Part shown: positions 1-64,000 of the stretch, one piece after another
Numbering within the stretch: position 1 is the stretch's first letter
Layout: each line of letters opens with the position of its first letter
Assembly: GCF_036013525.1 (NCBI RefSeq)
Contig: NZ_CP107853.1
Location: forward strand, 682,001-746,000
From: Nonomuraea sp. NBC_00507
Lineage (GTDB): Bacteria > Actinomycetota > Actinomycetes > Streptosporangiales > Streptosporangiaceae
Length of the DNA stretch: 64,000 bases
Reading direction: 5' to 3'
Translations under genes and position numbers: made by a program
Notes under the pieces: generated by a model
The model's input: only the letters and a program-made list of their open reading frames with translations
Told to the model about the DNA's origin: nothing
Databases searched by the model: none

Positions 1-1007
1 GTCTGACCCGTCGCCCCGGCGATGAGGCCGACTCCGGCCAGGCTGGCCAGCCCCAGCAGAAGTCCGCCGGCGAGGGGAAGGAGTCCGGCGATGGCGAGGG
101 CGATCACTGCCACCACCGAGGTTAGGAACAGCACGGGTGGGGTACCGAAGCGAGGCGCCAGCAGCACGACGACCAGGCTGCCGACGATCCCGCCCAGCCC
201 GATGAGTGCGCTGCCCGCGGGCGCCTCGGTCGGCGCGAAGCCCAGCTCGACCAGCACGGTGGGGAACCAGGCCGTCAGAGCGTAGGTGGACAGGAAGATG
301 AGGAACGCGAATCCCCACACCAAGATCGTGCCGGCGCGCAACGGTGCAGCGAACAGGGCTCGTACGGACGGCTCTTCACGCTCGCCGGCCGGGTCAGTGC
401 TCGCGGCCGGCGTGTTCTTCGCGCGATGGTCCGCTGGAAGAACCGCGAGCAGGACGGGGACCAGCGCCAGGGCGACGAGACCGGGAATCCAGAACAGACC
501 GTGCCATCCGAGGTTCTTCAACAGACCTCCGCCTGTGGCGCCGGCGAGAGCTGCACCCAGACCCACACCGAGGGCCAGTGCGACACCGGCGGAGCTGCGT
601 CGCCGCTCGGAGACACATCCAGCGGCAATCGAGACGGCCGCAGGCAGGACCATTCCGAATCCCAGCCCGGTGACGAAGCGCAGCGCGGTGAGACCGGGGG
701 TGGAATCGACGGCCACGGTCGCGATGGAGCCGACGGAGAACAGAGCCACGGACCCGGCCACCACCAGGCGCGAGCCCCACCGGCGCACCAGGCGTCCGGC
801 GGCGACGTAGCCGATGACCGCTCCGGCGTTGGCCGCGGTCAGGGCCAGGGCGAGATCGGTCGGGGCGACGGACCATTCCTTGGCGATGGTCGGTACGACC
901 AGGCTCAGTGCGATGGAGTCATAGCCGTCGGCGACCAGCGCGAGGAACAGAATTAGGAGCACCAGGGCTCGGCGTCGAGGGGGAGCGGGGAACACGCTAG
1001 CGGACAC
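1..1007 (-). CDS. MFS transporter, aromatic acid:H+ symporter type (partial)
   Basis: The minus-strand reading frame runs off the left edge, so the C-terminus is missing; about 335 residues are visible. It opens with the DGYD signature (VADGYDSIALSLVVP) in the first transmembrane helix, typical of the AAHS branch of MFS permeases (PcaK/MhpT relatives), which import benzoate-type acids with protons. An RRWGSRL motif in the loop after helix 2 and repeated Gly/Ala-rich helices support MFS. I chose GTG at 1007 because GGCAGGG lies just upstream; a second in-frame GTG is at 995. It lies beside aromatic-degradation genes, so uptake of an aromatic acid is a reasonable inference. The substrate is not shown by the sequence. 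Confidence 0.85.
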   Translation of the reverse strand, partial: MSASVFPAPPRRRALVLLILFLALVADGYDSIALSLVVPTIAKEWSVAPTDLALALTAANAGAVIGYVAAGRLVRRWGSRLVVAGSVALFSVGSIATVAVDSTPGLTALRFVTGLGFGMVLPAAVSIAAGCVSERRRSSAGVALALGVGLGAALAGATGGGLLKNLGWHGLFWIPGLVALALVPVLLAVLPADHRAKNTPAASTDPAGEREEPSVRALFAAPLRAGTILVWGFAFLIFLSTYALTAWFPTVLVELGFAPTEAPAGSALIGLGGIVGSLVVVLLAPRFGTPPVLFLTSVVAVIALAIAGLLPLAGGLLLGLASLAGVGLIAGATGQ

Positions 1008-1670
1008 AGTTGCCCTGCCTTTCGGGGAAGCGAGCGGTGTGCGGGGAAGGGGAGTCGTCGTGCAGATGTTGGCTCTGGGACAGCACGCCGAGTGGGCCTG
1101 GCTGCGATACGTCCTCTGGGACGGGCCTTCTTGGCCCAAGGGCGGCTGACCACCTGGTTGCGCAGAACATGCGGCGCGCCGACTGCAGTCAGGTTCTCCA
1201 CGTTTCCGGTTCGAAGATCCGCCGTCGATGGCGCGGATCCCGTTAAAGCGATTGGGGAGCGTGTGAACCCGACAGGGAGGAATGGCCCGGGTGCCCGCGG
1301 GCCACGAAACCGAGGTCCGAGGACCCTGTCGGAGAGTGGACCCGACCGTGCGACCGCTCCCGGCGAGAACGTCGCGCCGGGCGCGGGCGGCGAGCGGTGG
1401 GTGAGGGGACGCCGGTCAAGGCCGGGCGGGAGTGGCACGGAAAGTAGCCACTCACGGCTCAACGTGTCAAGGTGCGCCGAAGATGAAGGGCTCATCGTCA
1501 CTCCGGAGGATCTGTGTCGTCCGGGGTCGGCAAACCCGGCTCGGGGTGCGGATCAGGGAATGAAGGCGTTCGTCTCGGAGGACCCAGCCTTTGGTGCCGC
1601 CTGCTGAGGTGGGAAGGCTGCGATGGACGGCTACGCTCTCGCCGCAGGTGCAGGTCTGCTGGAGGAGCCT
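1008..1670. other. Intergenic stretch without recognisable gene
   Basis: About 660 bases between the transporter start and the hydrolase remnant. All six frames give only compositionally biased Arg/Pro-rich translations with no family signature. The part nearest 1008 should carry the transporter promoter. The remainder may be eroded coding sequence continuous with the neighbouring pseudogene, but I see no convincing homology. Confidence 0.5.
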
Positions 1671-1938
1671 TCAGGCGGCGTTCGCCTGTGGCCCTGCCAA
1701 GCTGGACCGACCGTGGCCACGCATGTCCATGCTCACGATGCGGTATCTGTCGCGGAGCAGCGGCGTCAGCCAGTTCCAGTCGTTCGAGTCGGAGACCAGG
1801 CCGTGTATCACCGTGTCCCACCCGAGCATCGTCACCCTGTCTCCCGCACCGACAGCCCGGCAGCTGCAGGAGGGTGACAGGCCCGGATCCCTCGTCGGTG
1901 AAGAAGATGCGAGCATCGGGGCGCTCCAGGTATGGCAT
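1671..1938 (-). pseudogene. Alpha/beta hydrolase remnant, frameshifted and truncated
   Basis: The minus strand starts with an N-terminus typical of alpha/beta hydrolases (MPYLERPDARIFFTDEGSG) at 1938. The frame then breaks. The next part of the fold continues in another frame as VIHGLVSDSNDWNWLTPLL and YRIVSMDMRGHGRS, which is the strand-beta4 region and the RGHGRS turn. Reading stops at 1671, before the nucleophile elbow (GxSxG) that should follow; the ~180 C-terminal residues of a normal ~270-residue enzyme are absent. It is therefore a decayed gene, probably once a ring-fission-product or ester hydrolase of the adjacent aromatic pathway. Confidence 0.75.
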
Positions 1939-2118
1939 GGGTGCACTCCTCGTGTCGTGGTGTCGTAGGTCCCTGCGGTGGGCAAGTCGTCGTGAGGCTC
2001 TTGGCGCGGAGCTGAAGAGTGAAGAGAACCAGGACAGGTGCCGCGGCCGGGGCCAGCGGGTCCGGGATCGCTCCCGAGGCGTTCGACCAGCACGGCAGCA
2101 AGGGCGACGTACATTCTC

Positions 2119-2139
2119 GCCGTTCGCCGTTCGCCGTTC
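2119..2139. repeat. Three perfect tandem GCCGTTC heptamers
   Basis: GCCGTTC is repeated three times without mismatch, a few bases past the stop codon of the Amidohydro_3 gene on the minus strand. It has no obvious hairpin. It may be a replication-slippage tract; no function can be read from it. Confidence 0.7.
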
Positions 2140-2147
2140 GCGGTCGG

Positions 2148-3782
2148 TCAGGCGGTGCGGTGGACGATCCGGCCGCCGACCGCGGTCAGGGTGGGGACGA
2201 GGGTGAGCAGCTGGTCCGCGGGGCAGGTGAGGGGGTCTGCCGGGTAGGCCACGAGGTCGGCCGGTGCCCCGGGCACAAGGGCGCCGTTGAGCGGACTACC
2301 CAGCAGCCGGGCGCCGGCGGTGGTGTACAGGCGGAGCGCTTCGGCGCGGGTGACGGCGTGCTCGGGGCCGAGTACTCCCGCGGGGGTAGAGCGGGTGGTC
2401 ATGTCGTGCAGGCTCCGGAGGGGGTTGAGCGGTCCGATGGGGTGGTCGGTGCCCGCGCTGATCCAGGCCCCGGCGTTGACCAGTTCTCGCAGGGGGAACA
2501 GCTCGGCGGTCCGCTGTGTGCCCCAGGCGGCGATCAGGGGGTGGGCGAGTGAGCTGAGCAGGGCCTGCTGGACGGTGATGTGGACGCCCAGCGCGGTGGC
2601 ATCGGCGATCCGGTCTGGGGTGATCAGGCCGCCGTGTTCCACGACCAGCATGCCCGGTGGTACGGGCCCTACCCGGTCCATCACCTCGCGGACTGCGTCC
2701 AGGAGCACGCCGACGGCGCGGTCGCCGAAGGCGTGGGTGCCCACGGGCCAGCCGCGTTGCACGCAGACGGTCAGGGCCTCGGCCAGCTCGGCTCGTTCCC
2801 AGAGCAGTTCGCCGTCGAAGCCGGGCCGGTCGGCGTACGGCTCGGACAGCGCGGCGGCTTCGACACCACCGTCGAGGATGAACTTCAGCCCCCACAGCCG
2901 CAGCCGTCCCTGTCCGGCCCCTGGCTTGATGCCCTGGGCCTCGAGGGCGTCGAGGTGGGCGGTGATCGATCCGGCGGCGGCGATGACGGACCGGGTCGAG
3001 AGGATCATGGCGTGGCTACGCACGGACAGCTGCCCGGCCGCCTCGGCCTGGAGGTAGGTGTGCCACTCCTGCGGTGTGACGGCGGGGTCGCGCACGGTTC
3101 CGGCCCCGCAGGCCGCGAAGGCGGAGGACGCCTGGGCCAGGCCATGGGCGAGGATCTCGGCAGGCATCGGCGGCAGGACCTTCAGGGCCATGTCCAGGGC
3201 GGCGTCCTGCAGCCAGCCGGTCGGGTGGCCTGTCGCGTCGCGGGAGATGAAGCCGCCCGGAATATGCGGCGTGTCGGGACTGATGCCGGCCAGGCGCAGC
3301 CCGGCGGAGTTGAGTACCCCGTTGTGCCCGCCTCGCGGGGCCAGGACCGGGTGATCGGTGGTGGCCCGGTCCAGTTCCCGGGCGGTCGGCATCCGGCGCT
3401 CGGCCAGCTGCAGTTCGTGCCAGTCGGCGCCGGTGACGATCCACTGCCCGGCGGGAGTGTGCGCGGCTCGCTCACGGACCAGGTCCACGAAGCCGTGAAT
3501 GTCCCTCGCCCGGGACACGGGCGCACCCAGCACGTTACGCCCTGCCAGCATCAGATGATTGTGGGTGTCGACGAATGCCGGCAACACCACGAGCCCGGGG
3601 TCATCGACCACCACGGTGTCACGCCCCGTCCACTCCCGCAGCAGTCCCTTCTCCTGCCCGGGACCGGCCACGGCCACGATCTGTCCGTCGCGCGCTGCCA
3701 GTGCCGTCGTGGGGGCTGCCGCCGCGTCGAGGGTGTGCACGGTGCCCGCGCGCACCACCAGATCCGCTGTCCCACCGTTCAT
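2148..3782 (-). CDS. Amidohydrolase family protein (Amidohydro_3, YtcJ-like)
   Basis: A 544-residue metal-dependent hydrolase of the composite-domain amidohydrolase superfamily. The HNH metal-ligand pair is at residues 74-76 (FVDTHNHLMLAG), and later ligands are visible in GTHAFGDRAV, VVEHGGLI and SAGTDHPIGPLNP. Both ends form the small beta-sandwich domain (LVVRAGTVHTLD and GAPADLVAYPADPL). The open frame extends upstream to 4142, but the extra residues look non-coding. ATG 3782 has GGGAG at the right distance and gives a standard start. Relatives cleave N-acyl or exocyclic amide-type substrates. The true substrate here is unknown, but it sits within the catabolic cluster. Confidence 0.88.
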   Translation of the reverse strand: MNGGTADLVVRAGTVHTLDAAAAPTTALAARDGQIVAVAGPGQEKGLLREWTGRDTVVVDDPGLVVLPAFVDTHNHLMLAGRNVLGAPVSRARDIHGFVDLVRERAAHTPAGQWIVTGADWHELQLAERRMPTARELDRATTDHPVLAPRGGHNGVLNSAGLRLAGISPDTPHIPGGFISRDATGHPTGWLQDAALDMALKVLPPMPAEILAHGLAQASSAFAACGAGTVRDPAVTPQEWHTYLQAEAAGQLSVRSHAMILSTRSVIAAAGSITAHLDALEAQGIKPGAGQGRLRLWGLKFILDGGVEAAALSEPYADRPGFDGELLWERAELAEALTVCVQRGWPVGTHAFGDRAVGVLLDAVREVMDRVGPVPPGMLVVEHGGLITPDRIADATALGVHITVQQALLSSLAHPLIAAWGTQRTAELFPLRELVNAGAWISAGTDHPIGPLNPLRSLHDMTTRSTPAGVLGPEHAVTRAEALRLYTTAGARLLGSPLNGALVPGAPADLVAYPADPLTCPADQLLTLVPTLTAVGGRIVHRTA

Positions 3783-4053
3783 CAGATCACTCCCGTCCAT
3801 CCAGGCATCACGGGCCGACATCCCGGCCGTGCACAGCGTTGGTAATCTTGCGAAGAGCAGACTGCGGGCGCCTGCAGGATGCGGCCACTCGCAGGGAATG
3901 CGACAGCGGAACCACCGATAATGGCGATCAGGCGCCACGGTCTCGATGACACCGATGGACAGACCGCCCTCGCTCCAGGGCCCGTCCGAGGGGTCATGTG
4001 ACGGGTCCTCCACCGGGCCGTGGGGCCTGGTCCCGGATCTTCGAGGCCCTTCA

Positions 4054-5211
4054 TCACCAAGCCTCTTCCAGGAGGCGACGCAGGCTTGCGGTGCTGTCGG
4101 TACCAAGTCGGGCGGTTGCTTCAGGGTAGAGCTGCTGGACACGGAGAGCGATCGCGGGAAGCTCGTTTCGGTCGATGCCGATCTCCCGCATCCTGGTCGG
4201 CAGGCCGACGCTCGTGACGAGGGAGGACAGCCGGACCGCGGCCTCGGCGGGTTCGTCGGTTGCCATCGCCGGCAGATCGAGTGGACCGCCGGTGTCGAGT
4301 GCGCGTGCCACCAGCTTCAGACGCAGGGGGGACGTTTGAGTCATGGCCCGGACGACTGCCGGCAGCGTGATCCCCGACGTCAGTGAGTGCGGGACCCCGT
4401 AGGTGCCGCCCAGCACGTGGCCGATGCGGTGGCTCAGCCCCAACGTGAGGCTGGCCGGGGCGAAGTAGCAGTACCAGGCCGCGAGCTGGCACGCCTGTCG
4501 TATTGTCGGCTCGCCCGGATCCATGGACTGTCGCAGGACTCCGGCGAGCTCTCGGATTCCCAACTGGGCCAGGTCGTCCAGCACCGGCCGGGGAGGGTTG
4601 CAGATCAGTCCTTCGACCGCGTGGTCCAGTGCCTTGGCGCCCGATCCTGCCCACAGGGGGCCGGGCGTGGCCGCGGTGAGCGCGCCGTCGAGGACGACCG
4701 CCACGGGCGTGACGTCCTCACGGGTATGCGTACGCTTCGTCGCCGCCCCGTCGTGGAATTCGGTCACGCCATAGTGATCGGCGAATTCCGCACCGGACAG
4801 CGTGGTCGGCACCGCGAAGTGCGGCAGTTGCCGACCGTCGTCGTCCGCCAGGCGGGCGGCGACGGCCTTGGTGGCGTCGATGACCGAGCCGCCGCCGAAG
4901 CTGACGAGCGCGTCGGCGCCCAGCTCACGCGCGGTGGCCGCAGCGCGTTCGACCGCGTCGCTGGGAACGTGTGCCGGCAGGTGTTCCACCCGGCCTGCAC
5001 AGCGGCCGCCGCAGTTGCCCTCTACTGTTCGGAGCAGGGAGCCTTGCTCCGACAGCGATCTCGTGGTCATGAGAAGGACCCGGGAGACGGAGTACGAGTC
5101 CAGTAGATCGCCCAGACGGCCGATCGAACCGAGACCCCATTCAACGCGGCGGGTCGGCAGGAAGTCCAGGGCGCCCGCCGTCGGTGTGCGGAGAGATGAG
5201 GCGCTGTCCAC
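4054..5211 (-). CDS. Iron-containing alcohol dehydrogenase, maleylacetate reductase-like
   Basis: A 385-residue group III (Fe-ADH) dehydrogenase. The nucleotide-binding GGGSVIDATKA motif is at about residues 106-116. The metal-site histidines are in SHRIGHVLGGTYGVPHS around residues 260-275. This pattern is closer to maleylacetate reductases, which reduce maleylacetate to 3-oxoadipate with NAD(P)H, than to ordinary alcohol dehydrogenases. The GTG start at 5211 has GGAG seven bases upstream. Position beside a ring-cleavage dioxygenase and an aromatic hydroxylase suits a hydroquinone or hydroxyquinol route. Assignment as maleylacetate reductase is an inference from motif and context. Confidence 0.82.
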   Translation of the reverse strand: MDSASSLRTPTAGALDFLPTRRVEWGLGSIGRLGDLLDSYSVSRVLLMTTRSLSEQGSLLRTVEGNCGGRCAGRVEHLPAHVPSDAVERAAATARELGADALVSFGGGSVIDATKAVAARLADDDGRQLPHFAVPTTLSGAEFADHYGVTEFHDGAATKRTHTREDVTPVAVVLDGALTAATPGPLWAGSGAKALDHAVEGLICNPPRPVLDDLAQLGIRELAGVLRQSMDPGEPTIRQACQLAAWYCYFAPASLTLGLSHRIGHVLGGTYGVPHSLTSGITLPAVVRAMTQTSPLRLKLVARALDTGGPLDLPAMATDEPAEAAVRLSSLVTSVGLPTRMREIGIDRNELPAIALRVQQLYPEATARLGTDSTASLRRLLEEAW

Positions 5212-5530
5212 AGGATGCTCCGGTCGAGAAGCAGGGCCACACCTGGCACGGTGGCGCAGACGCGGGCCTGGAACGTATGAGGGTAGGGCGACTGGCTGAG
5301 CCGGTCCGCCCGGTCGTCGGGCGGTGGCCCCGCATGGCGAGACCGAGGTGAACTACTGCGCAGGCACCCCGGCACGCTGAGGCACTCTCCAACGGCTTCC
5401 GGCGGGAAGTGCTTCGGCTGCCACCGCTGGGCGGTTGCCACCGCCGGACGATCTCGTGACCGCGAGTAATAGGCCGACCCCGATCTGGGACTGTTCGCCG
5501 GTCCGGCCTGGAGCGTTCCCCGCGCCTGGG
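5212..5530. other. Intergenic stretch, nothing recognised
   Basis: About 320 bases upstream of the dehydrogenase gene. No family signature appears in any frame and no strong hairpin is visible. It must hold whatever promoter drives the minus-strand dehydrogenase, unless that is read from farther up. Confidence 0.45.
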
Positions 5531-5976
5531 TCAGGTATGGATCTCGGCCAGTCTCGGCAGAAGCGCCACCGCGTTGTTCTGCTCCACGTCGACGAGATCG
5601 GAGCCGTCGAAGAAGTCGCCGATCCCCGCGATCGTCTCAGCAGTCGTCGACTCCGGCATGAACGGGTGGTCGGTGCCGAACAGGATGCGGTCCGTGCCTC
5701 GTACAGGGAGGGCGGCAGCCCGAAGACCGGCTGGCCGGTGGGGACGGGCGCCGCCGGGTAACGTCGATGAGCGCGTCGTGCTATCCCACGCCGGGGCGGT
5801 GATGGACACCACCGTGGTCCGAATGCCGTGGCGATCCATCAGGTCGAGATCGGCCTCCACGTCCCAGCGCGGGTATGCCACGCCGGGAATGGGATCACCT
5901 ACGCCGGCCCGGGCCATGGCGCTGAGGTAGGCGTCGGGATGACATGGTGGTGGATGTCGATGCGGTGGGGCGTCAT
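5531..5976 (-). pseudogene. Amidohydro_2 (ACMSD/decarboxylase-type) pseudogene
   Basis: ATG 5976 opens MTPHRIDIHHHVIP, the metal-binding HxH start of Amidohydro_2 proteins (aminocarboxymuconate-semialdehyde or gamma-resorcylate decarboxylase relatives). One base is then missing: the continuation DAYLSAMARAGVGDP is in a different frame. A middle section of roughly 180 residues is absent, because the N-terminal part (DLDLMDRHGIRTTVVSIT) joins almost directly to the C-terminal part (RILFGTDHPFMP), which carries the conserved Asp of the active site. A frameshift plus internal deletion means no functional enzyme is made. It probably once decarboxylated an intermediate of the local aromatic pathway. 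Confidence 0.8.
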
Positions 5977-6033
5977 GCCATGGCTCCCTGTCAGGGATTC
6001 GATCAGCCCCCGGCGGGCGGATCGCTGCGGGGG

Positions 6034-6984
6034 TCAGTCGAGCGGCTGGGTACGCGCGAGTTCGGCAAGCATCTCGTCCTGCTTCTCCTCGAGCCAGCTC
6101 GGCAGCTGCAGGCAGCTGCCCAGACTGTCCAGGGTCTCGTCCTTGAGGAAACCCTGCGGGTGGCTGCGGGTGGCCTCGAACATGGCTCCTGCGGGGGTGC
6201 GGAAGTACACCGAGTAGAAGTAGTTGCGATCCCGCGGCTCAGTCACGTCGATGAAGCCCATGGTCTCAAGACGATCCTTGAACTGGAGCTGGGCGTCGGC
6301 CTCACGCACATCGAAGGCGACGTGATCGATGGTGTTCCGCATGTAGCCCCATGTGCCCTGAGGAATGTCCGGCTGGTGATCGACTTCCACCACCTGCCCG
6401 GCGCTCCCGCGAGCCATCGTGTAAGCCTTGACGGCACCATCCGCGTCACGTGAGCGCAGCCCCATGCCCTCGTGCAGGAACATGTCGAGCTCATCCACCT
6501 CGCGGGTGCAGACAGTCACACTGTGCACTCCGCGGATCGCGGCTGCGGCCGGTACATCCGCGCCGGTCCAAGGCAGCCGTTCGTCGACGTCCACCTCCAC
6601 CAGTTGGTGCTCGATCCCGTCCGGGTGGGCGAACCGGATCCGCTGGTCTCCCAACAGCTCGAACCTGGTTGCCGGCAGACCGTGCGAGTTGAGACGGTCC
6701 AACCAGAAGTTCAGGCTCCCGCGGGGAACCGAGAGGGAGATGGAACTCACCTGGCCCGACCCCCGCCGACCTTCGGGCCGGTCCGGGCCGAAGGCGAACG
6801 AGGTCAGCAGCGTGCCGGGTTCGCCGTACTCGTTGCCGTAGTACAGGTGGTAGAAGGGGCGGTCACCGTCCAGCAGCACGGTGCGCTTCACGTTCCGCAG
6901 ACCGAGCACGCCCGCGTGGAATCGCATGTCCTCGCGTGCACTCGTGACGATGGAAGTGATGTGGTGATAGCCGTGGAATGTCAC
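6034..6984 (-). CDS. Ring-cleaving dioxygenase, VOC fold (MhqO/PcpA type)
   Basis: A 316-residue protein with two glyoxalase/VOC modules. HHITSIV near residue 7 supplies the first metal ligand. TIDHVAFDVREAD in the second half supplies the second histidine, and AGAMFEATRSHP supplies the glutamate. This pattern is typical of Fe(II)-dependent hydroquinone/chlorohydroquinone 1,2-dioxygenases and the MhqO/YkcA group. GGAGGG precedes ATG 6984. It is transcribed divergently from a TetR gene, and an AGTATA/TATACT palindrome lies 70-90 bases upstream, so repression by that TetR is likely. Ring-fission activity is inferred from the family; the exact phenolic substrate is unknown. Confidence 0.87.
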   Translation of the reverse strand: MTFHGYHHITSIVTSAREDMRFHAGVLGLRNVKRTVLLDGDRPFYHLYYGNEYGEPGTLLTSFAFGPDRPEGRRGSGQVSSISLSVPRGSLNFWLDRLNSHGLPATRFELLGDQRIRFAHPDGIEHQLVEVDVDERLPWTGADVPAAAAIRGVHSVTVCTREVDELDMFLHEGMGLRSRDADGAVKAYTMARGSAGQVVEVDHQPDIPQGTWGYMRNTIDHVAFDVREADAQLQFKDRLETMGFIDVTEPRDRNYFYSVYFRTPAGAMFEATRSHPQGFLKDETLDSLGSCLQLPSWLEEKQDEMLAELARTQPLD

Positions 6985-7053
6985 TGTGAACCCTCCGAAA
7001 CGAGAGCCTGACGGTCCCGCCGATGCCTCCGCCAGACCGGACTTCCGTATTCA

Positions 7054-7075
7054 TATACTATACGGTCCAGTATAG
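7054..7075. promoter_or_regulatory. Probable TetR operator 1 (dioxygenase side)
   Basis: TATACT at 7054-7059 and its inverse AGTATA at 7069-7074 are separated by nine bases. An overlapping tighter dyad, CTATAC-N6-GTATAG, spans 7058-7075. It lies about 70-90 bases upstream of the dioxygenase start, in the promoter zone. Confidence 0.6.
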
Positions 7076-7346
7076 CAAGAGGTCTTGGCGCTCTCCACCG
7101 TTTCGCGGGGGCACCCTCCCCCAGGGGCATGCCCCGCGCAGCGTTCACGATGCCCCAGCCTGCACCGATACGCAGGGCCGGTGCGGGTTGCGGGTACTGG
7201 ATACCTGCTGGGAGGCCCTACAGGAGCGGGCGCGGCAGCCGCCGACAGAGTTTCGCCGCCCCCTACTTCATCCTGATTTATCCCGATGTTGTGCCACCCG
7301 AGCCAGGACCACCCAGGAGCGACGTCCGGTTCCGCACCCGCTTTGA

Positions 7347-7362
7347 TATACTGGCAAGTATA
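7347..7362. promoter_or_regulatory. Probable TetR operator 2 (regulator side)
   Basis: TATACT-GGCA-AGTATA is a perfect dyad about 135 bases upstream of the TetR start. It shares half-sites with the site at 7054 but has a four-base rather than nine-base spacer, a difference of half a helical turn. Autoregulation is the simplest reading. Confidence 0.6.
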
Positions 7363-7495
7363 GTTTCTTGTCCCCGTCACTGGTTCGATCACCCTCGATC
7401 CTCCGCAGTCCGGTCCCGACTCGCGGATGCCATAGTGAGCGCGCCAGTAGTCCGATGCGGCCTATGCGGGCCCACCACTATCAGCGAGGAATCTG

Positions 7496-8149
7496 ATGTC
7501 CAGCCCAGTCGACAATGCCATGAAAAGGCCCCTTCGACCCAAAGCACAGGCACTGAGGCTGCGGATCGTGGACGCGGCCCGGGCCGCGTTCCTCGCCGAG
7601 GGGTTCGACGTCAGCGTGGACGTCGTCGCAGCAGCCGCAGGCACCACCAAGGCCACCGTTTACAAGTACTTCGGGAACAAGCAAACGCTGTTCATTGCCG
7701 TGATCACTGAAGAACTCGACCGTGTTCACGAGGAACCGCTCCGCCTGGTCGCCTCCCGGCTTGCCCATTCCACTCATGTCCGGGAGGACCTCGTCGACGC
7801 ATGCAAGGCGTGGGCGACGGGACTTGCCGCACCGGAGACGATCGCCTTGAGGAACCTGGTCGCCGGTGAACTCAGGAGGTTCCCCGAACTCGGCGAGGCA
7901 TGGAAGCAACACGGTCCCGAGCGGATCCATCCGGTGATCGCCAAGACGCTGCGGCAGCTGGTGGAGCTGGGTCGGCTCAGCATCAAGGACATCGACCTGG
8001 CCGTGCTCCAACTCGCCGGATTGGCGGTGTCTCCAGCTGTGGTGTACAGCGCCTTCGGAAGTCCCCTCGACAGCGAACTGAGGGAACGGCTGATCGAATC
8101 GGGTGTGGACATGTTCCTCAACCAGTACCAGTATCGGATCAACGCCTAG
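7496..8149 (+). CDS. TetR/AcrR family transcriptional regulator
   Basis: A 217-residue repressor. The N-terminal helix-turn-helix is clear around residues 22-68 (RIVDAARAAFLAEGFDV, then AAAAGTTKATVYKYFGNKQ). The C-terminal half is all-helical and resembles the TetR_C_7/AefR group, which senses small hydrophobic ligands. GAGGA stands six bases before ATG 7496. It is divergent from the ring-cleaving dioxygenase and upstream of an amidase. It most likely controls both directions through the AGTATA palindromes. The inducer is probably a pathway intermediate, which is inference. Confidence 0.9.
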   Translation: MSSPVDNAMKRPLRPKAQALRLRIVDAARAAFLAEGFDVSVDVVAAAAGTTKATVYKYFGNKQTLFIAVITEELDRVHEEPLRLVASRLAHSTHVREDLVDACKAWATGLAAPETIALRNLVAGELRRFPELGEAWKQHGPERIHPVIAKTLRQLVELGRLSIKDIDLAVLQLAGLAVSPAVVYSAFGSPLDSELRERLIESGVDMFLNQYQYRINA

Positions 8150-8196
8150 GCGTATGGCCAGGCGTTTTGTCCATTGGAAGCGAAAAACTGAGCAGC

Positions 8197-9576
8197 GTGG
8201 CTACGGACAGCGAACTTGCCTACATGTCAGCCGTCGGCCTGGCCGCGCGTTTCGGCCGGGGCGAGCTTTCGCCCGTCGAGGTCCTGCGCGCCCTGTCCGA
8301 ACGAGCCGACGAACATCAGGGTCTCAACGCCCTTGTGGCTGCCGACGCCAGGCGGAACCACCTTGAGGCGCAGGAGGCGGTGCGACGCTACCGCGAGGGC
8401 CGGGCGAGGCCGCTCGAAGGCATCCCCGTGATCGTCAAGGACCTCATCGACACCGAAGGACTGCGCACCTCCTACGGCTCAAGGATGTTCTCCGGGCACG
8501 TTCCGCCGCGCGACGCGGCTGTGGTGGAGCGTGTCCGTGCGGCCGGCGGCATCGTTGTGGCCAAGAGCGCGACGCACGAGTTCGCATGGGGTATCACCAC
8601 CGACGGCAGCGCGGTGGGGCCCACCCGCAATCCGTGGGATCCGACGGTGGTACCAGGAGGCTCGAGCGGGGGTTCCGCCGCGGCACTCGCCGCCGGCCTG
8701 GCACCTTTGGCCATCGGCACGGACACCGCGGGGTCCATACGGATTCCGGCCGCCTTCTGCGGCGTCATGGGCCTCAAGCCCACATTCGGTCTCATCGACA
8801 CAACGGGCGTCTTCCCCTTGGCTCCCTCGCTGGACCAAGTCGGGCCGATGGCACGAACTGTCGAGGACCTGCGGCTGTTGCTCTCGGTCCTCGCACCGGA
8901 CGGCGCGCAGGCTCCGGACCCGGCAGCCGACGCAGAGGTCGTCGTCGGGATCTGGTCCGAGCTCGAACAAGCCGAGTCGGCCCCCGACATCGCCCATGTG
9001 TTCCACGAGACGGTCCGTGCGCTGGAGAATGCCGGAGTGCGGGTCGTACGCCTGTCAGCACCCGGACTGCCTCCTCTGTACCCGGCTCTGGGCACGACGG
9101 TCGCTGTCGAGGGGGCCGCCGGGCACCGCGGTGCGGGACTGTGGCCCGCACGGCGGTCCGAGTACGGCGGCCAGGTCCGCGCCAGGCTGGAGAAGGCATC
9201 CCGGGTCACCGTGGAGCAATACGCCCGGACGCAGCGGGACCGAGCGCTGATCACGGCGATGACCGCTCGGGTACTGCACGATGTGGACATCGTGCTCTCC
9301 CCTGTGTCCGGGGTCTCACCCGCGCGCATCGGCCATGACGAGGTCCCCGGCGCGCCACAGGCACTGAGCTTCCGGGAACGGGTGATGGCCTTCACCGCGC
9401 TGCAGAGTCTGACAGGGGTGCCGACCTGCGTGGTACGCGCCGGATTCGACTCCGAGGGTCTTCCCGTGGGAGTGCAACTCACCGCGTCATGGGGCCGGGA
9501 ACACACCCTGCTCGCGACCGCTCAACGCCTGGTCGAGACGACTTCCGAGCTGCAGCATTCCTGGCCCACTGCCTGA
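8197..9576 (+). CDS. Amidase (amidase signature family)
   Basis: A 459-residue amidohydrolase of the Ser-cisSer-Lys class. The catalytic lysine is in IPVIVKDL (about K81). The glycine/serine-rich signature [12 protein letters not shown] carries the bridging serine near 156. The nucleophile is in DTAGSIRIPAAF near S180. It hydrolyses a carboxamide to the acid plus ammonia; family members act on aryl and alkyl amides. GTG 8197 was chosen because similarity begins just after it; TTG at 8167 is possible. It follows the TetR gene on the same strand by 47 bases, so co-transcription is likely. It may feed an aromatic acid into the local pathway. Confidence 0.88.
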   Translation: MATDSELAYMSAVGLAARFGRGELSPVEVLRALSERADEHQGLNALVAADARRNHLEAQEAVRRYREGRARPLEGIPVIVKDLIDTEGLRTSYGSRMFSGHVPPRDAAVVERVRAAGGIVVAKSATHEFAWGITTDGSAVGPTRNPWDPTVVPGGSSGGSAAALAAGLAPLAIGTDTAGSIRIPAAFCGVMGLKPTFGLIDTTGVFPLAPSLDQVGPMARTVEDLRLLLSVLAPDGAQAPDPAADAEVVVGIWSELEQAESAPDIAHVFHETVRALENAGVRVVRLSAPGLPPLYPALGTTVAVEGAAGHRGAGLWPARRSEYGGQVRARLEKASRVTVEQYARTQRDRALITAMTARVLHDVDIVLSPVSGVSPARIGHDEVPGAPQALSFRERVMAFTALQSLTGVPTCVVRAGFDSEGLPVGVQLTASWGREHTLLATAQRLVETTSELQHSWPTA

Positions 9577-9782
9577 CGTCCGCTCCCGCCTCGTCGCCCG
9601 TTCTCCGTTTCCGGCCCATGCCCACCGACCCTCGCCGGGGGCCGCCCTCGGCGCACCCCCGGCTCGTCGCATGCTCATCGGCTGCTTCCGCAGCTCGTAG
9701 TCGTGATGGCCGCCTGGGACGCACATACCCGCAGGCCAGGCCACCGCCCAGCGCACCGCGGACGCATGGTTGGGTCCTCTGC

Positions 9783-10979
9783 TCAGAGTGCGGCCTCGTA
9801 GGCGTAGATCCAGCCGTTGGCAGTCAGGGGGTCGGAGTCGGCCAGCGCGATGTCGCGGGCCTGCTGTTCGGGGCCGTCCGGCAGGTGGTTGACATGAGCG
9901 CGACCATGACTCACCGTCTGCAGCCGGGTGGCGCGTTCGATCCGCGCCCCCTCGTAGCGTTGGAGGGCGCCTGCGATGTCGTCCGCACCGTCGGCGAGGG
10001 CCGCGGCGAGGACGGCGCCGTCCTCCATGGCCTGAGCGGCTCCCTGGCCGAAGAAGGGGAACATCGGGTGGGCCGCATCACCGAGGAGAGTGGTCCTCGG
10101 CGTACTCCACCGCCGCAGTGGCGCCCGGTCCAGCAGCGCCCACTTGCCGGGGGTTCCCCCTGACCTGATCAGGTCGGTCACACGCGGGTCCCAGCCCGTG
10201 AACTCGGCCAGGAACTCCTCCATCGAGGCGGTCGTGCTCCAGGACTCCTCGGTAAAGTCCCCTGCCGGGGCGAAGGCCACGACGTTGACGGCCCTCCCCC
10301 CGTTGACGGGGTAGTGCACCAGGTGCCGGCCGGGGCCGAGCCACAGCGTGTGCGCCCGGCGGAGGGCGAAGGCAGGCGCCCGCTCGGCGGGCACGAGGGT
10401 GCGGAAGGCGCAGAGGCCGGAGTACTCCGGCGTGGACGGCTCGGCGACCGTCGCGCGCACCACCGAATGCACCCCGTCGGCACCGATCACGACATCGGCC
10501 TCGGCCTTGCTGCCGTCGGCGAAGTGCAGCAGCACACCATCCGGCTGTTCCTCCACCGCCGTACAGCGCGTGCCGAGACGTACCCATTCCTCGGGCACCG
10601 CGGCCTTCACCGTGTCAAGGAGGTCCGCGCGATGGACGGTGTAGGTGCGCTCACCGTAGAGCCGCTCGCAGACTCCGTCGAGGCGCTCCACCGAGAGCAC
10701 CCTCCCGTTCTCCCAGCGGCGGAACTCCCACGCCAGCTCCACCGGTACGGCGTCGCGCAGGAACCGGTCCATCACACCCAGCTGCCGCAGCAACCGGACG
10801 GCATTGGGTGACACCAGGATTCCCGCGCCGATCTCCTTGAGCGCGGGGGCCTGCTCGTAGACCGTCGCCATGACCCCGGCACGGCGCAGGAAAGCGGCGG
10901 CGGCGAGCCCACCGATACCGCCACCGACGACGGCGATCCGGGGCCGGCCTGGGGATGGACGCGGTGCCTCTGTGTGCAT
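9783..10979 (-). CDS. FAD-dependent aromatic hydroxylase (salicylate/3-hydroxybenzoate hydroxylase-like)
   Basis: A 398-residue group A flavoprotein monooxygenase. The dinucleotide-binding GGGIGGLAAAAFLRRAG is near the N-terminus. The DG motif is in VVIGADGVHSVVR, and the GD motif in LLGDAAHPMFPFFGQGAAQAMEDG closes the FAD site. It resembles salicylate 1-hydroxylase and 3-hydroxybenzoate 6-hydroxylase, which use NAD(P)H and O2 to hydroxylate (and sometimes decarboxylate) phenolic acids. ATG 10979 has a perfect AGGAGG ten bases upstream, so the longer frame to 11054 is rejected. It is divergent from an IclR regulator. It could form the dihydroxylated substrate for the ring-cleaving dioxygenase. 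Confidence 0.9.
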   Translation of the reverse strand: MHTEAPRPSPGRPRIAVVGGGIGGLAAAAFLRRAGVMATVYEQAPALKEIGAGILVSPNAVRLLRQLGVMDRFLRDAVPVELAWEFRRWENGRVLSVERLDGVCERLYGERTYTVHRADLLDTVKAAVPEEWVRLGTRCTAVEEQPDGVLLHFADGSKAEADVVIGADGVHSVVRATVAEPSTPEYSGLCAFRTLVPAERAPAFALRRAHTLWLGPGRHLVHYPVNGGRAVNVVAFAPAGDFTEESWSTTASMEEFLAEFTGWDPRVTDLIRSGGTPGKWALLDRAPLRRWSTPRTTLLGDAAHPMFPFFGQGAAQAMEDGAVLAAALADGADDIAGALQRYEGARIERATRLQTVSHGRAHVNHLPDGPEQQARDIALADSDPLTANGWIYAYEAAL

Positions 10980-11078
10980 CTGCGGACTCCTCCTTCTGAG
11001 CAACGCGTTCGCGGACGCGACGTGAGGTTCTGTGATGGCTCCGATGCTCGTCATGTCCCTGAGCCAGGGAAACGGCTA

Positions 11079-11095
11079 TGTTCATTGGACGAACA
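11079..11095. promoter_or_regulatory. Probable IclR operator
   Basis: TGTTC-ATTGGAC-GAACA is a perfect inverted repeat with a seven-base spacer, between the divergent hydroxylase and IclR genes. Size and position suit an IclR-family binding site controlling both promoters. Confidence 0.6.
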
Positions 11096-11173
11096 TCGAC
11101 GTGGAGCGCCATCGACTGGATCCGAGAGTGACGCCGCCCGGTCGCAGGTGACGCGGGGACCGAGGAGGACTGC

Positions 11174-11968
11174 ATGGCCCGGACGAGCCAACCTGGTCGC
11201 AGCGTGAGTTCACGCCTGCTCGAAGTACTCTTCGCCTTCCGCCCCGGCCGGTCCCGGCTGTCTCTTGCCAGCCTCACCCGTGCAACCGGGCTCCCACACG
11301 CCACCGTGCGCAGGCTGGCCCTGGAACTCGTCGAGGCCGGAGCGCTCGACCGGGCGCCGGACGGCAGCTTCAGCATCGGCATCCGGATGTGGCAGCTGGG
11401 CACGCTCGCCCCGCTCAGCGTGCCCTTGCGCACCGCCGTCCTGCCCTTCATGGACGATCTGCACACCGCCCTGCGCCAGCACGTGCAGCTCGCCGTGCTC
11501 GAAGGCACGGAGGCCGTCCTCGTGGAACGCATCTCAGCCGCAGGCGCGGTCGATCTGATCTCCCACGTCGGTGGTCGGCTGCCGCTGCACAGTTCCGGTG
11601 TCGGCAAGGTACTGCTCGCACATGCCGGCCCAGGCCTCCAGGACCAGGTGATCGCACAGGGCCTCACGGCACACACCCCACGCACCATCACCGATCCGGT
11701 CCGGCTGCGGCACGCTCTCGACGAGTGCCGTCGCACCGGTGTGGCGATGGTCCGTGAGGAAATGACGCTCGGCACGGACTCCGTGGCCACCCGCGTCATC
11801 GACGCCGACGGTCACGTGGTCGCGGCCCTGTCCGTGATCGTCAGCACGGGCTCCGTCGGCCTGCACACGGTGCGGCCCGCCGTCATCGCCGCCGGACTCG
11901 CGGGGTCCCGAAGACTCGGCTGGACCCCCGCGGTCGGCATCCAGCACACCAACGGTGCCCATGCATGA
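11174..11968 (+). CDS. IclR family transcriptional regulator
   Basis: A 264-residue regulator. The N-terminal winged helix (RLLEVLFAFRPGRSRLSL, then ATGLPHATVRRLALELVEAG) is at about residues 13-60. The C-terminal GAF-like effector domain is recognised by LPLHSSGVGKVLLAHAG and the conserved ATRVIDADGHVVAALSV. Such regulators control protocatechuate, gentisate and phenylpropionate operons in actinomycetes. GAGGAGG lies before ATG 11174. It is divergent from the FAD hydroxylase with a palindrome between them, and is followed by a strong hairpin. The ligand is unknown. Confidence 0.92.
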   Translation: MARTSQPGRSVSSRLLEVLFAFRPGRSRLSLASLTRATGLPHATVRRLALELVEAGALDRAPDGSFSIGIRMWQLGTLAPLSVPLRTAVLPFMDDLHTALRQHVQLAVLEGTEAVLVERISAAGAVDLISHVGGRLPLHSSGVGKVLLAHAGPGLQDQVIAQGLTAHTPRTITDPVRLRHALDECRRTGVAMVREEMTLGTDSVATRVIDADGHVVAALSVIVSTGSVGLHTVRPAVIAAGLAGSRRLGWTPAVGIQHTNGAHA

Positions 11969-11970
11969 GG

Positions 11971-11993
11971 CCCGCGGCACATGATGCCGCGGG
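11971..11993 (+). terminator. Hairpin terminator after IclR gene
   Basis: CCCGCGGCA and TGCCGCGGG form a perfect nine-base stem with a five-base loop, starting three bases after the IclR stop. There is no T-run, as is usual for actinobacterial hairpin terminators. Confidence 0.7.
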
Positions 11994-12380
11994 ACATGCC
12001 GCTGGGCAGCGGAACGCGGGCGTCGTCTCCCGCTCCACCCGGCTTTGGCTGGGGGCATCACCCGCCGAGGGCCCGGGGTAGCCGGGTCGGCTGGTCTCGC
12101 CGAGGCCTACCGCGTGGTCGGGCCTTCACGCGATCGAAGGCGCCGATCCCGCCGACCTCGCGACGGTGAGACTGCCGTCCGGAGATGATCCCCGCCGCTC
12201 CCAGTCCGGGGCGCGCGCCTCGCGCAGCGTGTCAGCGGGTTTCCCAACGCCCGTGGAACTGCTCCATGTGCTCGTCGCTCACGACACACATGTCCTTGTC
12301 GAGTGCCGTCCAGCCAGCAAGGTGATGGATGTTCCCGCCCAACGGGCCCGCGCGAGAAGCCGCTGATGCGGGCAGGGAAG
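11994..12380. other. Degenerate stretch before the IS701 remnant
   Basis: No intact gene. On the minus strand a short frame reads GGNIHHLAGWTALDKDM and ends ..SDEHMEQFHGRWETR, with its stop near 12240. It looks protein-like but I cannot name its family. The remainder is compositionally biased and shows no signature. Confidence 0.4.
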
Positions 12381-12508
12381 CCGGGTTCACGGGGCCGTGT
12401 CCTGGGTCCAGGAGCGCGGAACATACAGTTCCCGGTCGATCGCCGCGTGGCCGCGCGGGGTGGAGTAGGCGAGGTAGACGGCGACCTGGCTGTTCTCGAT
12501 GCGGCCGG
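12381..12508 (-). pseudogene. IS701-family transposase fragment (middle part)
   Basis: The minus strand reads [20 protein letters not shown] and [17 protein letters not shown], the conserved middle of IS701-family DDE transposases. It is continuous, across the inserted ISAzo13-like element, with the fragment at 14255-14345 ([17 protein letters not shown], then QRQYTGTAG). The fragment ends abruptly at SWTQDT; what should follow is found in opposite orientation at 14370. Confidence 0.82.
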
Positions 12509-14256
12509 GGAGCTGCATTTCAATTAGTGCTCGGTGGTGAGTGCCGGTGCGAGGCTGGAGTATGAGTGTCCCTCCATCTCTCAGCGCTCCCGCTGCTGGC
12601 TTACAGGCCAAGTTCGATCAGATCCTGCCGCACTTGGATGAGCGCCGCCGTCGGTTCTACCTGGCCAGCGAGGCCAACGCGCTTGGCCACGGGGGGATCG
12701 CCCTGGTGTCCTCCGTGTCCGGAACCAGCGCCGCCACCATCACGCGCGGCATCGCCGAACTGGCCGGAAGCCCTGCGCCGTCCCGGCGGATTCGGGCTCC
12801 TGGAGCCGGACGAAAGCCGCTGACGGCCACCGACCCCGGTCTGCTGCCGGCGCTGGAGGCACTGATCGAGCCGCACACCCGCGGTGATCCTGTCTCCCCG
12901 TTGCGCTGGACCACGTTGTCTCTGCGCACCCTGGCCTCGACGCTGACCGCGCAGGGCCACCCGGTCAGCGCCGCAACCGTCGGGCACCTGCTGCACGCTC
13001 TGGGCTTCAGCCTGCAGGGCACGGCCAAGACCATCGAAGGCGCCCGCCATCCAGACCGCGATGCCCAGTTCGCCCACCTGAATGCCACCGCCACCACCTA
13101 CCTCGCCGCCGACCAGCCGGTGATCAGCGTCGACACCAAGGCCAAGGAGTGGCTCGGCAACCGCGACCGGCCCGGGCGAACCTGGCGGCCTGCCAAGAGC
13201 CCGATCCGGGTGGACTGCCACACCTTCATCACCAGCGACCAGCCGATCGTCATCCCTTACGGGGTCTACGACCTCGCCACTAACGTCGGCTGGGTCAATG
13301 TCGGAACCGATCACGACACCGCCGAGTTCGCGGTGGAGTCCATCCGTCGCTGGTGGCAGCACCGTGGCCGAGCCGACCATCCGGACGCCACCCGGCTGCT
13401 GATCACTGCGGACGCCGGCGGCTCCAACGATCCCCGCCACTGGACGTGGAAGAAACACCTGCACTCTTTCGCGATGGAGAGCGGGCTGGAGATCACGGTC
13501 TGTCACTTCCCGCCCGGAACGTCGAAGTGGAACAAGATCGAGCACCGGATGTTCTGCCACATCACGCAAACTGGCGGGGCCAGCCGTTGACCAGCTACCA
13601 GGTCGTCATCGACACCATCGCCGCGACGACCACCGGGGGCGGGCTGAGCATCGGCGCCGAGCTCGACACGGGCAGCTACCTCCTGGGCGCCACCGTCACG
13701 CCCGCCGAGTTCCATGCCCTGCCGATCACACCCAGCGCGTTCCACGGCGACTGGAACTACACCCTGGCCCCCACCCCGCCCAGCCCTCCCGAGGCACCAT
13801 CGACCAAGCGGCGCATCGATCCGAGCTTGACCACGATGCTCACCGACCCGGTCCTGACCGGCATGTCGCGGTCCGCCTTCGAACACCTGGTGGCGGTCTC
13901 GGAACCATACTGGGATGCCCTGGCCGAGGCGGCCTTCCGACGGCGCTTCCACCGCCCCCGCAGCTACCTCCACCCGCAAACCAGCAGCTTGGACCACTAC
14001 CATCGGCTGCTGACAGCCCTGCTGCGCCGGCGTAACGCAGCAACCAGCACACTCCTGGCCCAGTTGCTGGAGGTCGGCCGCACCAACTTATCCAACCAGT
14101 TCCAAGACGGCCACCGGCTCCTGGATCTACACCAAATCGCTGTCACACCGCTACCCGGATCGCCGGCCCGCACCCTGGAGCAGTTGCAGGCCCGCCTGAC
14201 ACCCACAGAAGACCGTTCCCAAGATCAAGTCTGACAATTATTCATTTACGAGCCCC
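12507..14256 (+). mobile_element. ISAzo13-like insertion sequence inside an IS701 remnant
   Basis: A roughly 1.75-kb element lies between the two halves of an IS701 transposase frame. Its ends are GGGGAGCTGCATTTCAATT on the left and, in inverse, GGGGCTCGTAAATGAATAATT on the right, an imperfect inverted repeat. Joining the flanks ..GCGGCC and GGCGGTGCC restores the uninterrupted reading QYTGTAG-GRIENSQ, so the boundaries are well fixed. A CCGG target duplication fits, but the GC-rich junction leaves the exact duplicate ambiguous by two bases. The element carries one transposase frame broken by a single-base shift. Confidence 0.8.
12562..14234 (+). pseudogene. ISAzo13-family transposase, frameshifted
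   Basis: Starting at ATG 12562, the first frame carries the winged N-terminal part ([20 protein letters not shown]) and the DDE core (ISVDTKAKEWLGN, LITADAGGSNDPRHW, CHFPPGTSKWNKIEHRMF). At about 13570 a single A appears to be lost, and this frame stops at 13590. The natural continuation (NWRGQPLTSYQVVIDTIA, then GTSKW-type C-terminal residues and a helix-turn-helix-like tail) lies in the -1 frame to 14234. No canonical slippery heptamer is present at the junction, so I read this as a disabling mutation rather than programmed frameshifting. Confidence 0.8.
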
Positions 14257-14345
14257 GGCGGTGCCGGTGTACTGGCGCTGGACCTCGACCGTGGCGGTGC
14301 CCTTCTTGAGATCGCCGGTCTCATCGACGACCAATACCGCGCTGC
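14255..14345 (-). pseudogene. IS701 transposase fragment (DDE first Asp region)
   Basis: The minus strand reads [19 protein letters not shown] and [10 protein letters not shown], which includes the first catalytic aspartate motif of IS701-family transposases. It is cut from its continuation at 12508 by the ISAzo13-like element. Upstream of SAVLVV the expected N-terminal half is missing, and the sequence switches to a plus-strand IS701 fragment. Confidence 0.8.
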
Positions 14346-14369
14346 CAGGCCGCCGGGATACCCGAGACC

Positions 14370-14836
14370 GTGCACTTCGCCACGAAACCCGCACTCGCCG
14401 CCCGCATGATCAGCCGCGCCCTGGACGCCGGCGTCCTCGTGTCCTGGGTGGCCGGCGATGAGGTGTACGGGAGCAACCCACACCTGCGGGCCGCGCTGGA
14501 GCACCGGCAGCTCGGTTACGTCCTCGCCGTCGCCTGCGACCACCAGATCACCACCCGCGCGGGCAAAATCCGCGCCGACACCCTGGTCAAGAGGCTCCCG
14601 AAACGGGCCTGGCAGAAGCTTTCCGCCGGGCCGGAGCGAAGGGGCATCGCTCCTACGACTGGGCCCTGGCCGACATCGCCGACGAGGGGTCGGGCCACCG
14701 ACACCTGCTCGTCCGCCGCAACCGCAGCACCGGCGAACTCTCCTTCTATCGTTGCTACTCGGCAACCCGAGTGCCGCTGTCCACTCTCGTGAAGGTGGCC
14801 GGGATCTTCTTGTCCGCTCACAACCACCCAAAATGA
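14370..14836 (+). pseudogene. IS701-family transposase fragment (C-terminal part), opposite strand
   Basis: The plus strand reads [31 protein letters not shown] and AWQKLSAG. After a one-base frameshift near 14635 it continues as KGHRSYDWALADIAD, then RRNRSTGELSFYRCYSAT and VPLSTLVKVAG, where similarity ends. It begins exactly where the minus-strand fragment at 12381 stops. One transposase gene has therefore been split by an inversion of about 2 kb, or two copies recombined. The terminal ~100 residues are missing. Confidence 0.8.
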
Positions 14837-14901
14837 CATCTCGTGTCAGGCTCGCGGGACGTCTGCAGGGACTAAGTTCAGGCGCTGCCTCCAGTCGCCA
14901 T

Positions 14902-15028
14902 CCGCAGAATCCGCAGAATGGATTGCTACGAGGCGTCTAGACTGCGGACCTCAGGTCAACCGTGGAATCGGGTCGCACCGCTACCACAGGCATCCTGATC
15001 CGCAGAGCGCCGCAGAATTCCGCAGAAT
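14902..15028. repeat. Cluster of CCGCAGAAT iterons
   Basis: CCGCAGAAT occurs at 14902, 14911, 15010 and 15020, and a variant CCGCAGAGC at 15000. Spacings are nine or ten bases within each subgroup. This non-coding stretch follows the 2'-5' RNA-ligase-like gene end. The inverse motif (TTCTGCGG) recurs near 19740-19826, on the other side of the island. It could be a protein-binding array. Confidence 0.6.
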
Positions 15029-15081
15029 GCGACTCTTGATCCTTCCGGTCACAGCACTCACTGTGTCAACGCCTCCTCCAC

Positions 15082-15714
15082 TCAGGACCCACCGAGTCGA
15101 ACCTCTGCCAGAAGGCGCCAGTCCCAGACCGTCTCTGGGCCGTCCTGGTTGACGATGTGGAGGCTGCGGATTGTCACCTCGCGATCCGGAAGCCGCTTCC
15201 CCAGCGCGTTGATAATAGGAGCCGCCGGGCCATCCGCGTTGCTGTAGGCCACCGTGACATGCGGTATCCACACATCATGGGCAAGAACGCCATCACGGCC
15301 TGTGGCTGCCCGCGTGGCGGACTTCGCTGCCTCCAGCAACGGCCGGAGCCGTTCGGCCGGCCGAGCCTCCAACACCACCGCCTCGGGGTGGTAAAGCACA
15401 CGCCCCAACGTGACGGTGATGGGCTCCACCCGCTCGAGCTGGACTGCCGCCTCCTCGGCCATCACGTTTACCTGATGGCCGGTGATCTCATGCGAATACC
15501 CGGCGATGAACGTGGTGAGGTGGATGAACGAGTGCGGCACCAGATCGAGTCCAGGTAGGCCGGCCAGGCGGTCGTGAGCTTCCTGGACGATGGCTCGCGC
15601 GTCCGGATCATCCCCTAACAGGACATGCCAATAGAGCTGGCCTTGGCCCGGCGGCAGCATGAGCGCTCGCCGTCTCTCCCAGCGGTTGGCCATGCGCGTC
15701 GGTAGCGGGCTCAC
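15082..15714 (-). CDS. 2'-5' RNA ligase / phosphoesterase-like protein
   Basis: About 210 residues with the two HxT/S motifs of the 2H phosphoesterase superfamily: SFIHLTTFIAGY near residue 65 and WIPHVTVAYSNAD near residue 150. Family members (LigT/ThpR, cyclic phosphodiesterases) join or hydrolyse 2',5' or 2',3'-cyclic phosphate ends of RNA. The GTG start at 15714 overlaps the stop of the upstream regulator gene by four bases, so translation is probably coupled; a later start is ATG 15693. Whether it works in RNA repair, tRNA processing or small-nucleotide turnover cannot be told here. Confidence 0.82.
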   Translation of the reverse strand: MSPLPTRMANRWERRRALMLPPGQGQLYWHVLLGDDPDARAIVQEAHDRLAGLPGLDLVPHSFIHLTTFIAGYSHEITGHQVNVMAEEAAVQLERVEPITVTLGRVLYHPEAVVLEARPAERLRPLLEAAKSATRAATGRDGVLAHDVWIPHVTVAYSNADGPAAPIINALGKRLPDREVTIRSLHIVNQDGPETVWDWRLLAEVRLGGS

Positions 15715-16967
15715 CCATTCTCCCCGGCAGTAGCGGGCAGGGCCCGGGCCGAGTTGAACATACTGATCTGCTCGCGCAGCGTGGTCACGATATCCGAGCC
15801 TCGGAACCGGGGCGCCGCCAATTGGGCGTCCATCCGCACCAGGTAGTTGGTGATCGTGGACAGGCGATGTTCGGGCGGCAGCGACATGGCGGGCGTTACC
15901 TGCTCGGCGGCAGCGTCCAGGTCACCCATCATCACGTATGCGATCCCCGCACCGAATCGAACCTGTGCCCACGTGCCGGCCACCCACGGGGCACCGTTGG
16001 CCCAGGCGTCGTCAGCCGCAGTTGCGGCCTGCAGCGCTGCGACCGGGTCGCGCGCCTGGAGCGCCACCGACAAGGCGTACAGCGCCCGTCTGGACGGGGG
16101 ACACGACCAGGGCGTCACCCCCGAATCGTCAGCGACGGACTCGGCGGTCTCCTCCGCTCTCTGGAGCGCTTCTCGGGCTCGGGTGAAGTCGCCGAGCAGG
16201 CTCGCCGCGTTCGCCTCCTGGCTGGCCAGGAGCACCCGCAAGGGCGTGGCCGGGCTGCACTGATACCCGCGCCTGGCAGCGTCGGCGGATGCCGCGTACC
16301 GGCGCCGCCACCGCTCGGTTCTCGCTTGGGCGCTCAACGCGGCTGCCTCGCTGGCGCCGGCCTCTTGAGCGGACAGGACGGCGGTTCTGCCGTGGACGAC
16401 CGCCGATTCGTCGTCGTACAAGTCGCCCAGCAGGATGCAGGTGTGAGCGAGGAGATCGGCGTCGATCCGGAACAGCTCGCGCGTCTGGCGAAGCCTCTGC
16501 TTGCCACCTCGTAGAAGGGCCGTCACCTGCCGATGCAAGCGCAGTACCTCGGCGAGCATCGGCTCGGGAGGGGTCAGTGTGTGGCGCTCGGCCAGGTGGT
16601 AACGCGTCTCGTCGATCATGGCGACGGTGCTGTCGCCGACGTTGCTCTGTTCGATCCATGCGGCGTGCTCGATGGCGTCGCGGCTCATCGACGGCGACGC
16701 CGCGGGACTGTCGTCGGCGTCGAACAGGACGGCCTCGTCCATGCCGAACACGCGGCAATACAGCAGGGGGTAGGGGTCCTTCGGGCGACTGTTACCCGCT
16801 TCGTGATCCTTGATCCTGCGAACCACCGACTCGAACTCCGGCAGCGCGATCTCCTCGCCGGCGGCCTTGAACAACTGGCTGGCCAGTTGCTTCTGCGACC
16901 AGCCTCGCTGACGTCGCCCATCACGAATGCGTTCGGCCCAAGCAGGAGATCCGCTCTTTTCCATCAT
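15711..16967 (-). CDS. XRE-family regulator with helical repeat C-terminus
   Basis: 418 residues. The N-terminal Cro/CI-type helix-turn-helix (WAERIRDGRRQRGWSQKQLA, then VVRRIKDHEAG) is at about residues 10-65. It is followed by about 300 Ala/Leu/Arg-rich residues that look like TPR-type helical repeats (e.g. ALSAQARTERWRRRYAASAD). This plan is common in actinomycete pleiotropic regulators. ATG 16967 has GAGGT at a proper distance. The gene overlaps the RNA-ligase-like gene and is divergent from the small-protein/kinase operon, so it may control both. Confidence 0.82.
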   Translation of the reverse strand: MMEKSGSPAWAERIRDGRRQRGWSQKQLASQLFKAAGEEIALPEFESVVRRIKDHEAGNSRPKDPYPLLYCRVFGMDEAVLFDADDSPAASPSMSRDAIEHAAWIEQSNVGDSTVAMIDETRYHLAERHTLTPPEPMLAEVLRLHRQVTALLRGGKQRLRQTRELFRIDADLLAHTCILLGDLYDDESAVVHGRTAVLSAQEAGASEAAALSAQARTERWRRRYAASADAARRGYQCSPATPLRVLLASQEANAASLLGDFTRAREALQRAEETAESVADDSGVTPWSCPPSRRALYALSVALQARDPVAALQAATAADDAWANGAPWVAGTWAQVRFGAGIAYVMMGDLDAAAEQVTPAMSLPPEHRLSTITNYLVRMDAQLAAPRFRGSDIVTTLREQISMFNSARALPATAGENG

Positions 16968-17098
16968 GCCGTCGCACCTCACCACCGAGTCGGGGGATAC
17001 GGTCGCCGCCCCCAGTCTCCCTCAACCGCACCTGTCCGCGCGTGGTTACGCAGCGTTGTGATGGATCCGTGCACTGGGACACGAACCACAGCGACGCC

Positions 17099-17419
17099 AT
17101 GACGGACACCGAGCTGCGCGAACTCGTGTCCGTCACCGATCGCGGCGTCCATGAAGTCGTTGCACAGGCCGCGCTCAAGCAGGACTTGCGGGGTCGGCAG
17201 CTCTCCGTACTACGTAACACCTACCCGGCTTGGGACATCTCCTATGCGCGCGATGCCTCTGGGCGCCGGTGGTGGACCGCAGCGCTGCGTCAGCCTCTCA
17301 CGGTGGAGCTGGTGGCGGCCGGCGTCATGAGCCCCGTTCGGCGTGAGGACGCGATCGCCCTCGCATCCACCTTGGCCTGGCAATCGGCCCTGCTCCACAG
17401 CGTTCGGGGGTCGACTTGA
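17099..17419 (+). CDS. Hypothetical small protein
   Basis: About 106 residues if ATG 17099 is used (MTDTELRELVSV); the frame is open back to 17042. The core reads WDISYARDASGRRWWTAALR, suggesting a compact alpha/beta fold, but I do not recognise a family. It is the first gene of a tight plus-strand run ending with an APH-type kinase, and its stop overlaps the next start. Confidence 0.6.
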   Translation: MTDTELRELVSVTDRGVHEVVAQAALKQDLRGRQLSVLRNTYPAWDISYARDASGRRWWTAALRQPLTVELVAAGVMSPVRREDAIALASTLAWQSALLHSVRGST

Positions 17420-17733
17420 ACCACATGGACGCCTCGAGCCCGCAGGTTGCGGGTGCGGCAGACCAACCGCGCGACTCTGACCTGTATCAATGGGGTCCAT
17501 ACATCCAGCGCAGTCCGCGTATGCGGGTCGTTGCCACGTCCTGCTGCGGCGAGTTCGAGCTGTGCTCCGAGGGCGGCCAGTACTTCGTCCTGCGCCCGGC
17601 CGGGGACGGCCACGAGGAGACCGCCAGGGGCCGTTTCGCCCGTGCCGCCCGGGTGTGGGAGGTCCTGGCCTCACAGCATTCATGCGCCGAGTACGAGCCT
17701 CCGCGCCGGAGGAGGTGGTGTCCCACCCGCTGA
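17416..17733 (+). CDS. Hypothetical small Cys-containing protein
   Basis: 105 residues. TTG 17416 has GGGGG five to six bases upstream and overlaps the previous stop (TTGA); ATG 17425 is the alternative. The middle reads RMRVVATSCCGEFELCSEGG then QYFVLRPAGDG, with a Cys pair and a third Cys. The C-terminal part is helical and basic. I recognise no family. Overlap with its neighbour implies coupled translation. Confidence 0.6.
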   Translation: MNHMDASSPQVAGAADQPRDSDLYQWGPYIQRSPRMRVVATSCCGEFELCSEGGQYFVLRPAGDGHEETARGRFARAARVWEVLASQHSCAEYEPPRRRRWCPTR

Positions 17734-17774
17734 CAGCGTCCGTCACACATCACCGATCCCTGAGGGGAGTGACC

Positions 17775-18257
17775 ATGAGTCCTACGACAGCTGCGGGCCA
17801 GCGCTCCGCAGCCGACGTCATCGAACCCCGTAGCCTGGTCGACCACGCCCTGTTCGACCAGCTCACCACCCGCGTCGCCCGCACTCACAACATCACCTGC
17901 GAGCACGCCGGCCGCATCATGGAGCAGGCGCTCGCGTTCCTGTACACGTGCGCCCACAACCCCGGCGCGGCCCTCACGCCGTCGCCCGAGGTGGACCTGG
18001 GATGGCACACGTTCATCCTCGACACCCACGCCTACAGCGAGTTCTGCCAGCGCATCGCGGACCGTTTCCTCCACCACAATCCCGAGGAACCCGGCGGCGA
18101 CAAGGCGGCATTCGCGGCCAGACTGGGTGACACCATCCAGGCGATGCGCGCCCTGGGCATGACAGTGGACAGCGCGCTGTGGCTGACCAACGCCGAATGC
18201 AGCCAGTGCTACGCCGGCTGCGTCGACGACCCGAGCCCCGAAGGGATCCAGCCGTGA
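17775..18257 (+). CDS. Glycine-rich-domain-like (GRDP-type) protein
   Basis: 160 residues from ATG 17775, which has GGGGAGTG upstream. The segment DLGWHTFILDTHAYSEFCQR resembles the conserved core of bacterial 'glycine-rich domain-containing' proteins, where a DxxWHxFIL motif is followed by an aromatic/Cys segment and HH residues (FLHHNPEE). The C-terminus has a CSQCYAGC cluster that could bind a metal. The molecular function of this family is not known to me. The stop overlaps the GTG of the downstream kinase by four bases, which ties the two functionally. Confidence 0.6.
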   Translation: MSPTTAAGQRSAADVIEPRSLVDHALFDQLTTRVARTHNITCEHAGRIMEQALAFLYTCAHNPGAALTPSPEVDLGWHTFILDTHAYSEFCQRIADRFLHHNPEEPGGDKAAFAARLGDTIQAMRALGMTVDSALWLTNAECSQCYAGCVDDPSPEGIQP

Positions 18258-19153
18258 CCCGACCAACCTGGGAAGAGCTTCCCGACGTCGTCATCAACGC
18301 CGTGCAAGCGCAGTGCGGCCAGGTGCTCAAGGCCGAGACCGCCACCCACGGCATCATGCCCGGCATCGCGACCCGCCTCGATCTCGAGGACGGCGGACAC
18401 GTGTTCTTCAAAGCCATTGAGCGGACCCACGAGGCCGCACGGCTGCACCTGCGGGAGCGGTGGGCGGGCCGGAGCCTGCCGACGGAGGTTCCCGCTCCGC
18501 GCATGCTGTGGGCTGACACCGTCGGCGACTGGCACGCCATGGTGTGGGAGTACGTCAACGACAAGGCCCACCACGCCGATCTCTCGCCCGGGTCGGAGGA
18601 CCTGCCCGCTGTCCTCGACACGATGGCGCTCCTCGGCGCGCTGTTCACACCATGCCCGAACGGCGCCATGCCGGTGTCGGAGAACGTCAACGCGCTGATG
18701 GCCAAGGCCCGGCACATGCTCGACAAGCCCCCGGGCGAACTGGCTGAGCGCGCCCCGTACGAGGCCGCGGTCAACGGGTTCGACCTGTCCGCCCTGCGTG
18801 GCAACACGCTGCTGCACTACGACCTGAGCGCCGGCAACCTGCTCGTCACGGGTGGGCGCGTCCGCGTCGTCGACTGGTCGTTCGCGGCCCGGGGCGCGGC
18901 CTGGCTGGACGCCGCTCTCTTCGCGCCGCGGCTGATCGATGCGGGGCATACGCCGGAGAAGACCGACCAACTCCTGTCCACGCTGCCGCACTGGCGCGAC
19001 GCACCCCGCAAGGCCGTGGCCGGGATCGCTGCGGCGTGGACGCTGTTCCGCCTCTACAAGGCCCAGTACGGGCCGGAGCAGGTTCGCGAGGCCCGCGCCC
19101 GCGCCGCTGACGCGGGCCGGTCCTGGCTGGCCTATCAGCAAGCGAACGCCTGA
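18254..19153 (+). CDS. Aminoglycoside phosphotransferase-like kinase (APH fold)
   Basis: 299 residues. The catalytic Brenner motif is LHYDLSAGNLLV and the metal-binding Asp is in VRVVDWSFAARG, both diagnostic of the APH/choline-kinase fold. The N-terminal lobe (GIATRLDLEDGGHVFFKAIE) has the expected lysine. GTG 18254 overlaps the previous stop. Families with this fold phosphorylate antibiotics, choline, homoserine or sugars. Its lodging in an operon of unknown small proteins makes drug resistance only one possibility. A strong hairpin follows about 90 bases downstream. Confidence 0.82.
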   Translation: MTRPTWEELPDVVINAVQAQCGQVLKAETATHGIMPGIATRLDLEDGGHVFFKAIERTHEAARLHLRERWAGRSLPTEVPAPRMLWADTVGDWHAMVWEYVNDKAHHADLSPGSEDLPAVLDTMALLGALFTPCPNGAMPVSENVNALMAKARHMLDKPPGELAERAPYEAAVNGFDLSALRGNTLLHYDLSAGNLLVTGGRVRVVDWSFAARGAAWLDAALFAPRLIDAGHTPEKTDQLLSTLPHWRDAPRKAVAGIAAAWTLFRLYKAQYGPEQVREARARAADAGRSWLAYQQANA

Positions 19154-19239
19154 TCGGGCGCCCTGTGCCTTCTCGACAACGCCAGGCCGCACTGTAATCC
19201 ACGAACTGACCACCGCCCGCGCGTGACCAGCAGCAAAGA

Positions 19240-19282
19240 GGCGCGGCCCTCCCCCACCCCAGATGTGGCAGAGGGCCGCGCC
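19240..19282 (+). terminator. Strong hairpin terminator after the kinase operon
   Basis: GGCGCGGCCCTC at 19240-19251 pairs perfectly with GAGGGCCGCGCC at 19271-19282: a twelve-base stem and a nineteen-base loop. It lies between the kinase stop and the next small gene. Confidence 0.75.
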
Positions 19283-19342
19283 GTCCTGATCCCGGACTAA
19301 AGCCTCACAGCCCAACACACAAGGACGGAAGATCAATCGCAC

Positions 19343-19615
19343 ATGTCTTCCACGCTTGAGCTTGCGTCTGACATCGACCTGCGCGGCGCGTTCAGACGGT
19401 TCTACGTCTGGCGCGACCTCGCAGGCCTCTGGCACGCCAAGCCGCTGCCCAAGCTAACCCCCGGCGAGATCGCCTATGGCGTCCAGCCGGAACTGGTAGC
19501 CGATTCCCTCCTCCAACTGGCCTACGAATGCACGTGGCAGCGGAGCCGCCGCAACGTCTACCGCTATTTGACGAAGTACGCCGCTGGAGGAACGTGCCCT
19601 TGCTCGGCATCCTGA
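19343..19615 (+). CDS. Hypothetical small protein
   Basis: 90 residues from ATG 19343, with GGAAG eleven bases upstream. The first 70 residues are well-formed (LRGAFRRFYVWRDLAGLWHA, KLTPGEIAYGVQPELVADSL). The C-terminus (TKYAAGGTCPCSAS) looks like run-on sequence, so the gene may be truncated. The family is not recognised. Confidence 0.5.
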   Translation: MSSTLELASDIDLRGAFRRFYVWRDLAGLWHAKPLPKLTPGEIAYGVQPELVADSLLQLAYECTWQRSRRNVYRYLTKYAAGGTCPCSAS

Positions 19616-20063
19616 CGTGGCCGTACCTCTGTGGAAGCCCGAACACACGTCCCCCAGGGAGATCGCACTCGAATCACAGAGACCTCGTACTGCGGAGCCT
19701 GCGGGTGAGCTTGCGGCGCCTGATCGAAACCGCGGCTTTCTGCGGCATTCCGCAGGATGCGGGATGGCCCCGGTGACCGACACGCAAACGTGCTCCCCCA
19801 GGTGTAGTGCAGGGTTCTGCGGATTACGCGGTGCCACCTCTCGGCCGCCATCTTGTGGCGCCTCCGTCCCGCCGCCCCGAAGCTGCACCGTATCCAGCAG
19901 GGCAGCACCTGACGACAAACAACGCAGTGAGCAACCTGGCGTCACTCCGCGTCCGCCAGCTCCATTGGGGGAAGGTTAGAAGGAGACGTTGAGCTGCGAT
20001 GTTCCGCGGGGCCGCTCGTCTCCGCCCTACCCTGGAGACACTGTGCCTCGGCGAGGGAGCGCG
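19616..20063. other. Non-coding stretch with TTCTGCGG motifs
   Basis: About 450 bases with no credible gene. It contains TTCTGCGG near 19738, TTCCGCAGGAT near 19748 and TTCTGCGGATT near 19815, which are inverse or variant copies of the CCGCAGAAT motif clustered at 14902-15028. The right end carries the promoter and the GAGGGAG ribosome site of the triple-GntR gene. Confidence 0.55.
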
Positions 20064-20747
20064 ATGAGCAAGGCGAAGGATGACCCCACCTACGTTCGGA
20101 TAGCTGAGGACATCCGTAACCGCATTCGCCAAGGCGATCCTCCTGCCGGCGACATGCTGCCCTCCGAGGCCGCTCTTGCCCGAACGTACGGTGTGGCGAG
20201 AGGCACCGTTCGTCAAGCCGTCGCCGAGCTGGAGCGCTCGGGGCTAGTGGTCAGCGAGGCCGGCCGCGGACGCCGCGTGGTCGGCGAAGGACCCACCCGC
20301 CATGCGGCCTCGACACAGTACGAGACGATCGCCGAGGCCCTCCGCAAGCGCATCGAGAGCGGCGAGCTTGTTCCTGGCCAGCAACTTCCAGGCGAGGCCG
20401 CCACAGCGGACGAGTTCGGCGTATCAAAGGGAACCGTCCGCCAGGCGTTCCTCATGCTGGCAGCCGAACATCTGATTGCTGCCGTGCACGGCAAGGGATG
20501 GTTCGTGGGGGGTCGCGAGCACGCGCAGACGCGAGCCGACGAGGTCGCCAATCACCTCCGGCAGGAAGTTGGTACGGGAAAGCTCGCCGTAGGGTCCGTG
20601 CTTCCTGGGGAGAATGTGCTGGCGCAAGAGCAAGGCGTTGGCCGCATCACCATTAGGCGGGCCCTTGCACTACTGGAAGCAGAAGGGATAGTCGAAAAGA
20701 GGCCCGGAAGGGGTCGTGTTGTCAGGTCGCAACCAAAGGGTCCTTAG
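20064..20747 (+). CDS. Regulator with three tandem GntR winged-helix domains
   Basis: 227 residues made almost wholly of three GntR-type DNA-binding domains: residues 8-73 (MLPSEAALARTYGVARGTVR), 83-148 (LPGEAATADEFGVSKGTVRQ) and 155-221 (LPGENVLAQEQGVGRITIRR). Each repeats the helix-turn-helix and the GRG/GKG wing. There is no room for an effector-binding domain of the FCD, UTRA, MocR or YtrA type, so this is not a standard GntR protein. ATG 20064 follows GAGGGAG closely; the frame to 19989 is rejected. It may bind multi-part sites, perhaps the CCGCAGAAT arrays nearby, which is speculation. Confidence 0.85.
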   Translation: MSKAKDDPTYVRIAEDIRNRIRQGDPPAGDMLPSEAALARTYGVARGTVRQAVAELERSGLVVSEAGRGRRVVGEGPTRHAASTQYETIAEALRKRIESGELVPGQQLPGEAATADEFGVSKGTVRQAFLMLAAEHLIAAVHGKGWFVGGREHAQTRADEVANHLRQEVGTGKLAVGSVLPGENVLAQEQGVGRITIRRALALLEAEGIVEKRPGRGRVVRSQPKGP

Positions 20748-20909
20748 GTGATCTCCGATACGTCCATAGCTCCCTTCAGCTCTCAAGAAGCACTCGCAAC
20801 CCTGCGAGAGGTGAGCGCGGGTGATGATCAGGGTCGAAACTTGGCCGCGTATTGGCCGTGGAGAGCCGTACCGCGTCGTTGACCACCGTAGATAGTCGGA
20901 TACAACGCG

Positions 20910-20948
20910 AGAGGCCCGTCACCGCGTTTCCGCTGGTGACGGGCCTCT
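20910..20948 (-). terminator. Terminator of the tRNA-Tyr gene
   Basis: AGAGGCCCGTCACC (20910-20923) and GGTGACGGGCCTCT (20935-20948) form a perfect fourteen-base stem with an eleven-base loop, starting about eleven bases beyond the tRNA 3' end on the minus strand. It may also stop plus-strand reading from the GntR gene. Confidence 0.8.
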
Positions 20949-20959
20949 TCTAGCTGGTG

Positions 20960-21041
20960 TGGCAGGTGCAAGGTTCGAACTTGCGTAGGCTGAGCCGACG
21001 GTTTTACAGACCGCTCCCTTTGGCCACTCGGGCAACCTGCC
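20960..21041 (-). tRNA. tRNA-Tyr (anticodon GTA)
   Basis: The 82-base minus-strand gene has acceptor arms GGCAGGT/ACCTGCC, a D-arm region TTGCCCGAGTGGCC, an anticodon loop CTGTAAA reading GTA, a long class II variable arm (CGTCGGCTCAGCC) and a T-arm with GGTTCGAAC. The long variable arm with GTA fits bacterial tRNA-Tyr. CCA is not encoded. I find no second copy of the 3' end nearby that would mark an integrated element. Confidence 0.93.
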
Positions 21042-21361
21042 TTGTCTTCCGCTCTCGCGGCGACACACAGAAGGATAGCGGACTTCAGAGGTGTACGTGA
21101 CACCGGTTTGTCCCGTGCCGGATTGTGGCGTCATGCACGACCGGAACCAGCCCAGGCGCCCCATCCACCTACCTGACCAAGCGGTGCGGTCTGGGCAAGG
21201 GATCATGAAGGGTGATCATCGGTGTACGGGGGGCGGTGTCCTGCACGGCGGGCCGATGCTGGCTAGGCTCGTTCGCTGGGTCCACTCGTTCGCTATTCGC
21301 GTTCGCGACGCCGGTGCAGGCGGGATCCGCGTAGTGCTTCGCAGCTGAGAGGGTGGGTGTT
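21042..21361. other. Intergenic region between tRNA-Tyr and yajQ
   Basis: About 320 bases. The left side contains a TATCCT hexamer on the minus strand (21072-21077), about 30 bases from the tRNA 5' end, which is a plausible -10 box. The right side carries the yajQ ribosome site. No gene or other motif was recognised between them. Confidence 0.45.
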
Positions 21362-21853
21362 TTGGCCGATTCGTCTTTCGACATCGTTAGCAAGATCGAC
21401 CGGCAGGAGGTCGACAACGCTCTGAACCAGACGGTCAAGGAGATCGGGCATCGGTTCGACTTCAAGGGCACCGGGGCGAGCATCAGCTGGTCCGGGCAGA
21501 ACAACATCGAGATCAAGGCCAACAGCGAGGAGCGGGCCGATGCCGCGCTCGACGTGTTCAAGGAGAAGGTGGTCAAGCGAGGGCTCTCGCTGAAGATCCT
21601 CGACGCCGGTGAGGCCAAGCTGTCCGGTAAGGAATACCGCATGCTGGTCAGCCTCAAGGAGGGCATCGACCAGGAGCACGCCAAGAAGATCTCCAAGCTG
21701 ATTCGCGACGAGGGTCCCAAGGGGATCAAGGCGCAGATTCAGGGCGAGGAGCTTCGGGTGAGCTCGAAGAAGAAGGACGAGCTGCAGGAGGTCATCTCGC
21801 TGCTCAAGGGCAAGGATCTGGATATCGCGTTGCAGTTCGTCAACTACCGATAG
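21362..21853 (+). CDS. yajQ: YajQ family nucleotide-binding protein
   Basis: 163 residues, exactly the usual YajQ (UPF0234/DUF520) length if TTG 21362 is used; GAGAGGG stands nine bases upstream, which beats GTG 21353. The start [18 protein letters not shown], the RFDFKGT segment and the C-terminus [15 protein letters not shown] are family hallmarks. The protein has two ferredoxin-like halves. Some homologues bind cyclic di-GMP and others bind nucleotides or tRNA; which applies in actinomycetes is unclear. It is a conserved housekeeping neighbour of tRNA-Tyr. Confidence 0.93.
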
Positions 21854-22058
21854 CTGTTGTGGACATCTCCGGGGTGGCGCGCGGTCGTGGGGGTCGCGGC
21901 GTGGAGGGGCACGTGGGAGGTGGGTTCAGGCGGCTTCTTGCATGGCATGGCATGGCCGGGCGCGTCGTTCAGGATGCGCCCGGTCATGGGCTCTTCCTGG
22001 CGCTGTGCGGGGCCGCCTAGCGCCGTGCGTGCGGTCCTGGGTCGTAGGGTCGGGGGAT

Positions 22059-22529
22059 GTGACGAAGATTCCCCTGCGGCGCATCGCGGCGCGTGCTCTG
22101 CCCATCGATGATCAGGACCGGGTGCTCCTGCTGTACGGATTCGATCCCGAGCGCCCCGAGCGGCCGTACTGGTTCACAGTCGGCGGGGCCTTGGAGGACG
22201 GTGAGACGCCGGCTGAGGCCGCCGCGCGTGAGCTGTATGAGGAGGCCGGGATTCGGGTTGGCGTCGAGGAGTTCGGCGCGCCGTTCGGGGCCCGCACGAT
22301 CGAGTTCTCCTGGGCGGGCTACGCCATCACGCAGGACCAGGTCTTTCTCACGGTACGGGTGGGTGACGCGGTCGTGTCGTTCGAGCACATGGAGCAGATC
22401 GAGAAGGACACGACGATCGGCTATCGGTGGTGGAGTGTCGAGGAGCTCGAAAGTGCCGAGGAGGTCTTCCATCCCGAGGATCTTGCGGCCCTCCTGCGGA
22501 AGGTCATTGCGGGTGGAGGAGTCGCGTAG
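22059..22529 (+). CDS. Nudix hydrolase
   Basis: 156 residues. The Nudix box is clear: GGALEDGETPAEAAARELYE continuing EAGI, matching Gx5Ex7REUxEExGU. It hydrolyses a nucleoside diphosphate linked to another group, releasing a monophosphate product; the exact substrate cannot be read. GTG 22059 (VTKIPLRRIAARAL) follows a GGGGG run. The C-terminal YRWWSVEELESAEEVFHPED is typical of this branch. It converges on the next minus-strand gene with only 18 bases between stops. Confidence 0.88.
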   Translation: MTKIPLRRIAARALPIDDQDRVLLLYGFDPERPERPYWFTVGGALEDGETPAEAAARELYEEAGIRVGVEEFGAPFGARTIEFSWAGYAITQDQVFLTVRVGDAVVSFEHMEQIEKDTTIGYRWWSVEELESAEEVFHPEDLAALLRKVIAGGGVA

Positions 22530-22547
22530 CGGTCCCGCGTCGGCTGC

Positions 22548-24038
22548 TCACTGGGGACGGAGGATTCGGGTGGCGCCTGCGATCAGTGCCGTTGCCAGGA
22601 TCCAGCCTGAGACGATGAGCGCGTACGCCAGCCATTGCGTCCACCCGCCCGGGTCGAAAAACTCTCGTTGCCCGAATGTGGGCAGAGGGAGCAGCAGGTC
22701 GAAGGTGTAGGCGAACGAGTTGAAATCTGGGCTTTCGGCTGGCTTGAGGGCTCTGGGTGGGTTGAGGGCGAAGACGATCGTGCCGATCGCCAGCAGCAGC
22801 GTGAACCACATGCCCGCCAGCCAAGGTCGGTAGCCGTACCCGACCGCTACGTCGAGCAGCCGGCCCCATATCCGGCCCCCGAGTCCCTGGGTCTGGCGCC
22901 TGGCGCGGAGCTTGGCCAGCTGGGTGCGGCGGGCCAGGGCGTCGTTGCCGTCGCTGAGGTACCAAGCGGCCAGTTGCTCGTACGGCTGCGGGCGGAAGCC
23001 CTCGGGGTCGCGCGTGACCCATTCGACCCTCCTGGTGACGCCGGAGCCGCGCAGGCGGTCGTATGTCAGGCCGTTCAGGCGAAGTTTCTCCGGCCACGTG
23101 TCGGGGTCGTCGTGCAGGGTGCCTAACCTCGAGTTCGTGAGGGTGACGACGCCGTCGACGGGCTCGGCGGGCTTGAGGTAGAGCTCGCGGACCTCCATAT
23201 GGCTCATGTGGAGGGCGTAGCGGGTGTCGGGGCTGCTCACGGTACCGCTGAGGGAGAACGTTCCGTTGATGCGGGCGCCGCGGAGCCGTACGCAGCCTTC
23301 TGCGTGGAATCCGTCGGTGCAGCGCATGATGTCCTCGACGACCATGCTGTCGGCCGTGAGGGCTTCCTTGCCGGGATTGCGGAGTGTGGCGCCCTCCAGG
23401 AAGAGTCCGCCGTTCAGACGGGCGCCTACCAGGCCGACGCCGCCGGTGAGATCGGCGTTGCGCAGGTACATGCCGGAGTCCACGACGGCGGCGTTAGCGT
23501 ACAGGGCCCATTCGCCGTCGTCGCTCACGATCTTGGTGCCGCCGAGCCACAGACCGCTCTCGAACTGGGCTCGGGCGACGCGGACGCCGCCGGTGATGTT
23601 GGACCCGGAGAGGCTGAGGTGGCCGGCGACCCGCATGCCGCCCCCGCTGAGGCCGGGGAACGTGCAGTCGGTCAGGCGGATGGTACGGGTGGTGGCGTTG
23701 GTGAGCCGGAGGGGTTCGTCCAGATGGCAGCCGCTCAGCACCAGTTCGTGCTGGAGGGCGCCGCCCAGGACCGTGAGCTGGCCGGTGATCCGCGCACCGC
23801 GCACCCGTACCGCGGGGACGTGGCCGGCGCCGCCGTCGCGAGCGCCGAGTAGCAGAGAGGAGATCACCTTGGCCCGGATCGTGCGCTCGGGGCCCCAGGT
23901 GTCGCCGTCCTTGGGCGCGTTCTCTCCGGCGGGACAGCCGGTGCCGGACGTGAGCGGGGCGAAGTCGACGTAATCGCCTGTGGGGAACGCGTTCCACAGC
24001 TTGCGCTCGGCCTCGGTCAGCCGGGGGGTTCGGCCCAT
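22548..24038 (-). CDS. Membrane protein with pentapeptide-like beta-helix domain
   Basis: 496 residues. The first ~320 residues hold repeated short strands (e.g. MRVAGHLSLSGSNITGGVRV, AALYANAAVVDSGMYLRNAD-type units) resembling a right-handed quadrilateral beta-helix of pentapeptide type. The C-terminal 120 residues contain two or three transmembrane helices (WLAGMWFTLLLAIGTIVFAL; WLAYALIVSGWILATALIAG). Homologues in actinomycetes are often labelled membrane-associated oxidoreductases, but I see no cofactor motif to support that. It lies 8 bases upstream of htpX on the same strand, so the two are probably an operon. Confidence 0.75.
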   Translation of the reverse strand: MGRTPRLTEAERKLWNAFPTGDYVDFAPLTSGTGCPAGENAPKDGDTWGPERTIRAKVISSLLLGARDGGAGHVPAVRVRGARITGQLTVLGGALQHELVLSGCHLDEPLRLTNATTRTIRLTDCTFPGLSGGGMRVAGHLSLSGSNITGGVRVARAQFESGLWLGGTKIVSDDGEWALYANAAVVDSGMYLRNADLTGGVGLVGARLNGGLFLEGATLRNPGKEALTADSMVVEDIMRCTDGFHAEGCVRLRGARINGTFSLSGTVSSPDTRYALHMSHMEVRELYLKPAEPVDGVVTLTNSRLGTLHDDPDTWPEKLRLNGLTYDRLRGSGVTRRVEWVTRDPEGFRPQPYEQLAAWYLSDGNDALARRTQLAKLRARRQTQGLGGRIWGRLLDVAVGYGYRPWLAGMWFTLLLAIGTIVFALNPPRALKPAESPDFNSFAYTFDLLLPLPTFGQREFFDPGGWTQWLAYALIVSGWILATALIAGATRILRPQ

Positions 24039-24046
24039 CTGATCGA

Positions 24047-24898
24047 TCAGCGACGGTAGCCGGCCATGCGCTCGAGGCGGGCGACGCGCTCGGACGTAGG
24101 CGGGTGGGTCGAGAAGAGGCGGCCGAAGCCGGAGCCGCTGAACGGGTTCGCGATCATCATGTGGGAGGCCGAGGTGAGGCGGCTGTTCTCGGGGAGCGGA
24201 TGCCGGCGCGCGCCCATCTCGATCTTGCGGAGGGCGGAGGCCAGGGCGAGCGGGTCACCTGTGAGCCTGGCGCCCGACTCGTCGGCCTGGAACTCTCTCG
24301 TACGGGAGATCGCCATCTGCACCATCCCTGCCGCCACCGGACCCAGGACCATCATCAGCAGCGCGCCTACGAAGCCCGGGCCCTCGTCGTCGTCGGAGCC
24401 GCCGAAGAACACGGCCACATAGCTGAGCCAGGTGATCATCGTAGCAAGCGCGCCGGCCACGGACGAGACGAGAATGTCCCGGTTGTAGACGTGCGACAGC
24501 TCGTGCCCGATCACGCCGCGCAGCTCGGCCTCATCGAGCAGCTGGGTCAGCCCGTATGTGACGCACACCGCGGCCTTACGCGGGCTTCGGCCTGTCGCGA
24601 ACGCGTTCGGCTGTGCCGTCGGCGAGATATAGAGCCGTGGCATGGGCTGCCGGGCCTCGGTGGACAGCTCGCGCACGATCCGGAAGAGCGTGGGCTGCTC
24701 GACCTCGCTGACCGGCCTGGCCCGCATGGCCGACAGCGCGATCCGGTCGGAGAAGAGGTAGGCCGCGCCGTTGCTCGCCAGGGCCAGCACGAGCGCGATC
24801 TGCACACCGGTTCCGCCGCCCAACCACGCACCCGCCGCGACAATCAGCGCCGACAGGCTGCCGAGTAGCACGGCTGTGCGCAGACCGTTGTGGTGCAA
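24047..24898 (-). CDS. htpX: HtpX-type membrane zinc metalloprotease
   Basis: 283 residues of the M48B family. The catalytic HExxH is at about 132-136 (VIGHELSHVYNRD), with the downstream glutamate in REFQADESGARLTG. Two N-terminal and two central transmembrane segments place it in the cytoplasmic membrane, where it degrades misfolded membrane proteins. The TTG start at 24898 follows AGGGGGGAACC and gives the MHHNGLRTAV-type N-terminus of actinobacterial homologues. It lies directly downstream of nuoN, and membrane-protein quality control beside a large membrane complex is sensible context. Confidence 0.92.
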   Translation of the reverse strand: MHHNGLRTAVLLGSLSALIVAAGAWLGGGTGVQIALVLALASNGAAYLFSDRIALSAMRARPVSEVEQPTLFRIVRELSTEARQPMPRLYISPTAQPNAFATGRSPRKAAVCVTYGLTQLLDEAELRGVIGHELSHVYNRDILVSSVAGALATMITWLSYVAVFFGGSDDDEGPGFVGALLMMVLGPVAAGMVQMAISRTREFQADESGARLTGDPLALASALRKIEMGARRHPLPENSRLTSASHMMIANPFSGSGFGRLFSTHPPTSERVARLERMAGYRR

Positions 24899-25002
24899 GG
24901 TTCCCCCCTTCGTGGTCGAGGCCCACCACGTCCAACGACGATGACCCGGCTCTTCGTTCCCCGGCGTGCTCAGTTGAGGGCGGAGTGCGACTTTCTCGTT
25001 TC

Positions 25003-26511
25003 TCACCTGATGGACAGCGTGGTCATGTCCAGGACCAGTTGGGGTGCGATCGAGAACAGGATCGCCGCTGCCACGGCCAGGCCCATCGCGGGCCAGATCG
25101 CCGGTGACGGGCGGTGCGCGGCGGGCGCCGTGGCCTCTGCCGGGGTGAACAGGCGTGCCGTCCAGACGGCGTAGTAGTAGAGGCCGATCACCGTGTTGAC
25201 GGCCATGACCAGCGCGAGCCAGCCGGTGCCGCTCTCGATGATCTCGCGGAAGACGAAGACCTTGGCGAAGAGCCCGGCCAGGCCCGGCGGCAGACCGGCC
25301 AGGCAGACCAGGCAGAACGCGAGCGCGATGCCCGCCGCCCGGTTGCGGTAGACCAGGCCGCGGTAGTCGTCGAGCTCGTTGCGGGCGGCTGTTCTGGAGA
25401 CGAGCATGACGACCGCGAACGCGCCGAGGTTCATGGCCGCGTAGATGACGAGGTAGGCGGTGGACGCGCCGATCGCGCCCGCCGTGCCGACCGCCAACGG
25501 GGCCAGGATGTAGCCGGACTGAGCCACCGAGGACCAGGCCAGCAGGCGTACGGCCGAACGCTGGCGCAGGGCGAGCAGGTTGCCCACCGTCATGGTCAGC
25601 GCGGAGATGATCGCGATGATCGGGGCCCAGGTGGCGGCCTGCCCGGACAACGCCGCGACCAGGATGAGGATCAGCCCGGCGAACCCCGTCGCCTTCGAAA
25701 TGACCGACAGCAGAGCGGCCACCGGGATGGGAGCGCCCTGGTAGACGTCGGCCGCCCAGGAGTGGAACGGCACGGCGGCGATCTTGAATGCGAACCCGGC
25801 CACGACGAGGACGACACCGACCGTGACCACGGCGGGCAGGCCCTGGTCGGCGGGCAGCGCCGCGCCCGGCGCGGGGATCTGGCCGCTGAAGACGGCGGCC
25901 AGGCGGGACAGGTAGACCGTCCCGGCGATGCCGTACAGGAGGGAGACGCCGAACAGCATGATCGCCGTGGAGACGACGGACACGACGAACAGCTTCACGG
26001 CCGCCTCGGAGGAGCGCCCGTCGTAGCGCTTCAGCGCGGTCAGGGCGAACACCGGGAGCGAGACGAGCTCCAGTGCCACCACCAGCATGATCAGGTCCCG
26101 GGAGGCAGGCAGGCTCACCGCGCCCACGAGGGTGCAGAGCAGGAGGAAATACCACTCACCGACCGGGATGCCGCCGCCTGCCAGCTCGGTCATCGACATC
26201 AGGACGACGACCACGGCCGCCACCAGCACCAGGCCCGCGAAGACGAGCGTGAAGCCGTCCGCGACGAAGGAACAGAGCGTCCCCTCGGTGGTGAGATGGG
26301 GAGGGACGCAGAAGGTCTGGCCGCCGCCGGTCGCCGTCTGGGCGATGACGAAGCCCAGGGAGGTCAGGACGCCGGCGAGCGTGGTCAGGCCCAGCGTGGT
26401 CTTCGTACGCAGGCGGGCTGGGAGGAAGGCGTCGAGCAGCAGCACCAGGCCGGCCACGACGGCCAGCACCAGCGGGGGCGCGATGACGAAGTAGTCGATC
26501 TGCTGGATCAT
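25003..26511 (-). CDS. nuoN: NADH-quinone oxidoreductase subunit N
   Basis: 502 residues, an antiporter-like proton-pumping subunit with about 14 transmembrane helices. Conserved residues appear in KLFVVSVVSTAIMLFGVSLL (the pump lysine and neighbours), AFKIAAVPFHSWAADVYQGA (helix 7-8 lysine and HSW) and AGLPPGLAGLFAKVFVF. ATG 26511 overlaps the nuoM stop as ATGA, so translation is coupled. It is the last gene of the nuoI-N transcription unit. It belongs to a complex I set that lacks nuoD-G here. Confidence 0.95.
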   Translation of the reverse strand: MIQQIDYFVIAPPLVLAVVAGLVLLLDAFLPARLRTKTTLGLTTLAGVLTSLGFVIAQTATGGGQTFCVPPHLTTEGTLCSFVADGFTLVFAGLVLVAAVVVVLMSMTELAGGGIPVGEWYFLLLCTLVGAVSLPASRDLIMLVVALELVSLPVFALTALKRYDGRSSEAAVKLFVVSVVSTAIMLFGVSLLYGIAGTVYLSRLAAVFSGQIPAPGAALPADQGLPAVVTVGVVLVVAGFAFKIAAVPFHSWAADVYQGAPIPVAALLSVISKATGFAGLILILVAALSGQAATWAPIIAIISALTMTVGNLLALRQRSAVRLLAWSSVAQSGYILAPLAVGTAGAIGASTAYLVIYAAMNLGAFAVVMLVSRTAARNELDDYRGLVYRNRAAGIALAFCLVCLAGLPPGLAGLFAKVFVFREIIESGTGWLALVMAVNTVIGLYYYAVWTARLFTPAEATAPAAHRPSPAIWPAMGLAVAAAILFSIAPQLVLDMTTLSIR

Positions 26512-28136
26512 GAGATGGCTCCCAGCAGGGTCTGCACGGCCGGCGTGGTGAGGGAGAGCAGGAGGCCTGGCCAGAGGCCGAGCAGGAGGATCAGGGCGAC
26601 GAGCGGCGTCCAGGCCAGCAGTTCGTAGGTCCTGATGTCGGCTGCCGCCGCCGGCGCCAGGACGGCGATCTGTTGCGGCGGCGAGTCGAGGGGGACGACG
26701 GGGCGTTCGTCCGGGGTTTCGCGGACCAGGCGGTCGTCCGCGGCTTCTGGCGGGAGGTCCGCGATCAGTAGGGGGCGGCCGTGGGTGACGCGGGAGAGCA
26801 TCACCAGGAAGTACGCGGCCGTCAGGACCGCGCCCAGGCCGCCGATCGCCATGTAGGTGAGGAACAGGCCGCGCGGCAGGCCGGTCGCCGGCTGATAGGA
26901 GCCGTAGAGCGCCAGCATCTCGCCCCAGAACCCGGCCAGCCCGGGCAACCCGAGCGAGGCGATCGACGCGTAGGTCAGCAACGATCCGAGCCGCGGCAAC
27001 GTTGTCAGCATGCCGCCGCCCAGCGACGGCATGTCGGCGGTGTGGTAGCGCTCCTTGATCGCGCCGGCCAGGAAGAAGAGCAGACCCGTGATCAGACCGT
27101 GGGCGACGTTGGCGAAGAGCGCGCCATTGATGCCGACCGGAGTCAGCGTGGCGAAGCCGAGCAGGACGAAGCCCATGTGGCCGACCGAGGAGTAGGCGAT
27201 CATACGTTTGAGGTCGTGCTGGGCGAGGCACGCCAGGGCCCCGTACACGATGCCGACCACCGCGAACGCGCCCAGCCACGGCGCCACCGCCGCCGCCCCC
27301 TCGGGGAGGATGGGGATGGCGATCCTGGCGAAGCCGTACGTGCCCATCTTCAGCAGCACCCCGGCCAGCAGCACCGAGCCCACGGTGGGTGCCTCCGTAT
27401 GGGCGTCGGGCAGCCAGGTGTGCAGCGGCCACATGGGGGTCTTGACCGCCAGGCCGATGCCGATCGCCACGAACGCCAGGATCTGCACCGATCTCGCCAT
27501 GCCGCTGCCCTGGGCCGCGCTCAGCGCCTCGATGTCGAGCGTGCCGGTCTGGGCCCAGACGAGCAGCAGGCCGAGCAGCATCACCACCGAGCCGAGCAGC
27601 GTGTAGAGGATGAACTTGATCGACGCCGCCCGCCGGCCCTCGCCGCCCCAGATGCCGATCAGGAAGTACATCGGGATCAGCACGATCTCGAAGAACACGA
27701 AGAAGAGCAGCAGGTCGAGGGCGAGGAACGTGCCGATCATGCCGACTTCGAGCACGAGCAGCGTGAACACCAGCGCCCTCGGCCTGGTGCTCATCAGCTG
27801 GCCGGGGGCTCGGGCGCTGCCCCAGGAGAGATAGACGAAGCACAGGAAGGTCAGCAGGGCCGTCAGCGCGATCAGCGGCAGCGAGATCCCGTCGAGGCCG
27901 AGGTGGAAGCGGAGCCCGAGTCCCGGGATCCAAGGGATGTCCACCTCGAACTGCTGCCGCGCGGCCTGGCCATAGTCGAACATCGCCACCAGCAGGGCTG
28001 CCAGGGCCAGGGTGATGCCCGAAAGGATCAGTCCGTACGTGCGCAGCGCCGGGCGGAGGGCCTGCGGGGCCAGGACGAGGGCGAGTGCGCCCAGCAGCGG
28101 CACGGCCAGCAGCGAGACGGGAATCCAGCCCATCAT
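26508..28136 (-). CDS. nuoM: NADH-quinone oxidoreductase subunit M
   Basis: 542 residues. Signatures include FFVFFEIVLIPMYFLIGIWG (the essential glutamate of helix 5), [20 protein letters not shown] and AQHDLKRMIAYSSVGHMGFV. ATG 28136 with GGTGG upstream is the start; a second ATG follows directly. The segment between the last helices (about residues 440-500, PLLIADLPPEAADDRLVRET onward) is longer and more polar than usual. The start overlaps the stop of a repeat-built mini-ORF that separates it from nuoL. Confidence 0.95.
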   Translation of the reverse strand: MMGWIPVSLLAVPLLGALALVLAPQALRPALRTYGLILSGITLALAALLVAMFDYGQAARQQFEVDIPWIPGLGLRFHLGLDGISLPLIALTALLTFLCFVYLSWGSARAPGQLMSTRPRALVFTLLVLEVGMIGTFLALDLLLFFVFFEIVLIPMYFLIGIWGGEGRRAASIKFILYTLLGSVVMLLGLLLVWAQTGTLDIEALSAAQGSGMARSVQILAFVAIGIGLAVKTPMWPLHTWLPDAHTEAPTVGSVLLAGVLLKMGTYGFARIAIPILPEGAAAVAPWLGAFAVVGIVYGALACLAQHDLKRMIAYSSVGHMGFVLLGFATLTPVGINGALFANVAHGLITGLLFFLAGAIKERYHTADMPSLGGGMLTTLPRLGSLLTYASIASLGLPGLAGFWGEMLALYGSYQPATGLPRGLFLTYMAIGGLGAVLTAAYFLVMLSRVTHGRPLLIADLPPEAADDRLVRETPDERPVVPLDSPPQQIAVLAPAAAADIRTYELLAWTPLVALILLLGLWPGLLLSLTTPAVQTLLGAIS

Positions 28137-28261
28137 GCGGACACCACCGCCCAAACGCTCACGGGCCGTTCGGTCATGCGAACACCACCGCCCAAGCGCT
28201 TCACGGGCCGTTCGGTCATGCGAACACCACCGCCCAAGCGCTTCACGGGCCGTCCGGTCAT
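28133..28261 (-). CDS. Mini-ORF of three 14-codon repeats bridging nuoL and nuoM
   Basis: On the minus strand an ATG overlaps the nuoL stop (ATGA). It is followed by three tandem 14-codon units: [28 protein letters not shown], then MTERPVSVWAVVSA. A TGA then overlaps the ATGATG start of nuoM. The 42-residue product would be basic and low-complexity. Copy 3 has lost one base in the middle, which shifts its end and puts the stop on the nuoM start. Each unit carries a GGGCGGTGGTG ribosome-site-like tract. Whether the peptide matters or only the coupling does is unknown. Confidence 0.5.
   Translation of the reverse strand: MTGRPVKRLGGGVRMTERPVKRLGGGVRMTERPVSVWAVVSA
28134..28260. repeat. Three tandem 41/42-bp repeats between nuoL and nuoM
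   Basis: CATGCGAACACCACCGCCCA begins units at 28175 and 28217, with a variant at 28134 (one base shorter) and the origin of the duplication at the nuoL end at 28259. Units are nearly identical and all contain the GAACGGCCCGTGA segment in inverse. They amount to an expanded intergenic spacer that preserves reading frame. Confidence 0.85.
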
Positions 28262-30240
28262 GCGAACATCACCGCCCCTACCGCGATCAGGAGGACACCG
28301 GCCAGGATGCCGCTGATGTAGAGCTGGACGTTGCCGTTCTGGGCCAGGCGCAGCACCCCGGCCAATCCGCGGGCCGACCTGCCGGAGCCGCGGACCGCGC
28401 CGTCCACGACCACGTCGTCCGTCCTGACGACGAGCCTGGCCAGGGCCAGGACCGGGCGGACGAACAACGCGGCGTACAGCTGGTCCACATGGAACGCCTG
28501 CTCACATGGCGCCCGCAACGGGCCCAGCAGGCGTGCGGGGTCGGCGATGGGGTCGATGCGCCAGAAGGCGTAGACCACCCCCGCGCCGAGCAGCGCGAGC
28601 ACGACGCTGATGGCGGCCACGCCCAGATCCACGTGGAGTTCGCCGGCGAAGCCGAGCAGGAGCGCGGGGACGGAGAGGAGGATGAGGGGCACCAGCATCG
28701 TCCGCGGGGCTTCCGTGACGTCCACGACGTGGGCCGTGCCGGGTTCGGGCTCGGGCAACGCAACCGCCCTCGCCTCGCCGAAGAACGTGCGGAGCCAGGC
28801 TCGGGTGGCGTACGCGCCGGTGACGGCCACGGTGGCGAGGCCGCAGCCGTAAAGCAGGAGCGCTGCCGCGTCCGTCAGCGTGCCGGTCGCCAGGGCGTCG
28901 TCCATAGCCGCCAAGATCGCGTCCTTGCTGAAGAAACCGCTGGCCGGAGGGATGCCCATGAGGGCGGCGAAGCCGATCGTCATCGTCACGAACGTGATCG
29001 GCAGTTCCCTGCGCAGGCCACCCATCTGCGTCATCAGGTTGGAGCCGACGTGGTGGATCACCGCTCCGGCGCAGAGGAACAGCAGCGCCTTGAACGCGCC
29101 ATGTGTCAGCAGGTGGAAGATGGCCGACGTGTCGGAGCCCGCGGCCAGGCCGCCGGCCATGTAGGCGAGCTGGCTGACCGTGGAGTAGGCGAGCACCCGT
29201 TTCAAGTCATCCTGCGCCAGCGCGGCCAGGGCGGCGCCGAGCATGCCCAGTGCCGCCACGACGGCCAGCACGTCCATCGTGGGCGGGGCTTCGCGGAAGA
29301 CGTCGAAGAGCCTGGCGACGATGAAGATCCCGGCGGCGACCATGGTGGCGGCGTGGATCAGCGCGCTGATCGGCGTCGGGCCCGCCATGGCGTCGGGGAG
29401 CCAGGTGTGCAGCGGGACCTGGGCGCTCTTACCGGCCACACCGGCCAGGAGGAGCATGGTGGCGGTTACGGTGGTGGCCGTGGACATCTCCGGCACCTTG
29501 GCCAGGACGTCGGCGATGCGGAAACTGCCCGCCGCCTGGCCCAGCACGAAGATCCCGAAGAGGAAGCCGACGTCACCGAGGCGGGTCACGAGGAACGCCT
29601 TCACCGCGGCGCGCGAATTGCCCCGGTCCTCCCACCAGTGGCCGATGAGCAGGTAGGAGCAGAGGCCCATGATCTCCCAGCCGACGTAGAGGACCAGGAG
29701 GTCCCCTGCGTAGACGACCAGGAGCATCGCGCTGGTGAACAGGCTGATGAAAGCGCTGTAGGAGGGGTAGCGCGGGTCGTCTTTGAGGTATCCGACCGAA
29801 TAGACCTGAACGGCCAGGGCTACGAGCGTGACCAGGACGCCGAGGAGGCTGGACAGAGGATCGGCCTGGAGGGTGAGCGAGATCGGGATGGCGCCGGTGG
29901 TCACCGTGCCGTAGGTCTGGCCTGTGGGCTGTGGTGCCGTGGTGGTGCCCGCCAGGAACGCGAAGCCCGGGTCCCAGGCCAGCCAGGCTGCCAGCACTGC
30001 CGAGGCGGCGGTGGGCAGGATGGCCAGCCAAGCCGCCCGGGCATTCGCACGCTGCCCGTCGGTTGCCGCGGTCTGGGGGGCAGTGTCGCTTCCGCTGCCA
30101 TGGGGCGGCGGGTGAATGGCGGCTGGGCGCGGCGGGTGAATGGCGGCGGCTGGGCGTCGGCGGGGCCAGCGTGAAAGCAGCAGGCCCGCGAAGGCGGCCA
30201 GGAAGGGCAGGAGGACGGCCAGCAGGGGGAAGGTCGTCAT
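28258..30240 (-). CDS. nuoL: NADH-quinone oxidoreductase subunit L
   Basis: 660 residues. Signatures include [20 protein letters not shown] (essential Glu), [35 protein letters not shown] and [20 protein letters not shown]. The C-terminal part carries the lateral helix and last transmembrane segment ([20 protein letters not shown]). Near the N-terminus lies an unusual insertion of about 25 residues with a repeated RPAAIHPP motif, encoded by a short tandem DNA repeat at about 30111-30152. The start overlaps the nuoK stop (ATGA). Confidence 0.95.
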
Positions 30241-30848
30241 CGCCGGCCACCTCGCTTCACCGGCTGCTCGCTTCCGTGGCCGTCCTGGGCGTCTCCCTGA
30301 GGGCCTCGGTGCTCCCGGGGCTCCGGCGCGTCGGCTGTGCTGTCGCCATCGGAGTCAGGGGCGCCGTGGGACGGCTGTGCTGTGGGAGTGAGCGTGGGGT
30401 CGGGCCTATCCCCCGGGAGGCTCGCCTGAGCGCGTGCCGGTGCCGTCAGGCCGTCTGTCGTGGCTTCGGTGGGTGGAGAGGCTGGCGCGGCTTCCGTGGG
30501 CAAAGAGGCAGACGTGGTGATGAGGGCCGGAGGGTCGTCGGGGGGCTCGGCGAGGTCGCGGAGGTGGTCGATGTCGACCGTGCGGCGGTTGCGGTAGAGG
30601 GCGAGGACGATCGCGAGGCCCAAGCCCACTTCGGCGGCCGCGATGACGATGACGAAGAGGGTGAGCACCTGGCCGCTGTGCAGGCGGTCACGGAGCCATA
30701 CGTCGAACGCCACCAGGTTGAGGTTGACGGCGTTGAGCATCAACTCGACCGACATCAGCACGAGGATCGTGTTGCGGCGGGCGAGCACGCCGTAGACGCC
30801 GATGGAGAAGAGGAGAGCGGAGACGACTGCCGGGTAGACGATATGCAC
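30237..30848 (-). CDS. nuoK: NADH-quinone oxidoreductase subunit K with long C-terminal tail
   Basis: 203 residues, twice the usual ~100. Residues 1-98 are a normal NuoK with three transmembrane helices and the conserved glutamates in [20 protein letters not shown] and [19 protein letters not shown]. From residue ~100 a hydrophilic, Pro/Ala/Thr/Asp-rich and probably disordered tail follows (e.g. [20 protein letters not shown]). The stop overlaps the nuoL ATG, so the tail is in frame and real unless there is an error. GTG 30848 shares its G with the nuoJ TAG. Confidence 0.93.
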
Positions 30849-31474
30849 TAATGACCCCCGGTTTGATCGGGTGCCGAGCTACCGCCGGTCTGACGGCGTC
30901 CCGAATTTCCCGCGGAATCGCCTGTTTGGTCTGGTGGTGAGCCGCCGGGGATGTCCGTACGGGACAGCACGATGGCGCCGATCAGCGCGGCGAGCAGCAG
31001 CACGGACAGGGCCTCGAAGGGCAGCACCCAGGTCGCGAATATGCTTGCGCCCAATTCCTTGGCGGCGCCCGGGCCGGGTGTCAGCGGTGTGTACGCCGTG
31101 CGGAATCCGTCGATCACCACCGTGACCAGGATCGCGGCCGTCGCCAGCGCCACAAGGGCAGAGACGAGCCGGTTGCCGCTGTCGAGGTCCGCGGAGCGGC
31201 CGATGGGGGCTCGGGTGAGCATGATGCCGAACAACAGCAGCACGACCACCGCGCCCACGTAGATCAGCACCTGGACCCAGGCCACGAACTCGGCCGTCAG
31301 CACCAGGTAACAACCCGCCAGGGCCCCGAAGCACACCACGAGCCAGAGGGCCGCGTGGACCAGTTGCCTGGTCGTGACGACAAGCAGCGCCGATCCAACC
31401 GCTACCGCACCCAGCAGCAAGAACACTATTTCTTGCCCGGTGGGTGACAGGTAGGAGGGCACCGCTTCGGTCAC
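30848..31474 (-). CDS. nuoJ: NADH-quinone oxidoreductase subunit J
   Basis: 208 residues with five transmembrane helices. [20 protein letters not shown] contains the conserved pi-bulge helix region (YVGAVVVL). The C-terminus is extended with [20 protein letters not shown], a Gly/Ser/Pro-rich tail holding two PDQTG units. Start and stop overlap the neighbours (nuoI before, nuoK after), as in a tightly coupled operon. Confidence 0.94.
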
Positions 31475-32754
31475 GACTCCTCCTCGGACTCCCTTGTTTC
31501 GTCAGGGCCGAGCCGTCCGGGCGGGCGGATGGACCGTGGGTCGGCCATCTTGCGCCTGCGGGGGCTCGCGGCAGAAGTCTGCTCCTCCGGCTCGGGCCGT
31601 GGTTGCGGATCGGCCGAGGCTGTGGACAACTTTTCTGCGGTTGCATCGCCTGTGGATGAAGCCGGTCCCTGGGACTGCTCTTCAGCCTCGCCCGTGACGT
31701 GCTCTCCAGCCTCGCCCGTGACGTGCCCTCCAGCCTCGCCCGTGACGGCCTCGCCCTCGGAGCGGTCGGGGAGAGCGCCGGGTGGTCTGATTCCGCGTAC
31801 GTTCGACATCGGCCGGCGTTCGCGCTGAGGCCTGCCTGTGGGGCCTGCTGGCGTTTGCGGGCCCTCGCCGGGCGCGTTCGTCGTCGGTTTCGCCTCTTGC
31901 GCGTGGGCCGTGGGGCCCGTCCTCGCGGCGTCGTCGGCCGCTTCCGCGCCTGTGGGGGTGGTTGTCGCGCCTGCGCTGGTCTGTTCCGACGTGGCGTCGC
32001 GGGCAGGCGTACGGTCCGTTGGCTCGGCGCCGGTGCCAGCGGGCTCGGTGCCGGCGGGCTCGGCCGACGTGGGCTGTTCGGCACTCGGGCTAGCGGGCTG
32101 TTCGGTGGCGGGGCCCGACACGCCTTGGGTGGCCGGACGGGACGGACGGTCGGCGGACGGGCCGGTGCCGCGGTCAGAGGCCGGGCGTGAGGGGCGGTCG
32201 GCGGACGGGCCGGTGCCGCGATCCGCAGGTGGGCGGGGGGAGCGGTCCGGGGCCGGGCGGCGGGGGGCGGCGGTGAGTTCCTTAGGGGGCTCGGCGCCGG
32301 GGTCGTGGGCCGGAGGCGGGGGAACGGTCTGGGTCCACGCCACCAACTGGTCCTTCTCATGCACGAGGTTGCGGATGTCACCCTCGGCGTACTCGAACTC
32401 CGGCGACCAGAAGAGCGCGTCGAACGGGCACACCTCGATGCAGATGCCGCAGTACATGCAGAGGGAGAAGTCGATGGCGAAGCGGTCGAGAACGTTGCGC
32501 TGGCGGGCCCGGCCGCCCTCGGGAGCCGGGATGGTCTCCTTGTGGGAATCGATGTAGATGCACCAGTCGGGGCACTCCCTGGCGCAGAGCATGCAGGAGG
32601 TGCAGTTTTCCTCGACCAGGGCGATGACGCCGCGGCTGCGGGGCGGGAGGTCGGGCTTGACCTCGGGATACTGCTGCGTCACCGATCTACGCAGCATGTG
32701 GCGAAGGGTGATAGACAACCCCTTTGCCAGTCCGACTCCCGGCATCCTCCCCAT
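31471..32754 (-). CDS. nuoI: NADH-quinone oxidoreductase subunit I with very long C-terminal extension
   Basis: About 427 residues against the usual 160-210. The N-terminal 160 residues are a standard two-cluster ferredoxin subunit: [13 protein letters not shown] and [20 protein letters not shown] each bind a 4Fe-4S cluster. The following ~260 residues are Pro/Ala/Thr/Glu-rich, with internal repeats (two copies of [14 protein letters not shown]; three of VTGEAGEH type) and two related [14 protein letters not shown] motifs. Start choices are ATG 32754 or ATG 32745; the frame runs to GTG 32772. It begins the nuoI-N unit and faces a divergent kinase gene across a DnaA-box cluster. Confidence 0.92.
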
Positions 32755-32802
32755 ATCAACATCATGTCGCACTTAGCGGCGCAGGTGAACTGAGCCAGAG
32801 CG

Positions 32803-32855
32803 TTGTCCCCAGTTTTTTCCACAGTCATCCACAGGCTGGCGGGAGGTTATCCACA
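32803..32855 (+). promoter_or_regulatory. Cluster of DnaA-box-like sequences
   Basis: Within 53 bases lie TTGTCCCCA (32803), TTTTCCACA (32815), TCATCCACA (32825) and TTATCCACA (32847), all in one direction. The last is a perfect DnaA box and the others differ by one or two bases. Starts are 12, 10 and 22 bases apart, i.e. on the same helical face. It lies in the divergent nuoI/kinase promoter region. Confidence 0.65.
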
Positions 32856-32906
32856 AGCTGATGACATGCCCGGTATGAACCGCGACAGGACGATAGTCTC
32901 TCGGCC

Positions 32907-34130
32907 ATGCAGCACAGCCATCAGGTCCGTCCCAGTGGCGGGGCGTGGGCGGCCGCGGTCGCGTGGGCCTGCCTGCCCCTGTTCACGTGCGGACTGGCGA
33001 CCCCGTTCACGATCGGGTTCGCGGCGTTCTGGCTGCGCAGCGCGCTCCAGGCCGCTGCCGCCTCTGTTTACCTGGTCTGCATCGGCTCCTTCGTGATCTC
33101 GGCGCTCGCGTACGCCGAATTCGAGGACATCCCCGAGCCGCTGGGCCTGCTGGTGTCCCTGGGGCTCATTGTCAGCTGGGGCGGCGGTGTCATCCATTCC
33201 GGGATCCTGGTGCCGGCGATGGTGCGGGCGCGGCTCAGAGCGCCTGTGCACACTCCGTACCGGCCGTACCAACAGCCCCGCCAGCACCAGCAGCCGCCGC
33301 CCATGCAGCACGTGGATCTGCACCAGCGGACCACCGCGCCCAGCCACCAGCGGACGCCGGGTGAGCCCGAGTGGGTCGGGCACTATCGGGTGCTCAAGTC
33401 ACTCGGACGTGGCGGGCAGGGGGCCGTTTATCTGGCCGCGGCGCCCAACGGAGTGCGGGTCGCCGTGAAGGTGCTGCACGATCTGGTCGACGAGACGGCG
33501 CGGGCGAGGTTCGCGCGGGAGGTGGAAGCGGCCCGGCGGGTGGCGACGTTTTCCACAGCCCGGGTGCTGGACGTGAACATCACCGGGCAATACCCCTACA
33601 TCGTCAGCGAATACGTGGAGGGGCCGTCGCTGGAGCAGCTCGTCAGGAAGCACGGGCCGCGCGACGAGGACAGCCTGACTCGGCTGGCGTTGTCCACAGC
33701 GGGGGCGTTGGCGGCCATCCACAAGGCGGGGATCGTTCATCGCGACTTCAAGCCGAGCAACGTGCTGATCGGGCATGACGGGCCACGAGTGATCGACTTC
33801 GGGATCGCTCGGGCGCTCGATCAGATGACCATGACGTCCGGGAAAATGGTGGGGACGCCGCCTTACATGTCGCCTGAGCAGTTGTCCGGGGAGACGGTGG
33901 GGCCGGCGTCCGACGTGTTCAGCTGGGCCGTGACGATCGTGTTCGCGGCCACGGGGCGGCCGGCGTTCGGGGAGGACTCCGTACCTGCGGTGTTCAACCG
34001 GGTGCTCACCGTTCATCCCGACTTATCGCCGTTGCCGCCAGCGTTACGCGGGGTTGTGGGGGGTTGTCTGAGCAAGCGGCCTGAGGAGCGGCCGTCGGCC
34101 TCCGATGTGATGTTGGCGATCATCAACTGA
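32907..34130 (+). CDS. Transmembrane Ser/Thr protein kinase (TM domain first)
   Basis: 407 residues. An N-terminal membrane domain (about residues 8-110) has a DUF4190-like start (AAAVAWACLPLFTCGLATPF) and further hydrophobic helices. A short Pro/Gln/His-rich linker follows. The kinase domain then has LGRGGQGAVYLA (P-loop), VAVKVL (Lys), HRDFKPSN (catalytic loop), VIDFGIAR (DFG) and GTPPYMSPEQ. All catalytic residues are present, so it should be active. The order is the reverse of PknB-type receptors and there are no PASTA repeats. It sits between the two halves of the nuo cluster, divergent from nuoI. Confidence 0.9.
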   Translation: MQHSHQVRPSGGAWAAAVAWACLPLFTCGLATPFTIGFAAFWLRSALQAAAASVYLVCIGSFVISALAYAEFEDIPEPLGLLVSLGLIVSWGGGVIHSGILVPAMVRARLRAPVHTPYRPYQQPRQHQQPPPMQHVDLHQRTTAPSHQRTPGEPEWVGHYRVLKSLGRGGQGAVYLAAAPNGVRVAVKVLHDLVDETARARFAREVEAARRVATFSTARVLDVNITGQYPYIVSEYVEGPSLEQLVRKHGPRDEDSLTRLALSTAGALAAIHKAGIVHRDFKPSNVLIGHDGPRVIDFGIARALDQMTMTSGKMVGTPPYMSPEQLSGETVGPASDVFSWAVTIVFAATGRPAFGEDSVPAVFNRVLTVHPDLSPLPPALRGVVGGCLSKRPEERPSASDVMLAIIN

Positions 34131-34161
34131 TCCCGCATGCCGCGGCCGTCGTCACCGGCGT

Positions 34162-35100
34162 TTACGGGGTTGCCGTTCTTGCCCGCTTGACCAAGTCGAG
34201 ATACTCCTCGCGCGACAGCCGTTCCACCACCAGAAGCAGTTCCTGGCGCTTGGCAAAGCGGTCCACGTCGTTCGCGGGCCAGCGGCCGGGGAGGTGATGG
34301 AGAACATGATCCATCCTGTCCAGGACGACCAGGCCCGTCAGGTCCTCGTAGCTGTAGAGGAGCAGGCTGAACGCCTCGTTGATGTCCACACCCACGGAGA
34401 AGTCGGCGATGACGGCGTTCCGCTGGATGATCTGGAGCTTCCACCTGCCCTTTCCGGCCAGGTACGGGCCTTGGGGCGGGCCCACGATCGAGCCCTTGTC
34501 GACGCGTCGGCGGTGGATTCTCGCCCTGACGGGGCGAATGACCATCAATGCCGGGCTGAGGGCCACGAGCAGCCATTTCGCATCGACGAGGTCCAGGATC
34601 AGCCGGCCGATCCAAGAAATGCCACGCCAGGCGGCCCACAGCCCCGCGTAGGCCAGATACGCCATGACGCACAAGCCGATGACTCCCGCGCATATGAATG
34701 CGGTTTTGCGCCATTTGGTGAATGAGGGGCGGGAGAGGCCATGTAAGCGCACCCAGCCGGGGGCGCGGCTCGCGAGCACCTTGTGCACCCCCCGCGAGGG
34801 CCTGCCACGGGCGTCCACCAGCGGGATTCCGGCCCGTGCAGCGAAGGACCGCAGGTGAGGCGTGTGCCATTCGCCGGGCAGGTCGAGCATGACCAGGCCG
34901 TCGGAATCCAACGCGGCCAGACCCTGCACAGAGCTGTCCCCGTGCTCATAGCCGTACTGGTAAAGCTGGGCCGGCGTCAGACGTACCGAATGGCCTGAGG
35001 TGTTGTCGGTGACCGTCAGCGAATCCCCGTCGGCGGTCAGGATGGTTTCGGGGCAGCGACTGCCCTTCGTGGCGCCTGCTACCGGAAGAAGCTCGTTCAT
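34162..35100 (-). CDS. Hypothetical membrane protein
   Basis: 312 residues. Soluble N-terminal ~125 residues (with DGDSLTVTDNTSGHSVRLTP and GLVMLDLPGEWHTPHLRSFA) are followed by two hydrophobic helices (AFICAGVIGLCVMAYLAYAG; WLLVALSPALMVIRPVRARI). A second soluble domain follows (GRWKLQIIQRNAVIADFSVG, then LTGLVVLDRMDHVLHHLPGR). The two soluble domains share a 'GLVxLD...LPGxW' theme, hinting at internal duplication. No family was recognised. It converges on the kinase gene with 31 bases between stops, and lies just downstream of nuoH. Confidence 0.7.
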   Translation of the reverse strand: MNELLPVAGATKGSRCPETILTADGDSLTVTDNTSGHSVRLTPAQLYQYGYEHGDSSVQGLAALDSDGLVMLDLPGEWHTPHLRSFAARAGIPLVDARGRPSRGVHKVLASRAPGWVRLHGLSRPSFTKWRKTAFICAGVIGLCVMAYLAYAGLWAAWRGISWIGRLILDLVDAKWLLVALSPALMVIRPVRARIHRRRVDKGSIVGPPQGPYLAGKGRWKLQIIQRNAVIADFSVGVDINEAFSLLLYSYEDLTGLVVLDRMDHVLHHLPGRWPANDVDRFAKRQELLLVVERLSREEYLDLVKRARTATP

Positions 35101-35170
35101 GCGTCATCCCCCATAGGCCCCTTGTCCGGGTACGACGAATAAGGCGGGCGTAAAGTTTCCGCCTCGAAAT

Positions 35171-36112
35171 TCACATGAGGACCTTGATGACGCCGGTGAG
35201 GGCCAGCTGGAGGAGCGCCAAGGGGACGAGGCCGGCCCAGGCGAGCTTCTGCAGCTGGTCCTCGCGCAGCCGCGGATACGTCACCCGCAGCCAGATCACG
35301 ACGAACGCCAGCAGGAACACCTTGACCAGCGTCCACAGCCAGCCGGGCAGGAACGGGCCGTGCCAGCCGCCCAGGAACAAGACGGTGGTCAGGAAGGACA
35401 GGACCACGATCCCGGCGTACTCGGAGAGCATGAACAGGGCGAAGCGCATGCCGGTGTATTCCGTCATCGGGCCCATGATGATCTCGGACTCGGCGATCGG
35501 CATGTCGAACGGCGGCCGCCGCAGCTCGGCCAGCCCTGCCATGAAGAAGACCACGCCGCCGATCGCCTGCCACGGCAGCCACCACCACTGCCACGCCTCG
35601 ACGATTCCCGGGATCGACAGCGTGCCCGCGGCCATCGCCACCGAGGAGGCCGCCAGCACCAGCGGCAGCTCGTACGACATGAGCTGAGCGGCGGAGCGCA
35701 TGCCCCCGAGCACCGAGTATTTGTTGGCCGAGGCCCAGCCGGCCATGATCGAGCCGAGCACGCCGATGCCCATGACGGCGAGGACGAAGAAGAGGCCCAG
35801 GTCGAGGTCCACGGCCACGCGGCCGCGGTCGATGGGGATGGCGATCAGCACGACCAGATAAGGGACCAGCGCCACGCCGGGAGCGATCATGAAGATGCGG
35901 CGGTCGGCCGCGGCCGGGATGACGTCCTCCTTCTGCATGAACTTCACCCCGTCGGCGATGAGCTGCGCCCAGCCGTGGAAGCCGCCGGCGTACATGGGGC
36001 CGAGCCGTGACTGCATGTGGGCCATGACCTTGTGCTCGGTCTGACCGATGATCAGAGGCAGCACCAGGAACACGACGAGGATGACGGCGAAGCTCAGCAC
36101 CACATCAAGCAT
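35171..36112 (-). CDS. nuoH: NADH-quinone oxidoreductase subunit H
   Basis: 313 residues with eight transmembrane helices. Conserved quinone-tunnel segments are visible: HMQSRLGPMYAGGFHGWAQL, ADGVKFMQKEDVIP and ELRRPPFDMPIAESEIIMGP with ESE/EY acidic residues. ATG 36112 has GGAGAG seven bases upstream and is preferred to ATG 36127. NuoH normally contacts NuoD to form the quinone site, yet no nuoD is found beside it. It is the last gene of the nuoABCH half of the cluster. Confidence 0.95.
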   Translation of the reverse strand: MLDVVLSFAVILVVFLVLPLIIGQTEHKVMAHMQSRLGPMYAGGFHGWAQLIADGVKFMQKEDVIPAAADRRIFMIAPGVALVPYLVVLIAIPIDRGRVAVDLDLGLFFVLAVMGIGVLGSIMAGWASANKYSVLGGMRSAAQLMSYELPLVLAASSVAMAAGTLSIPGIVEAWQWWWLPWQAIGGVVFFMAGLAELRRPPFDMPIAESEIIMGPMTEYTGMRFALFMLSEYAGIVVLSFLTTVLFLGGWHGPFLPGWLWTLVKVFLLAFVVIWLRVTYPRLREDQLQKLAWAGLVPLALLQLALTGVIKVLM

Positions 36113-36228
36113 TGGACGGCTCTCCATCGGAGTCGGCGGGCGCTCTTCGATGATCGGGCCGTGGCCGGCGGCCCAGGGCGATCAGCGACAGCGGGCATGG
36201 ACGAGACGTCGGTGGTGCCTGGGGCGGG

Positions 36229-36774
36229 TCAGGCATCCGGGGCTCCCCAATCTGCGGGTACGCCCGGTGGAAGGGTTTTGCGGCGGCTCGGGGCACCATG
36301 TCCGGACTCCCCCGGCTCCTTGGCGCCCGGCCAGGGCTTGGCCACGCGGGCGGCCAGAATGAAGTCCTTACGTAGCGGGTGGCCTTCGAAGCCGTCGGGC
36401 AGCAGCAGCGGCACCAGGTAAGGGTGACCGTCGAAGATCACGCCGAACATCTCGTACGTCTCCCGCTCATGCCAGTTGGCACCCCTGTAGACGCCGACGG
36501 CGGTCGGCAGGTGCGGGTCGGCGCGCGGCACACGCGTGCGGAGCAGCAACCGCTCGCCGGCGACCAGGTTGTAGACATGGGCCACGACGAGGAAGGCGTC
36601 CGGCGGGTCGTCGACGCCGGTCAGCCAGTCGAAGAACGCGTAGCCGAGGTCGTCGCGGACGAACGTCAGCAGCTCGATCCAGTCAGCGGGCGCGACGTCG
36701 ATCGTCGTGTCACCGTAGGACTCGGAGACCTCGGCCCGGTCGCCGAAACGTGCGGAGAGCTCGGCGGCTCTCAT
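36229..36774 (-). CDS. nuoC: NADH-quinone oxidoreductase subunit C
   Basis: 181 residues. The 30-kDa subunit signature is clear: [20 protein letters not shown] and HPLRKDF close the conserved core. [16 protein letters not shown] represents the N-terminal half. ATG 36774 overlaps the nuoB stop (ATGA). Unlike fused NuoCD proteins it ends soon after HPLRKDF, and the 116 bases before nuoH hold no NuoD sequence. Confidence 0.93.
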
Positions 36775-37331
36775 GCCTCCTCCGATCCCGACGACGACCC
36801 CGACGGCGAGGACCCGTGCGAGCGGGACCACACGTAGCGGTCGCTGAGCTTCTCCTCGGCGATCTTCTCCTGGAGCTTCATGATCCCGTACAGGAGGGCC
36901 TCGGGCCTGGGCGGGCAGCCGGGCACGTAGACGTCCACGGGGATGATCTGATCCACGCCGTTGGTCACGCAGTAGGAGTCCCAGTAGGGGCCGCCCGTGT
37001 TGGAGCAGGCGCCGAACGAAATCACGTATTTCGGGTCGGGCATCTGCTCGTACAGCCGCTTGACGGCCGGGGCCATCTTGTCGGTGACCGTGCCTGAGAC
37101 GATCATGAGGTCGGCCTGGCGGGGGCCGTTCGCGAACGGGATCACTCCGAACCGGATGAAGTCATGCCTGCTCATCGACGTCGCGATGAACTCGATCGCG
37201 CAGCACGCCAGCCCGAAGTTGAACACCCACAGGGAATAACGGCGACCCCAGTTGAGCACGAAGCGCATCGGCTTGGGCGCCAACCGGGAGATCGGCCCCA
37301 CTGTGGGCATCGGGAGATCCGTTGCTGCCAT
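36771..37331 (-). CDS. nuoB: NADH-quinone oxidoreductase subunit B
   Basis: 186 residues. It carries the four cysteines of cluster N2: the tandem pair in [12 protein letters not shown], one in [16 protein letters not shown] and one in [16 protein letters not shown]. The N2 cluster is the last iron-sulphur centre before quinone, so this partial complex retains its terminal electron donor. The C-terminus is a Ser/Gly-rich tail. It overlaps nuoC. Confidence 0.95.
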
Positions 37332-37376
37332 GATTCCATTGTTGCGCGGATCGCGGGCCAGGCAAAGAAGGCCGAG

Positions 37377-37748
37377 CTAGGTCCAGGTGAGCACGCGCTT
37401 GCGCCAGGCGTAAACGATCCCGAGCGCGATGAACCCCAGGAACACGAACATCTCCACCAGCGTCGTCAGCCCGTAGCCCGGCGCGTCGAAGACGGTGGCC
37501 CAGGGGAACAGGAAGACGGCGTCCACCGCGAACACGACATAGAGGTAGGTGAAGACGTAGTAGCGGACCTGCGACTGCGCCCAGCCCTCACCGACCGGGT
37601 CAACCCCGCACTCGTACGTGGTCAGCTTCTCGGGCGTGGGACGGCTCGGGCGGAGGAGGCGGTTGGCCGTCAAGGCCCCGGCCACGATGGCGATGCCGAT
37701 GGCGAGCAGCGCGGCGACCAGCACGTAGGACCCGAAGTAGCCGTCCAT
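37377..37748 (-). CDS. nuoA: NADH-quinone oxidoreductase subunit A
   Basis: 123 residues with three transmembrane helices. The TM1-TM2 loop bears the conserved YECGVDPVGEG and YYVFTYLYVVFAVDAVFLFP with its acidic residue. ATG 37748 gives the usual length; the frame upstream to 37811 is not needed. It starts the nuoABCH unit, and repeated GGTCTT motifs lie within 170 bases upstream. Confidence 0.94.
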   Translation of the reverse strand: MDGYFGSYVLVAALLAIGIAIVAGALTANRLLRPSRPTPEKLTTYECGVDPVGEGWAQSQVRYYVFTYLYVVFAVDAVFLFPWATVFDAPGYGLTTLVEMFVFLGFIALGIVYAWRKRVLTWT

Positions 37749-37834
37749 GACGTCGATCGTAACCCGCCGACCCCCCATAGCCCCAGCCGCGGCAATCCAA
37801 CGACCCCGCAAACCCGACTGCCTGGAACCCCAGG

Positions 37835-37918
37835 GAGCCGGGTCTTGAACAAAAGGCCGCTGAGCCGGGTCTTAAAACCAAGGATCGGTCAAGACCTCTT
37901 ACCCCCTCACCCAAGACC
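37835..37918. promoter_or_regulatory. Cluster of GGTCTT/AAGACC motifs between nuoA and deacetylase
   Basis: GAGCCGGGTCTT occurs at 37835 and again at 37862, and AAGACC at 37891 and 37913; GGTC-AA-GACC at 37887-37896 is a short palindrome. The four motifs are 22-27 bases apart, in the divergent promoter region of nuoA and the deacetylase gene. Confidence 0.4.
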
Positions 37919-37956
37919 GGGGTAAACAGGAAGATCAACCCCATAACCTGACGCAC

Positions 37957-39465
37957 ATGCACAAATCGCGATTCTTTTCCGGAATCGCTCTGCTAGCCCT
38001 CTCAGCCGGCGGATGCGGTGTGACCACCTCCCCCCACGGGCGGGATGTCGTGGTCCCGGCAGAGCCGACACTGATCGACTTCGTCGACCCGGCGACCGTC
38101 GCCGGCCTGTCCATCAGGACGATGACCGAGGGCAATTCCTCCAGTGCGCCGCGATATGCGCACATCAACTACCCCGAGCTCCCCTCCGCACCCCCGCTCA
38201 ACCGGGCGCTACGAGCGCAGGCCCAGCGGCAACTGCAGGACTTCCGCAAACGCACCCCCGGCGGTGTCTACCCGCGTCCCGAGCTGAACGTCGGCTGGCA
38301 GCTCGCCGCCGCCTCCGCCCAGGCGATCGGCGTACGGCTGCGTACCGGCGAATTCCTCGGCGCGAGCTGGGGCAATTCCACACAGACCCTCTGGTACGAC
38401 CCGCGCAAGGACAAGGCCGTCGGCTCCACCGGGCTGCTGGCCGGGCAGGACGCGCTGCGGCGGCTCGCGGTGCTGGTCAAGGAGCGGCTCAAGGGGCGCG
38501 GGGAGCAGACCGAACGGAACGCGGTCACGGCCGGCGAGGAGCAGTTCGACTCGATGGCGTTCAACAGGGGCGGGGATCTGGTGGTCGAGTTCGACGACTG
38601 CCAGATCGGACCGTGCTCGCTGGGGCGCCTGGCCGTGGCGGTCCCGGCGGAGGAGGCGGCGCCGCTGCTGTCCGATCTGGGGCGGCGTGCGCAGGAAAGC
38701 GTCCGCGGGGCGACGGGTCCGGGCGTCAGGGACGACGAGAGCGGCCTGCCCTCCTACGTGAGCGCCTCGCCGCAGGACGCCTCCGCGAGCAGCCCCCCGG
38801 CCGTCAGCAGCCGGGCCGGCACCGTGGACTGCGCCGAGGCCAAGTGTGTCGCGCTGACGTTCGACGACGGGCCGGGGCCGTTCACCGGCAGGCTGCTGGG
38901 CCTGCTGAGGGAGGCGCAGGCGCGGGCCACGTTCTTCACGGTCGGCAGCAGCGCGGCCGCGCAACCGGAGCTGCTGCGCAGGATGAGCTCGGAAGGTCAT
39001 CTGGTCGGAAACCACAGCTGGGCGCACAGGGACCTGTCGAAGCAGGCCAGCAGCAAGATCGCCGACTCGCTCGGGCGCACCGAGGACACGATCGCGGCGG
39101 CCATCGGGCAGGCGCCGACGCTGGTACGGCCGCCGTACGGGGCGGTGAGCGGGGACCTGCGCGACATCGCGCGCCAACACGGCTTCTCACTGGTCACCTG
39201 GAACGTGGACACCGGCGACGAACAGGGCGCAAAGGCGGCCGACATCGCTAACCGGGCCGTGCGCGAGGCGCATCCAGGTGCGATCATTCTGATGCACGAC
39301 ACTTATCAGGAAACCGTTGACGCGGTTCCGGACATCCTCAAAAGGTTGCGCGGGAAGGGTTACAGCTTCGTCACCGTTCCAGAGTTGTACGGCTCTGCAG
39401 GAATGCAGGCCGGACGGCTGTACAGGTCAGGGAGCGAGCCGTCTCGTAAGCAGCCCCTGACGTAG
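37957..39465 (+). CDS. Lipoprotein polysaccharide deacetylase (CE4)
   Basis: 502 residues. A lipoprotein signal peptide (SGIALLALSAGGC) places it on the outer face of the membrane. Residues ~40-250 form a DUF3298/RsiV-like domain. The C-terminal NodB-homology domain has CVALTFDDGPGPFTGR (catalytic Asp and metal Asp), HLVGNHSWAHRDLS (metal histidines), RPPYGAVSGDL and ILMHDTY. Such enzymes remove N-acetyl groups from peptidoglycan or other wall polysaccharides. It is divergent from nuoA. Placement before korAB is probably ancestral linkage rather than function. Confidence 0.9.
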   Translation: MHKSRFFSGIALLALSAGGCGVTTSPHGRDVVVPAEPTLIDFVDPATVAGLSIRTMTEGNSSSAPRYAHINYPELPSAPPLNRALRAQAQRQLQDFRKRTPGGVYPRPELNVGWQLAAASAQAIGVRLRTGEFLGASWGNSTQTLWYDPRKDKAVGSTGLLAGQDALRRLAVLVKERLKGRGEQTERNAVTAGEEQFDSMAFNRGGDLVVEFDDCQIGPCSLGRLAVAVPAEEAAPLLSDLGRRAQESVRGATGPGVRDDESGLPSYVSASPQDASASSPPAVSSRAGTVDCAEAKCVALTFDDGPGPFTGRLLGLLREAQARATFFTVGSSAAAQPELLRRMSSEGHLVGNHSWAHRDLSKQASSKIADSLGRTEDTIAAAIGQAPTLVRPPYGAVSGDLRDIARQHGFSLVTWNVDTGDEQGAKAADIANRAVREAHPGAIILMHDTYQETVDAVPDILKRLRGKGYSFVTVPELYGSAGMQAGRLYRSGSEPSRKQPLT

Positions 39466-39712
39466 CGCACGTGTTGGGGGGACGTATAGTTGGCGCTCGT
39501 GACCCGAACCGTCCTGTTCGCCCGCCTGCATGTAGACCTCTGCAGGCTCGCGTCCGGACTGTGTCGTCGTTGTTCTCCGACCTCACCCTGAGACCGACCG
39601 CGTTTACCCGCTTTACGCGGGCCGCAAACGCGCGACCTTCCGAGGATCTAGCATGGATATAGAGAACGCGCCTAATGCAACCGCGCCTTGGCGCGTCGAG
39701 GAGGACTGAGCT
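39466..39712 (+). promoter_or_regulatory. korAB leader region with hairpin
   Basis: This 247-base stretch upstream of korA has no gene. A structured element lies at about 39600-39631, where GCGTTT/AAACGC and CCCGC/GCGGG pair around a TTTA loop with a small bulge. A TATAGT hexamer near 39493 could be a -10 box. The korA ribosome site AGGAGG lies just before the GTG. Confidence 0.4.
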
Positions 39713-41557
39713 GTGACGAAGCAGGTCCAGCAACTCGACCGCGTGATCATCCGGTTCGCTGGGGACTCCGGCGACGGCATGCAGCTCACCGGCGACCGCT
39801 TCACGGCGGGCACGGCGGAGTTCGGCAACGACCTTTCCACGTTGCCCAACTTCCCGGCTGAGATCCGCGCGCCGGCAGGCACCCTGCCCGGCGTGTCGAG
39901 CTTCCAGCTCCACTTCGCCGACCACGACATTCTCACGCCCGGCGACGCGCCGAACGTGCTCGTGGCCATGAACCCGGCGGCACTCAAGGCCAACCTGGGC
40001 GACCTGCCCCGGGGCTCCGACATCATCGTGAACACGGACGAGTTCACCAAGCGCAACCTGCAGAAGGTCGGCTACGCCGCCAACCCGCTGGAGGACGACT
40101 CGCTCAACGAGTGGCGGGTCCACGCGGTGCCGCTGACCTCGCTCACCGTCAAGGCGCTCGAGGGCTTCGACCTGTCCAAGAAGGACGCCGAGCGGTCGAA
40201 GAACATGTTCGCCCTCGGCCTGCTCAGCTGGCTCTACCACCGGCCGACCGACCACACCATCAAGTTCCTCGAGCAAAAGTTCGCAAAGAAGCCGGAGATC
40301 GCCAAGGCCAACATCGCGGCCTTCCAGGCGGGCTGGAACTACGGGGAGACCACCGAGTCGTTCTCGGTGTCCTACGAGGTCAAGCCGGCGCAGCTGGCGC
40401 CGGGCGTCTACCGCAACATCTCCGGCAACCAGGCGCTCGCCTACGGCCTGATCGCCGCCAGCGTGCAGTCCAAGCTGCCGCTGTTCCTGGGCTCCTACCC
40501 GATCACCCCGGCCAGCGACATCCTGCACGAGCTCAGCAAGCACAAGAAGTTCGGCATCCGCACCTTCCAGGCAGAGGATGAGATCGCGGGCGTCGGCGCG
40601 GCGCTCGGGGCCGCCTTCGGCGGCGCGCTGGGCGTGACCACCACGTCGGGTCCGGGTGTGGCGCTGAAGGCCGAGACGGTCGGCCTGGCGGTCACCACCG
40701 AGCTGCCGCTGATCATCGTGGACGTGCAGCGGGCCGGGCCGAGCACCGGCATGCCGACCAAGACCGAGCAGACCGACCTGCTGATGGCCATGTACGGCCG
40801 CAACGGCGAGTCCCCGGTGCCGATCGTGGCGCCGATGTCGCCGAGCGACTGCTTCGACGCGGCCATCGAGGCGACCAGGATCGCGGTCAAATACCGCACC
40901 CCGGTCATGCTGCTCTCGGACGGCTACCTGGCCAACGGCTCGGAGCCGTGGCGCCTGCCCGAAATTTCCGACTTGCCTGATATTTCACAAGAATTTACGA
41001 CGACTCCGAATGGTGGCGACGGCGAGTTCCTGCCGTACAAGCGGGACACTGAGACCCTCGCCCGCCCGTGGGCCATCCCCGGCACCGCCGGGCTGGAGCA
41101 CCGCATCGGCGGCATCGAGAAGGCCGACGGCACCGGCAACATCTCCTACGACCCGGACAACCACGACCTGATGGTCCGCAGCCGGGCCGCCAAGATCGCC
41201 GGCATCGACGTGCCTGACCTCGAGGTCGACGACCCCGACGGCGACGCGAAGGTGCTGGTCATCGGCTGGGGCTCGACCTACGGCCCAATCGCCGCGGCCA
41301 TGCGGCGGATCAGGAGGAACGGCGGCAAGGTCGCCCAGGCACACTTCCGCCACCTCAACCCGCTGCCGGCCAACACCGGCGAGGTGCTCAAGCGCTACGA
41401 CAAGGTGCTGCTCCCCGAGATCAACCTGGGCCAGCTGGCCCTGCTGCTGCGGGGCCGCTACCTCGTCGACGTGATCAGCTACAACCGTGTGCGCGGGCTC
41501 CCGTTCAAGGCCGAGGAGCTGGCCGGAGTCATCCAGGACGTGATCGACAGTGACTGA
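39713..41557 (+). CDS. korA: 2-oxoacid:ferredoxin oxidoreductase, fused gamma-alpha subunit
   Basis: 614 residues. The gamma (catalytic-domain III) module is N-terminal (VIIRFAGDSGDGMQLTGDRF). The alpha module starts near residue 245 (LGSYPITPASDILHELSKHK, TFQAEDEIAGVGAALGAAFG, TTTSGPG). The C-terminal domain VLVIGWGSTYGPIAAAMRRI completes it. It pairs with KorB to convert a 2-oxoacid, probably 2-oxoglutarate, plus CoA to acyl-CoA, CO2 and reduced ferredoxin. AGGAGG precedes GTG 39713. The stop overlaps the korB start by eight bases. Confidence 0.94.
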   Translation: MTKQVQQLDRVIIRFAGDSGDGMQLTGDRFTAGTAEFGNDLSTLPNFPAEIRAPAGTLPGVSSFQLHFADHDILTPGDAPNVLVAMNPAALKANLGDLPRGSDIIVNTDEFTKRNLQKVGYAANPLEDDSLNEWRVHAVPLTSLTVKALEGFDLSKKDAERSKNMFALGLLSWLYHRPTDHTIKFLEQKFAKKPEIAKANIAAFQAGWNYGETTESFSVSYEVKPAQLAPGVYRNISGNQALAYGLIAASVQSKLPLFLGSYPITPASDILHELSKHKKFGIRTFQAEDEIAGVGAALGAAFGGALGVTTTSGPGVALKAETVGLAVTTELPLIIVDVQRAGPSTGMPTKTEQTDLLMAMYGRNGESPVPIVAPMSPSDCFDAAIEATRIAVKYRTPVMLLSDGYLANGSEPWRLPEISDLPDISQEFTTTPNGGDGEFLPYKRDTETLARPWAIPGTAGLEHRIGGIEKADGTGNISYDPDNHDLMVRSRAAKIAGIDVPDLEVDDPDGDAKVLVIGWGSTYGPIAAAMRRIRRNGGKVAQAHFRHLNPLPANTGEVLKRYDKVLLPEINLGQLALLLRGRYLVDVISYNRVRGLPFKAEELAGVIQDVIDSD

Positions 41558-42596
41558 GCTGGTTAACGGGAAGGGCTTGTCGCTCGTTCCCAAGACGGAT
41601 GTGAAGCAGGGCCTGAAGGACTTCAAGTCCGACCAGGAGGTCCGCTGGTGCCCCGGCTGCGGTGACTACGCGATCCTGGCCGCGGTGCAGAGCTTCCTGC
41701 CGGAGCTCGGGCTCAAGCGCGAGAACATCGTGTTCGTGTCGGGCATCGGCTGCTCGTCGCGGTTCCCTTACTACCTCAACACCTACGGGTTCCACTCGAT
41801 CCACGGCCGCGCGCCGGCGATCGCGACCGGGCTGTCCGCCTCCAGGCCCGACCTGTCGGTGTGGGTGATCACGGGTGACGGTGACGCGCTGTCCATCGGC
41901 GGCAACCACCTGATCCACGCGCTGCGCCGCAACGTCAACCTCAACATCCTGCTGTTCAACAACAGGATCTACGGTCTGACCAAGGGCCAATACTCCCCCA
42001 CGTCCGAGGTCGGCAAGATCACCAAGTCGACGCCGATGGGGTCGCTGGACAAGCCGTTCAACCCGATCTCGCTGGCCATCGGCGCGGAGGCGTCGTTCGT
42101 GGCCCGCACCCTCGACTCCGACCGCAAGCACCTGCAGTCGGTGCTGCGCGAGGCCACCGCGCACCGCGGCGCGTCGCTGGTGGAGATCTACCAAAACTGC
42201 AACATCTTCAACGACAACGCCTTCGAGCCGCTCAAGGACCCGGAGGTCCGCGACGACATCACGCTGCGGCTGGAGCACGGGCAGCCGATCGTGAGCGCCA
42301 CCAAGGCGGTCGTCCGGGCCGCTTCCGGCAGTCTTGAAGTCGTGGCCCGCGACGGCGTGAACGAGGACGAGATCCTCGTGCACGACGCGCACAATCCCGA
42401 CCCGTCGGTCGCCTTCGCGCTGAGCAGGCTGGACGACCCGGCGTTCGAGCACGTGCCGATCGGCGTCTTCCGCAGCGTGGACCGGCCGTCGTACGAGGTG
42501 GCCATGGCCGAGCAGATGGAGGAGGCCGCGCAGCAGAAGGGTCCAGGGGACCTGAGCGAGCTGCTGCTGGGCGGAGACACCTGGCGCATCGGCTAG
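41550..42596 (+). CDS. korB: 2-oxoacid:ferredoxin oxidoreductase, beta subunit
   Basis: 348 residues, the thiamine-diphosphate subunit. WCPGCGDYAIL at residues 33-43 supplies cluster cysteines. VSGIGCSSRFPYY gives another, and ITGDGDALSIGGNHLIHALR is the Mg-TPP motif; IYQNCNIFND carries the fourth cysteine. One 4Fe-4S cluster and TPP pass electrons to ferredoxin. It is translationally coupled to korA and followed by a strong hairpin. Substrate preference (2-oxoglutarate or pyruvate) is not decided by the sequence. Confidence 0.94.
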   Translation: MTELVNGKGLSLVPKTDVKQGLKDFKSDQEVRWCPGCGDYAILAAVQSFLPELGLKRENIVFVSGIGCSSRFPYYLNTYGFHSIHGRAPAIATGLSASRPDLSVWVITGDGDALSIGGNHLIHALRRNVNLNILLFNNRIYGLTKGQYSPTSEVGKITKSTPMGSLDKPFNPISLAIGAEASFVARTLDSDRKHLQSVLREATAHRGASLVEIYQNCNIFNDNAFEPLKDPEVRDDITLRLEHGQPIVSATKAVVRAASGSLEVVARDGVNEDEILVHDAHNPDPSVAFALSRLDDPAFEHVPIGVFRSVDRPSYEVAMAEQMEEAAQQKGPGDLSELLLGGDTWRIG

Positions 42597-42608
42597 TTGA
42601 TGATGAGA

Positions 42609-42635
42609 ATGGAGCCGTCGGCCGGGCGGCTCCAT
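42609..42635 (+). terminator. korAB terminator
   Basis: ATGGAGCCG (42609-42617) pairs perfectly with CGGCTCCAT (42627-42635) across a nine-base loop. GAGA/TCTC outside extend the stem with one bulge. It starts 13 bases after the korB stop. Confidence 0.75.
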
Positions 42636-42643
42636 CTCCCACG

Positions 42644-42951
42644 GAGCGGCGAACGTTTAGGCCCGAGAGCGGTAGCCTGCGTGACCAGCGAGGGCCAAGT
42701 GAGCGCGACCATTCAACACAGAGCGGCGAACGTTTAGGCCCGAGAGCGGTAGCCTGCGTGACCAGCGAGGGCCAAGTGAGCGCGACCATTCAACACAGAG
42801 CGGCGAACGTTTAGGCCCGAGAGCGGTAGCCTGCGTGACCAGCGAGGGCCAAGTGAGCGCGACCATTCAACACAGAGCGGCGAACGTTTAGGCCCGAGAG
42901 CGGTAGCCTGCGTGACCAGCGAGGGCCAAGTGAGCGCGACCATTCAACACG
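42644..42951 (+). repeat. Four perfect 77-bp tandem repeats upstream of a sugar epimerase gene
   Basis: Units begin GAGCGGCGAACGTTTAGGCC at 42644, 42721, 42798 and 42875. Copies are identical to the base, except that the last runs out at ..TTCAACAC into the epimerase ribosome site (GGAGG). Each unit has GGTAGCCTGCG (TAGCCT resembles an actinobacterial -10 box) and a short GTG frame beginning MTSEGQVSATIQH. The frame is closed by TAG in copies 1-3 but fuses in frame to the epimerase in copy 4. The array therefore multiplies a promoter/leader unit. Confidence 0.92.
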
Positions 42952-42965
42952 GAGGTCAATCCACG

Positions 42966-43889
42966 ATGTCGAATTGGCCTGGGACCGTGGTGCTGGTGAC
43001 GGGGGCCGCCGGATTCATCGGCTCGCATCTGGTGACGCGCTTACGAGCCCTCGGCGCTGAGGTGCACGCGGTCAGCCGCCGCCCTCAGCAGGCTCGCCAT
43101 GGAGAGATCTGGCACGCGGCACACCTGAACGACGCCGGTGAGACGACCCGGCTCGTCCAGTCGGTACGACCAAGCGTCCTGTTCCACGTCGCCGGCGAAG
43201 TCACTGGTTCGAGGAGTGACGAGGTCGTCCGTGCCACCCTGGAGAGCAATGTCATCGGCGGGGTCAACGTGCTGGCCGCCGCGCATGAAAGTGGCGTCAA
43301 GACCGTCCTCACCGGCTCCATCGAGGAGCCGCGCCCGGGCAACGACCAGGCGCCGCCGTCATCGGCGTACGCGATGTCCAAGTGGGCCGCCACCGGCTAC
43401 GCCCAGCTCTACCACCGGCTCTGGGATCTGCCCGTCACCGTGCTGCGCCCCAGCATGGTCTACGGGCCGGCCCAGCCCGACACCACCAAGCTCGTGCCCT
43501 ATGTGACTCTCTGCCTCCTCCGAGGGCAGCGTCCCCGCCTTACCAGGGCCACCAAGCTCGCCGACTGGATCTATGTCGACGATGTCGTCGACGCGTTCGT
43601 CCTGGCAGGCGAATCGGACAAGGCGATCGGACACACTCTTGATATCGGGACCGGTCTCAAGACCCCGGCCCATGAGATCGTCGAGAGACTTTATCGAATC
43701 GTCGACCCCAGCTCGAAGCCTGAATTCGGCACGACCCCCGATCGCCCGCACGATATTACGCAGGTCGGCGACATCACGCCGACCGCGGACCTGCTCGGCT
43801 GGCATCCTGTCACAGAATTGGACGAGGGGTTGCGCCGAACAGTCGATTGGTACGCGTCGCAAGAAAGTCACAAAGAATCACGCTCTTAG
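42966..43889 (+). CDS. NAD-dependent epimerase/dehydratase (sugar nucleotide)
   Basis: 307 residues of the extended SDR family. VLVTGAAGFIGSHLVTRLRA binds NAD(P). The catalytic pair is in SSAYAMSKWAATGYAQLYHR (Tyr-x3-Lys), and RPSMVYGPAQPDTTKLVPY follows as in NDP-sugar epimerases and 4-reductases. ATG 42966 has GGAGG nine bases upstream. An in-frame GTG at 42912 inside the last 77-bp repeat would add 18 residues. It is the first gene of the polysaccharide region, and its expression is likely set by the repeat array. Confidence 0.85.
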   Translation: MSNWPGTVVLVTGAAGFIGSHLVTRLRALGAEVHAVSRRPQQARHGEIWHAAHLNDAGETTRLVQSVRPSVLFHVAGEVTGSRSDEVVRATLESNVIGGVNVLAAAHESGVKTVLTGSIEEPRPGNDQAPPSSAYAMSKWAATGYAQLYHRLWDLPVTVLRPSMVYGPAQPDTTKLVPYVTLCLLRGQRPRLTRATKLADWIYVDDVVDAFVLAGESDKAIGHTLDIGTGLKTPAHEIVERLYRIVDPSSKPEFGTTPDRPHDITQVGDITPTADLLGWHPVTELDEGLRRTVDWYASQESHKESRS

Positions 43890-43947
43890 CCGCGCGGGCA
43901 GAATTCTGGGAGCATAGGGGTACTTATCTGGCCGGAGGAGCCCCTTG

Positions 43948-44604
43948 ATGAGCCGTCTGAATGCCCTACGCAGTCGTTTCGTGGATGCTCCGGACTCGCT
44001 GGGAGCCAAGGCACGGGCGCGAAGGTGGCAGTGGTTCGCCGACCGGTTCCCGGACCTCGACCAGATGAACGTCCTCGACCTCGGCGGTACTGCCGGAGCC
44101 TGGATGCGCGCTCCGGTCAGGCCTGCGCACGTACACATCGTCAACCTCGAGCAACCGCCCGCCGACCTGCCGGCGTGGCTGCGCGCCGACGTCGCCGACG
44201 CTTGCGACCTGCCGGCCTCGATCCGTGGTACGCGGTATGACCTGGTGTTCTCCAACGCGGTGATCGAACATGTCGGCGGGCACCAGCGTCGACAGCAGTT
44301 CGCCGACACCGTGCACGAGATGGCCGAGCGACACTGGGTGCAGACGCCCTACCGCTATTTCCCGGTCGAGCCGCACTTTCTGTTCCCTGGATTCCAGTTC
44401 CTGCCACTCGCCGCACGGACGACGATCCTGCGCCGCTGGCCACTCGTCCACACCCCGACCTCCGACCGGGACGCCGCCCGCATGATCGCCATGGAGGTCG
44501 AGTTGCTCAGCGTGACCGAGATGCGACACTACTTCCCCAAGTCCCAGATCCGCTTCGAACGGCTGGCAGGGCTGGTGAAATCGGTCATCGCGATCCGCAG
44601 CTAG
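43948..44604 (+). CDS. Class I SAM-dependent methyltransferase
   Basis: 218 residues. Motif I is [15 protein letters not shown], and [20 protein letters not shown] is the motif IV-like acidic/aromatic segment of the Methyltransf_11 type. [17 protein letters not shown] is common in methyltransferases near polysaccharide genes. ATG 43948 follows GGAGGAG; TTG 43945 abuts it. It lies 58 bases after the epimerase gene. The likely substrate is a sugar or glycolipid, which is inference. Its stop overlaps that of the convergent beta-helix gene by four bases. Confidence 0.8.
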
Positions 44605-46139
44605 CCTGCGGCCGACACGCTCGCGCCGTTGCTCTCCCAGGTGTTGCCGCGCCAGACGTTGCCCGGCCCGTTGGCGTCCCAGTACGACACCGGGCCCGCG
44701 TAGCCGCCCTTCGGCCACACCCTGCGGCTGAAGACGTTGTCGATCACCTTGATGTTCGAGGACAGTCCCTTCCTGCCTGCGCCCGCGTAGAGCGACCAGC
44801 CACCCCCGGCCAGCAGGTTGCCTTCCACGGTGACGTTGCGGGTCACGCCGAAGTCCTGGAAGAGCGCGATCGCACCCGTCTGGTCGAGCGTGTTGATCAC
44901 GGTGTTGTGCCGGATGATCAGCTCGGTGCCGGGGGCGGCGGTACCGGTCGACATGATCATGTCGGTGTGGTCCTCGGAGTAGTACTTCGGGTCGTGCACG
45001 TAGGAGTCCTCGACCAATCCTTGGTCGGTGAGGATGCCGTTGGAGATCGTATGGATGTCCACGCGGCGCACGGTGATCATCTTGCCCTGGTTGAGTATGC
45101 CGAACTGGGTGCGTTGCTTGCCGTTGCCGAAGATCTCGCTGTCCTCGACCTTGAGGCCCGAGAAGCCCGCGCGCTGGAGGATGCCCCAATAGTCGTCCTG
45201 GCCCCGCACTCGGGTGTTGCGGATGGTGACATTGTTGGCCTCCACCGTGATGTCGCCGGTGACGTCCCAACCGTCGATGACCTTGCCGTCTTCCTTGATG
45301 ACGATCGAGCCGGTCTTCTTGACCATCTCGGTGCCGGCGGGAACGCCGGTGTTGCCGGCTCCGGGCCAGTTGCCGCTCGGCGGCGGGGCGGTCGTCGGCG
45401 TCTTCGTGGGGGTCGCCGTGGGAGTCTCGGTCGGGGTCTTCGTAGCCGTCGCCGTAGGAGTGGCGGTCGGAGTCTGTGTCGGGGTCGCAGTGGGCGTCTT
45501 CGTCGGAGACACCGTCGGGGTCGCAGTGGGCGTCTTCGTCGGAGTCACCGTCGGGGTCGCAGTGGGCGTCTTCGTCGGAGTCACCGTCGGAGTCGCAGTG
45601 GGCGTCTCTGTCGGCGTCGCGGTCGGCGTCTTCGTCGGAGTCTCAGTCGGAGTCGCGGTCGGCGTCCTCGTCGGAGTCGCTGTGGGAGTGGCCGTGGGCG
45701 TCTTCGTCGGAGTCACCGTAGGCGTCACGGTCGGCGTCACGGTCGGCGTCGTGCTGGGCGTCATCGTCGGAGTCGCGGAAGGACTCGCGGTCAGCGTCGG
45801 CGTCTTGGTCGGTCTGCGCGTCGGCCGCGAGGTCGGCTTCTTGGTAGGCCGTCTGGGCCACCACCATGGACCCCTGGTCGTGACCTTCCCAGGCCGCGGT
45901 TTGTCGGTGGTCGGGCGCGGCCGGAGCCTCTGGCCGGCGGCAGCGTGCGGCGAAGCCGTGGCAAGGGTCCCCTTCGCATCCGTCAGGACCGCCTGAGGTT
46001 CCCGCACGTCAGCGGCAATGATGCCGTATCCGCCGGCCAGCACCGCCACGGCGGAGACGCCGGCCAGCACCGCCACGGCGGAGACGCCGGCCAGGGATAA
46101 CCACCCGCTACGCCGCTTGCTCCTTCGATGCCTCGACAC
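44601..46139 (-). CDS. Exported right-handed beta-helix protein with Thr-Pro-rich stalk
   Basis: 512 residues. GTG 46139 follows AAGGAG seven bases upstream, so the frame to 46196 is not needed. A basic start ([12 protein letters not shown]) leads into a hydrophobic signal or anchor with a doubled GVSAVAVLA unit from a 27-bp DNA repeat. Then come about 150 residues of [14 protein letters not shown] repeats, a rigid wall-spanning stalk. Last is a ~235-residue parallel beta-helix domain ([45 protein letters not shown]). Helix folds of this type belong to pectate-lyase-like polysaccharide enzymes or binders. It is paralogous to the lipoprotein upstream. Confidence 0.85.
46032..46085. repeat. 27-bp tandem duplication in a signal-sequence region
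   Basis: GCCGGCCAGCACCGCCACGG begins two perfect adjacent 27-base units (46032-46058 and 46059-46085), with nine bases of a third following. It duplicates GVSAVAVLA in the hydrophobic export segment of the beta-helix protein, lengthening it by nine residues. Confidence 0.85.
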
Positions 46140-46210
46140 AGGCGACTCCTTCCGATCATGGCCACGCCGAATCCCCCAAAGGGAGAGAGTAGCCATGCCG
46201 GAAGAACTAA

Positions 46211-46247
46211 GAGGGGGTTTTTAACGAAAAGGACTCGTTTTCCCCTC
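46211..46247 (-). terminator. Nested hairpin between the two beta-helix genes
   Basis: GAGGGG (46211-46216) pairs with CCCCTC (46242-46247), and AACGA (46223-46227) pairs with TCGTT (46235-46239) inside it. T- and A-runs on both sides fit a terminator for the minus-strand upstream gene. It is unusually AT-rich for this genome. Confidence 0.45.
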
Positions 46248-46303
46248 AATTCACATCCAACCTCAGCTTTCTCAAATACCACACAAGATTTGACGAATGG
46301 TCG

Positions 46304-47227
46304 TCATCCCGGCGGTACCGTCCCACCGTTTTCCCAGGTGTTCCCCCGCCACAGGTTTCCGGGCCCGTCATTATCCCAATATGAAACCGGCCCCGCGGCT
46401 CCGCCCTTGGGCCACACCCTGCGGCTGAAGACGTTGTCGATCACTTTGATATTCGACGATCTACCCTTGGCCCCGGCCCCCGCGTACAACGACCAGCCAC
46501 CCCCGGCCAGCAGATTGCCCTCCACCGTCACGTCCTTGATCACGCCGAAGTCCTGGAACAGCGCGATGGCACCCGTCTGGTCGAGCGTGTTGATGACGGT
46601 GTTGTGCCGGATGATCAGCTCGGTGCCGGGGGCGGGCGGCCCGGTCGACATGATCATGTCGGTGTGGTCGCCGGAGTAGTACTTCGGGTCGTGCACGTAG
46701 GAGTCCTCGACCACACCCTGCTGCGTCAGGATCCCGTTGGAGATCGTGTGGATGTCGACCCGGCGCACCGTGATCATCTTGCCCTGGTTGAGTATGCCGA
46801 ACTGGGTGCGCTGTTTGCCGTTGCCGAAGATCTCGCTGTCCTCGACCTTCAGCCCTGTGCGCCCCTCGCGCTGGAGGATCCCCCACCAGCCCTTGGTGCC
46901 GCGGACTCGGGTGTTGCGGATGGTGACGTTGTCGGCCTCGACCGTGATGTAGCCGGTCACCTCGACGCCGTCGATGACCGTGCCGCTCTTGGTCACCCGC
47001 ATGGAGCCGGACTTACGCAGTTCCACACCCTCGGGCACACCCGTGTTGTCCGGCCCCGGCCAAGCCCGCTCGGGCGGCTTGGAGGACGGAGCCGAGACAG
47101 ATGGGGACGCAGCCGTGGCGGGTGGCTGGGTGACGACCGGCTTCTGCGCGGCACCGGAACTCTGGCACCCGCTGAGCAGCACGATCAGGCCGACACCGAG
47201 ACACCAGCCTCCGGCGTACGACCTCAC
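46304..47227 (-). CDS. Lipoprotein right-handed beta-helix protein
   Basis: 307 residues from GTG 47227, which overlaps the upstream stop. A lipobox (GLIVLLSGC) anchors it to the membrane outer face; a short Pro/Ser linker (~45 residues) follows. Then comes a beta-helix domain nearly identical over long stretches to the neighbour at 44601 ([45 protein letters not shown]). A clustered TDMIMSTG with His/Asp residues could be a sugar or catalytic site. Export by a different anchor but the same fold suggests paired functions on the wall polysaccharide. Confidence 0.85.
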   Translation of the reverse strand: MRSYAGGWCLGVGLIVLLSGCQSSGAAQKPVVTQPPATAASPSVSAPSSKPPERAWPGPDNTGVPEGVELRKSGSMRVTKSGTVIDGVEVTGYITVEADNVTIRNTRVRGTKGWWGILQREGRTGLKVEDSEIFGNGKQRTQFGILNQGKMITVRRVDIHTISNGILTQQGVVEDSYVHDPKYYSGDHTDMIMSTGPPAPGTELIIRHNTVINTLDQTGAIALFQDFGVIKDVTVEGNLLAGGGWSLYAGAGAKGRSSNIKVIDNVFSRRVWPKGGAAGPVSYWDNDGPGNLWRGNTWENGGTVPPG

Positions 47228-48039
47228 GTTTCCTTGGTCTTCCGATTGCCGACGAGGTCGGCCAGCGCAGGTGGCGTCCAGCGCTTGGCGACCTGGCGGA
47301 GATTGCTCTTCCACGCCTCGCCGGGCCGTTCTTTGAACAGTGTGGTGTGCTCGTCGGTGACCTCGTCCTCGGGCCTGCCGTTGGAGTAGTAGTAGAGCGC
47401 CATCGAGCGCCGCGCCCGATCCTCCGGACAGGTCAGCGGGTCCGGATGCCCGTGGTTGGCGTCATCGGTCGTGGCGAACAGCACGAACCGGTTGAAGACC
47501 GGGAGGATCTTGCCCTCGCACTCGGTCATGTCCTTGTTCCATAGCTGCAGGTGCCCGCCGTAGCTCTCCTCCCAGTCCTTGTTGAGGTAGAGCAGGCCGT
47601 TGAGCCGGCGGTCGAGGTTGAGCTTGCGGCTCTTGTTGAAGTCGGCATGCACCTTGAGGAAGCCACCCGGCCGGATCTGGTGCAGGCCACCGCCTTCGAA
47701 GTGCGGGTCGGAGACCAGTTGCGCGATGCCGGTCAGCCGCTCGAGGAACTCGACGAACACTCCGCTGTTGAACTCCGCCAGCAGGTGCCGGGTGGCCGGC
47801 CCCATGCGCTCGGTGTCGGCCAGCGCCAGCTTCACCTCACGCGCGGTGTCGAACCGCTGCCAGGTGGCATCTCGCGGCTCGGGGAACTCCTCGAGGACGG
47901 GCTCCAGCACGTCGGGCGGCAGGAAGTCGTCGATGACCACATGACGGAACGGCGAGGCCGTACGGAACTGCTCGGAATACTTGTCCGCGAGCGGGAAGAG
48001 CTCATCCCGGCGAAAGGTGAAAGCCTGCAGATCCTGCAT
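47224..48039 (-). CDS. 2OG-Fe(II) oxygenase (prolyl-4-hydroxylase-like)
   Basis: 271 residues of the 2OG-FeII_Oxy_3 type. The iron ligands are HADF (GGFLKVHADFNKS) and a distal His in TTDDANHGHPDPLTC, and the 2-oxoglutarate-binding arginine is in RARRSMALYYYSNG. LNGLLYLNKDWEESYGGHLQ is characteristic of this family. It should hydroxylate a substrate using O2 and 2-oxoglutarate; relatives in polysaccharide loci act on sugars or proteins. Its stop overlaps the lipoprotein beta-helix start, hence an operon. Hydroxylation of the Pro-rich stalk proteins next door is an attractive guess. Confidence 0.85.
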   Translation of the reverse strand: MQDLQAFTFRRDELFPLADKYSEQFRTASPFRHVVIDDFLPPDVLEPVLEEFPEPRDATWQRFDTAREVKLALADTERMGPATRHLLAEFNSGVFVEFLERLTGIAQLVSDPHFEGGGLHQIRPGGFLKVHADFNKSRKLNLDRRLNGLLYLNKDWEESYGGHLQLWNKDMTECEGKILPVFNRFVLFATTDDANHGHPDPLTCPEDRARRSMALYYYSNGRPEDEVTDEHTTLFKERPGEAWKSNLRQVAKRWTPPALADLVGNRKTKET

Positions 48040-48143
48040 GAAGTGTGTCTCCGTCTCTACGACACCGGCCCCTACCTCCTCATCGCCTCAGCAGTGTCAC
48101 CTGTTACTTGTAACGATCCATTGCCGGGCCGCGATGGCGACAT

Positions 48144-49067
48144 GTGACGCCAGGCTCTCCCCGAGTTGCGATCGTGATCGTGACCTACAACAGCGCGCCG
48201 GTCCTCGGCGGTTGCCTGGCCTCTCTGGCTGAGGGCGCTGAAGGGGTACGGCTCGCCGCCGTCGTCGTGGCGGACAACGCCTCCAAGGACGACTCGCTCC
48301 GCCTCGCCGAACAGGCCGCAGACCTGCCCATTCGCCCCGTGCAAGTGGGCAGGAACGCCGGTTACGCGGCGGCGATCAACGCCGGGATCTCGGCGCTCGA
48401 CCTCCACGAGCTCGATGCGATCTTCGTGATGAACCCCGACTGCCGCCTTCACCCCGGCTCACTGGCCGTACTGAGCAAGGCCCTGGACCGTCCGGGCACC
48501 GGCATCGCCGTCCCCCGGCTGGTCAGCACCGAGGGTGTGCTCCATCACTCGCTTCGCCGCGCGCCGGCCGTACGCCGTGCGCTGGCCGAGGCGTTGATCG
48601 GCGGGCGCCTGGCAGGCCGCGTCGGCACGCTGGGCGAGATGATCGTCGACCCCGGCCGCTACGAGCGGCCAGGCCCCGCGGACTGGGCCACCGGAGCCGC
48701 CATGCTCATCTCAGTCGCGGTACTCACCGAAGTCGGCCCGTGGGACGAGTCCTTCCTGCTGTACAGCGAAGAGACCGAGTACGCGCTGCGGGCCGCGGAC
48801 GAGGGCTGGACGCTCTGGTACGAACCCGCCGCGGTGGTCGAGCACATCGGCGGCGAGGCGAAGATCAGCCCGATGCTGGCCGCGCTGCTCACGGTCAACC
48901 GCGTGCGGCTGTTCCGGCGACGCAGGGGCAAGATCGCGACTGCCGGCTTCTACCTCGCCGTTCTGCTCGGCGAGGCGATGCGGGCCGCCGTGGGCCGCCG
49001 CACGGCCAGGGCGTCGGTCGTGGCCCTGCTCAGACCCTCCCGTCGGCTGCGCACCCTACCCGGATGA
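48144..49067 (+). CDS. Glycosyltransferase family 2
   Basis: 307 residues. VAIVIVTYNSAPVLGGCLAS opens a GT-A fold, VVVADNASKDDS follows, and the metal-binding DxD-equivalent lies in IFVMNPDCRLHPGS. DWATGAAMLISVAVLTEVGP and the acidic EETEYALRAAD are typical of rhamnosyltransferase-like GT2 enzymes. It transfers a sugar from an NDP donor in the cytoplasm during repeat-unit assembly. GTG 48144 is the best start but has a weak ribosome site. It is divergent from the 2OG oxygenase. Confidence 0.9.
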   Translation: MTPGSPRVAIVIVTYNSAPVLGGCLASLAEGAEGVRLAAVVVADNASKDDSLRLAEQAADLPIRPVQVGRNAGYAAAINAGISALDLHELDAIFVMNPDCRLHPGSLAVLSKALDRPGTGIAVPRLVSTEGVLHHSLRRAPAVRRALAEALIGGRLAGRVGTLGEMIVDPGRYERPGPADWATGAAMLISVAVLTEVGPWDESFLLYSEETEYALRAADEGWTLWYEPAAVVEHIGGEAKISPMLAALLTVNRVRLFRRRRGKIATAGFYLAVLLGEAMRAAVGRRTARASVVALLRPSRRLRTLPG

Positions 49068-49110
49068 GCTCCAGACTTACCTGAATGAGCTCCGGACCTA
49101 CCCGGATGAG
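49058..49110. repeat. 21-bp imperfect tandem repeat across a gene end
   Basis: ACCCGGATGAGCTCCAGACTT (21 bases) at 49058 is followed by a variant at 49079 and a partial third unit at 49100. The first copy includes the glycosyltransferase stop, and the third leads into the GAGAGGA ribosome site of the next gene. Confidence 0.7.
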
Positions 49111-49119
49111 AGGAACACC

Positions 49120-49668
49120 GTGAGAGTCGAGCATCTGGAGATCGAGGGCGTGCTGCTGTTCGTCCCGACGCCGAGCCACGACGATCGAGGCTTCTTCACC
49201 AGGACCTTCGACGCCGCGATCGCCGCGGAGCACGGGTTGGACCACACAGCGTTCGTCCAGGACAGCCAGTCGCGCTCGCGTATGGGCACTATCAGGGGCA
49301 TGCACGGCCGCTCCGGTCGCGGCGAGGCCAAGCTGGTGCGGACGGCGCACGGCGCCGTGCTCGACATCCTCGTGGACGCGCGGCCGGCCTCACCCACGTT
49401 CGGCTCCCACATCACCATCCGGCTCGACGATGTGTCGTTCGCGAACCTCTACGTGCCGCCGGGGATTCTGCACGGCTACCAGGCGCTGACCGAGCACGCC
49501 GATGTCTGCTACCGCATCGACAGGGAGCACGACCCCGCCGAGGACCTGGCCGTCCGCTACGACGATCCCGATCTCGCGCTGCCGTGGCCGTTGCCGGTCA
49601 GCGCGATCAGCGAGCGCGACCGGTCCGCGGGCTCCTGGAAGGAGCTCAGGAGCAGCTTGTCCGCCTGA
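49120..49668 (+). CDS. dTDP-4-dehydrorhamnose 3,5-epimerase-like (RmlC family)
   Basis: 182 residues with a cupin fold. The catalytic His is in TIRGMHGRSGRGEAKLVR. GAVLDILVDAR and VPPGILHGYQALTEHADVCY follow, with the catalytic tyrosine in CYRIDREHDP. It epimerises C3 and/or C5 of a 4-keto-6-deoxy sugar nucleotide. GAGAGGA precedes GTG 49120. No rmlA, rmlB or rmlD is in the window, so the substrate must be made elsewhere. The last 112 bases overlap, antisense, the end of the polymerase gene. Confidence 0.85.
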   Translation: MRVEHLEIEGVLLFVPTPSHDDRGFFTRTFDAAIAAEHGLDHTAFVQDSQSRSRMGTIRGMHGRSGRGEAKLVRTAHGAVLDILVDARPASPTFGSHITIRLDDVSFANLYVPPGILHGYQALTEHADVCYRIDREHDPAEDLAVRYDDPDLALPWPLPVSAISERDRSAGSWKELRSSLSA

Positions 49669-50951
49669 TCCGCGCGCTCGTACCGCAGCAGCGCCCCGGC
49701 CGCGCCGACCAGCAGGAACATCACGCTGGTGATGCCGGGGAAGGAGAGCATGTCGAAAGTGGCCGCACCCAGCAGCGGGATCACCAGGCAGGCGGCGATG
49801 GTCAGTCCCAGGTTGCGGACGTTCGGGTCGGTGCTCAGCCGGCGAACCCGGAGGGCCACGACGATCCCGCACACGATCACGCCGACGAAGCCCAGCACCC
49901 CGAGCAACCCGGTCTCCACCAGAGACAGCAGGTACTGGTTGTCGAACACCTGATGCTTGAACGGATACCAGGTGCCGGGCCCACGACCGAAGATCGGGCT
50001 CTTGGCGAACTCCCGCATCGCGAAGGGGTAGTCGTGGGTGCGGTACATGATGCTGCTGTCGTCACCGGCGCCGGCGAACAGGTTGTAGAACGTGCCGATC
50101 AGGCCCGGCGCCAGGACCTTCATGAAGCCCAGGAACACCGCGAACGCGCCGATGGTGACGATCCGGCGCCGGTTGGACCAGCCGAGCAGGAGGATCAGCC
50201 CCGCCCCGGCCAGGCCGAGCACGGCGGTCCTGGAGACCGAGAACATCAGGCCGGCCGCGATGATGACGGCGCAGATCCACCAGCGAGTCGCGGCCTGACC
50301 ACGGCTGCGCGCCTGGAAGCCGAGATGCGCGGCCAGCGGCAGCAGCATCGCCGACAGCGCGCCGAACTCGATCGGGTGCCCGAGCGTGCCGGCGACCCGG
50401 CGCAGGTCCGACCGGGAGATCACGGTCGGCACCTCTTCCGCGGAGGTGTGGCGGAGCCCGGGGATCTTCATGTACTGGGTGAGGTCGAAGTCGAGCCTGA
50501 ACTGCATCAGGGCGACGATCGCGGCGAACGTGCCGCCGATCACGAGCGCCTTGAGGACGAAATCGAGGCGCTCGCGACTGCCGATGCCATCGCAGACCAC
50601 CAGCAGCAGGCCCACGTACCCCAGGTAGAGCACGATCGTGTGGTCGGCGAGGTTGAGCTCGTCGGAGGGCAGATACAGGGAGGTCGTGTACCCGTAGACG
50701 GCCAGCAGGATCATGCCGTACGCGAAGATCGACGTGCGGATCGGGTTGCTGCCCTTGGCCACGCCTGCCGTACTGATCATCTGCGCGCACACCCAGACCA
50801 CGCCCAGCACCAGGGCCATGATCTCGGCGGGCGTGAGCGACAGAGGAAGCCCGGCCACCGCCAGACGGGCCGGGAGAATCAGCAGGATCAGGACGAACAA
50901 GCCGACCAACGTGGCGCCGTCAGCGCGCCGCGGCAGGGCGGTCGGTTTCAT
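49557..50951 (-). CDS. O-antigen ligase/polymerase family membrane protein (Wzy-like)
   Basis: 464 residues with about 11-12 transmembrane helices. The large extracellular loop (YRTHDYPFAMREFAKSPIFG, then GRGPGTWYPFKHQVFDNQYL) contains the arginine/histidine pattern of the Wzy_C/O-antigen ligase family. It should polymerise or ligate lipid-linked repeat units on the outer face. ATG 50951 overlaps the stop of the upstream Wzz-like gene (ATGA), so three genes (two Wzz-like and Wzy) form one coupled unit. The C-terminal 37 codons overlap the convergent RmlC-like gene. Confidence 0.85.
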   Translation of the reverse strand: MKPTALPRRADGATLVGLFVLILLILPARLAVAGLPLSLTPAEIMALVLGVVWVCAQMISTAGVAKGSNPIRTSIFAYGMILLAVYGYTTSLYLPSDELNLADHTIVLYLGYVGLLLVVCDGIGSRERLDFVLKALVIGGTFAAIVALMQFRLDFDLTQYMKIPGLRHTSAEEVPTVISRSDLRRVAGTLGHPIEFGALSAMLLPLAAHLGFQARSRGQAATRWWICAVIIAAGLMFSVSRTAVLGLAGAGLILLLGWSNRRRIVTIGAFAVFLGFMKVLAPGLIGTFYNLFAGAGDDSSIMYRTHDYPFAMREFAKSPIFGRGPGTWYPFKHQVFDNQYLLSLVETGLLGVLGFVGVIVCGIVVALRVRRLSTDPNVRNLGLTIAACLVIPLLGAATFDMLSFPGITSVMFLLVGAAGALLRYERADQADKLLLSSFQEPADRSRSLIALTGNGHGSARSGSS

Positions 50952-51691
50952 CCTTCACGTCCAGCCAGTGACCGCGTTCCGTTGGCGGCGACGGGCTCGA
51001 GCCGGGTGGGCTTACTCATGACCGGGCGGCGCGCCCGGCGATGCCGGGCGAAGCTCTCGAACGCGAAGGCGGCGAACAGGCCCATGAAGAACGCCAGCGC
51101 CCCGGTGACCACCGCGCTGCGCATCCGGCTGCCCTTCTTCTCGTCCGGTTCGGTCGGCGGCACCACGATGGTGGCGGTCACGTAGGTGGTGGGCGGCGCC
51201 TTGACCTGCTGCTGCCGGGCGCGCAGCTCCTTTTGGGCCAGCTCGGTGACCTTCACCACGATGCCATGGGCCAGCTCAGCGCTCGGCGCCTCGCAGGTGA
51301 TGACGATGAAGGGGGTCGCCGGCATCAGCTCGGGGTTGGTCCCGCCGCTGGTGATCTTTAGTGTGACGTCGCCCCCGATCGGCGCGCCGACCTTGGCCGC
51401 CGTCTGAGGGGTGTTCAGCGCCTGGATGAGGATCGACGAGGTCATGCTCAAGCCCTGGTCGAAGGAGACCAGGGGGTTGGTGCGCGGATTGGGGAACTTG
51501 GGATCGCTCGGCACGCTGCCGCCTGTGACCGGCAGGGTGAGAACGAGCGCCGAGCTGGAGATGAAAGTCTTGGGCGCCACGGTGTAGACGCCGAAGGCTC
51601 CTGCGATCGTGAGCAGGAAGGCCGGAATCGTCACGTACCACCGCTTGAACAGAACTGTCGCCGTCGCCCAGAAGTCCATGGCGGGCCTCAT
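50948..51691 (-). CDS. Wzz-like chain-length / polysaccharide co-polymerase protein (1)
   Basis: 247 residues. There is one N-terminal transmembrane helix (YVTIPAFLLTIAGAFGVYTV), a periplasm-type extracytoplasmic domain with the repeated 'TNPLVSFDQGLSMTSSILIQ' region, and a second helix (RSAVVTGALAFFMGLFAAFA). It resembles the Wzz/CapA family in layout only. No tyrosine-kinase domain is attached or adjacent. It is paralogous to the next gene, with which it overlaps by ATGA. Confidence 0.75.
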   Translation of the reverse strand: MRPAMDFWATATVLFKRWYVTIPAFLLTIAGAFGVYTVAPKTFISSSALVLTLPVTGGSVPSDPKFPNPRTNPLVSFDQGLSMTSSILIQALNTPQTAAKVGAPIGGDVTLKITSGGTNPELMPATPFIVITCEAPSAELAHGIVVKVTELAQKELRARQQQVKAPPTTYVTATIVVPPTEPDEKKGSRMRSAVVTGALAFFMGLFAAFAFESFARHRRARRPVMSKPTRLEPVAANGTRSLAGREG

Positions 51692-52599
51692 TCCTCGCCG
51701 TCGTCCTGGTTCGCCTTCCTGGGCCCGGGCACGGGAGAGAGGTGCTCCCCCCGGTAGGCGGGAAACTCCATGGTGGCAGAGCTGTCATCGTCGAGGTCCG
51801 GCAATGCGACGGGCTCGTCCACCTGCGCTTCCACCGGCTGCGCCACGGGCGCCGGGGACGGGGACGGTGCCGTCACGGGTACCGGCGGCGGCACTGAGAC
51901 TGCCACTGGGGCTGCCACGGGAGCTGCGGGCTCTGGCTGCTCCAACGGCTTGGGCTGAGCTCCGGCGCGCCTGATCATCACCCCATAGGCGATGCCGAGG
52001 CCCAGGACCAGGCAGAGCAAGCCGCCGCCGATCGCCCCCTGCCAGTTCATGCTGTAGTCGGCCTCGGGTGTGGACGGCGGCACGATGTCGGTGGAGGTGA
52101 TGAAGGTGTTCGCCGGAGCGCCGAGCGCCTTCTGCCATTTGTACAACTCGGTCGCCACGCGGTCGCGTGCCGCCATGAGCACGGCCGAGGCCTGCCCGGG
52201 AGACTCGCTCTCGACCCTGATGTAGATGTAGGGCCCGCTGATGTCCAGGACATTGGGGTTGGTACGGCCGTCGTCGATCGTGATCTCCGTCGGGCCGTCT
52301 TTGGGGGCGCCGAGCTGCGTCCAGACGTCTTGCGTGTTCATCGACAGGATGACGATGCTGGCCCCGGTCTTCAGCGCGTCGTTGAAGGAGAGGAAGGGGT
52401 TGGTGAGCCCTTGTTTGGTCTTGTCGGTGGAGACGGTGCCTCCGTTCACCGGCGTGGCCAGAACAAGGGAGACATCGGCCGTGTAGCTCACCGGAAGGAC
52501 GGCGTACACCCCGACGCCCACCAAGATCGAGAGAAGAATCAGCGGCGGGCCAATCAGAATTCGCCGGAGAAGACCGAGGACCGCCTTCCAGAACTCCAT
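51688..52599 (-). CDS. Wzz-like chain-length / polysaccharide co-polymerase protein (2)
   Basis: 303 residues from ATG 52599, which has GGGGGAA nine bases upstream. Its layout matches its neighbour: TM1 (ILIGPPLILLSILVGVGVYA), an external domain (LTNPFLSFNDALKTGASIVI, aligning with the partner's LVSFDQGL region) and TM2. It adds a cytoplasmic Pro/Ala/Val-rich tail (PVAVSVPPPVPVTAP, etc.) ending in an acidic segment. Such tails can bind regulatory kinases or polymerase. Probable heteromeric partner of the neighbouring protein. Confidence 0.75.
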   Translation of the reverse strand: MEFWKAVLGLLRRILIGPPLILLSILVGVGVYAVLPVSYTADVSLVLATPVNGGTVSTDKTKQGLTNPFLSFNDALKTGASIVILSMNTQDVWTQLGAPKDGPTEITIDDGRTNPNVLDISGPYIYIRVESESPGQASAVLMAARDRVATELYKWQKALGAPANTFITSTDIVPPSTPEADYSMNWQGAIGGGLLCLVLGLGIAYGVMIRRAGAQPKPLEQPEPAAPVAAPVAVSVPPPVPVTAPSPSPAPVAQPVEAQVDEPVALPDLDDDSSATMEFPAYRGEHLSPVPGPRKANQDDGEE

Positions 52600-52742
52600 A
52601 TTGGTACGTTCCCCCGCATCAGCAATGCTTGCCCTATAGCGGACCATCGCCATACCACGGCCAGACGTTACATCGCCACAGAACGGTTACATCGCGCGGA
52701 GTCGGAACGATAGACCTACGACTACGGCGACGGGGGCTTCGG

Positions 52743-53870
52743 GTGGGGCTGACAGTAGAGCGTCCGGCAACGCGGGAAAGGCTTGCCGGACTCGACGGCA
52801 TACGGGGCCTAGCCGCGTTATTCGTCGTCCTCCACCATTGCTGGCTCCTGTCCTTCCCCGGGTTTCCGGTCAACGACGCGCCCTGGTGGACGGGATGGCT
52901 GCTCTACGGCCATTTCGCGGTCGTGGTGTTCATCGTCCTGTCGGGCTTCTCGCTGGCGGTCTCGCCCGCCCGGTCCGGCTGGCAGCTGGGCGGCATCCCC
53001 ACGTTCTTCAAGCGTCGAGCGTGGCGCATCCTGCCGCCGTACTGGGCGGCTCTGCTCTTCAGCCTGGTGATCGCGTGGACGGTCATCCCGCAGCCCGGGC
53101 AGCAGACGCCCACAGGGCAGTCGGTCCTCATCTACGGGCTGCTGCTGCAGGACGTCTTCGGCTCCCCCAGCCCCAATGGGGCACTGTGGTCGATCGCCGT
53201 CGAGGCGCAGCTCTACCTGGTCTTCCCGCTGATGCTGCTGGTCCTGCGCAAGATGGGCGCGGCGGTGATGCTCGGCGCGGTTACCTTGATCGTCGTGGCG
53301 GTGGGGGCGCTGGCGCCTGCCGTACCGGCCGTGGACCTGCTGATGCGGCTGACTCCGCAGTTCGCCGCGCTCTTCGCCATGGGCGCCGTCTGCGCCGGCA
53401 TCGTGCGTGCGCAGGAGCGTACGGGCCACCTGGCCTGGCACTGGTTCGCGGCGGCGGCCGCGCTCCCGGTGCTCCTGCTGATCGTGGTGGCCGGGCCGGT
53501 ATGGGTGGTCGCGAACCTCTTCTGGGTGGATCTCGCGGTCGGCCCGGCTGCCGGGTTGCTGCTGACGGGTGTGGCGACAGGCAAGCCGGTCTGGCTCGTA
53601 CGACTGCTCGACACCCGTCCGCTCCGGCGGCTGGGCTCCTTCTCCTACAGCCTCTACCTGATCCACTCACCGATCGTCGTCATGGTGAACCGGCTCATCG
53701 TCGCCCCGCACGTGCCACCGGGCATGCCGGCGTTCCTCCTCACGCTCGCCCTGTCCGTGCCGGCGAGTGTGGGTGCGGCGTGGTTGTTCGCTTCGGTCTT
53801 CGAATTGCCCTTCCAACGGCACCGGAGCTGGAAGAGCCTGCGCGCCGCCGTACGTGCGCGGTTCAGGTGA
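52743..53870 (+). CDS. Membrane acyltransferase (acyltransferase 3 family)
   Basis: 375 residues with about ten transmembrane helices. The family motif LDGIRGLAALFVVLHHCWLL has the essential histidines and is near the N-terminus. FKRRAWRILPPYWAALLFSL and NGALWSIAVEAQLYLVFPLM follow. It O-acylates surface sugars using acyl-CoA from inside. GTG 52743 has GGGGGC upstream; the frame reaching 52629 is discounted. It is divergent from the Wzz-like genes and converges with the PhyH-like gene, overlapping its stop by eight bases. Confidence 0.88.
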   Translation: MGLTVERPATRERLAGLDGIRGLAALFVVLHHCWLLSFPGFPVNDAPWWTGWLLYGHFAVVVFIVLSGFSLAVSPARSGWQLGGIPTFFKRRAWRILPPYWAALLFSLVIAWTVIPQPGQQTPTGQSVLIYGLLLQDVFGSPSPNGALWSIAVEAQLYLVFPLMLLVLRKMGAAVMLGAVTLIVVAVGALAPAVPAVDLLMRLTPQFAALFAMGAVCAGIVRAQERTGHLAWHWFAAAAALPVLLLIVVAGPVWVVANLFWVDLAVGPAAGLLLTGVATGKPVWLVRLLDTRPLRRLGSFSYSLYLIHSPIVVMVNRLIVAPHVPPGMPAFLLTLALSVPASVGAAWLFASVFELPFQRHRSWKSLRAAVRARFR

Positions 53871-54759
53871 GCTTGGCCAGCGCTTCGGCCTCGTACTCCG
53901 CCGCGAGCTCTTCCGGGATACGCGACAGGTCGTCGGCCCGGTAGAAGTCACGCAGGGTGGTGCCACGACAGGTGGCGTCCACGTTGGGCGCCGCCGCGCG
54001 GGACCGGACATCGTCGATGTGGACGGTGCGGAAGTCGATGCTGAAGCGGGTCCTGCCGGAGGTGTTGGCGACGGTGGAGTGCAGGTGCGCCCCGGAGAAG
54101 AGCATCACGCCGCCCGGCTCCGGCACCAGCCGGAGCTCCGTTTCCAGATCGAGCGCCTCCTCCGGCTTGGGCTGGTCCCGGGTGTCGCTGTAGATGTGCT
54201 GTGCGGCCGTGGGCCGGCTGACCGCGGTCCATTCCGCGTAGTCGTAGCGGCCGCTGCCGTTGCGGACGGGGCGGTCGAAGTACTGCGGGTGCAGGGCGAA
54301 GACGTTCTCCGGGACCACCTCGTAGATCGGCATCCAGAAGTTGACCTGGCAGAACGGCGCGGCGTACCAGCAGTCGCGGTGAGCGTGGTAGGCGTAGGAG
54401 ATGCCGGAGTCGAGGTAATGGTCGGCAGTGGAGGTGCGCAGCCTCGGCACGTCGAAATAGGTCTTGTCCAGCGCCATGCCCAGCTCGTCCAGCACAGCAG
54501 CGAGGATCTTCTTGCTGGTGGGATGGTGGATGAAGCGCGGCTTGAGCTGCGCGAGCAGCGCGGCGAACTCCTCGACCGGCATCTTGTGCTGGGCGGTCTG
54601 GGGGTCGCGGCCCTCGAACGCCTCCTCGATCAACTCGCGAGCGAACTCGATCAGCTTGGTCGAGGCAGGCGTCGCGGAGTAGAGGAAGACATCTCCCTTG
54701 AAGATCTTTTGACGCCGAGCGTCGTCACCGATTCGGCTGTTGGCCAGTATTACGGACAT
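53863..54759 (-). CDS. Phytanoyl-CoA dioxygenase-like 2OG-Fe(II) oxygenase
   Basis: 298 residues. The HxD iron ligands are in YAYHAHRDCWYAAPFCQVNF, and the distal histidine with the 2-oxoglutarate arginine is in GAHLHSTVANTSGRTRFSID. FWMPIYEVVPENVFALHPQY precedes, as in PhyH relatives that hydroxylate small molecules. It is the second 2OG oxygenase in the locus, of a different subfamily. Substrate unknown; a glycan or lipid-linked sugar is likely from context. The ribosome site GGGGGGAA before ATG 54759 is strong. Confidence 0.75.
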   Translation of the reverse strand: MSVILANSRIGDDARRQKIFKGDVFLYSATPASTKLIEFARELIEEAFEGRDPQTAQHKMPVEEFAALLAQLKPRFIHHPTSKKILAAVLDELGMALDKTYFDVPRLRTSTADHYLDSGISYAYHAHRDCWYAAPFCQVNFWMPIYEVVPENVFALHPQYFDRPVRNGSGRYDYAEWTAVSRPTAAQHIYSDTRDQPKPEEALDLETELRLVPEPGGVMLFSGAHLHSTVANTSGRTRFSIDFRTVHIDDVRSRAAAPNVDATCRGTTLRDFYRADDLSRIPEELAAEYEAEALAKLT

Positions 54760-54832
54760 AGCGAGATTCCCCCTCGCGTTGTTCTTTTACCCTCTCTCGC
54801 CGTGGACCACTACTTTGTTACAGACACATGGG

Positions 54833-55654
54833 TTACAGGGGGAGCTGTGTCTGAGTGTCCGGTCTGCCGACGTAGGTCGAGTAGTCCGGGTGGTCGAAGC
54901 GGTGCAGCGCCTGGATGTTGTCGTTCCAAGGAGCGGGAACCGGGCGCTTGTGACGCAGACCGTTGATCGGAGCCAGCTTCATCAGCTCGTTGTCCTTGTT
55001 GAACTCCCGGATCGCGCTCAGCTCGCCGACGTAGTCGTTGTGGATGATCTGGTCATCGTCGCCGACGGTGTCGTCGAGGTAACAGAACACGCGGGGCAGG
55101 AAATACTTGTGGTCGCCCTTGAACAGCTTGAGCGCCGCCGCTGTCGAGGAGTAGAAGTCCACGTCGATGGAGACGAACCCGATCGGCGCCGGCTGCTCGC
55201 CGTCGAGGAACTCGTCCACGGTGTCCTCGATGTTGCCCAGGATCAGACTGGCCGTTCCCAGCCGTGCCCGGAGGGCGTCGACGTCCATGACGAAATCGCC
55301 TTCCCGCCAGATATAGGGCAGGTCCCGGAAGTCAGTGGGTTTGGGCAGCCCGGCACCGGTGTCGAAGCCGTAGACGTCGATCTTCACACCCGAGGCGGCC
55401 GTCGCCAGCGCCGCCATGCGGTTGAGCTCCACCATGCCGGCGCCCCCCGCGACGCCGAACTCGACCACGCTGATCCGGCCGATGCCGAGACGCCTGGCCA
55501 GTTCGGCCGCCTGCTGCACGCCATAGGCGTAGTGCGGCCTGGGATAGAGGTCGAGCGAGCAGCGCAGCTCGTACGAGCCGAACGGCAGACGCCGCATGAG
55601 GGCCAGCAGGATCCGGCCCGGCTGCATGAGCAGCCGCACGATGCGAACGAACAA
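54833..55654 (-). CDS. SAM-dependent methyltransferase, TylF/macrocin-O-methyltransferase-like
   Basis: About 273 residues. Motif I is SVVEFGVAGGAGMVELNRMA, VYGFDTGAGLP holds the acidic residue binding SAM ribose, and GFVSIDVDFYSSTAAALKLF has the metal-binding Asp pattern of TylF-type sugar O-methyltransferases. The gene most likely starts at TTG 55654, eight bases after the upstream stop; GTG 55639 and ATG 55627 are alternatives, and the longer frame overlapping the neighbour is rejected. It probably O-methylates a sugar of the surface glycan. Confidence 0.75.
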   Translation of the reverse strand: MFVRIVRLLMQPGRILLALMRRLPFGSYELRCSLDLYPRPHYAYGVQQAAELARRLGIGRISVVEFGVAGGAGMVELNRMAALATAASGVKIDVYGFDTGAGLPKPTDFRDLPYIWREGDFVMDVDALRARLGTASLILGNIEDTVDEFLDGEQPAPIGFVSIDVDFYSSTAAALKLFKGDHKYFLPRVFCYLDDTVGDDDQIIHNDYVGELSAIREFNKDNELMKLAPINGLRHKRPVPAPWNDNIQALHRFDHPDYSTYVGRPDTQTQLPL

Positions 55655-55661
55655 GAGGAGA

Positions 55662-56540
55662 TCACCCTTTCGAGGAGACGGCGCGGGTGGCCAACCCGGC
55701 GAGTTTGCGGCTGCGGTGCGCCAGCATCTGCTGCTGCCGCCGCCAATAGGTACGCAGCAGAACGGCACGGGCACGACTACGTTGCTCCGGGGAGAGCTCC
55801 AGGATGCCGAGGGCTCGATACATCGCCCGGAACTGCAGCGTGGTGGCGAAATGCGCGGTCCAGGCCGGCACGCCGAGCGCCGCGGCGATCCCGGACAGGC
55901 GCCGCTCGCGCAGGTTGCGGTGTGCGAGCACCTCTGGCACGTGACCCCAAGGCGCGGTCAGCGCGAGCATGGTGGCGTAGACCTCGTCCTCACGGATCAT
56001 CAGCGGCCGCGGCACGGCGGCCACCCGCTCCCGCCGCATCAGGCCGTAGAGGGGATCGAGTCCGTGGTGCTCGGTGGTGACGACGTCCCACAGCTCGTCC
56101 AGGCGGTCAATGGGGTCGTCGGAGAGCATCCGGGTGCCGCGGTAGCGCGGCTGGTGCACCGTCCCGTCGGCCCCGGTGTACGTGACGTCAGAGGTGACCA
56201 GGATGAGCCGCTCATCGGCCAGGAACGGCTCCAGGGTCCTGGAGACGTAGCCGGGTTCGAGCAGGTCGTCGTCGCCCATCCAGCGGAAGAACTCGCCCCG
56301 CGCGCGCCGGAGCACCTCCACGAAGTTCCCGATCACGTGCAGATCATGCGGCTGCCGGTAATAGGCGATCCGGTTGTCCTGCCTCGCCAGCTCGCGGCAG
56401 AGCTCCTCTGTGTCGTCGGTGGAGGCGTTGTCCGAGATCACCACCTCGAGCTCGGTGTGATCCTGGGCGAGCGCCGATCGCACGGCCGTCTCCAGCCGGT
56501 CCGCGCCATTGCGGACCGGGATTCCGATGGACACCAGCAT
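55662..56540 (-). CDS. Glycosyltransferase family 2
   Basis: 292 residues. VSIGIPVRNGADRLETAVRS starts the GT-A fold, VVISDNASTDDTEELCREL follows, and the DDD metal motif is in FFRWMGDDDLLEPGYVSRT. The C-terminal ~80 residues are helical and basic (RSRARAVLLRTYWRRQQQML), probably membrane-associated. GAGGAG precedes ATG 56540. It is placed between the flippase and the methyltransferase in a run of minus-strand genes that together build and export a modified repeat unit. Confidence 0.9.
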   Translation of the reverse strand: MLVSIGIPVRNGADRLETAVRSALAQDHTELEVVISDNASTDDTEELCRELARQDNRIAYYRQPHDLHVIGNFVEVLRRARGEFFRWMGDDDLLEPGYVSRTLEPFLADERLILVTSDVTYTGADGTVHQPRYRGTRMLSDDPIDRLDELWDVVTTEHHGLDPLYGLMRRERVAAVPRPLMIREDEVYATMLALTAPWGHVPEVLAHRNLRERRLSGIAAALGVPAWTAHFATTLQFRAMYRALGILELSPEQRSRARAVLLRTYWRRQQQMLAHRSRKLAGLATRAVSSKG

Positions 56541-56556
56541 CGCTTTCTCCTCGAGG

Positions 56557-58032
56557 TCACCGCGCGCGGGCGGGAAGCAGCCGCACCAGGCGATCGCTCA
56601 CAAAGTGGAACTGGTCGCGGGTCACGACGAGCAGCGCGTAGGCCAGCAGGCCGCCGCCGCCCGCCACGATGAGCTGGATGAGCGGGCTCTCTTGGGTCAG
56701 CATCGAGAGGCCCAGCATGACGGCCGCGCATACCACCGCTCCCGCTGCCGGGCGGACGAGAGCGGGCAGGACCGGCGCGAGCCGTACTCCTGCCCGCTGC
56801 ACGGCCAGCATGGCGAGCGGAAGGGCGACCAGCACCGCCGCGGCCGCCTGCCCGATCGCGGCGCCGCGGATGCCGTCGAGATGCGTGCCGATGATGACCG
56901 CCGGGATCATCGCCGCCGCGTGCCCGAGGTTCATCCACACCGTCGAGCGGGTGGCGCCCTGCCCGTTCAGGATGTCGAGGGCGAAGGAGGTGAGCATGCG
57001 CACCACCATCAGGACCGCCAGGAATCGCAGCACGCCGGCGGCCAGCTCCCACTTCGCGCCGTAGATGAAAATGATCAATGGGTGTGCGAGCACCGCCATG
57101 AAGGCGGCCAGCGGCAGCACCATGGTGATGAGCAGGGGCACGGTTCTCTGCACGCCGAGCGACAGGGACTCCTCGTCACGTTCGGCCAGCCGGGAGAAGC
57201 CGGCGATCGACACCATGCGGATGGCGCTGCCGATCATGCCGGGCAGCCAGCTCGACACGTTGAACGCCATCAGGTAGAAGCCCAGCCAGTCCTTGCCCAT
57301 GATGTTGCCGACGATGATGTAGCCCACGTTGAGCAGCAGGACCTCCAGGGCGATCCCGGCAGCCGAGGGAATGCCGAACCGCAGCAGCTTGGCCGCGATC
57401 TGCCGGTCGAACCCGAGCCTGTAGGGCAGCCGCGCGTAGATCAGCATGAAGACGCCGGTGACCACGGCTCCCACGAGCTGTCCCCAGGCGAAGCTGTACG
57501 CCCCCGCGCCGCCCACCGCGAGGACGATGGCCACCGGCGCGTTGACCAGGAAGCCCGCCAGGACCGCCTTGGCGTTCTTGCCCGTGCGGAACCAGCGCAA
57601 CAGGGCCGCGCTGCGCACCGCGGTGATCGCCTCGACGAGGATGACCGCGGTGAGGATCCGCACCACGGACGTGGCCTCCTCGCTGCCCGCCAGCATCGAG
57701 AAGTACGGCGCGCCGACCCAGAAGACCGCGTACAAGCCCACGGCGGAGAACATCGTCAGAGTCGTGGCCGTGGGCGCAATGTCCTCCAGCCGCCCCCGCC
57801 ACTGCAGGACGGCCGACATGACGCCGGCGTCCTTGACCACCATGACGAACTGGGTGGCCGCGAGCGCGACCGCGTATATGCCGAAGTCCGCCGGCGCCAG
57901 AAGCCTGGCCAGGACCAGGCCGAGGATGAACGAGCCCGCGCGGGTGACCAGTGTGCCGAGCAGGCTCCACACGGCCCCTCGGCCCGCCTTGCGCCCGATG
58001 TCGCTGATGTCCGCGCCCGGTTGCTCTGCCAT
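56557..58032 (-). CDS. Wzx-type polysaccharide flippase (MOP superfamily)
   Basis: 491 residues with about 13-14 transmembrane helices. The N-terminal GRGAVWSLLGTLVTRAGSFI and LARLLAPADFGIYAVALAAT are hallmarks of the Polysacc_synt_3/Wzx group. It moves undecaprenyl-linked repeat units across the membrane, to be polymerised by the Wzy-like protein. It is 16 bases upstream of the glycosyltransferase gene on the same strand. It probably shares a transcript with the DUF4910, nucleotide-sugar and methyltransferase genes. Confidence 0.9.
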   Translation of the reverse strand: MAEQPGADISDIGRKAGRGAVWSLLGTLVTRAGSFILGLVLARLLAPADFGIYAVALAATQFVMVVKDAGVMSAVLQWRGRLEDIAPTATTLTMFSAVGLYAVFWVGAPYFSMLAGSEEATSVVRILTAVILVEAITAVRSAALLRWFRTGKNAKAVLAGFLVNAPVAIVLAVGGAGAYSFAWGQLVGAVVTGVFMLIYARLPYRLGFDRQIAAKLLRFGIPSAAGIALEVLLLNVGYIIVGNIMGKDWLGFYLMAFNVSSWLPGMIGSAIRMVSIAGFSRLAERDEESLSLGVQRTVPLLITMVLPLAAFMAVLAHPLIIFIYGAKWELAAGVLRFLAVLMVVRMLTSFALDILNGQGATRSTVWMNLGHAAAMIPAVIIGTHLDGIRGAAIGQAAAAVLVALPLAMLAVQRAGVRLAPVLPALVRPAAGAVVCAAVMLGLSMLTQESPLIQLIVAGGGGLLAYALLVVTRDQFHFVSDRLVRLLPARAR

Positions 58033-58038
58033 GGCCGC

Positions 58039-59016
58039 CTACCTCGGCTCGTTGATCCGCTCCAGCCAGATCTCCCGCCAGAACGGGATGAACGCGCGGG
58101 GGCAGTTGGATTTATATACGCCGTCGCAGATGATGCCGTCGAGCACGATGCAGGGGTTCTTCATCTCCAGCATCTGGCCGGTCTTCTCGTCGATGCAGCG
58201 CTCGACGCGGCCGGTCACGCGGGCCGTGCGCCCGCACGAGCGCGCCATGTCCTCCTCGAAACCCAGGCCGCGGTTGAACCCCTTGGTGGTCAGCGTGGCG
58301 ACGATCTCGTCCTTGGACTTGATCCGGACCAGCTCACCCGGCTGGAGGTCGGTCGTGCCCGTCGGGGCGGGGCCGGTGTGCGGGCCCGGTTGCACGAATC
58401 CCCACGCCAGGCCGCCCTTGATCCGCAACCAGCGCGGAAACTTCCTGGAGAGCCTCTGGTAGCGGTTGAACAACCCGAAGAAGAGTGTGCGGAGGGTCGA
58501 TCCGACGCCGGCGTTCCCCACCCGGATGTCCGTGACGTACTGCCCCAGGTCACGAAAGGGGAGTCGCTCCGGGGCGGCGCGCAGCAGCTCGGTCGCCTGG
58601 CAGCGGAACCGTTCCTCGCCCTCGGGTCCCGGCTCCCGCCGGGTGTTGACCTCCAGAATCGGCAGCAGCGGCCGCTCGGACCGAGCCGGCTCCGGCGTGG
58701 GCGGCCCGTCCACCCGCTTGAGCCAGGAGGTCTTCCAGTAGAGCACGCAGGCGGTCTGGCAGCCGCCATGGGCCGAACCGTCGCAGCGGGCGGCTGACAG
58801 GTGGACGGCGTCCTCCATTCGCCGCAACCCGGTCCCAGTGATCGTGTCGCAGAGCTTGTTGGCCACCTTGTGGACGGTGAGCCGCTGCCCGCAGAACCGC
58901 AGCATCTCCGGCATGAAGGGGAGACTGTCCAGCTCCCCCTTCTCATCGAGAGTGGCCAGGATCTCCTCAGCGTTGAGGACCTCGACCACGTCGCCGACTT
59001 TCAGCGCCTGACTCAT
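58039..59016 (-). CDS. Unrecognised protein with duplicated four-cysteine domain
   Basis: 325 residues from ATG 59016 (GGAGTGG upstream). Residues 6-102 and 226-321 are homologous copies: VGDVVEVLNAEEILATLDEK aligns with PGELVRIKSKDEIVATLTTK, and YWKTSWLKRV with FWREIWLERI. Four cysteines align between copies (42/261, 56/274, 78/297, 86/305), in FCGQ/SCGR, a lone Cys, ARCDG/IICDG and GGC/SNC. This suggests a metal or iron-sulphur site in each half. The linker is ~120 residues. I do not recognise the family. It overlaps the DUF4910 gene (ATGA) and precedes the flippase. Confidence 0.78.
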   Translation of the reverse strand: MSQALKVGDVVEVLNAEEILATLDEKGELDSLPFMPEMLRFCGQRLTVHKVANKLCDTITGTGLRRMEDAVHLSAARCDGSAHGGCQTACVLYWKTSWLKRVDGPPTPEPARSERPLLPILEVNTRREPGPEGEERFRCQATELLRAAPERLPFRDLGQYVTDIRVGNAGVGSTLRTLFFGLFNRYQRLSRKFPRWLRIKGGLAWGFVQPGPHTGPAPTGTTDLQPGELVRIKSKDEIVATLTTKGFNRGLGFEEDMARSCGRTARVTGRVERCIDEKTGQMLEMKNPCIVLDGIICDGVYKSNCPRAFIPFWREIWLERINEPR

Positions 59017-60278
59017 CCCATCCACTCCTTCACCAGGCCCGCGCTCTGCAGGGAGTGTGCCGCGTCCGCCAATGCCTGGAACGGCAGGTTCGACCGTTCC
59101 GCGATGTCCAGGAGGCTGTTCAGCCCGTCGGAGAGGTTCAACACCCACAACATCGCCATCTGGGCCTGCTTCGTGTCACTGCGTCCGCCAAGTGACCCGT
59201 ACAGGCCTCGGGTCCCCAGTTGGGGCTCGCCGTACGGGCTGAGGTTCTGGTAGCGGCGGTTGCCCTCCAGGACCCGCACGGCCGCCCACAGCGTCTCCAG
59301 GGTGTCCTCCATGGCCTCAGGACGCACGAAGCCGGGGTTGTCAGCGGAGGTGTGATACTCCGGGTAGCTTCCATAGGGCGTCCTGGTCAACGAACCGACG
59401 GCGAGGTTGAAGCCCGGCGAGCAATACTGCCGCTCGTCGTAGCCGTAGGGAGAGAAGTCCAGGAGGGTATGCGGCCTGTCCTTCAGCACGTGCGCGAAGA
59501 CCTGGTCGATCTCGGCGTCGCCACGCCTGCTGCGCTTGTAGGTGATCGCGCCGCTGTCTCCCGCGCAGGCCAGGGTCACGCCGTGCCTGATCCGGTCGGT
59601 GTTCTCCCGGTTGAGCGCGAGCCAGGTGATCGCGCCGATGGTGCCGGGCGCGAAGATGAACCGATAGGTGTACCAGGGATCGGACAGGCGCTGCGCCAGC
59701 GCGACGGCCACCGCCACCCCGGCCAGGTTGTCGTTGGCCAGCGAGGGATGGCAGATGTGGCAGGAGATCAGCACTTCCTCGGAGCTCCTGCCGCGGATCA
59801 CGTGCTCACCGTAGGTCAGGTGTCCGTCGGCGAGCGTGGCGTCGATCTTGACCTCGTACGGCCCGTCGGCCAGCGCGTCCAGGGTGTTCTGGCTCAGGCA
59901 GAAGCCCCAGGTCTCGGCGTAGTAGCTGGTCCGGTACGGGATCAGGTCCGGCTGGTCGGGCAGGGTGTGCAGGTGCCCGCGCAGCTCCTCCAGGGACATG
60001 GTGGCCTCGACCGGCACGCTGTAGCCGACGACGTGCAGGTTGGACTCCTGGAAGTCGACCACCTTGTTCCCCGCGGCGTCCTTGATGTAGGCATCGCGGA
60101 TGTTCCATTCCCGGGGGATCGTCCAGTCGAGGACGTTGGTCCCCGTCGGCACCTCGGTGATCTCCAGCGGGATCGACTCACCGATGATCTCCAGGGTGCG
60201 CCGCAGTCCGGCGCCGGTGATGCTCCGGCACAGCGGGTAGAGCCGCCGTACCAGATCGTGCATATCGGCGCCGGTCAT
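59013..60278 (-). CDS. DUF4910/DUF2172 aminopeptidase-like protein
   Basis: 421 residues. LVRRLYPLCRSITGAGLRRT opens the DUF4910 family, and WNIRDAYIKDAAGNKVVDFQ follows. The metal-binding core is of M28 type: SCHICHPSLANDNLAGVAVA (His, Asp) and PEYHTSADNPGFVRPEAMED (His). Members occur beside O-antigen and nucleotide-sugar genes and are thought to act as amidases or aminopeptidases on sugar amides, which is not proven. ATG 60278 overlaps the upstream epimerase stop, and the stop overlaps the next start. Confidence 0.85.
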   Translation of the reverse strand: MTGADMHDLVRRLYPLCRSITGAGLRRTLEIIGESIPLEITEVPTGTNVLDWTIPREWNIRDAYIKDAAGNKVVDFQESNLHVVGYSVPVEATMSLEELRGHLHTLPDQPDLIPYRTSYYAETWGFCLSQNTLDALADGPYEVKIDATLADGHLTYGEHVIRGRSSEEVLISCHICHPSLANDNLAGVAVAVALAQRLSDPWYTYRFIFAPGTIGAITWLALNRENTDRIRHGVTLACAGDSGAITYKRSRRGDAEIDQVFAHVLKDRPHTLLDFSPYGYDERQYCSPGFNLAVGSLTRTPYGSYPEYHTSADNPGFVRPEAMEDTLETLWAAVRVLEGNRRYQNLSPYGEPQLGTRGLYGSLGGRSDTKQAQMAMLWVLNLSDGLNSLLDIAERSNLPFQALADAAHSLQSAGLVKEWMG

Positions 60279-61291
60279 GGCCGCAGGGTTTCGTCGACGG
60301 TGCCGGCCGCGCGCCGGTCGGCGAGCCGGGCCAGCCTGGTGAAGCGGCGTTCGAAGTCCTGCTTGGTCAGGCCGTGTTCGCGGTAGGCGTCGATCAGCTC
60401 CACCGCCCCCGCCTTGACCGTCCAGCGCGCCTCGTAGCCCAACGTGGCCCTGATCCGGGAGAAGTCGACGCGATAGGAGCGCGGATCGGCTCCCGTCTCG
60501 CCGGTGATCGCCAGCGTCGATCCGGGCACCGCGGCGACCACCTCGGCCGCGATCTCGGCGACGGTCACGTTGTTGACCTCGGTGCCCACGTTGAAGGCCG
60601 TCGCGTGGACGGCTTCGCGAGGGGCGACGAGAGCGACCGCGAAGGCCTCGGCGATGTCCCTGGCGTGCACCAGCGGGCGCCATGGGGTGCCGTCGGACAG
60701 CACCCGGACCTCGCCGGTCAGGTACGCGTGGCCCACCAGGTTGTTCAGCACGATGTCGGCACGCAGCCGCGGCGAGAACCCGAAGGCTGTGGCGTTGCGC
60801 AGGAACACCGGCGTGAAGTCGTCGTCGGCCAGCTCGACCAGGTCGTCTTCGACCCGCACCTTGGATTCGGCGTACGGCGTCACCGGGCGCAGCGGCGCCT
60901 CCTCGTCCAGCAGGTCCTCGCCGCCGGACGCGCCGTAGACCGAGCAGGTGGAGGCGTACAGGAAGCGGCGCACGCCCGCCTCCTTGGCCAGCCTGGCCAG
61001 CCGGACGGAGGCGTGGTGGTTGATGTCGTAGGTCAGGTCGGGCGCGAGCGCGCCGAGCGGGTCGTTGGACAGCGCGGCCAGGTGGATCACCGCGTCGAAT
61101 CCGGCCACGTGTTCTGGACCCACGTCACGCAGGTCCACGGCGTGCGCCTCGATCGTCTCGGGAGCGGGGCCGAGCAGGCAGTCGGCGAACAGGCCGGAGT
61201 CCAGGCCGGCCACCTGGTGCCCGGCCTCACTCAGCATGGGGGCCATCACGCTGCCCAGGTAGCCCTGGTGGCCGGTGAGAAGTACCCGCAT
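60275..61291 (-). CDS. NAD-dependent nucleotide-sugar epimerase/reductase
   Basis: 338 residues, extended SDR. VLLTGHQGYLGSVMAPMLSE is the NAD-binding start and the catalytic region is YASTCSVYGASGG then VTPYAESKVRVEDDL (Tyr-x3-Lys). VLSDGTPWRPLVHARDIAEA identifies the group acting on NDP-deoxysugars. ATG 61291 overlaps the PIG-L stop by one base (TGATG). With the adjacent nucleotidylyltransferase and C-methyltransferase it probably forms a branched or 4-keto-reduced deoxysugar. Confidence 0.87.
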   Translation of the reverse strand: MRVLLTGHQGYLGSVMAPMLSEAGHQVAGLDSGLFADCLLGPAPETIEAHAVDLRDVGPEHVAGFDAVIHLAALSNDPLGALAPDLTYDINHHASVRLARLAKEAGVRRFLYASTCSVYGASGGEDLLDEEAPLRPVTPYAESKVRVEDDLVELADDDFTPVFLRNATAFGFSPRLRADIVLNNLVGHAYLTGEVRVLSDGTPWRPLVHARDIAEAFAVALVAPREAVHATAFNVGTEVNNVTVAEIAAEVVAAVPGSTLAITGETGADPRSYRVDFSRIRATLGYEARWTVKAGAVELIDAYREHGLTKQDFERRFTRLARLADRRAAGTVDETLRP

Positions 61292-61938
61292 CAGTTCTCC
61301 AGATCGACGGTCAGCTTGGAAACGTGAAAGGCCTCGGCATAGCGGGTGTGGCACTCGATGCCGCGGATGCGGGCCAGGCCCAGGAACGCCTCGCGGTCGT
61401 ACCAGGGCCGGTGCCGCTGGGAGGCGTAGTGGCGCTGGAGCAGATCCACCTTCAGCTCCGCCACCTCCGCTGAGAGCGGCTGGTACACGGCGGGCGCGGC
61501 GAGGTCGCCGTCCCATTTGACGATCTCGTAGCCGAGCGTCAGGTGGTCGCGGAAGGCCGTGGGCACGAGCTTGGCCAGTCCCCGGTGGTCCTGGTGGGCG
61601 TCGCCCCGCCAGGGCGCGAAGATCAGGCCGGGTTCGGTGCGGGCACGGAGCTCCTCCACCGCGGTCTTGGCCTCCTCCCACCTGGCCGGCAGGTAGCCGT
61701 CGGGCAGCTTCAGCACGGTGACCCGGAGATCCGCGCCCGGGCAGAAGTCCGCCAGCGCCGCGCGCTCCTCGTACTCGCGCTCACTCCCGCCGCCGGACAG
61801 CACCAGCGCGTCCACGCGGATGCCGGGCCGGGCGGCGCAGATCGTCAGCAGGCTGCCGCCCGCCCCGATCGCCAGGTCGTCACAGTGCGCGGCGAGCGCC
61901 ACGATGCCGGAGAGCCCTCCCGCGCGCAGGCCGATCAT
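61291..61938 (-). CDS. PIG-L family deacetylase (LmbE-like)
   Basis: 215 residues. The zinc motif is AAHCDDLAIGAGG (a variant of AHPDDE in which Pro is Cys and Glu is Leu) with HQDHRGLAK later. It resembles GlcNAc-type N-deacetylases, but the loss of Glu in the first motif suggests altered substrate or activity. ATG 61938 overlaps the nucleotidylyltransferase stop by four bases. A sugar amide made and cleaved in this locus may be the substrate shared with the DUF4910 protein. Confidence 0.84.
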   Translation of the reverse strand: MIGLRAGGLSGIVALAAHCDDLAIGAGGSLLTICAARPGIRVDALVLSGGGSEREYEERAALADFCPGADLRVTVLKLPDGYLPARWEEAKTAVEELRARTEPGLIFAPWRGDAHQDHRGLAKLVPTAFRDHLTLGYEIVKWDGDLAAPAVYQPLSAEVAELKVDLLQRHYASQRHRPWYDREAFLGLARIRGIECHTRYAEAFHVSKLTVDLEN

Positions 61939-62714
61939 TGGGACCGTTCCCACAGGGCCCAAGGCCGCTCGCCGCGGGAGTAGGCCTCGTCCAGTTCCAT
62001 CCGCTGGTTCACGGTGTCGGTCGGCCGCCAGTAGCCGCGGTGCGGGTAGGCCAGCAGGCGTCCGCGCTTGGCCAGTTCCACGCAGCCGTCGGCGACCAAG
62101 TCGCCGTTCTCCGGGATGTGCTGGAAGACCTCCTGGGTCAGCACGAAGTAGCCACCGTTGACCCACACCGGCATCTCGCTGACCGGCGAGATCCCCCCGA
62201 CCAGGCCGTTCTCGCCCACGTCCACGCAGTGGAAGGTCTGCGACGGCGGCACGACCATCATCGAGGCGGCCGCGCCCGATTCGACGAAGCGGTCGATGAT
62301 GTCGGGCAGCGGTGCGTCGGTGAGCACGTCCGCGTAGTTCGCGAGGAATACCTCGTCGCCGCCCAGGTAGGGACGGACGCGGCGCAGCCGTTCACCGATC
62401 GGGGAGTTGGGCCCGGTCTGCACGAAGGAGATCGACCAGTCGGAGATGTCGCTCGACAGCAGCTCGACCTTGCCGCCGCGTAACACGAAATCGTTGGACG
62501 TGGCCTCCTGGTAGCCGAGGAAGAAGTCCTTGATGTGGTGGGCGCCGTAGCCCAGGCACAGGATGAACTCCTTGTGCCCGAAGTGCGCGTAGTAGCGCAT
62601 GACGTGCCAGAGCAGCGGTCGCGGGCCGACGAGCGCCATCGGCTTGGGCACCTCGCCCGGGACACCGGTGCGCATGCGCGTGCCAAAGCCTCCGCAGAAC
62701 AGGACGACCTTCAC
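61935..62714 (-). CDS. Sugar-1-phosphate nucleotidylyltransferase (glucose-1-P cytidylyltransferase-like)
   Basis: 259 residues. VVLFCGGFGTRMRTGVPGEV and PKPMALVGPRPLLWHVMRYY match the RfbF/CDP-glucose pyrophosphorylase branch more than RmlA (GGxGTR-x-VPKPM). DEVFLANYADVLTDAPLPDI and GYWRPTDTVNQRMELDEAYS complete the active site. The GTG start at 62714 overlaps the C-methyltransferase stop and has GGAGG just upstream. It would activate a hexose-1-phosphate as NDP-sugar for this cluster. CTP against other NTP use is not decided. Confidence 0.87.
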   Translation of the reverse strand: MKVVLFCGGFGTRMRTGVPGEVPKPMALVGPRPLLWHVMRYYAHFGHKEFILCLGYGAHHIKDFFLGYQEATSNDFVLRGGKVELLSSDISDWSISFVQTGPNSPIGERLRRVRPYLGGDEVFLANYADVLTDAPLPDIIDRFVESGAAASMMVVPPSQTFHCVDVGENGLVGGISPVSEMPVWVNGGYFVLTQEVFQHIPENGDLVADGCVELAKRGRLLAYPHRGYWRPTDTVNQRMELDEAYSRGERPWALWERSQ

Positions 62715-63919
62715 ACGACCTCCAGGTGTGGGATCGGGAAGACCAGACGGCCTCCCCATTCGTGCACATAGGAGAGCTGAGCGGTGAGCTCTTCGCGCAG
62801 GTTCCACGGCAGGACCAGCACATAGTCCGGACGATCTTGGGCGATGCGCTCCGGCGGAGCGATGGGGATCCTGGTGCCCGGAGTGAACCTGCCGTGCTTG
62901 TACGGGTTGCGGTCCACCGTGTAGGCCAGCAGGTCCTGGCGGATGCCACAGTGGTTGAGCAGCGTGTTGCCCTTCCCGGGCGCGCCGTAGCCGACGACCG
63001 TCTTGCCTTCTTCGGCGGCGGTGATGAGGAAGCGGAGCAGGTCACGGCGGACGCGTGCCACCCGGTCGGCGAAGCCGGCGTAGCCGGACAGGTCGTGCAG
63101 CCCGGCGGCCTTCTCCCGCGCCAGCACGTCAAGCACCCGATCGGACGGGCTGCCCGACGGCCGCGCCCACAGCCGGATGGACCCACCATGGGTGGGCAGC
63201 AGCTCGACGTCCACCAGCGTCAGCCCGCCACTGGCCAGCGCCCGCTGCGCGGAGGCGACCGTGTAGTACTGGAAGTGCTCGTGATAGATCGTGTCGTACT
63301 GGTTCAGCTCCATGAGCGTCAGCAGGTGCTGGACCTCGATCGACACCCAGCCGTCGTCGGCCACCAGGGCGCGCAGCCCCTCGGTGAAGCCGATCACGTC
63401 GGGGATGTGCGCGTAGACGTTGTTGGCCACGACCAGGTCTGCGGGACCGTGCTCGGCCCGCACCGCGGCCCCCGTCTCCGGCGTCAGGAACGCGGTGAGC
63501 GTCGGCACGCCCTTGTCCTTGGCCGCCTGCCCCACGTTGGCCGACGGTTCGATGCCCAGGCACCGGACGCCCCGCTCGACCACGTGCTGCAACAGGTAGC
63601 CGTCGTTGCTGGCCGCCTCGACCACGAACGCCGGCTTCAAACGTTCCACAGCCGCGTCGACGAACTGCCGCGCATGCTCCACCCAGGAAGCGGAATAGGA
63701 CGCGAAATAGGCGTATTCGGTGAACGTCTCTTCCGGCGTGATCAGCGGCGGAATCTGAGCCAGCCAGCAGCTGGTGCAGACCCGCAGGTGAAGCGGATAG
63801 GTGAGCTCGGGCTCGTCGAGCTGTTCCTCGGTGAGGAAGAGCTCACAGGGCGGTGTCGCCCCGAGATCCACCACGCCGACCAGGTCCGCCGAGCCACACA
63901 GCCGGCACGATTTTCTCAA
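62711..63919 (-). CDS. NDP-sugar C-methyltransferase (TylCIII/NovU-like)
   Basis: About 402 residues. The Zn-binding Methyltransf_13 module is N-terminal (SCRLCGSADLVGVVDLG and VCTSCWLAQIPPLITPEETF). The SAM domain follows (VVEAASNDGYLLQHVVERGV, LVVANNVYAHIPDV, YHEHFQYYTVASAQRAL), and the C-terminal Methyltransf_14 domain has VVGYGAPGKGNTLLNHCGI. These enzymes add a methyl to C3 of a 4-keto deoxysugar. TTG 63919 has GGGTGGGG about ten bases upstream; a GTG at 63964 lacks a ribosome site. First gene of the minus-strand run of nucleotide-sugar genes. Confidence 0.88.
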   Translation of the reverse strand: MRKSCRLCGSADLVGVVDLGATPPCELFLTEEQLDEPELTYPLHLRVCTSCWLAQIPPLITPEETFTEYAYFASYSASWVEHARQFVDAAVERLKPAFVVEAASNDGYLLQHVVERGVRCLGIEPSANVGQAAKDKGVPTLTAFLTPETGAAVRAEHGPADLVVANNVYAHIPDVIGFTEGLRALVADDGWVSIEVQHLLTLMELNQYDTIYHEHFQYYTVASAQRALASGGLTLVDVELLPTHGGSIRLWARPSGSPSDRVLDVLAREKAAGLHDLSGYAGFADRVARVRRDLLRFLITAAEEGKTVVGYGAPGKGNTLLNHCGIRQDLLAYTVDRNPYKHGRFTPGTRIPIAPPERIAQDRPDYVLVLPWNLREELTAQLSYVHEWGGRLVFPIPHLEVV

Positions 63920-64000
63920 CAATGGGCCCCACCCGAAAAAGCCAAGATTTCCCCCTTTGACCACCCACAGCCGTACTTCGGGTGAGCGCCAAAGAGTGTT

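Follow-up and report, generated by a model that had tools for sequence, protein, structure and literature searches.

The locus analysed here lies within a window of 64,000 nucleotides from Nonomuraea sp. NBC_00507 (contig NZ_CP107853.1, positions 682,001 to 746,000), and window coordinates are used throughout. On the forward strand, a gene for a TPP-binding oxidoreductase subunit is followed by a hairpin, a tandem array of 77-bp units and an epimerase gene. The features are as follows, where G075 is a genome labelled as the same species.

41550..42596, + strand: upstream gene, TPP-binding oxidoreductase subunit, called korB in a preliminary description of this DNA (ORF, Pfam)
42605..42638, + strand: post-korB hairpin, terminator-like, with no T-run; stem invariant in eight aligned orthologous loci
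42640..42646 and again 42948..42954, + strand: CACGGAG at the left and right edges, possible target-site duplication of 4-7 bp
42641..42948, + strand: four tandem 77-bp units of an interspersed repeat; 308 bp absent from G075, with exactly these limits or with equivalent ones shifted within the ambiguous ends CACGGAG
42644..42712, + strand: conserved core of about 69 bp, unit 1 (GAGCGGCGAACG...GCGACCAT)
42721..42789, 42798..42866 and 42875..42943, + strand: cores of units 2-4
42713..42720, also 42790..42797 and 42867..42874, + strand: linker TCAACACA between cores
linker position after the last unit, + strand: reads TCAACACG
42659..42697, + strand: unit 1 stem-loop, AGGCCC / 26-base loop / AGGGCCA
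42966..43889, + strand: epimerase gene from a conserved ATG with GGAGG upstream (Pfam: NAD-dependent epimerase/dehydratase)

By TRF, a tandem array with a period of 77, 4.1 copies and 99% matches (score 616) occupies 42640-42954. The preliminary description had reported four identical 77-base units; the array is real, but the wording is too strong by one base. In the register 42644-42951, units 1-3 are identical and unit 4 differs solely at its last base (G instead of A at 42951), and in a register shifted by 3, one base separates the first unit from the other three. The inner linkers end in CACA and the outer ones in CACG. The description had also placed a TAGCCT and a short GTG frame in each unit, with the last frame entering the epimerase, and these positions were borne out. 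TAGCCT is found at 42673, 42750, 42827 and 42904. Of the four GTG frames, those beginning at 42681, 42758 and 42835 are each 18 codons long, and the fourth, from 42912, continues in frame into the epimerase (ORF 42912-43889). The array itself is intergenic, and its period is not divisible by three. Its placement after a korB terminator was partly upheld, in that a strong hairpin (-24.7 kcal/mol, z -2.98) with an invariant stem follows the korB end at 42596, but this hairpin was not counted as a terminator under the T-run rule. The loop of the hairpin is variable in the eight aligned orthologous loci. An Rfam search of 42400-43200 returned no matches. For the downstream gene, earlier labelled a surface-sugar epimerase, the Pfam assignment agrees with the epimerase part of the label but does not extend to surface sugars.

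To see the locus in relatives, we took the eight sequences that best match the start of the epimerase gene (own locus included) as orthologous loci and compared them. G075 lacks the unit and shows 98.9% identity over 550 bp counted from the epimerase start; its sequence is CCCACGGAGGTCAATCCACGATG at the position where the window carries 308 bp extra. Altogether, six of the eight loci were empty: G075, G017 (N. turkmeniaca), G061, G059, G022 and G002. N. jabiensis (G010) carries one unit at the place where the window carries four, though nearer relatives are empty, so either repeated insertion or several precise losses must have occurred. The ATG and the preceding GGAGG are present in all eight loci, and about 20 nt separate the korB hairpin from the ATG in the empty allele. 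The GTG frame that runs into the epimerase exists in the array allele only. Because the ATG and GGAGG are present without the array, the gene start is independent of it and the GTG extension is accidental. CACGGAG stands on both edges in the window, and its outer CACG reads CGCG in N. jabiensis. The CACG (CGCG in N. jabiensis) may represent a target duplication of 4 bp, in which case GAG would belong to the first bases of the unit.

The unit is not confined to this locus. A covariance model built from 20 cores, applied to 150 of 22,403 first-look candidates, gave at least 48 matches in the own genome at E <= 0.001, one of them partial. Grouped by position, these matches form at least 27 loci, nine of which are arrays of 2-6 units, so that the unit occurs at no fewer than 26 own-genome loci besides the window. 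Furthermore, nhmmer found 46 copies in the own genome, and the core pattern with up to 3 mismatches was found at 41 places, with 0 in the reversed control. ACACA linkers recur in arrays at other loci, and the tandem joint may therefore be a property of the element and not of this target. In a DNA search that scored up to 11 candidates per genome, 11 of 59 genomes, all from the same genus, matched the array with its edges; since only the epimerase flanks were matched in G002 and G022, 9 of the 59 hold the unit on that basis. Matches were carried by 21 of 54 Nonomuraea genomes. In a family-level draw, 20 of 297 genomes matched, 13 from the same genus and 7 from other genera. The matches in these seven were weak, six of the genomes having a single match and one having two (best E 2.3e-7), and they may represent distant relatives of the repeat outside the genus. 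The exact core pattern occurred in 45 stretches of a collection of 84,980 species, all in Nonomuraea, in a scan for exact matches of one pattern that a distant relation could escape. The same pattern gave 0 stretches in viral contigs, and blastn gave no match in plasmids and phages. To judge from sequence, the array unit is a member of an interspersed repeat family spread through Nonomuraea chromosomes.

We then compared the own genome (G000) with G075 for the presence and number of units. Joined flanks were used as queries; 16 of the 17 listed pairs were compared, and 13 gave presence/absence sites (window included), of which 8, again including the window, are filled only in the own genome and 5 only in G075. 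The inserts in the alignments measured 74-80, 154 and 308 bp. The pairs that gave none were L092 (counterpart has a copy), L169 (counterpart is a partial unit) and L111 (alignment unusable), and no counterpart was found for L179 and L104. The flank search was run without L091, L095 (second copy), L100 and L113 of the own genome and L165 and L181 of G075. At L109 and L112 the flanks themselves have diverged, so an imported allele could explain these two sites. In addition, 29 G075 copies were mapped onto own loci, and the copy number differed at 4 of 11 shared loci (3/2, 4/1, 1/2 and 3/2), counting full copies and setting aside a twelfth shared site, L095/L182, with a partial copy. Because the G075 assembly is a draft in 110 contigs, its arrays may contain more copies than were counted; its empty sites should be unaffected, since assembly collapse should not give an empty site. 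The edge duplication is clear at the window but indistinct or missing at several of the other empty sites, and with this inconsistency transposition in the strict sense is unproven. The preliminary description had read the array as a recent, unstable expansion. Its absence from same-species G075 and the number differences at shared loci agree with that reading and support both an unstable copy number and a recent expansion.

The middle of the unit consists of a nearly constant loop on a stem that varies with pairing kept. In 43 distinct sequences aligned on the constant loop (14 hits without this anchor were excluded), the four middle stem pairs were paired in 165 of 172 cells against a column-shuffle mean of 141.0 and a maximum of 152 in 2000 shuffles, with the qualification that the four pairs were picked after viewing the sequences and that related sequences may score above such shuffles even where no structure exists. 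At columns 4-36 the pair is C-G in 20 of the 43 sequences, G-C in 16 and T-A in 4. Just outside and just inside the four pairs, the adjacent positions are paired in only 22/43 and 26/43, respectively. RNAalifold marked two pairs with double changes only. A freer stem search gave real arms with a mean of 8.2 compared to 7.1 in shuffled sequences, and 19% of shuffles reached the observed mean. Folds of single units were no more stable than those of shuffles (z 0.72 for DNA and -0.96 for RNA). Still, the exchange among three pair types, below a loop that stays constant, speaks for a role of the folded strand.

Some copies lie inside genes. With the window set aside, 12 sites could be compared, and at five of them the gene frame is open through the unit and, in the empty allele, on both sides of the site. 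These genes encode a GH9 cellulase, an acyl-CoA dehydrogenase, an inositol monophosphatase-family enzyme, a GFO/IDH/MocA oxidoreductase and a polysaccharide lyase 8; the first four genes are on the strand of the unit and the last is on the opposite strand. Two more in-frame copies of the own genome, in GH101 and cytochrome bd subunit II genes, both have G075 counterparts. The copies concerned are given here:

L094, L114, L176, L154 and L167 (also L110 and L107): in-frame copies in enzyme genes

The translation of these in-frame copies is predicted. In the G075 inositol monophosphatase-family gene, the repeat stands directly after the stretch IVDPLDGTREFS.

A dispersed family, a precise empty site in the same species, five other empty relatives, a variable copy number and a covarying stem together lead to an insertion account: very probably, the array arose by recent insertion of a short, spreading stem-loop repeat, which then multiplied head to tail at the site. 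A trans-acting protein would recognise the folded single strand, either DNA or RNA, and move the unit, and the copy number would then change when replication slips or when the 77-bp repeats recombine unequally. At this locus, the unit would have inserted downstream of the korB hairpin and upstream of the ribosome-binding site of the epimerase, and an insertion that left this site intact would have been tolerated. No mobilising gene was identified. A single-strand transposase (Y1, of the IS200/IS605 or RAYT type) acting in trans on the hairpin would suit a conserved loop on a covarying stem with no evident inverted ends, and 15 Y1_Tnp matches are present in the own genome. However, Y1_Tnp was found in 16 of the 21 repeat-bearing genomes and in 18 of the 33 genomes that lack the repeat, which is no convincing association, and of the 14 Y1 places listed among the 15 of the own genome, the nearest to any repeat is about 15 kb away. 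We consider such a mover improbable. Near-perfect tandem repeats are prone to misassembly. An assembly artefact is nevertheless extremely unlikely here, given that the own genome is in 2 contigs, that arrays of the family occur in several independent assemblies and that N. jabiensis has a single copy at the same site.

The preliminary description had instead proposed a promoter/leader array driving the epimerase, in which changes in copy number could tune polysaccharide synthesis as a phase-variation-like device. The position of the array between the korB hairpin and the gene, and the TAGCCT and GTG frame of each window unit, fit this proposal. In addition, for one mycobacterial gene the mRNA level has been linked to the length of a variable tandem repeat upstream of it, in a paper whose abstract and strain-by-strain text differ as to the direction of the effect (PMC2734929). 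However, TAGCCT was counted in 4 entries of a catalogue of 114 copies, in which those with identical surroundings were counted once (the window as three); all told, it occurs in the four window units and in only one other copy (L222), outside the own genome. Even the loose form TANNNT is found in just 15 of the 42 other own-genome copies identified by nhmmer. A sigma-70 scan of 42400-43100, with other sigma factors outside its scope, returned 0 sites with 0.0 expected; it found none in shuffles either and says little on promoters. The idea that the array was made for the epimerase is not supported, as the unit recurs elsewhere in the own genome, in some cases inside genes, and the six empty orthologous loci keep the ATG and GGAGG. 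With a gene start that exists without the array and a TAGCCT that is nearly window-specific, we rejected the promoter array as the best reading and regard a locus-specific device of this kind as very unlikely. Effects on expression are possible, but any effect on the epimerase would more likely be incidental to having a 308-bp leader than explain why the array exists. An intermediate reading holds that a mobile repeat inserted and that its copy number was later co-opted, through the spacing between hairpin and gene or through read-through or leader structure. The short distance between hairpin and ATG in the empty allele means that a 308-bp insert must alter the leader, and the mycobacterial precedent applies here as well. 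Against this, best-matching units of the two strains were identical at 729 of 748 positions and their flanks at 12934 of 13157 (Fisher p 0.11; the window is excluded, its site being empty in G075). Units are thus no more alike than flanks, which gives no general indication that the unit is under selection. We regard co-option as unlikely, though less so than a promoter array.

Beyond the locus, the repeat can be set beside several known systems. MIRU-VNTR loci, as described in parts of PMC2734929 and PMC3635867, consist of 40-100 bp units at dozens of actinobacterial chromosomal loci, mostly between genes, with copy numbers that vary between isolates. The Nonomuraea repeat is likewise dispersed, tandem and variable in number (at least 27 loci, 9 arrays; 4 of 11 differ). 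In contrast to the MIRU units as characterised in those parts, it combines a conserved loop with a covarying stem, and some of its copies are in frame in enzyme genes. Judged by its exact core pattern, which hit Nonomuraea only, it is not a MIRU. Rickettsia palindromic elements, according to passages of PMC10969869, are dispersed elements of about 150 bp that insert in frame into unrelated protein genes and are translated. The Nonomuraea repeat resembles them in entering protein genes in frame (5 of 12 sites) but differs from that description in its unit of 74-77 bp, its tandem arrays and its host group, and the likeness is one of description. With MITE, REP/BIME and similar elements it shares a short length, dispersal and presence or absence at precise sites between strains. 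Unlike them, it has no evident terminal inverted repeats (none on inspection of the ends GAGCGGCG... and ...GACCATNNACACA), an inconsistent edge duplication and no parental insertion sequence that we could find. No description of the family was found in the open literature by title and abstract start, a weak indication that it is unpublished. We tentatively propose, at slightly less than an even chance, that it is an undescribed actinobacterial family of structured repeats that spread by themselves and are recognised in the form of a folded strand. The family would form intergenic tandem arrays as well as an in-frame stretch of 25-27 residues in the middle of enzymes, and its activity would be recent enough to account for differences at no fewer than 13 sites between two strains of the same species. 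Such a family would give the large-genome Nonomuraea their own equivalent of MIRU typing loci, and the filled and empty sites within one species would form a natural set for studying how such repeats move and multiply. Furthermore, the in-frame enzyme copies would make the tolerance of a mobile repeat within folded proteins testable. At the epimerase locus, a general genome process would replace the hypothesis of a specific switch.

Elsewhere in the window, a minus-strand gene (44601-46196) contains a repeat region rich in threonine and proline at 45393-45822, and its minus-strand neighbour (46304-47314) is similar to it. At 28133-28277, where ORFs overlap, a 42-bp repeat is present in 3.5 copies with 95% matches. 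Copies of the GGGGC/GCCCC subfamily were also observed nested in a larger dispersed repeat of about 200 bp, whose start lies close to TTTACG or TTGTACG and whose end, in most cases, lies close to GTTACG. This larger repeat was seen at L091, L095, L099, L113, L164, L165, L186, L195, L210, L219 and L226, and its left half at L100.
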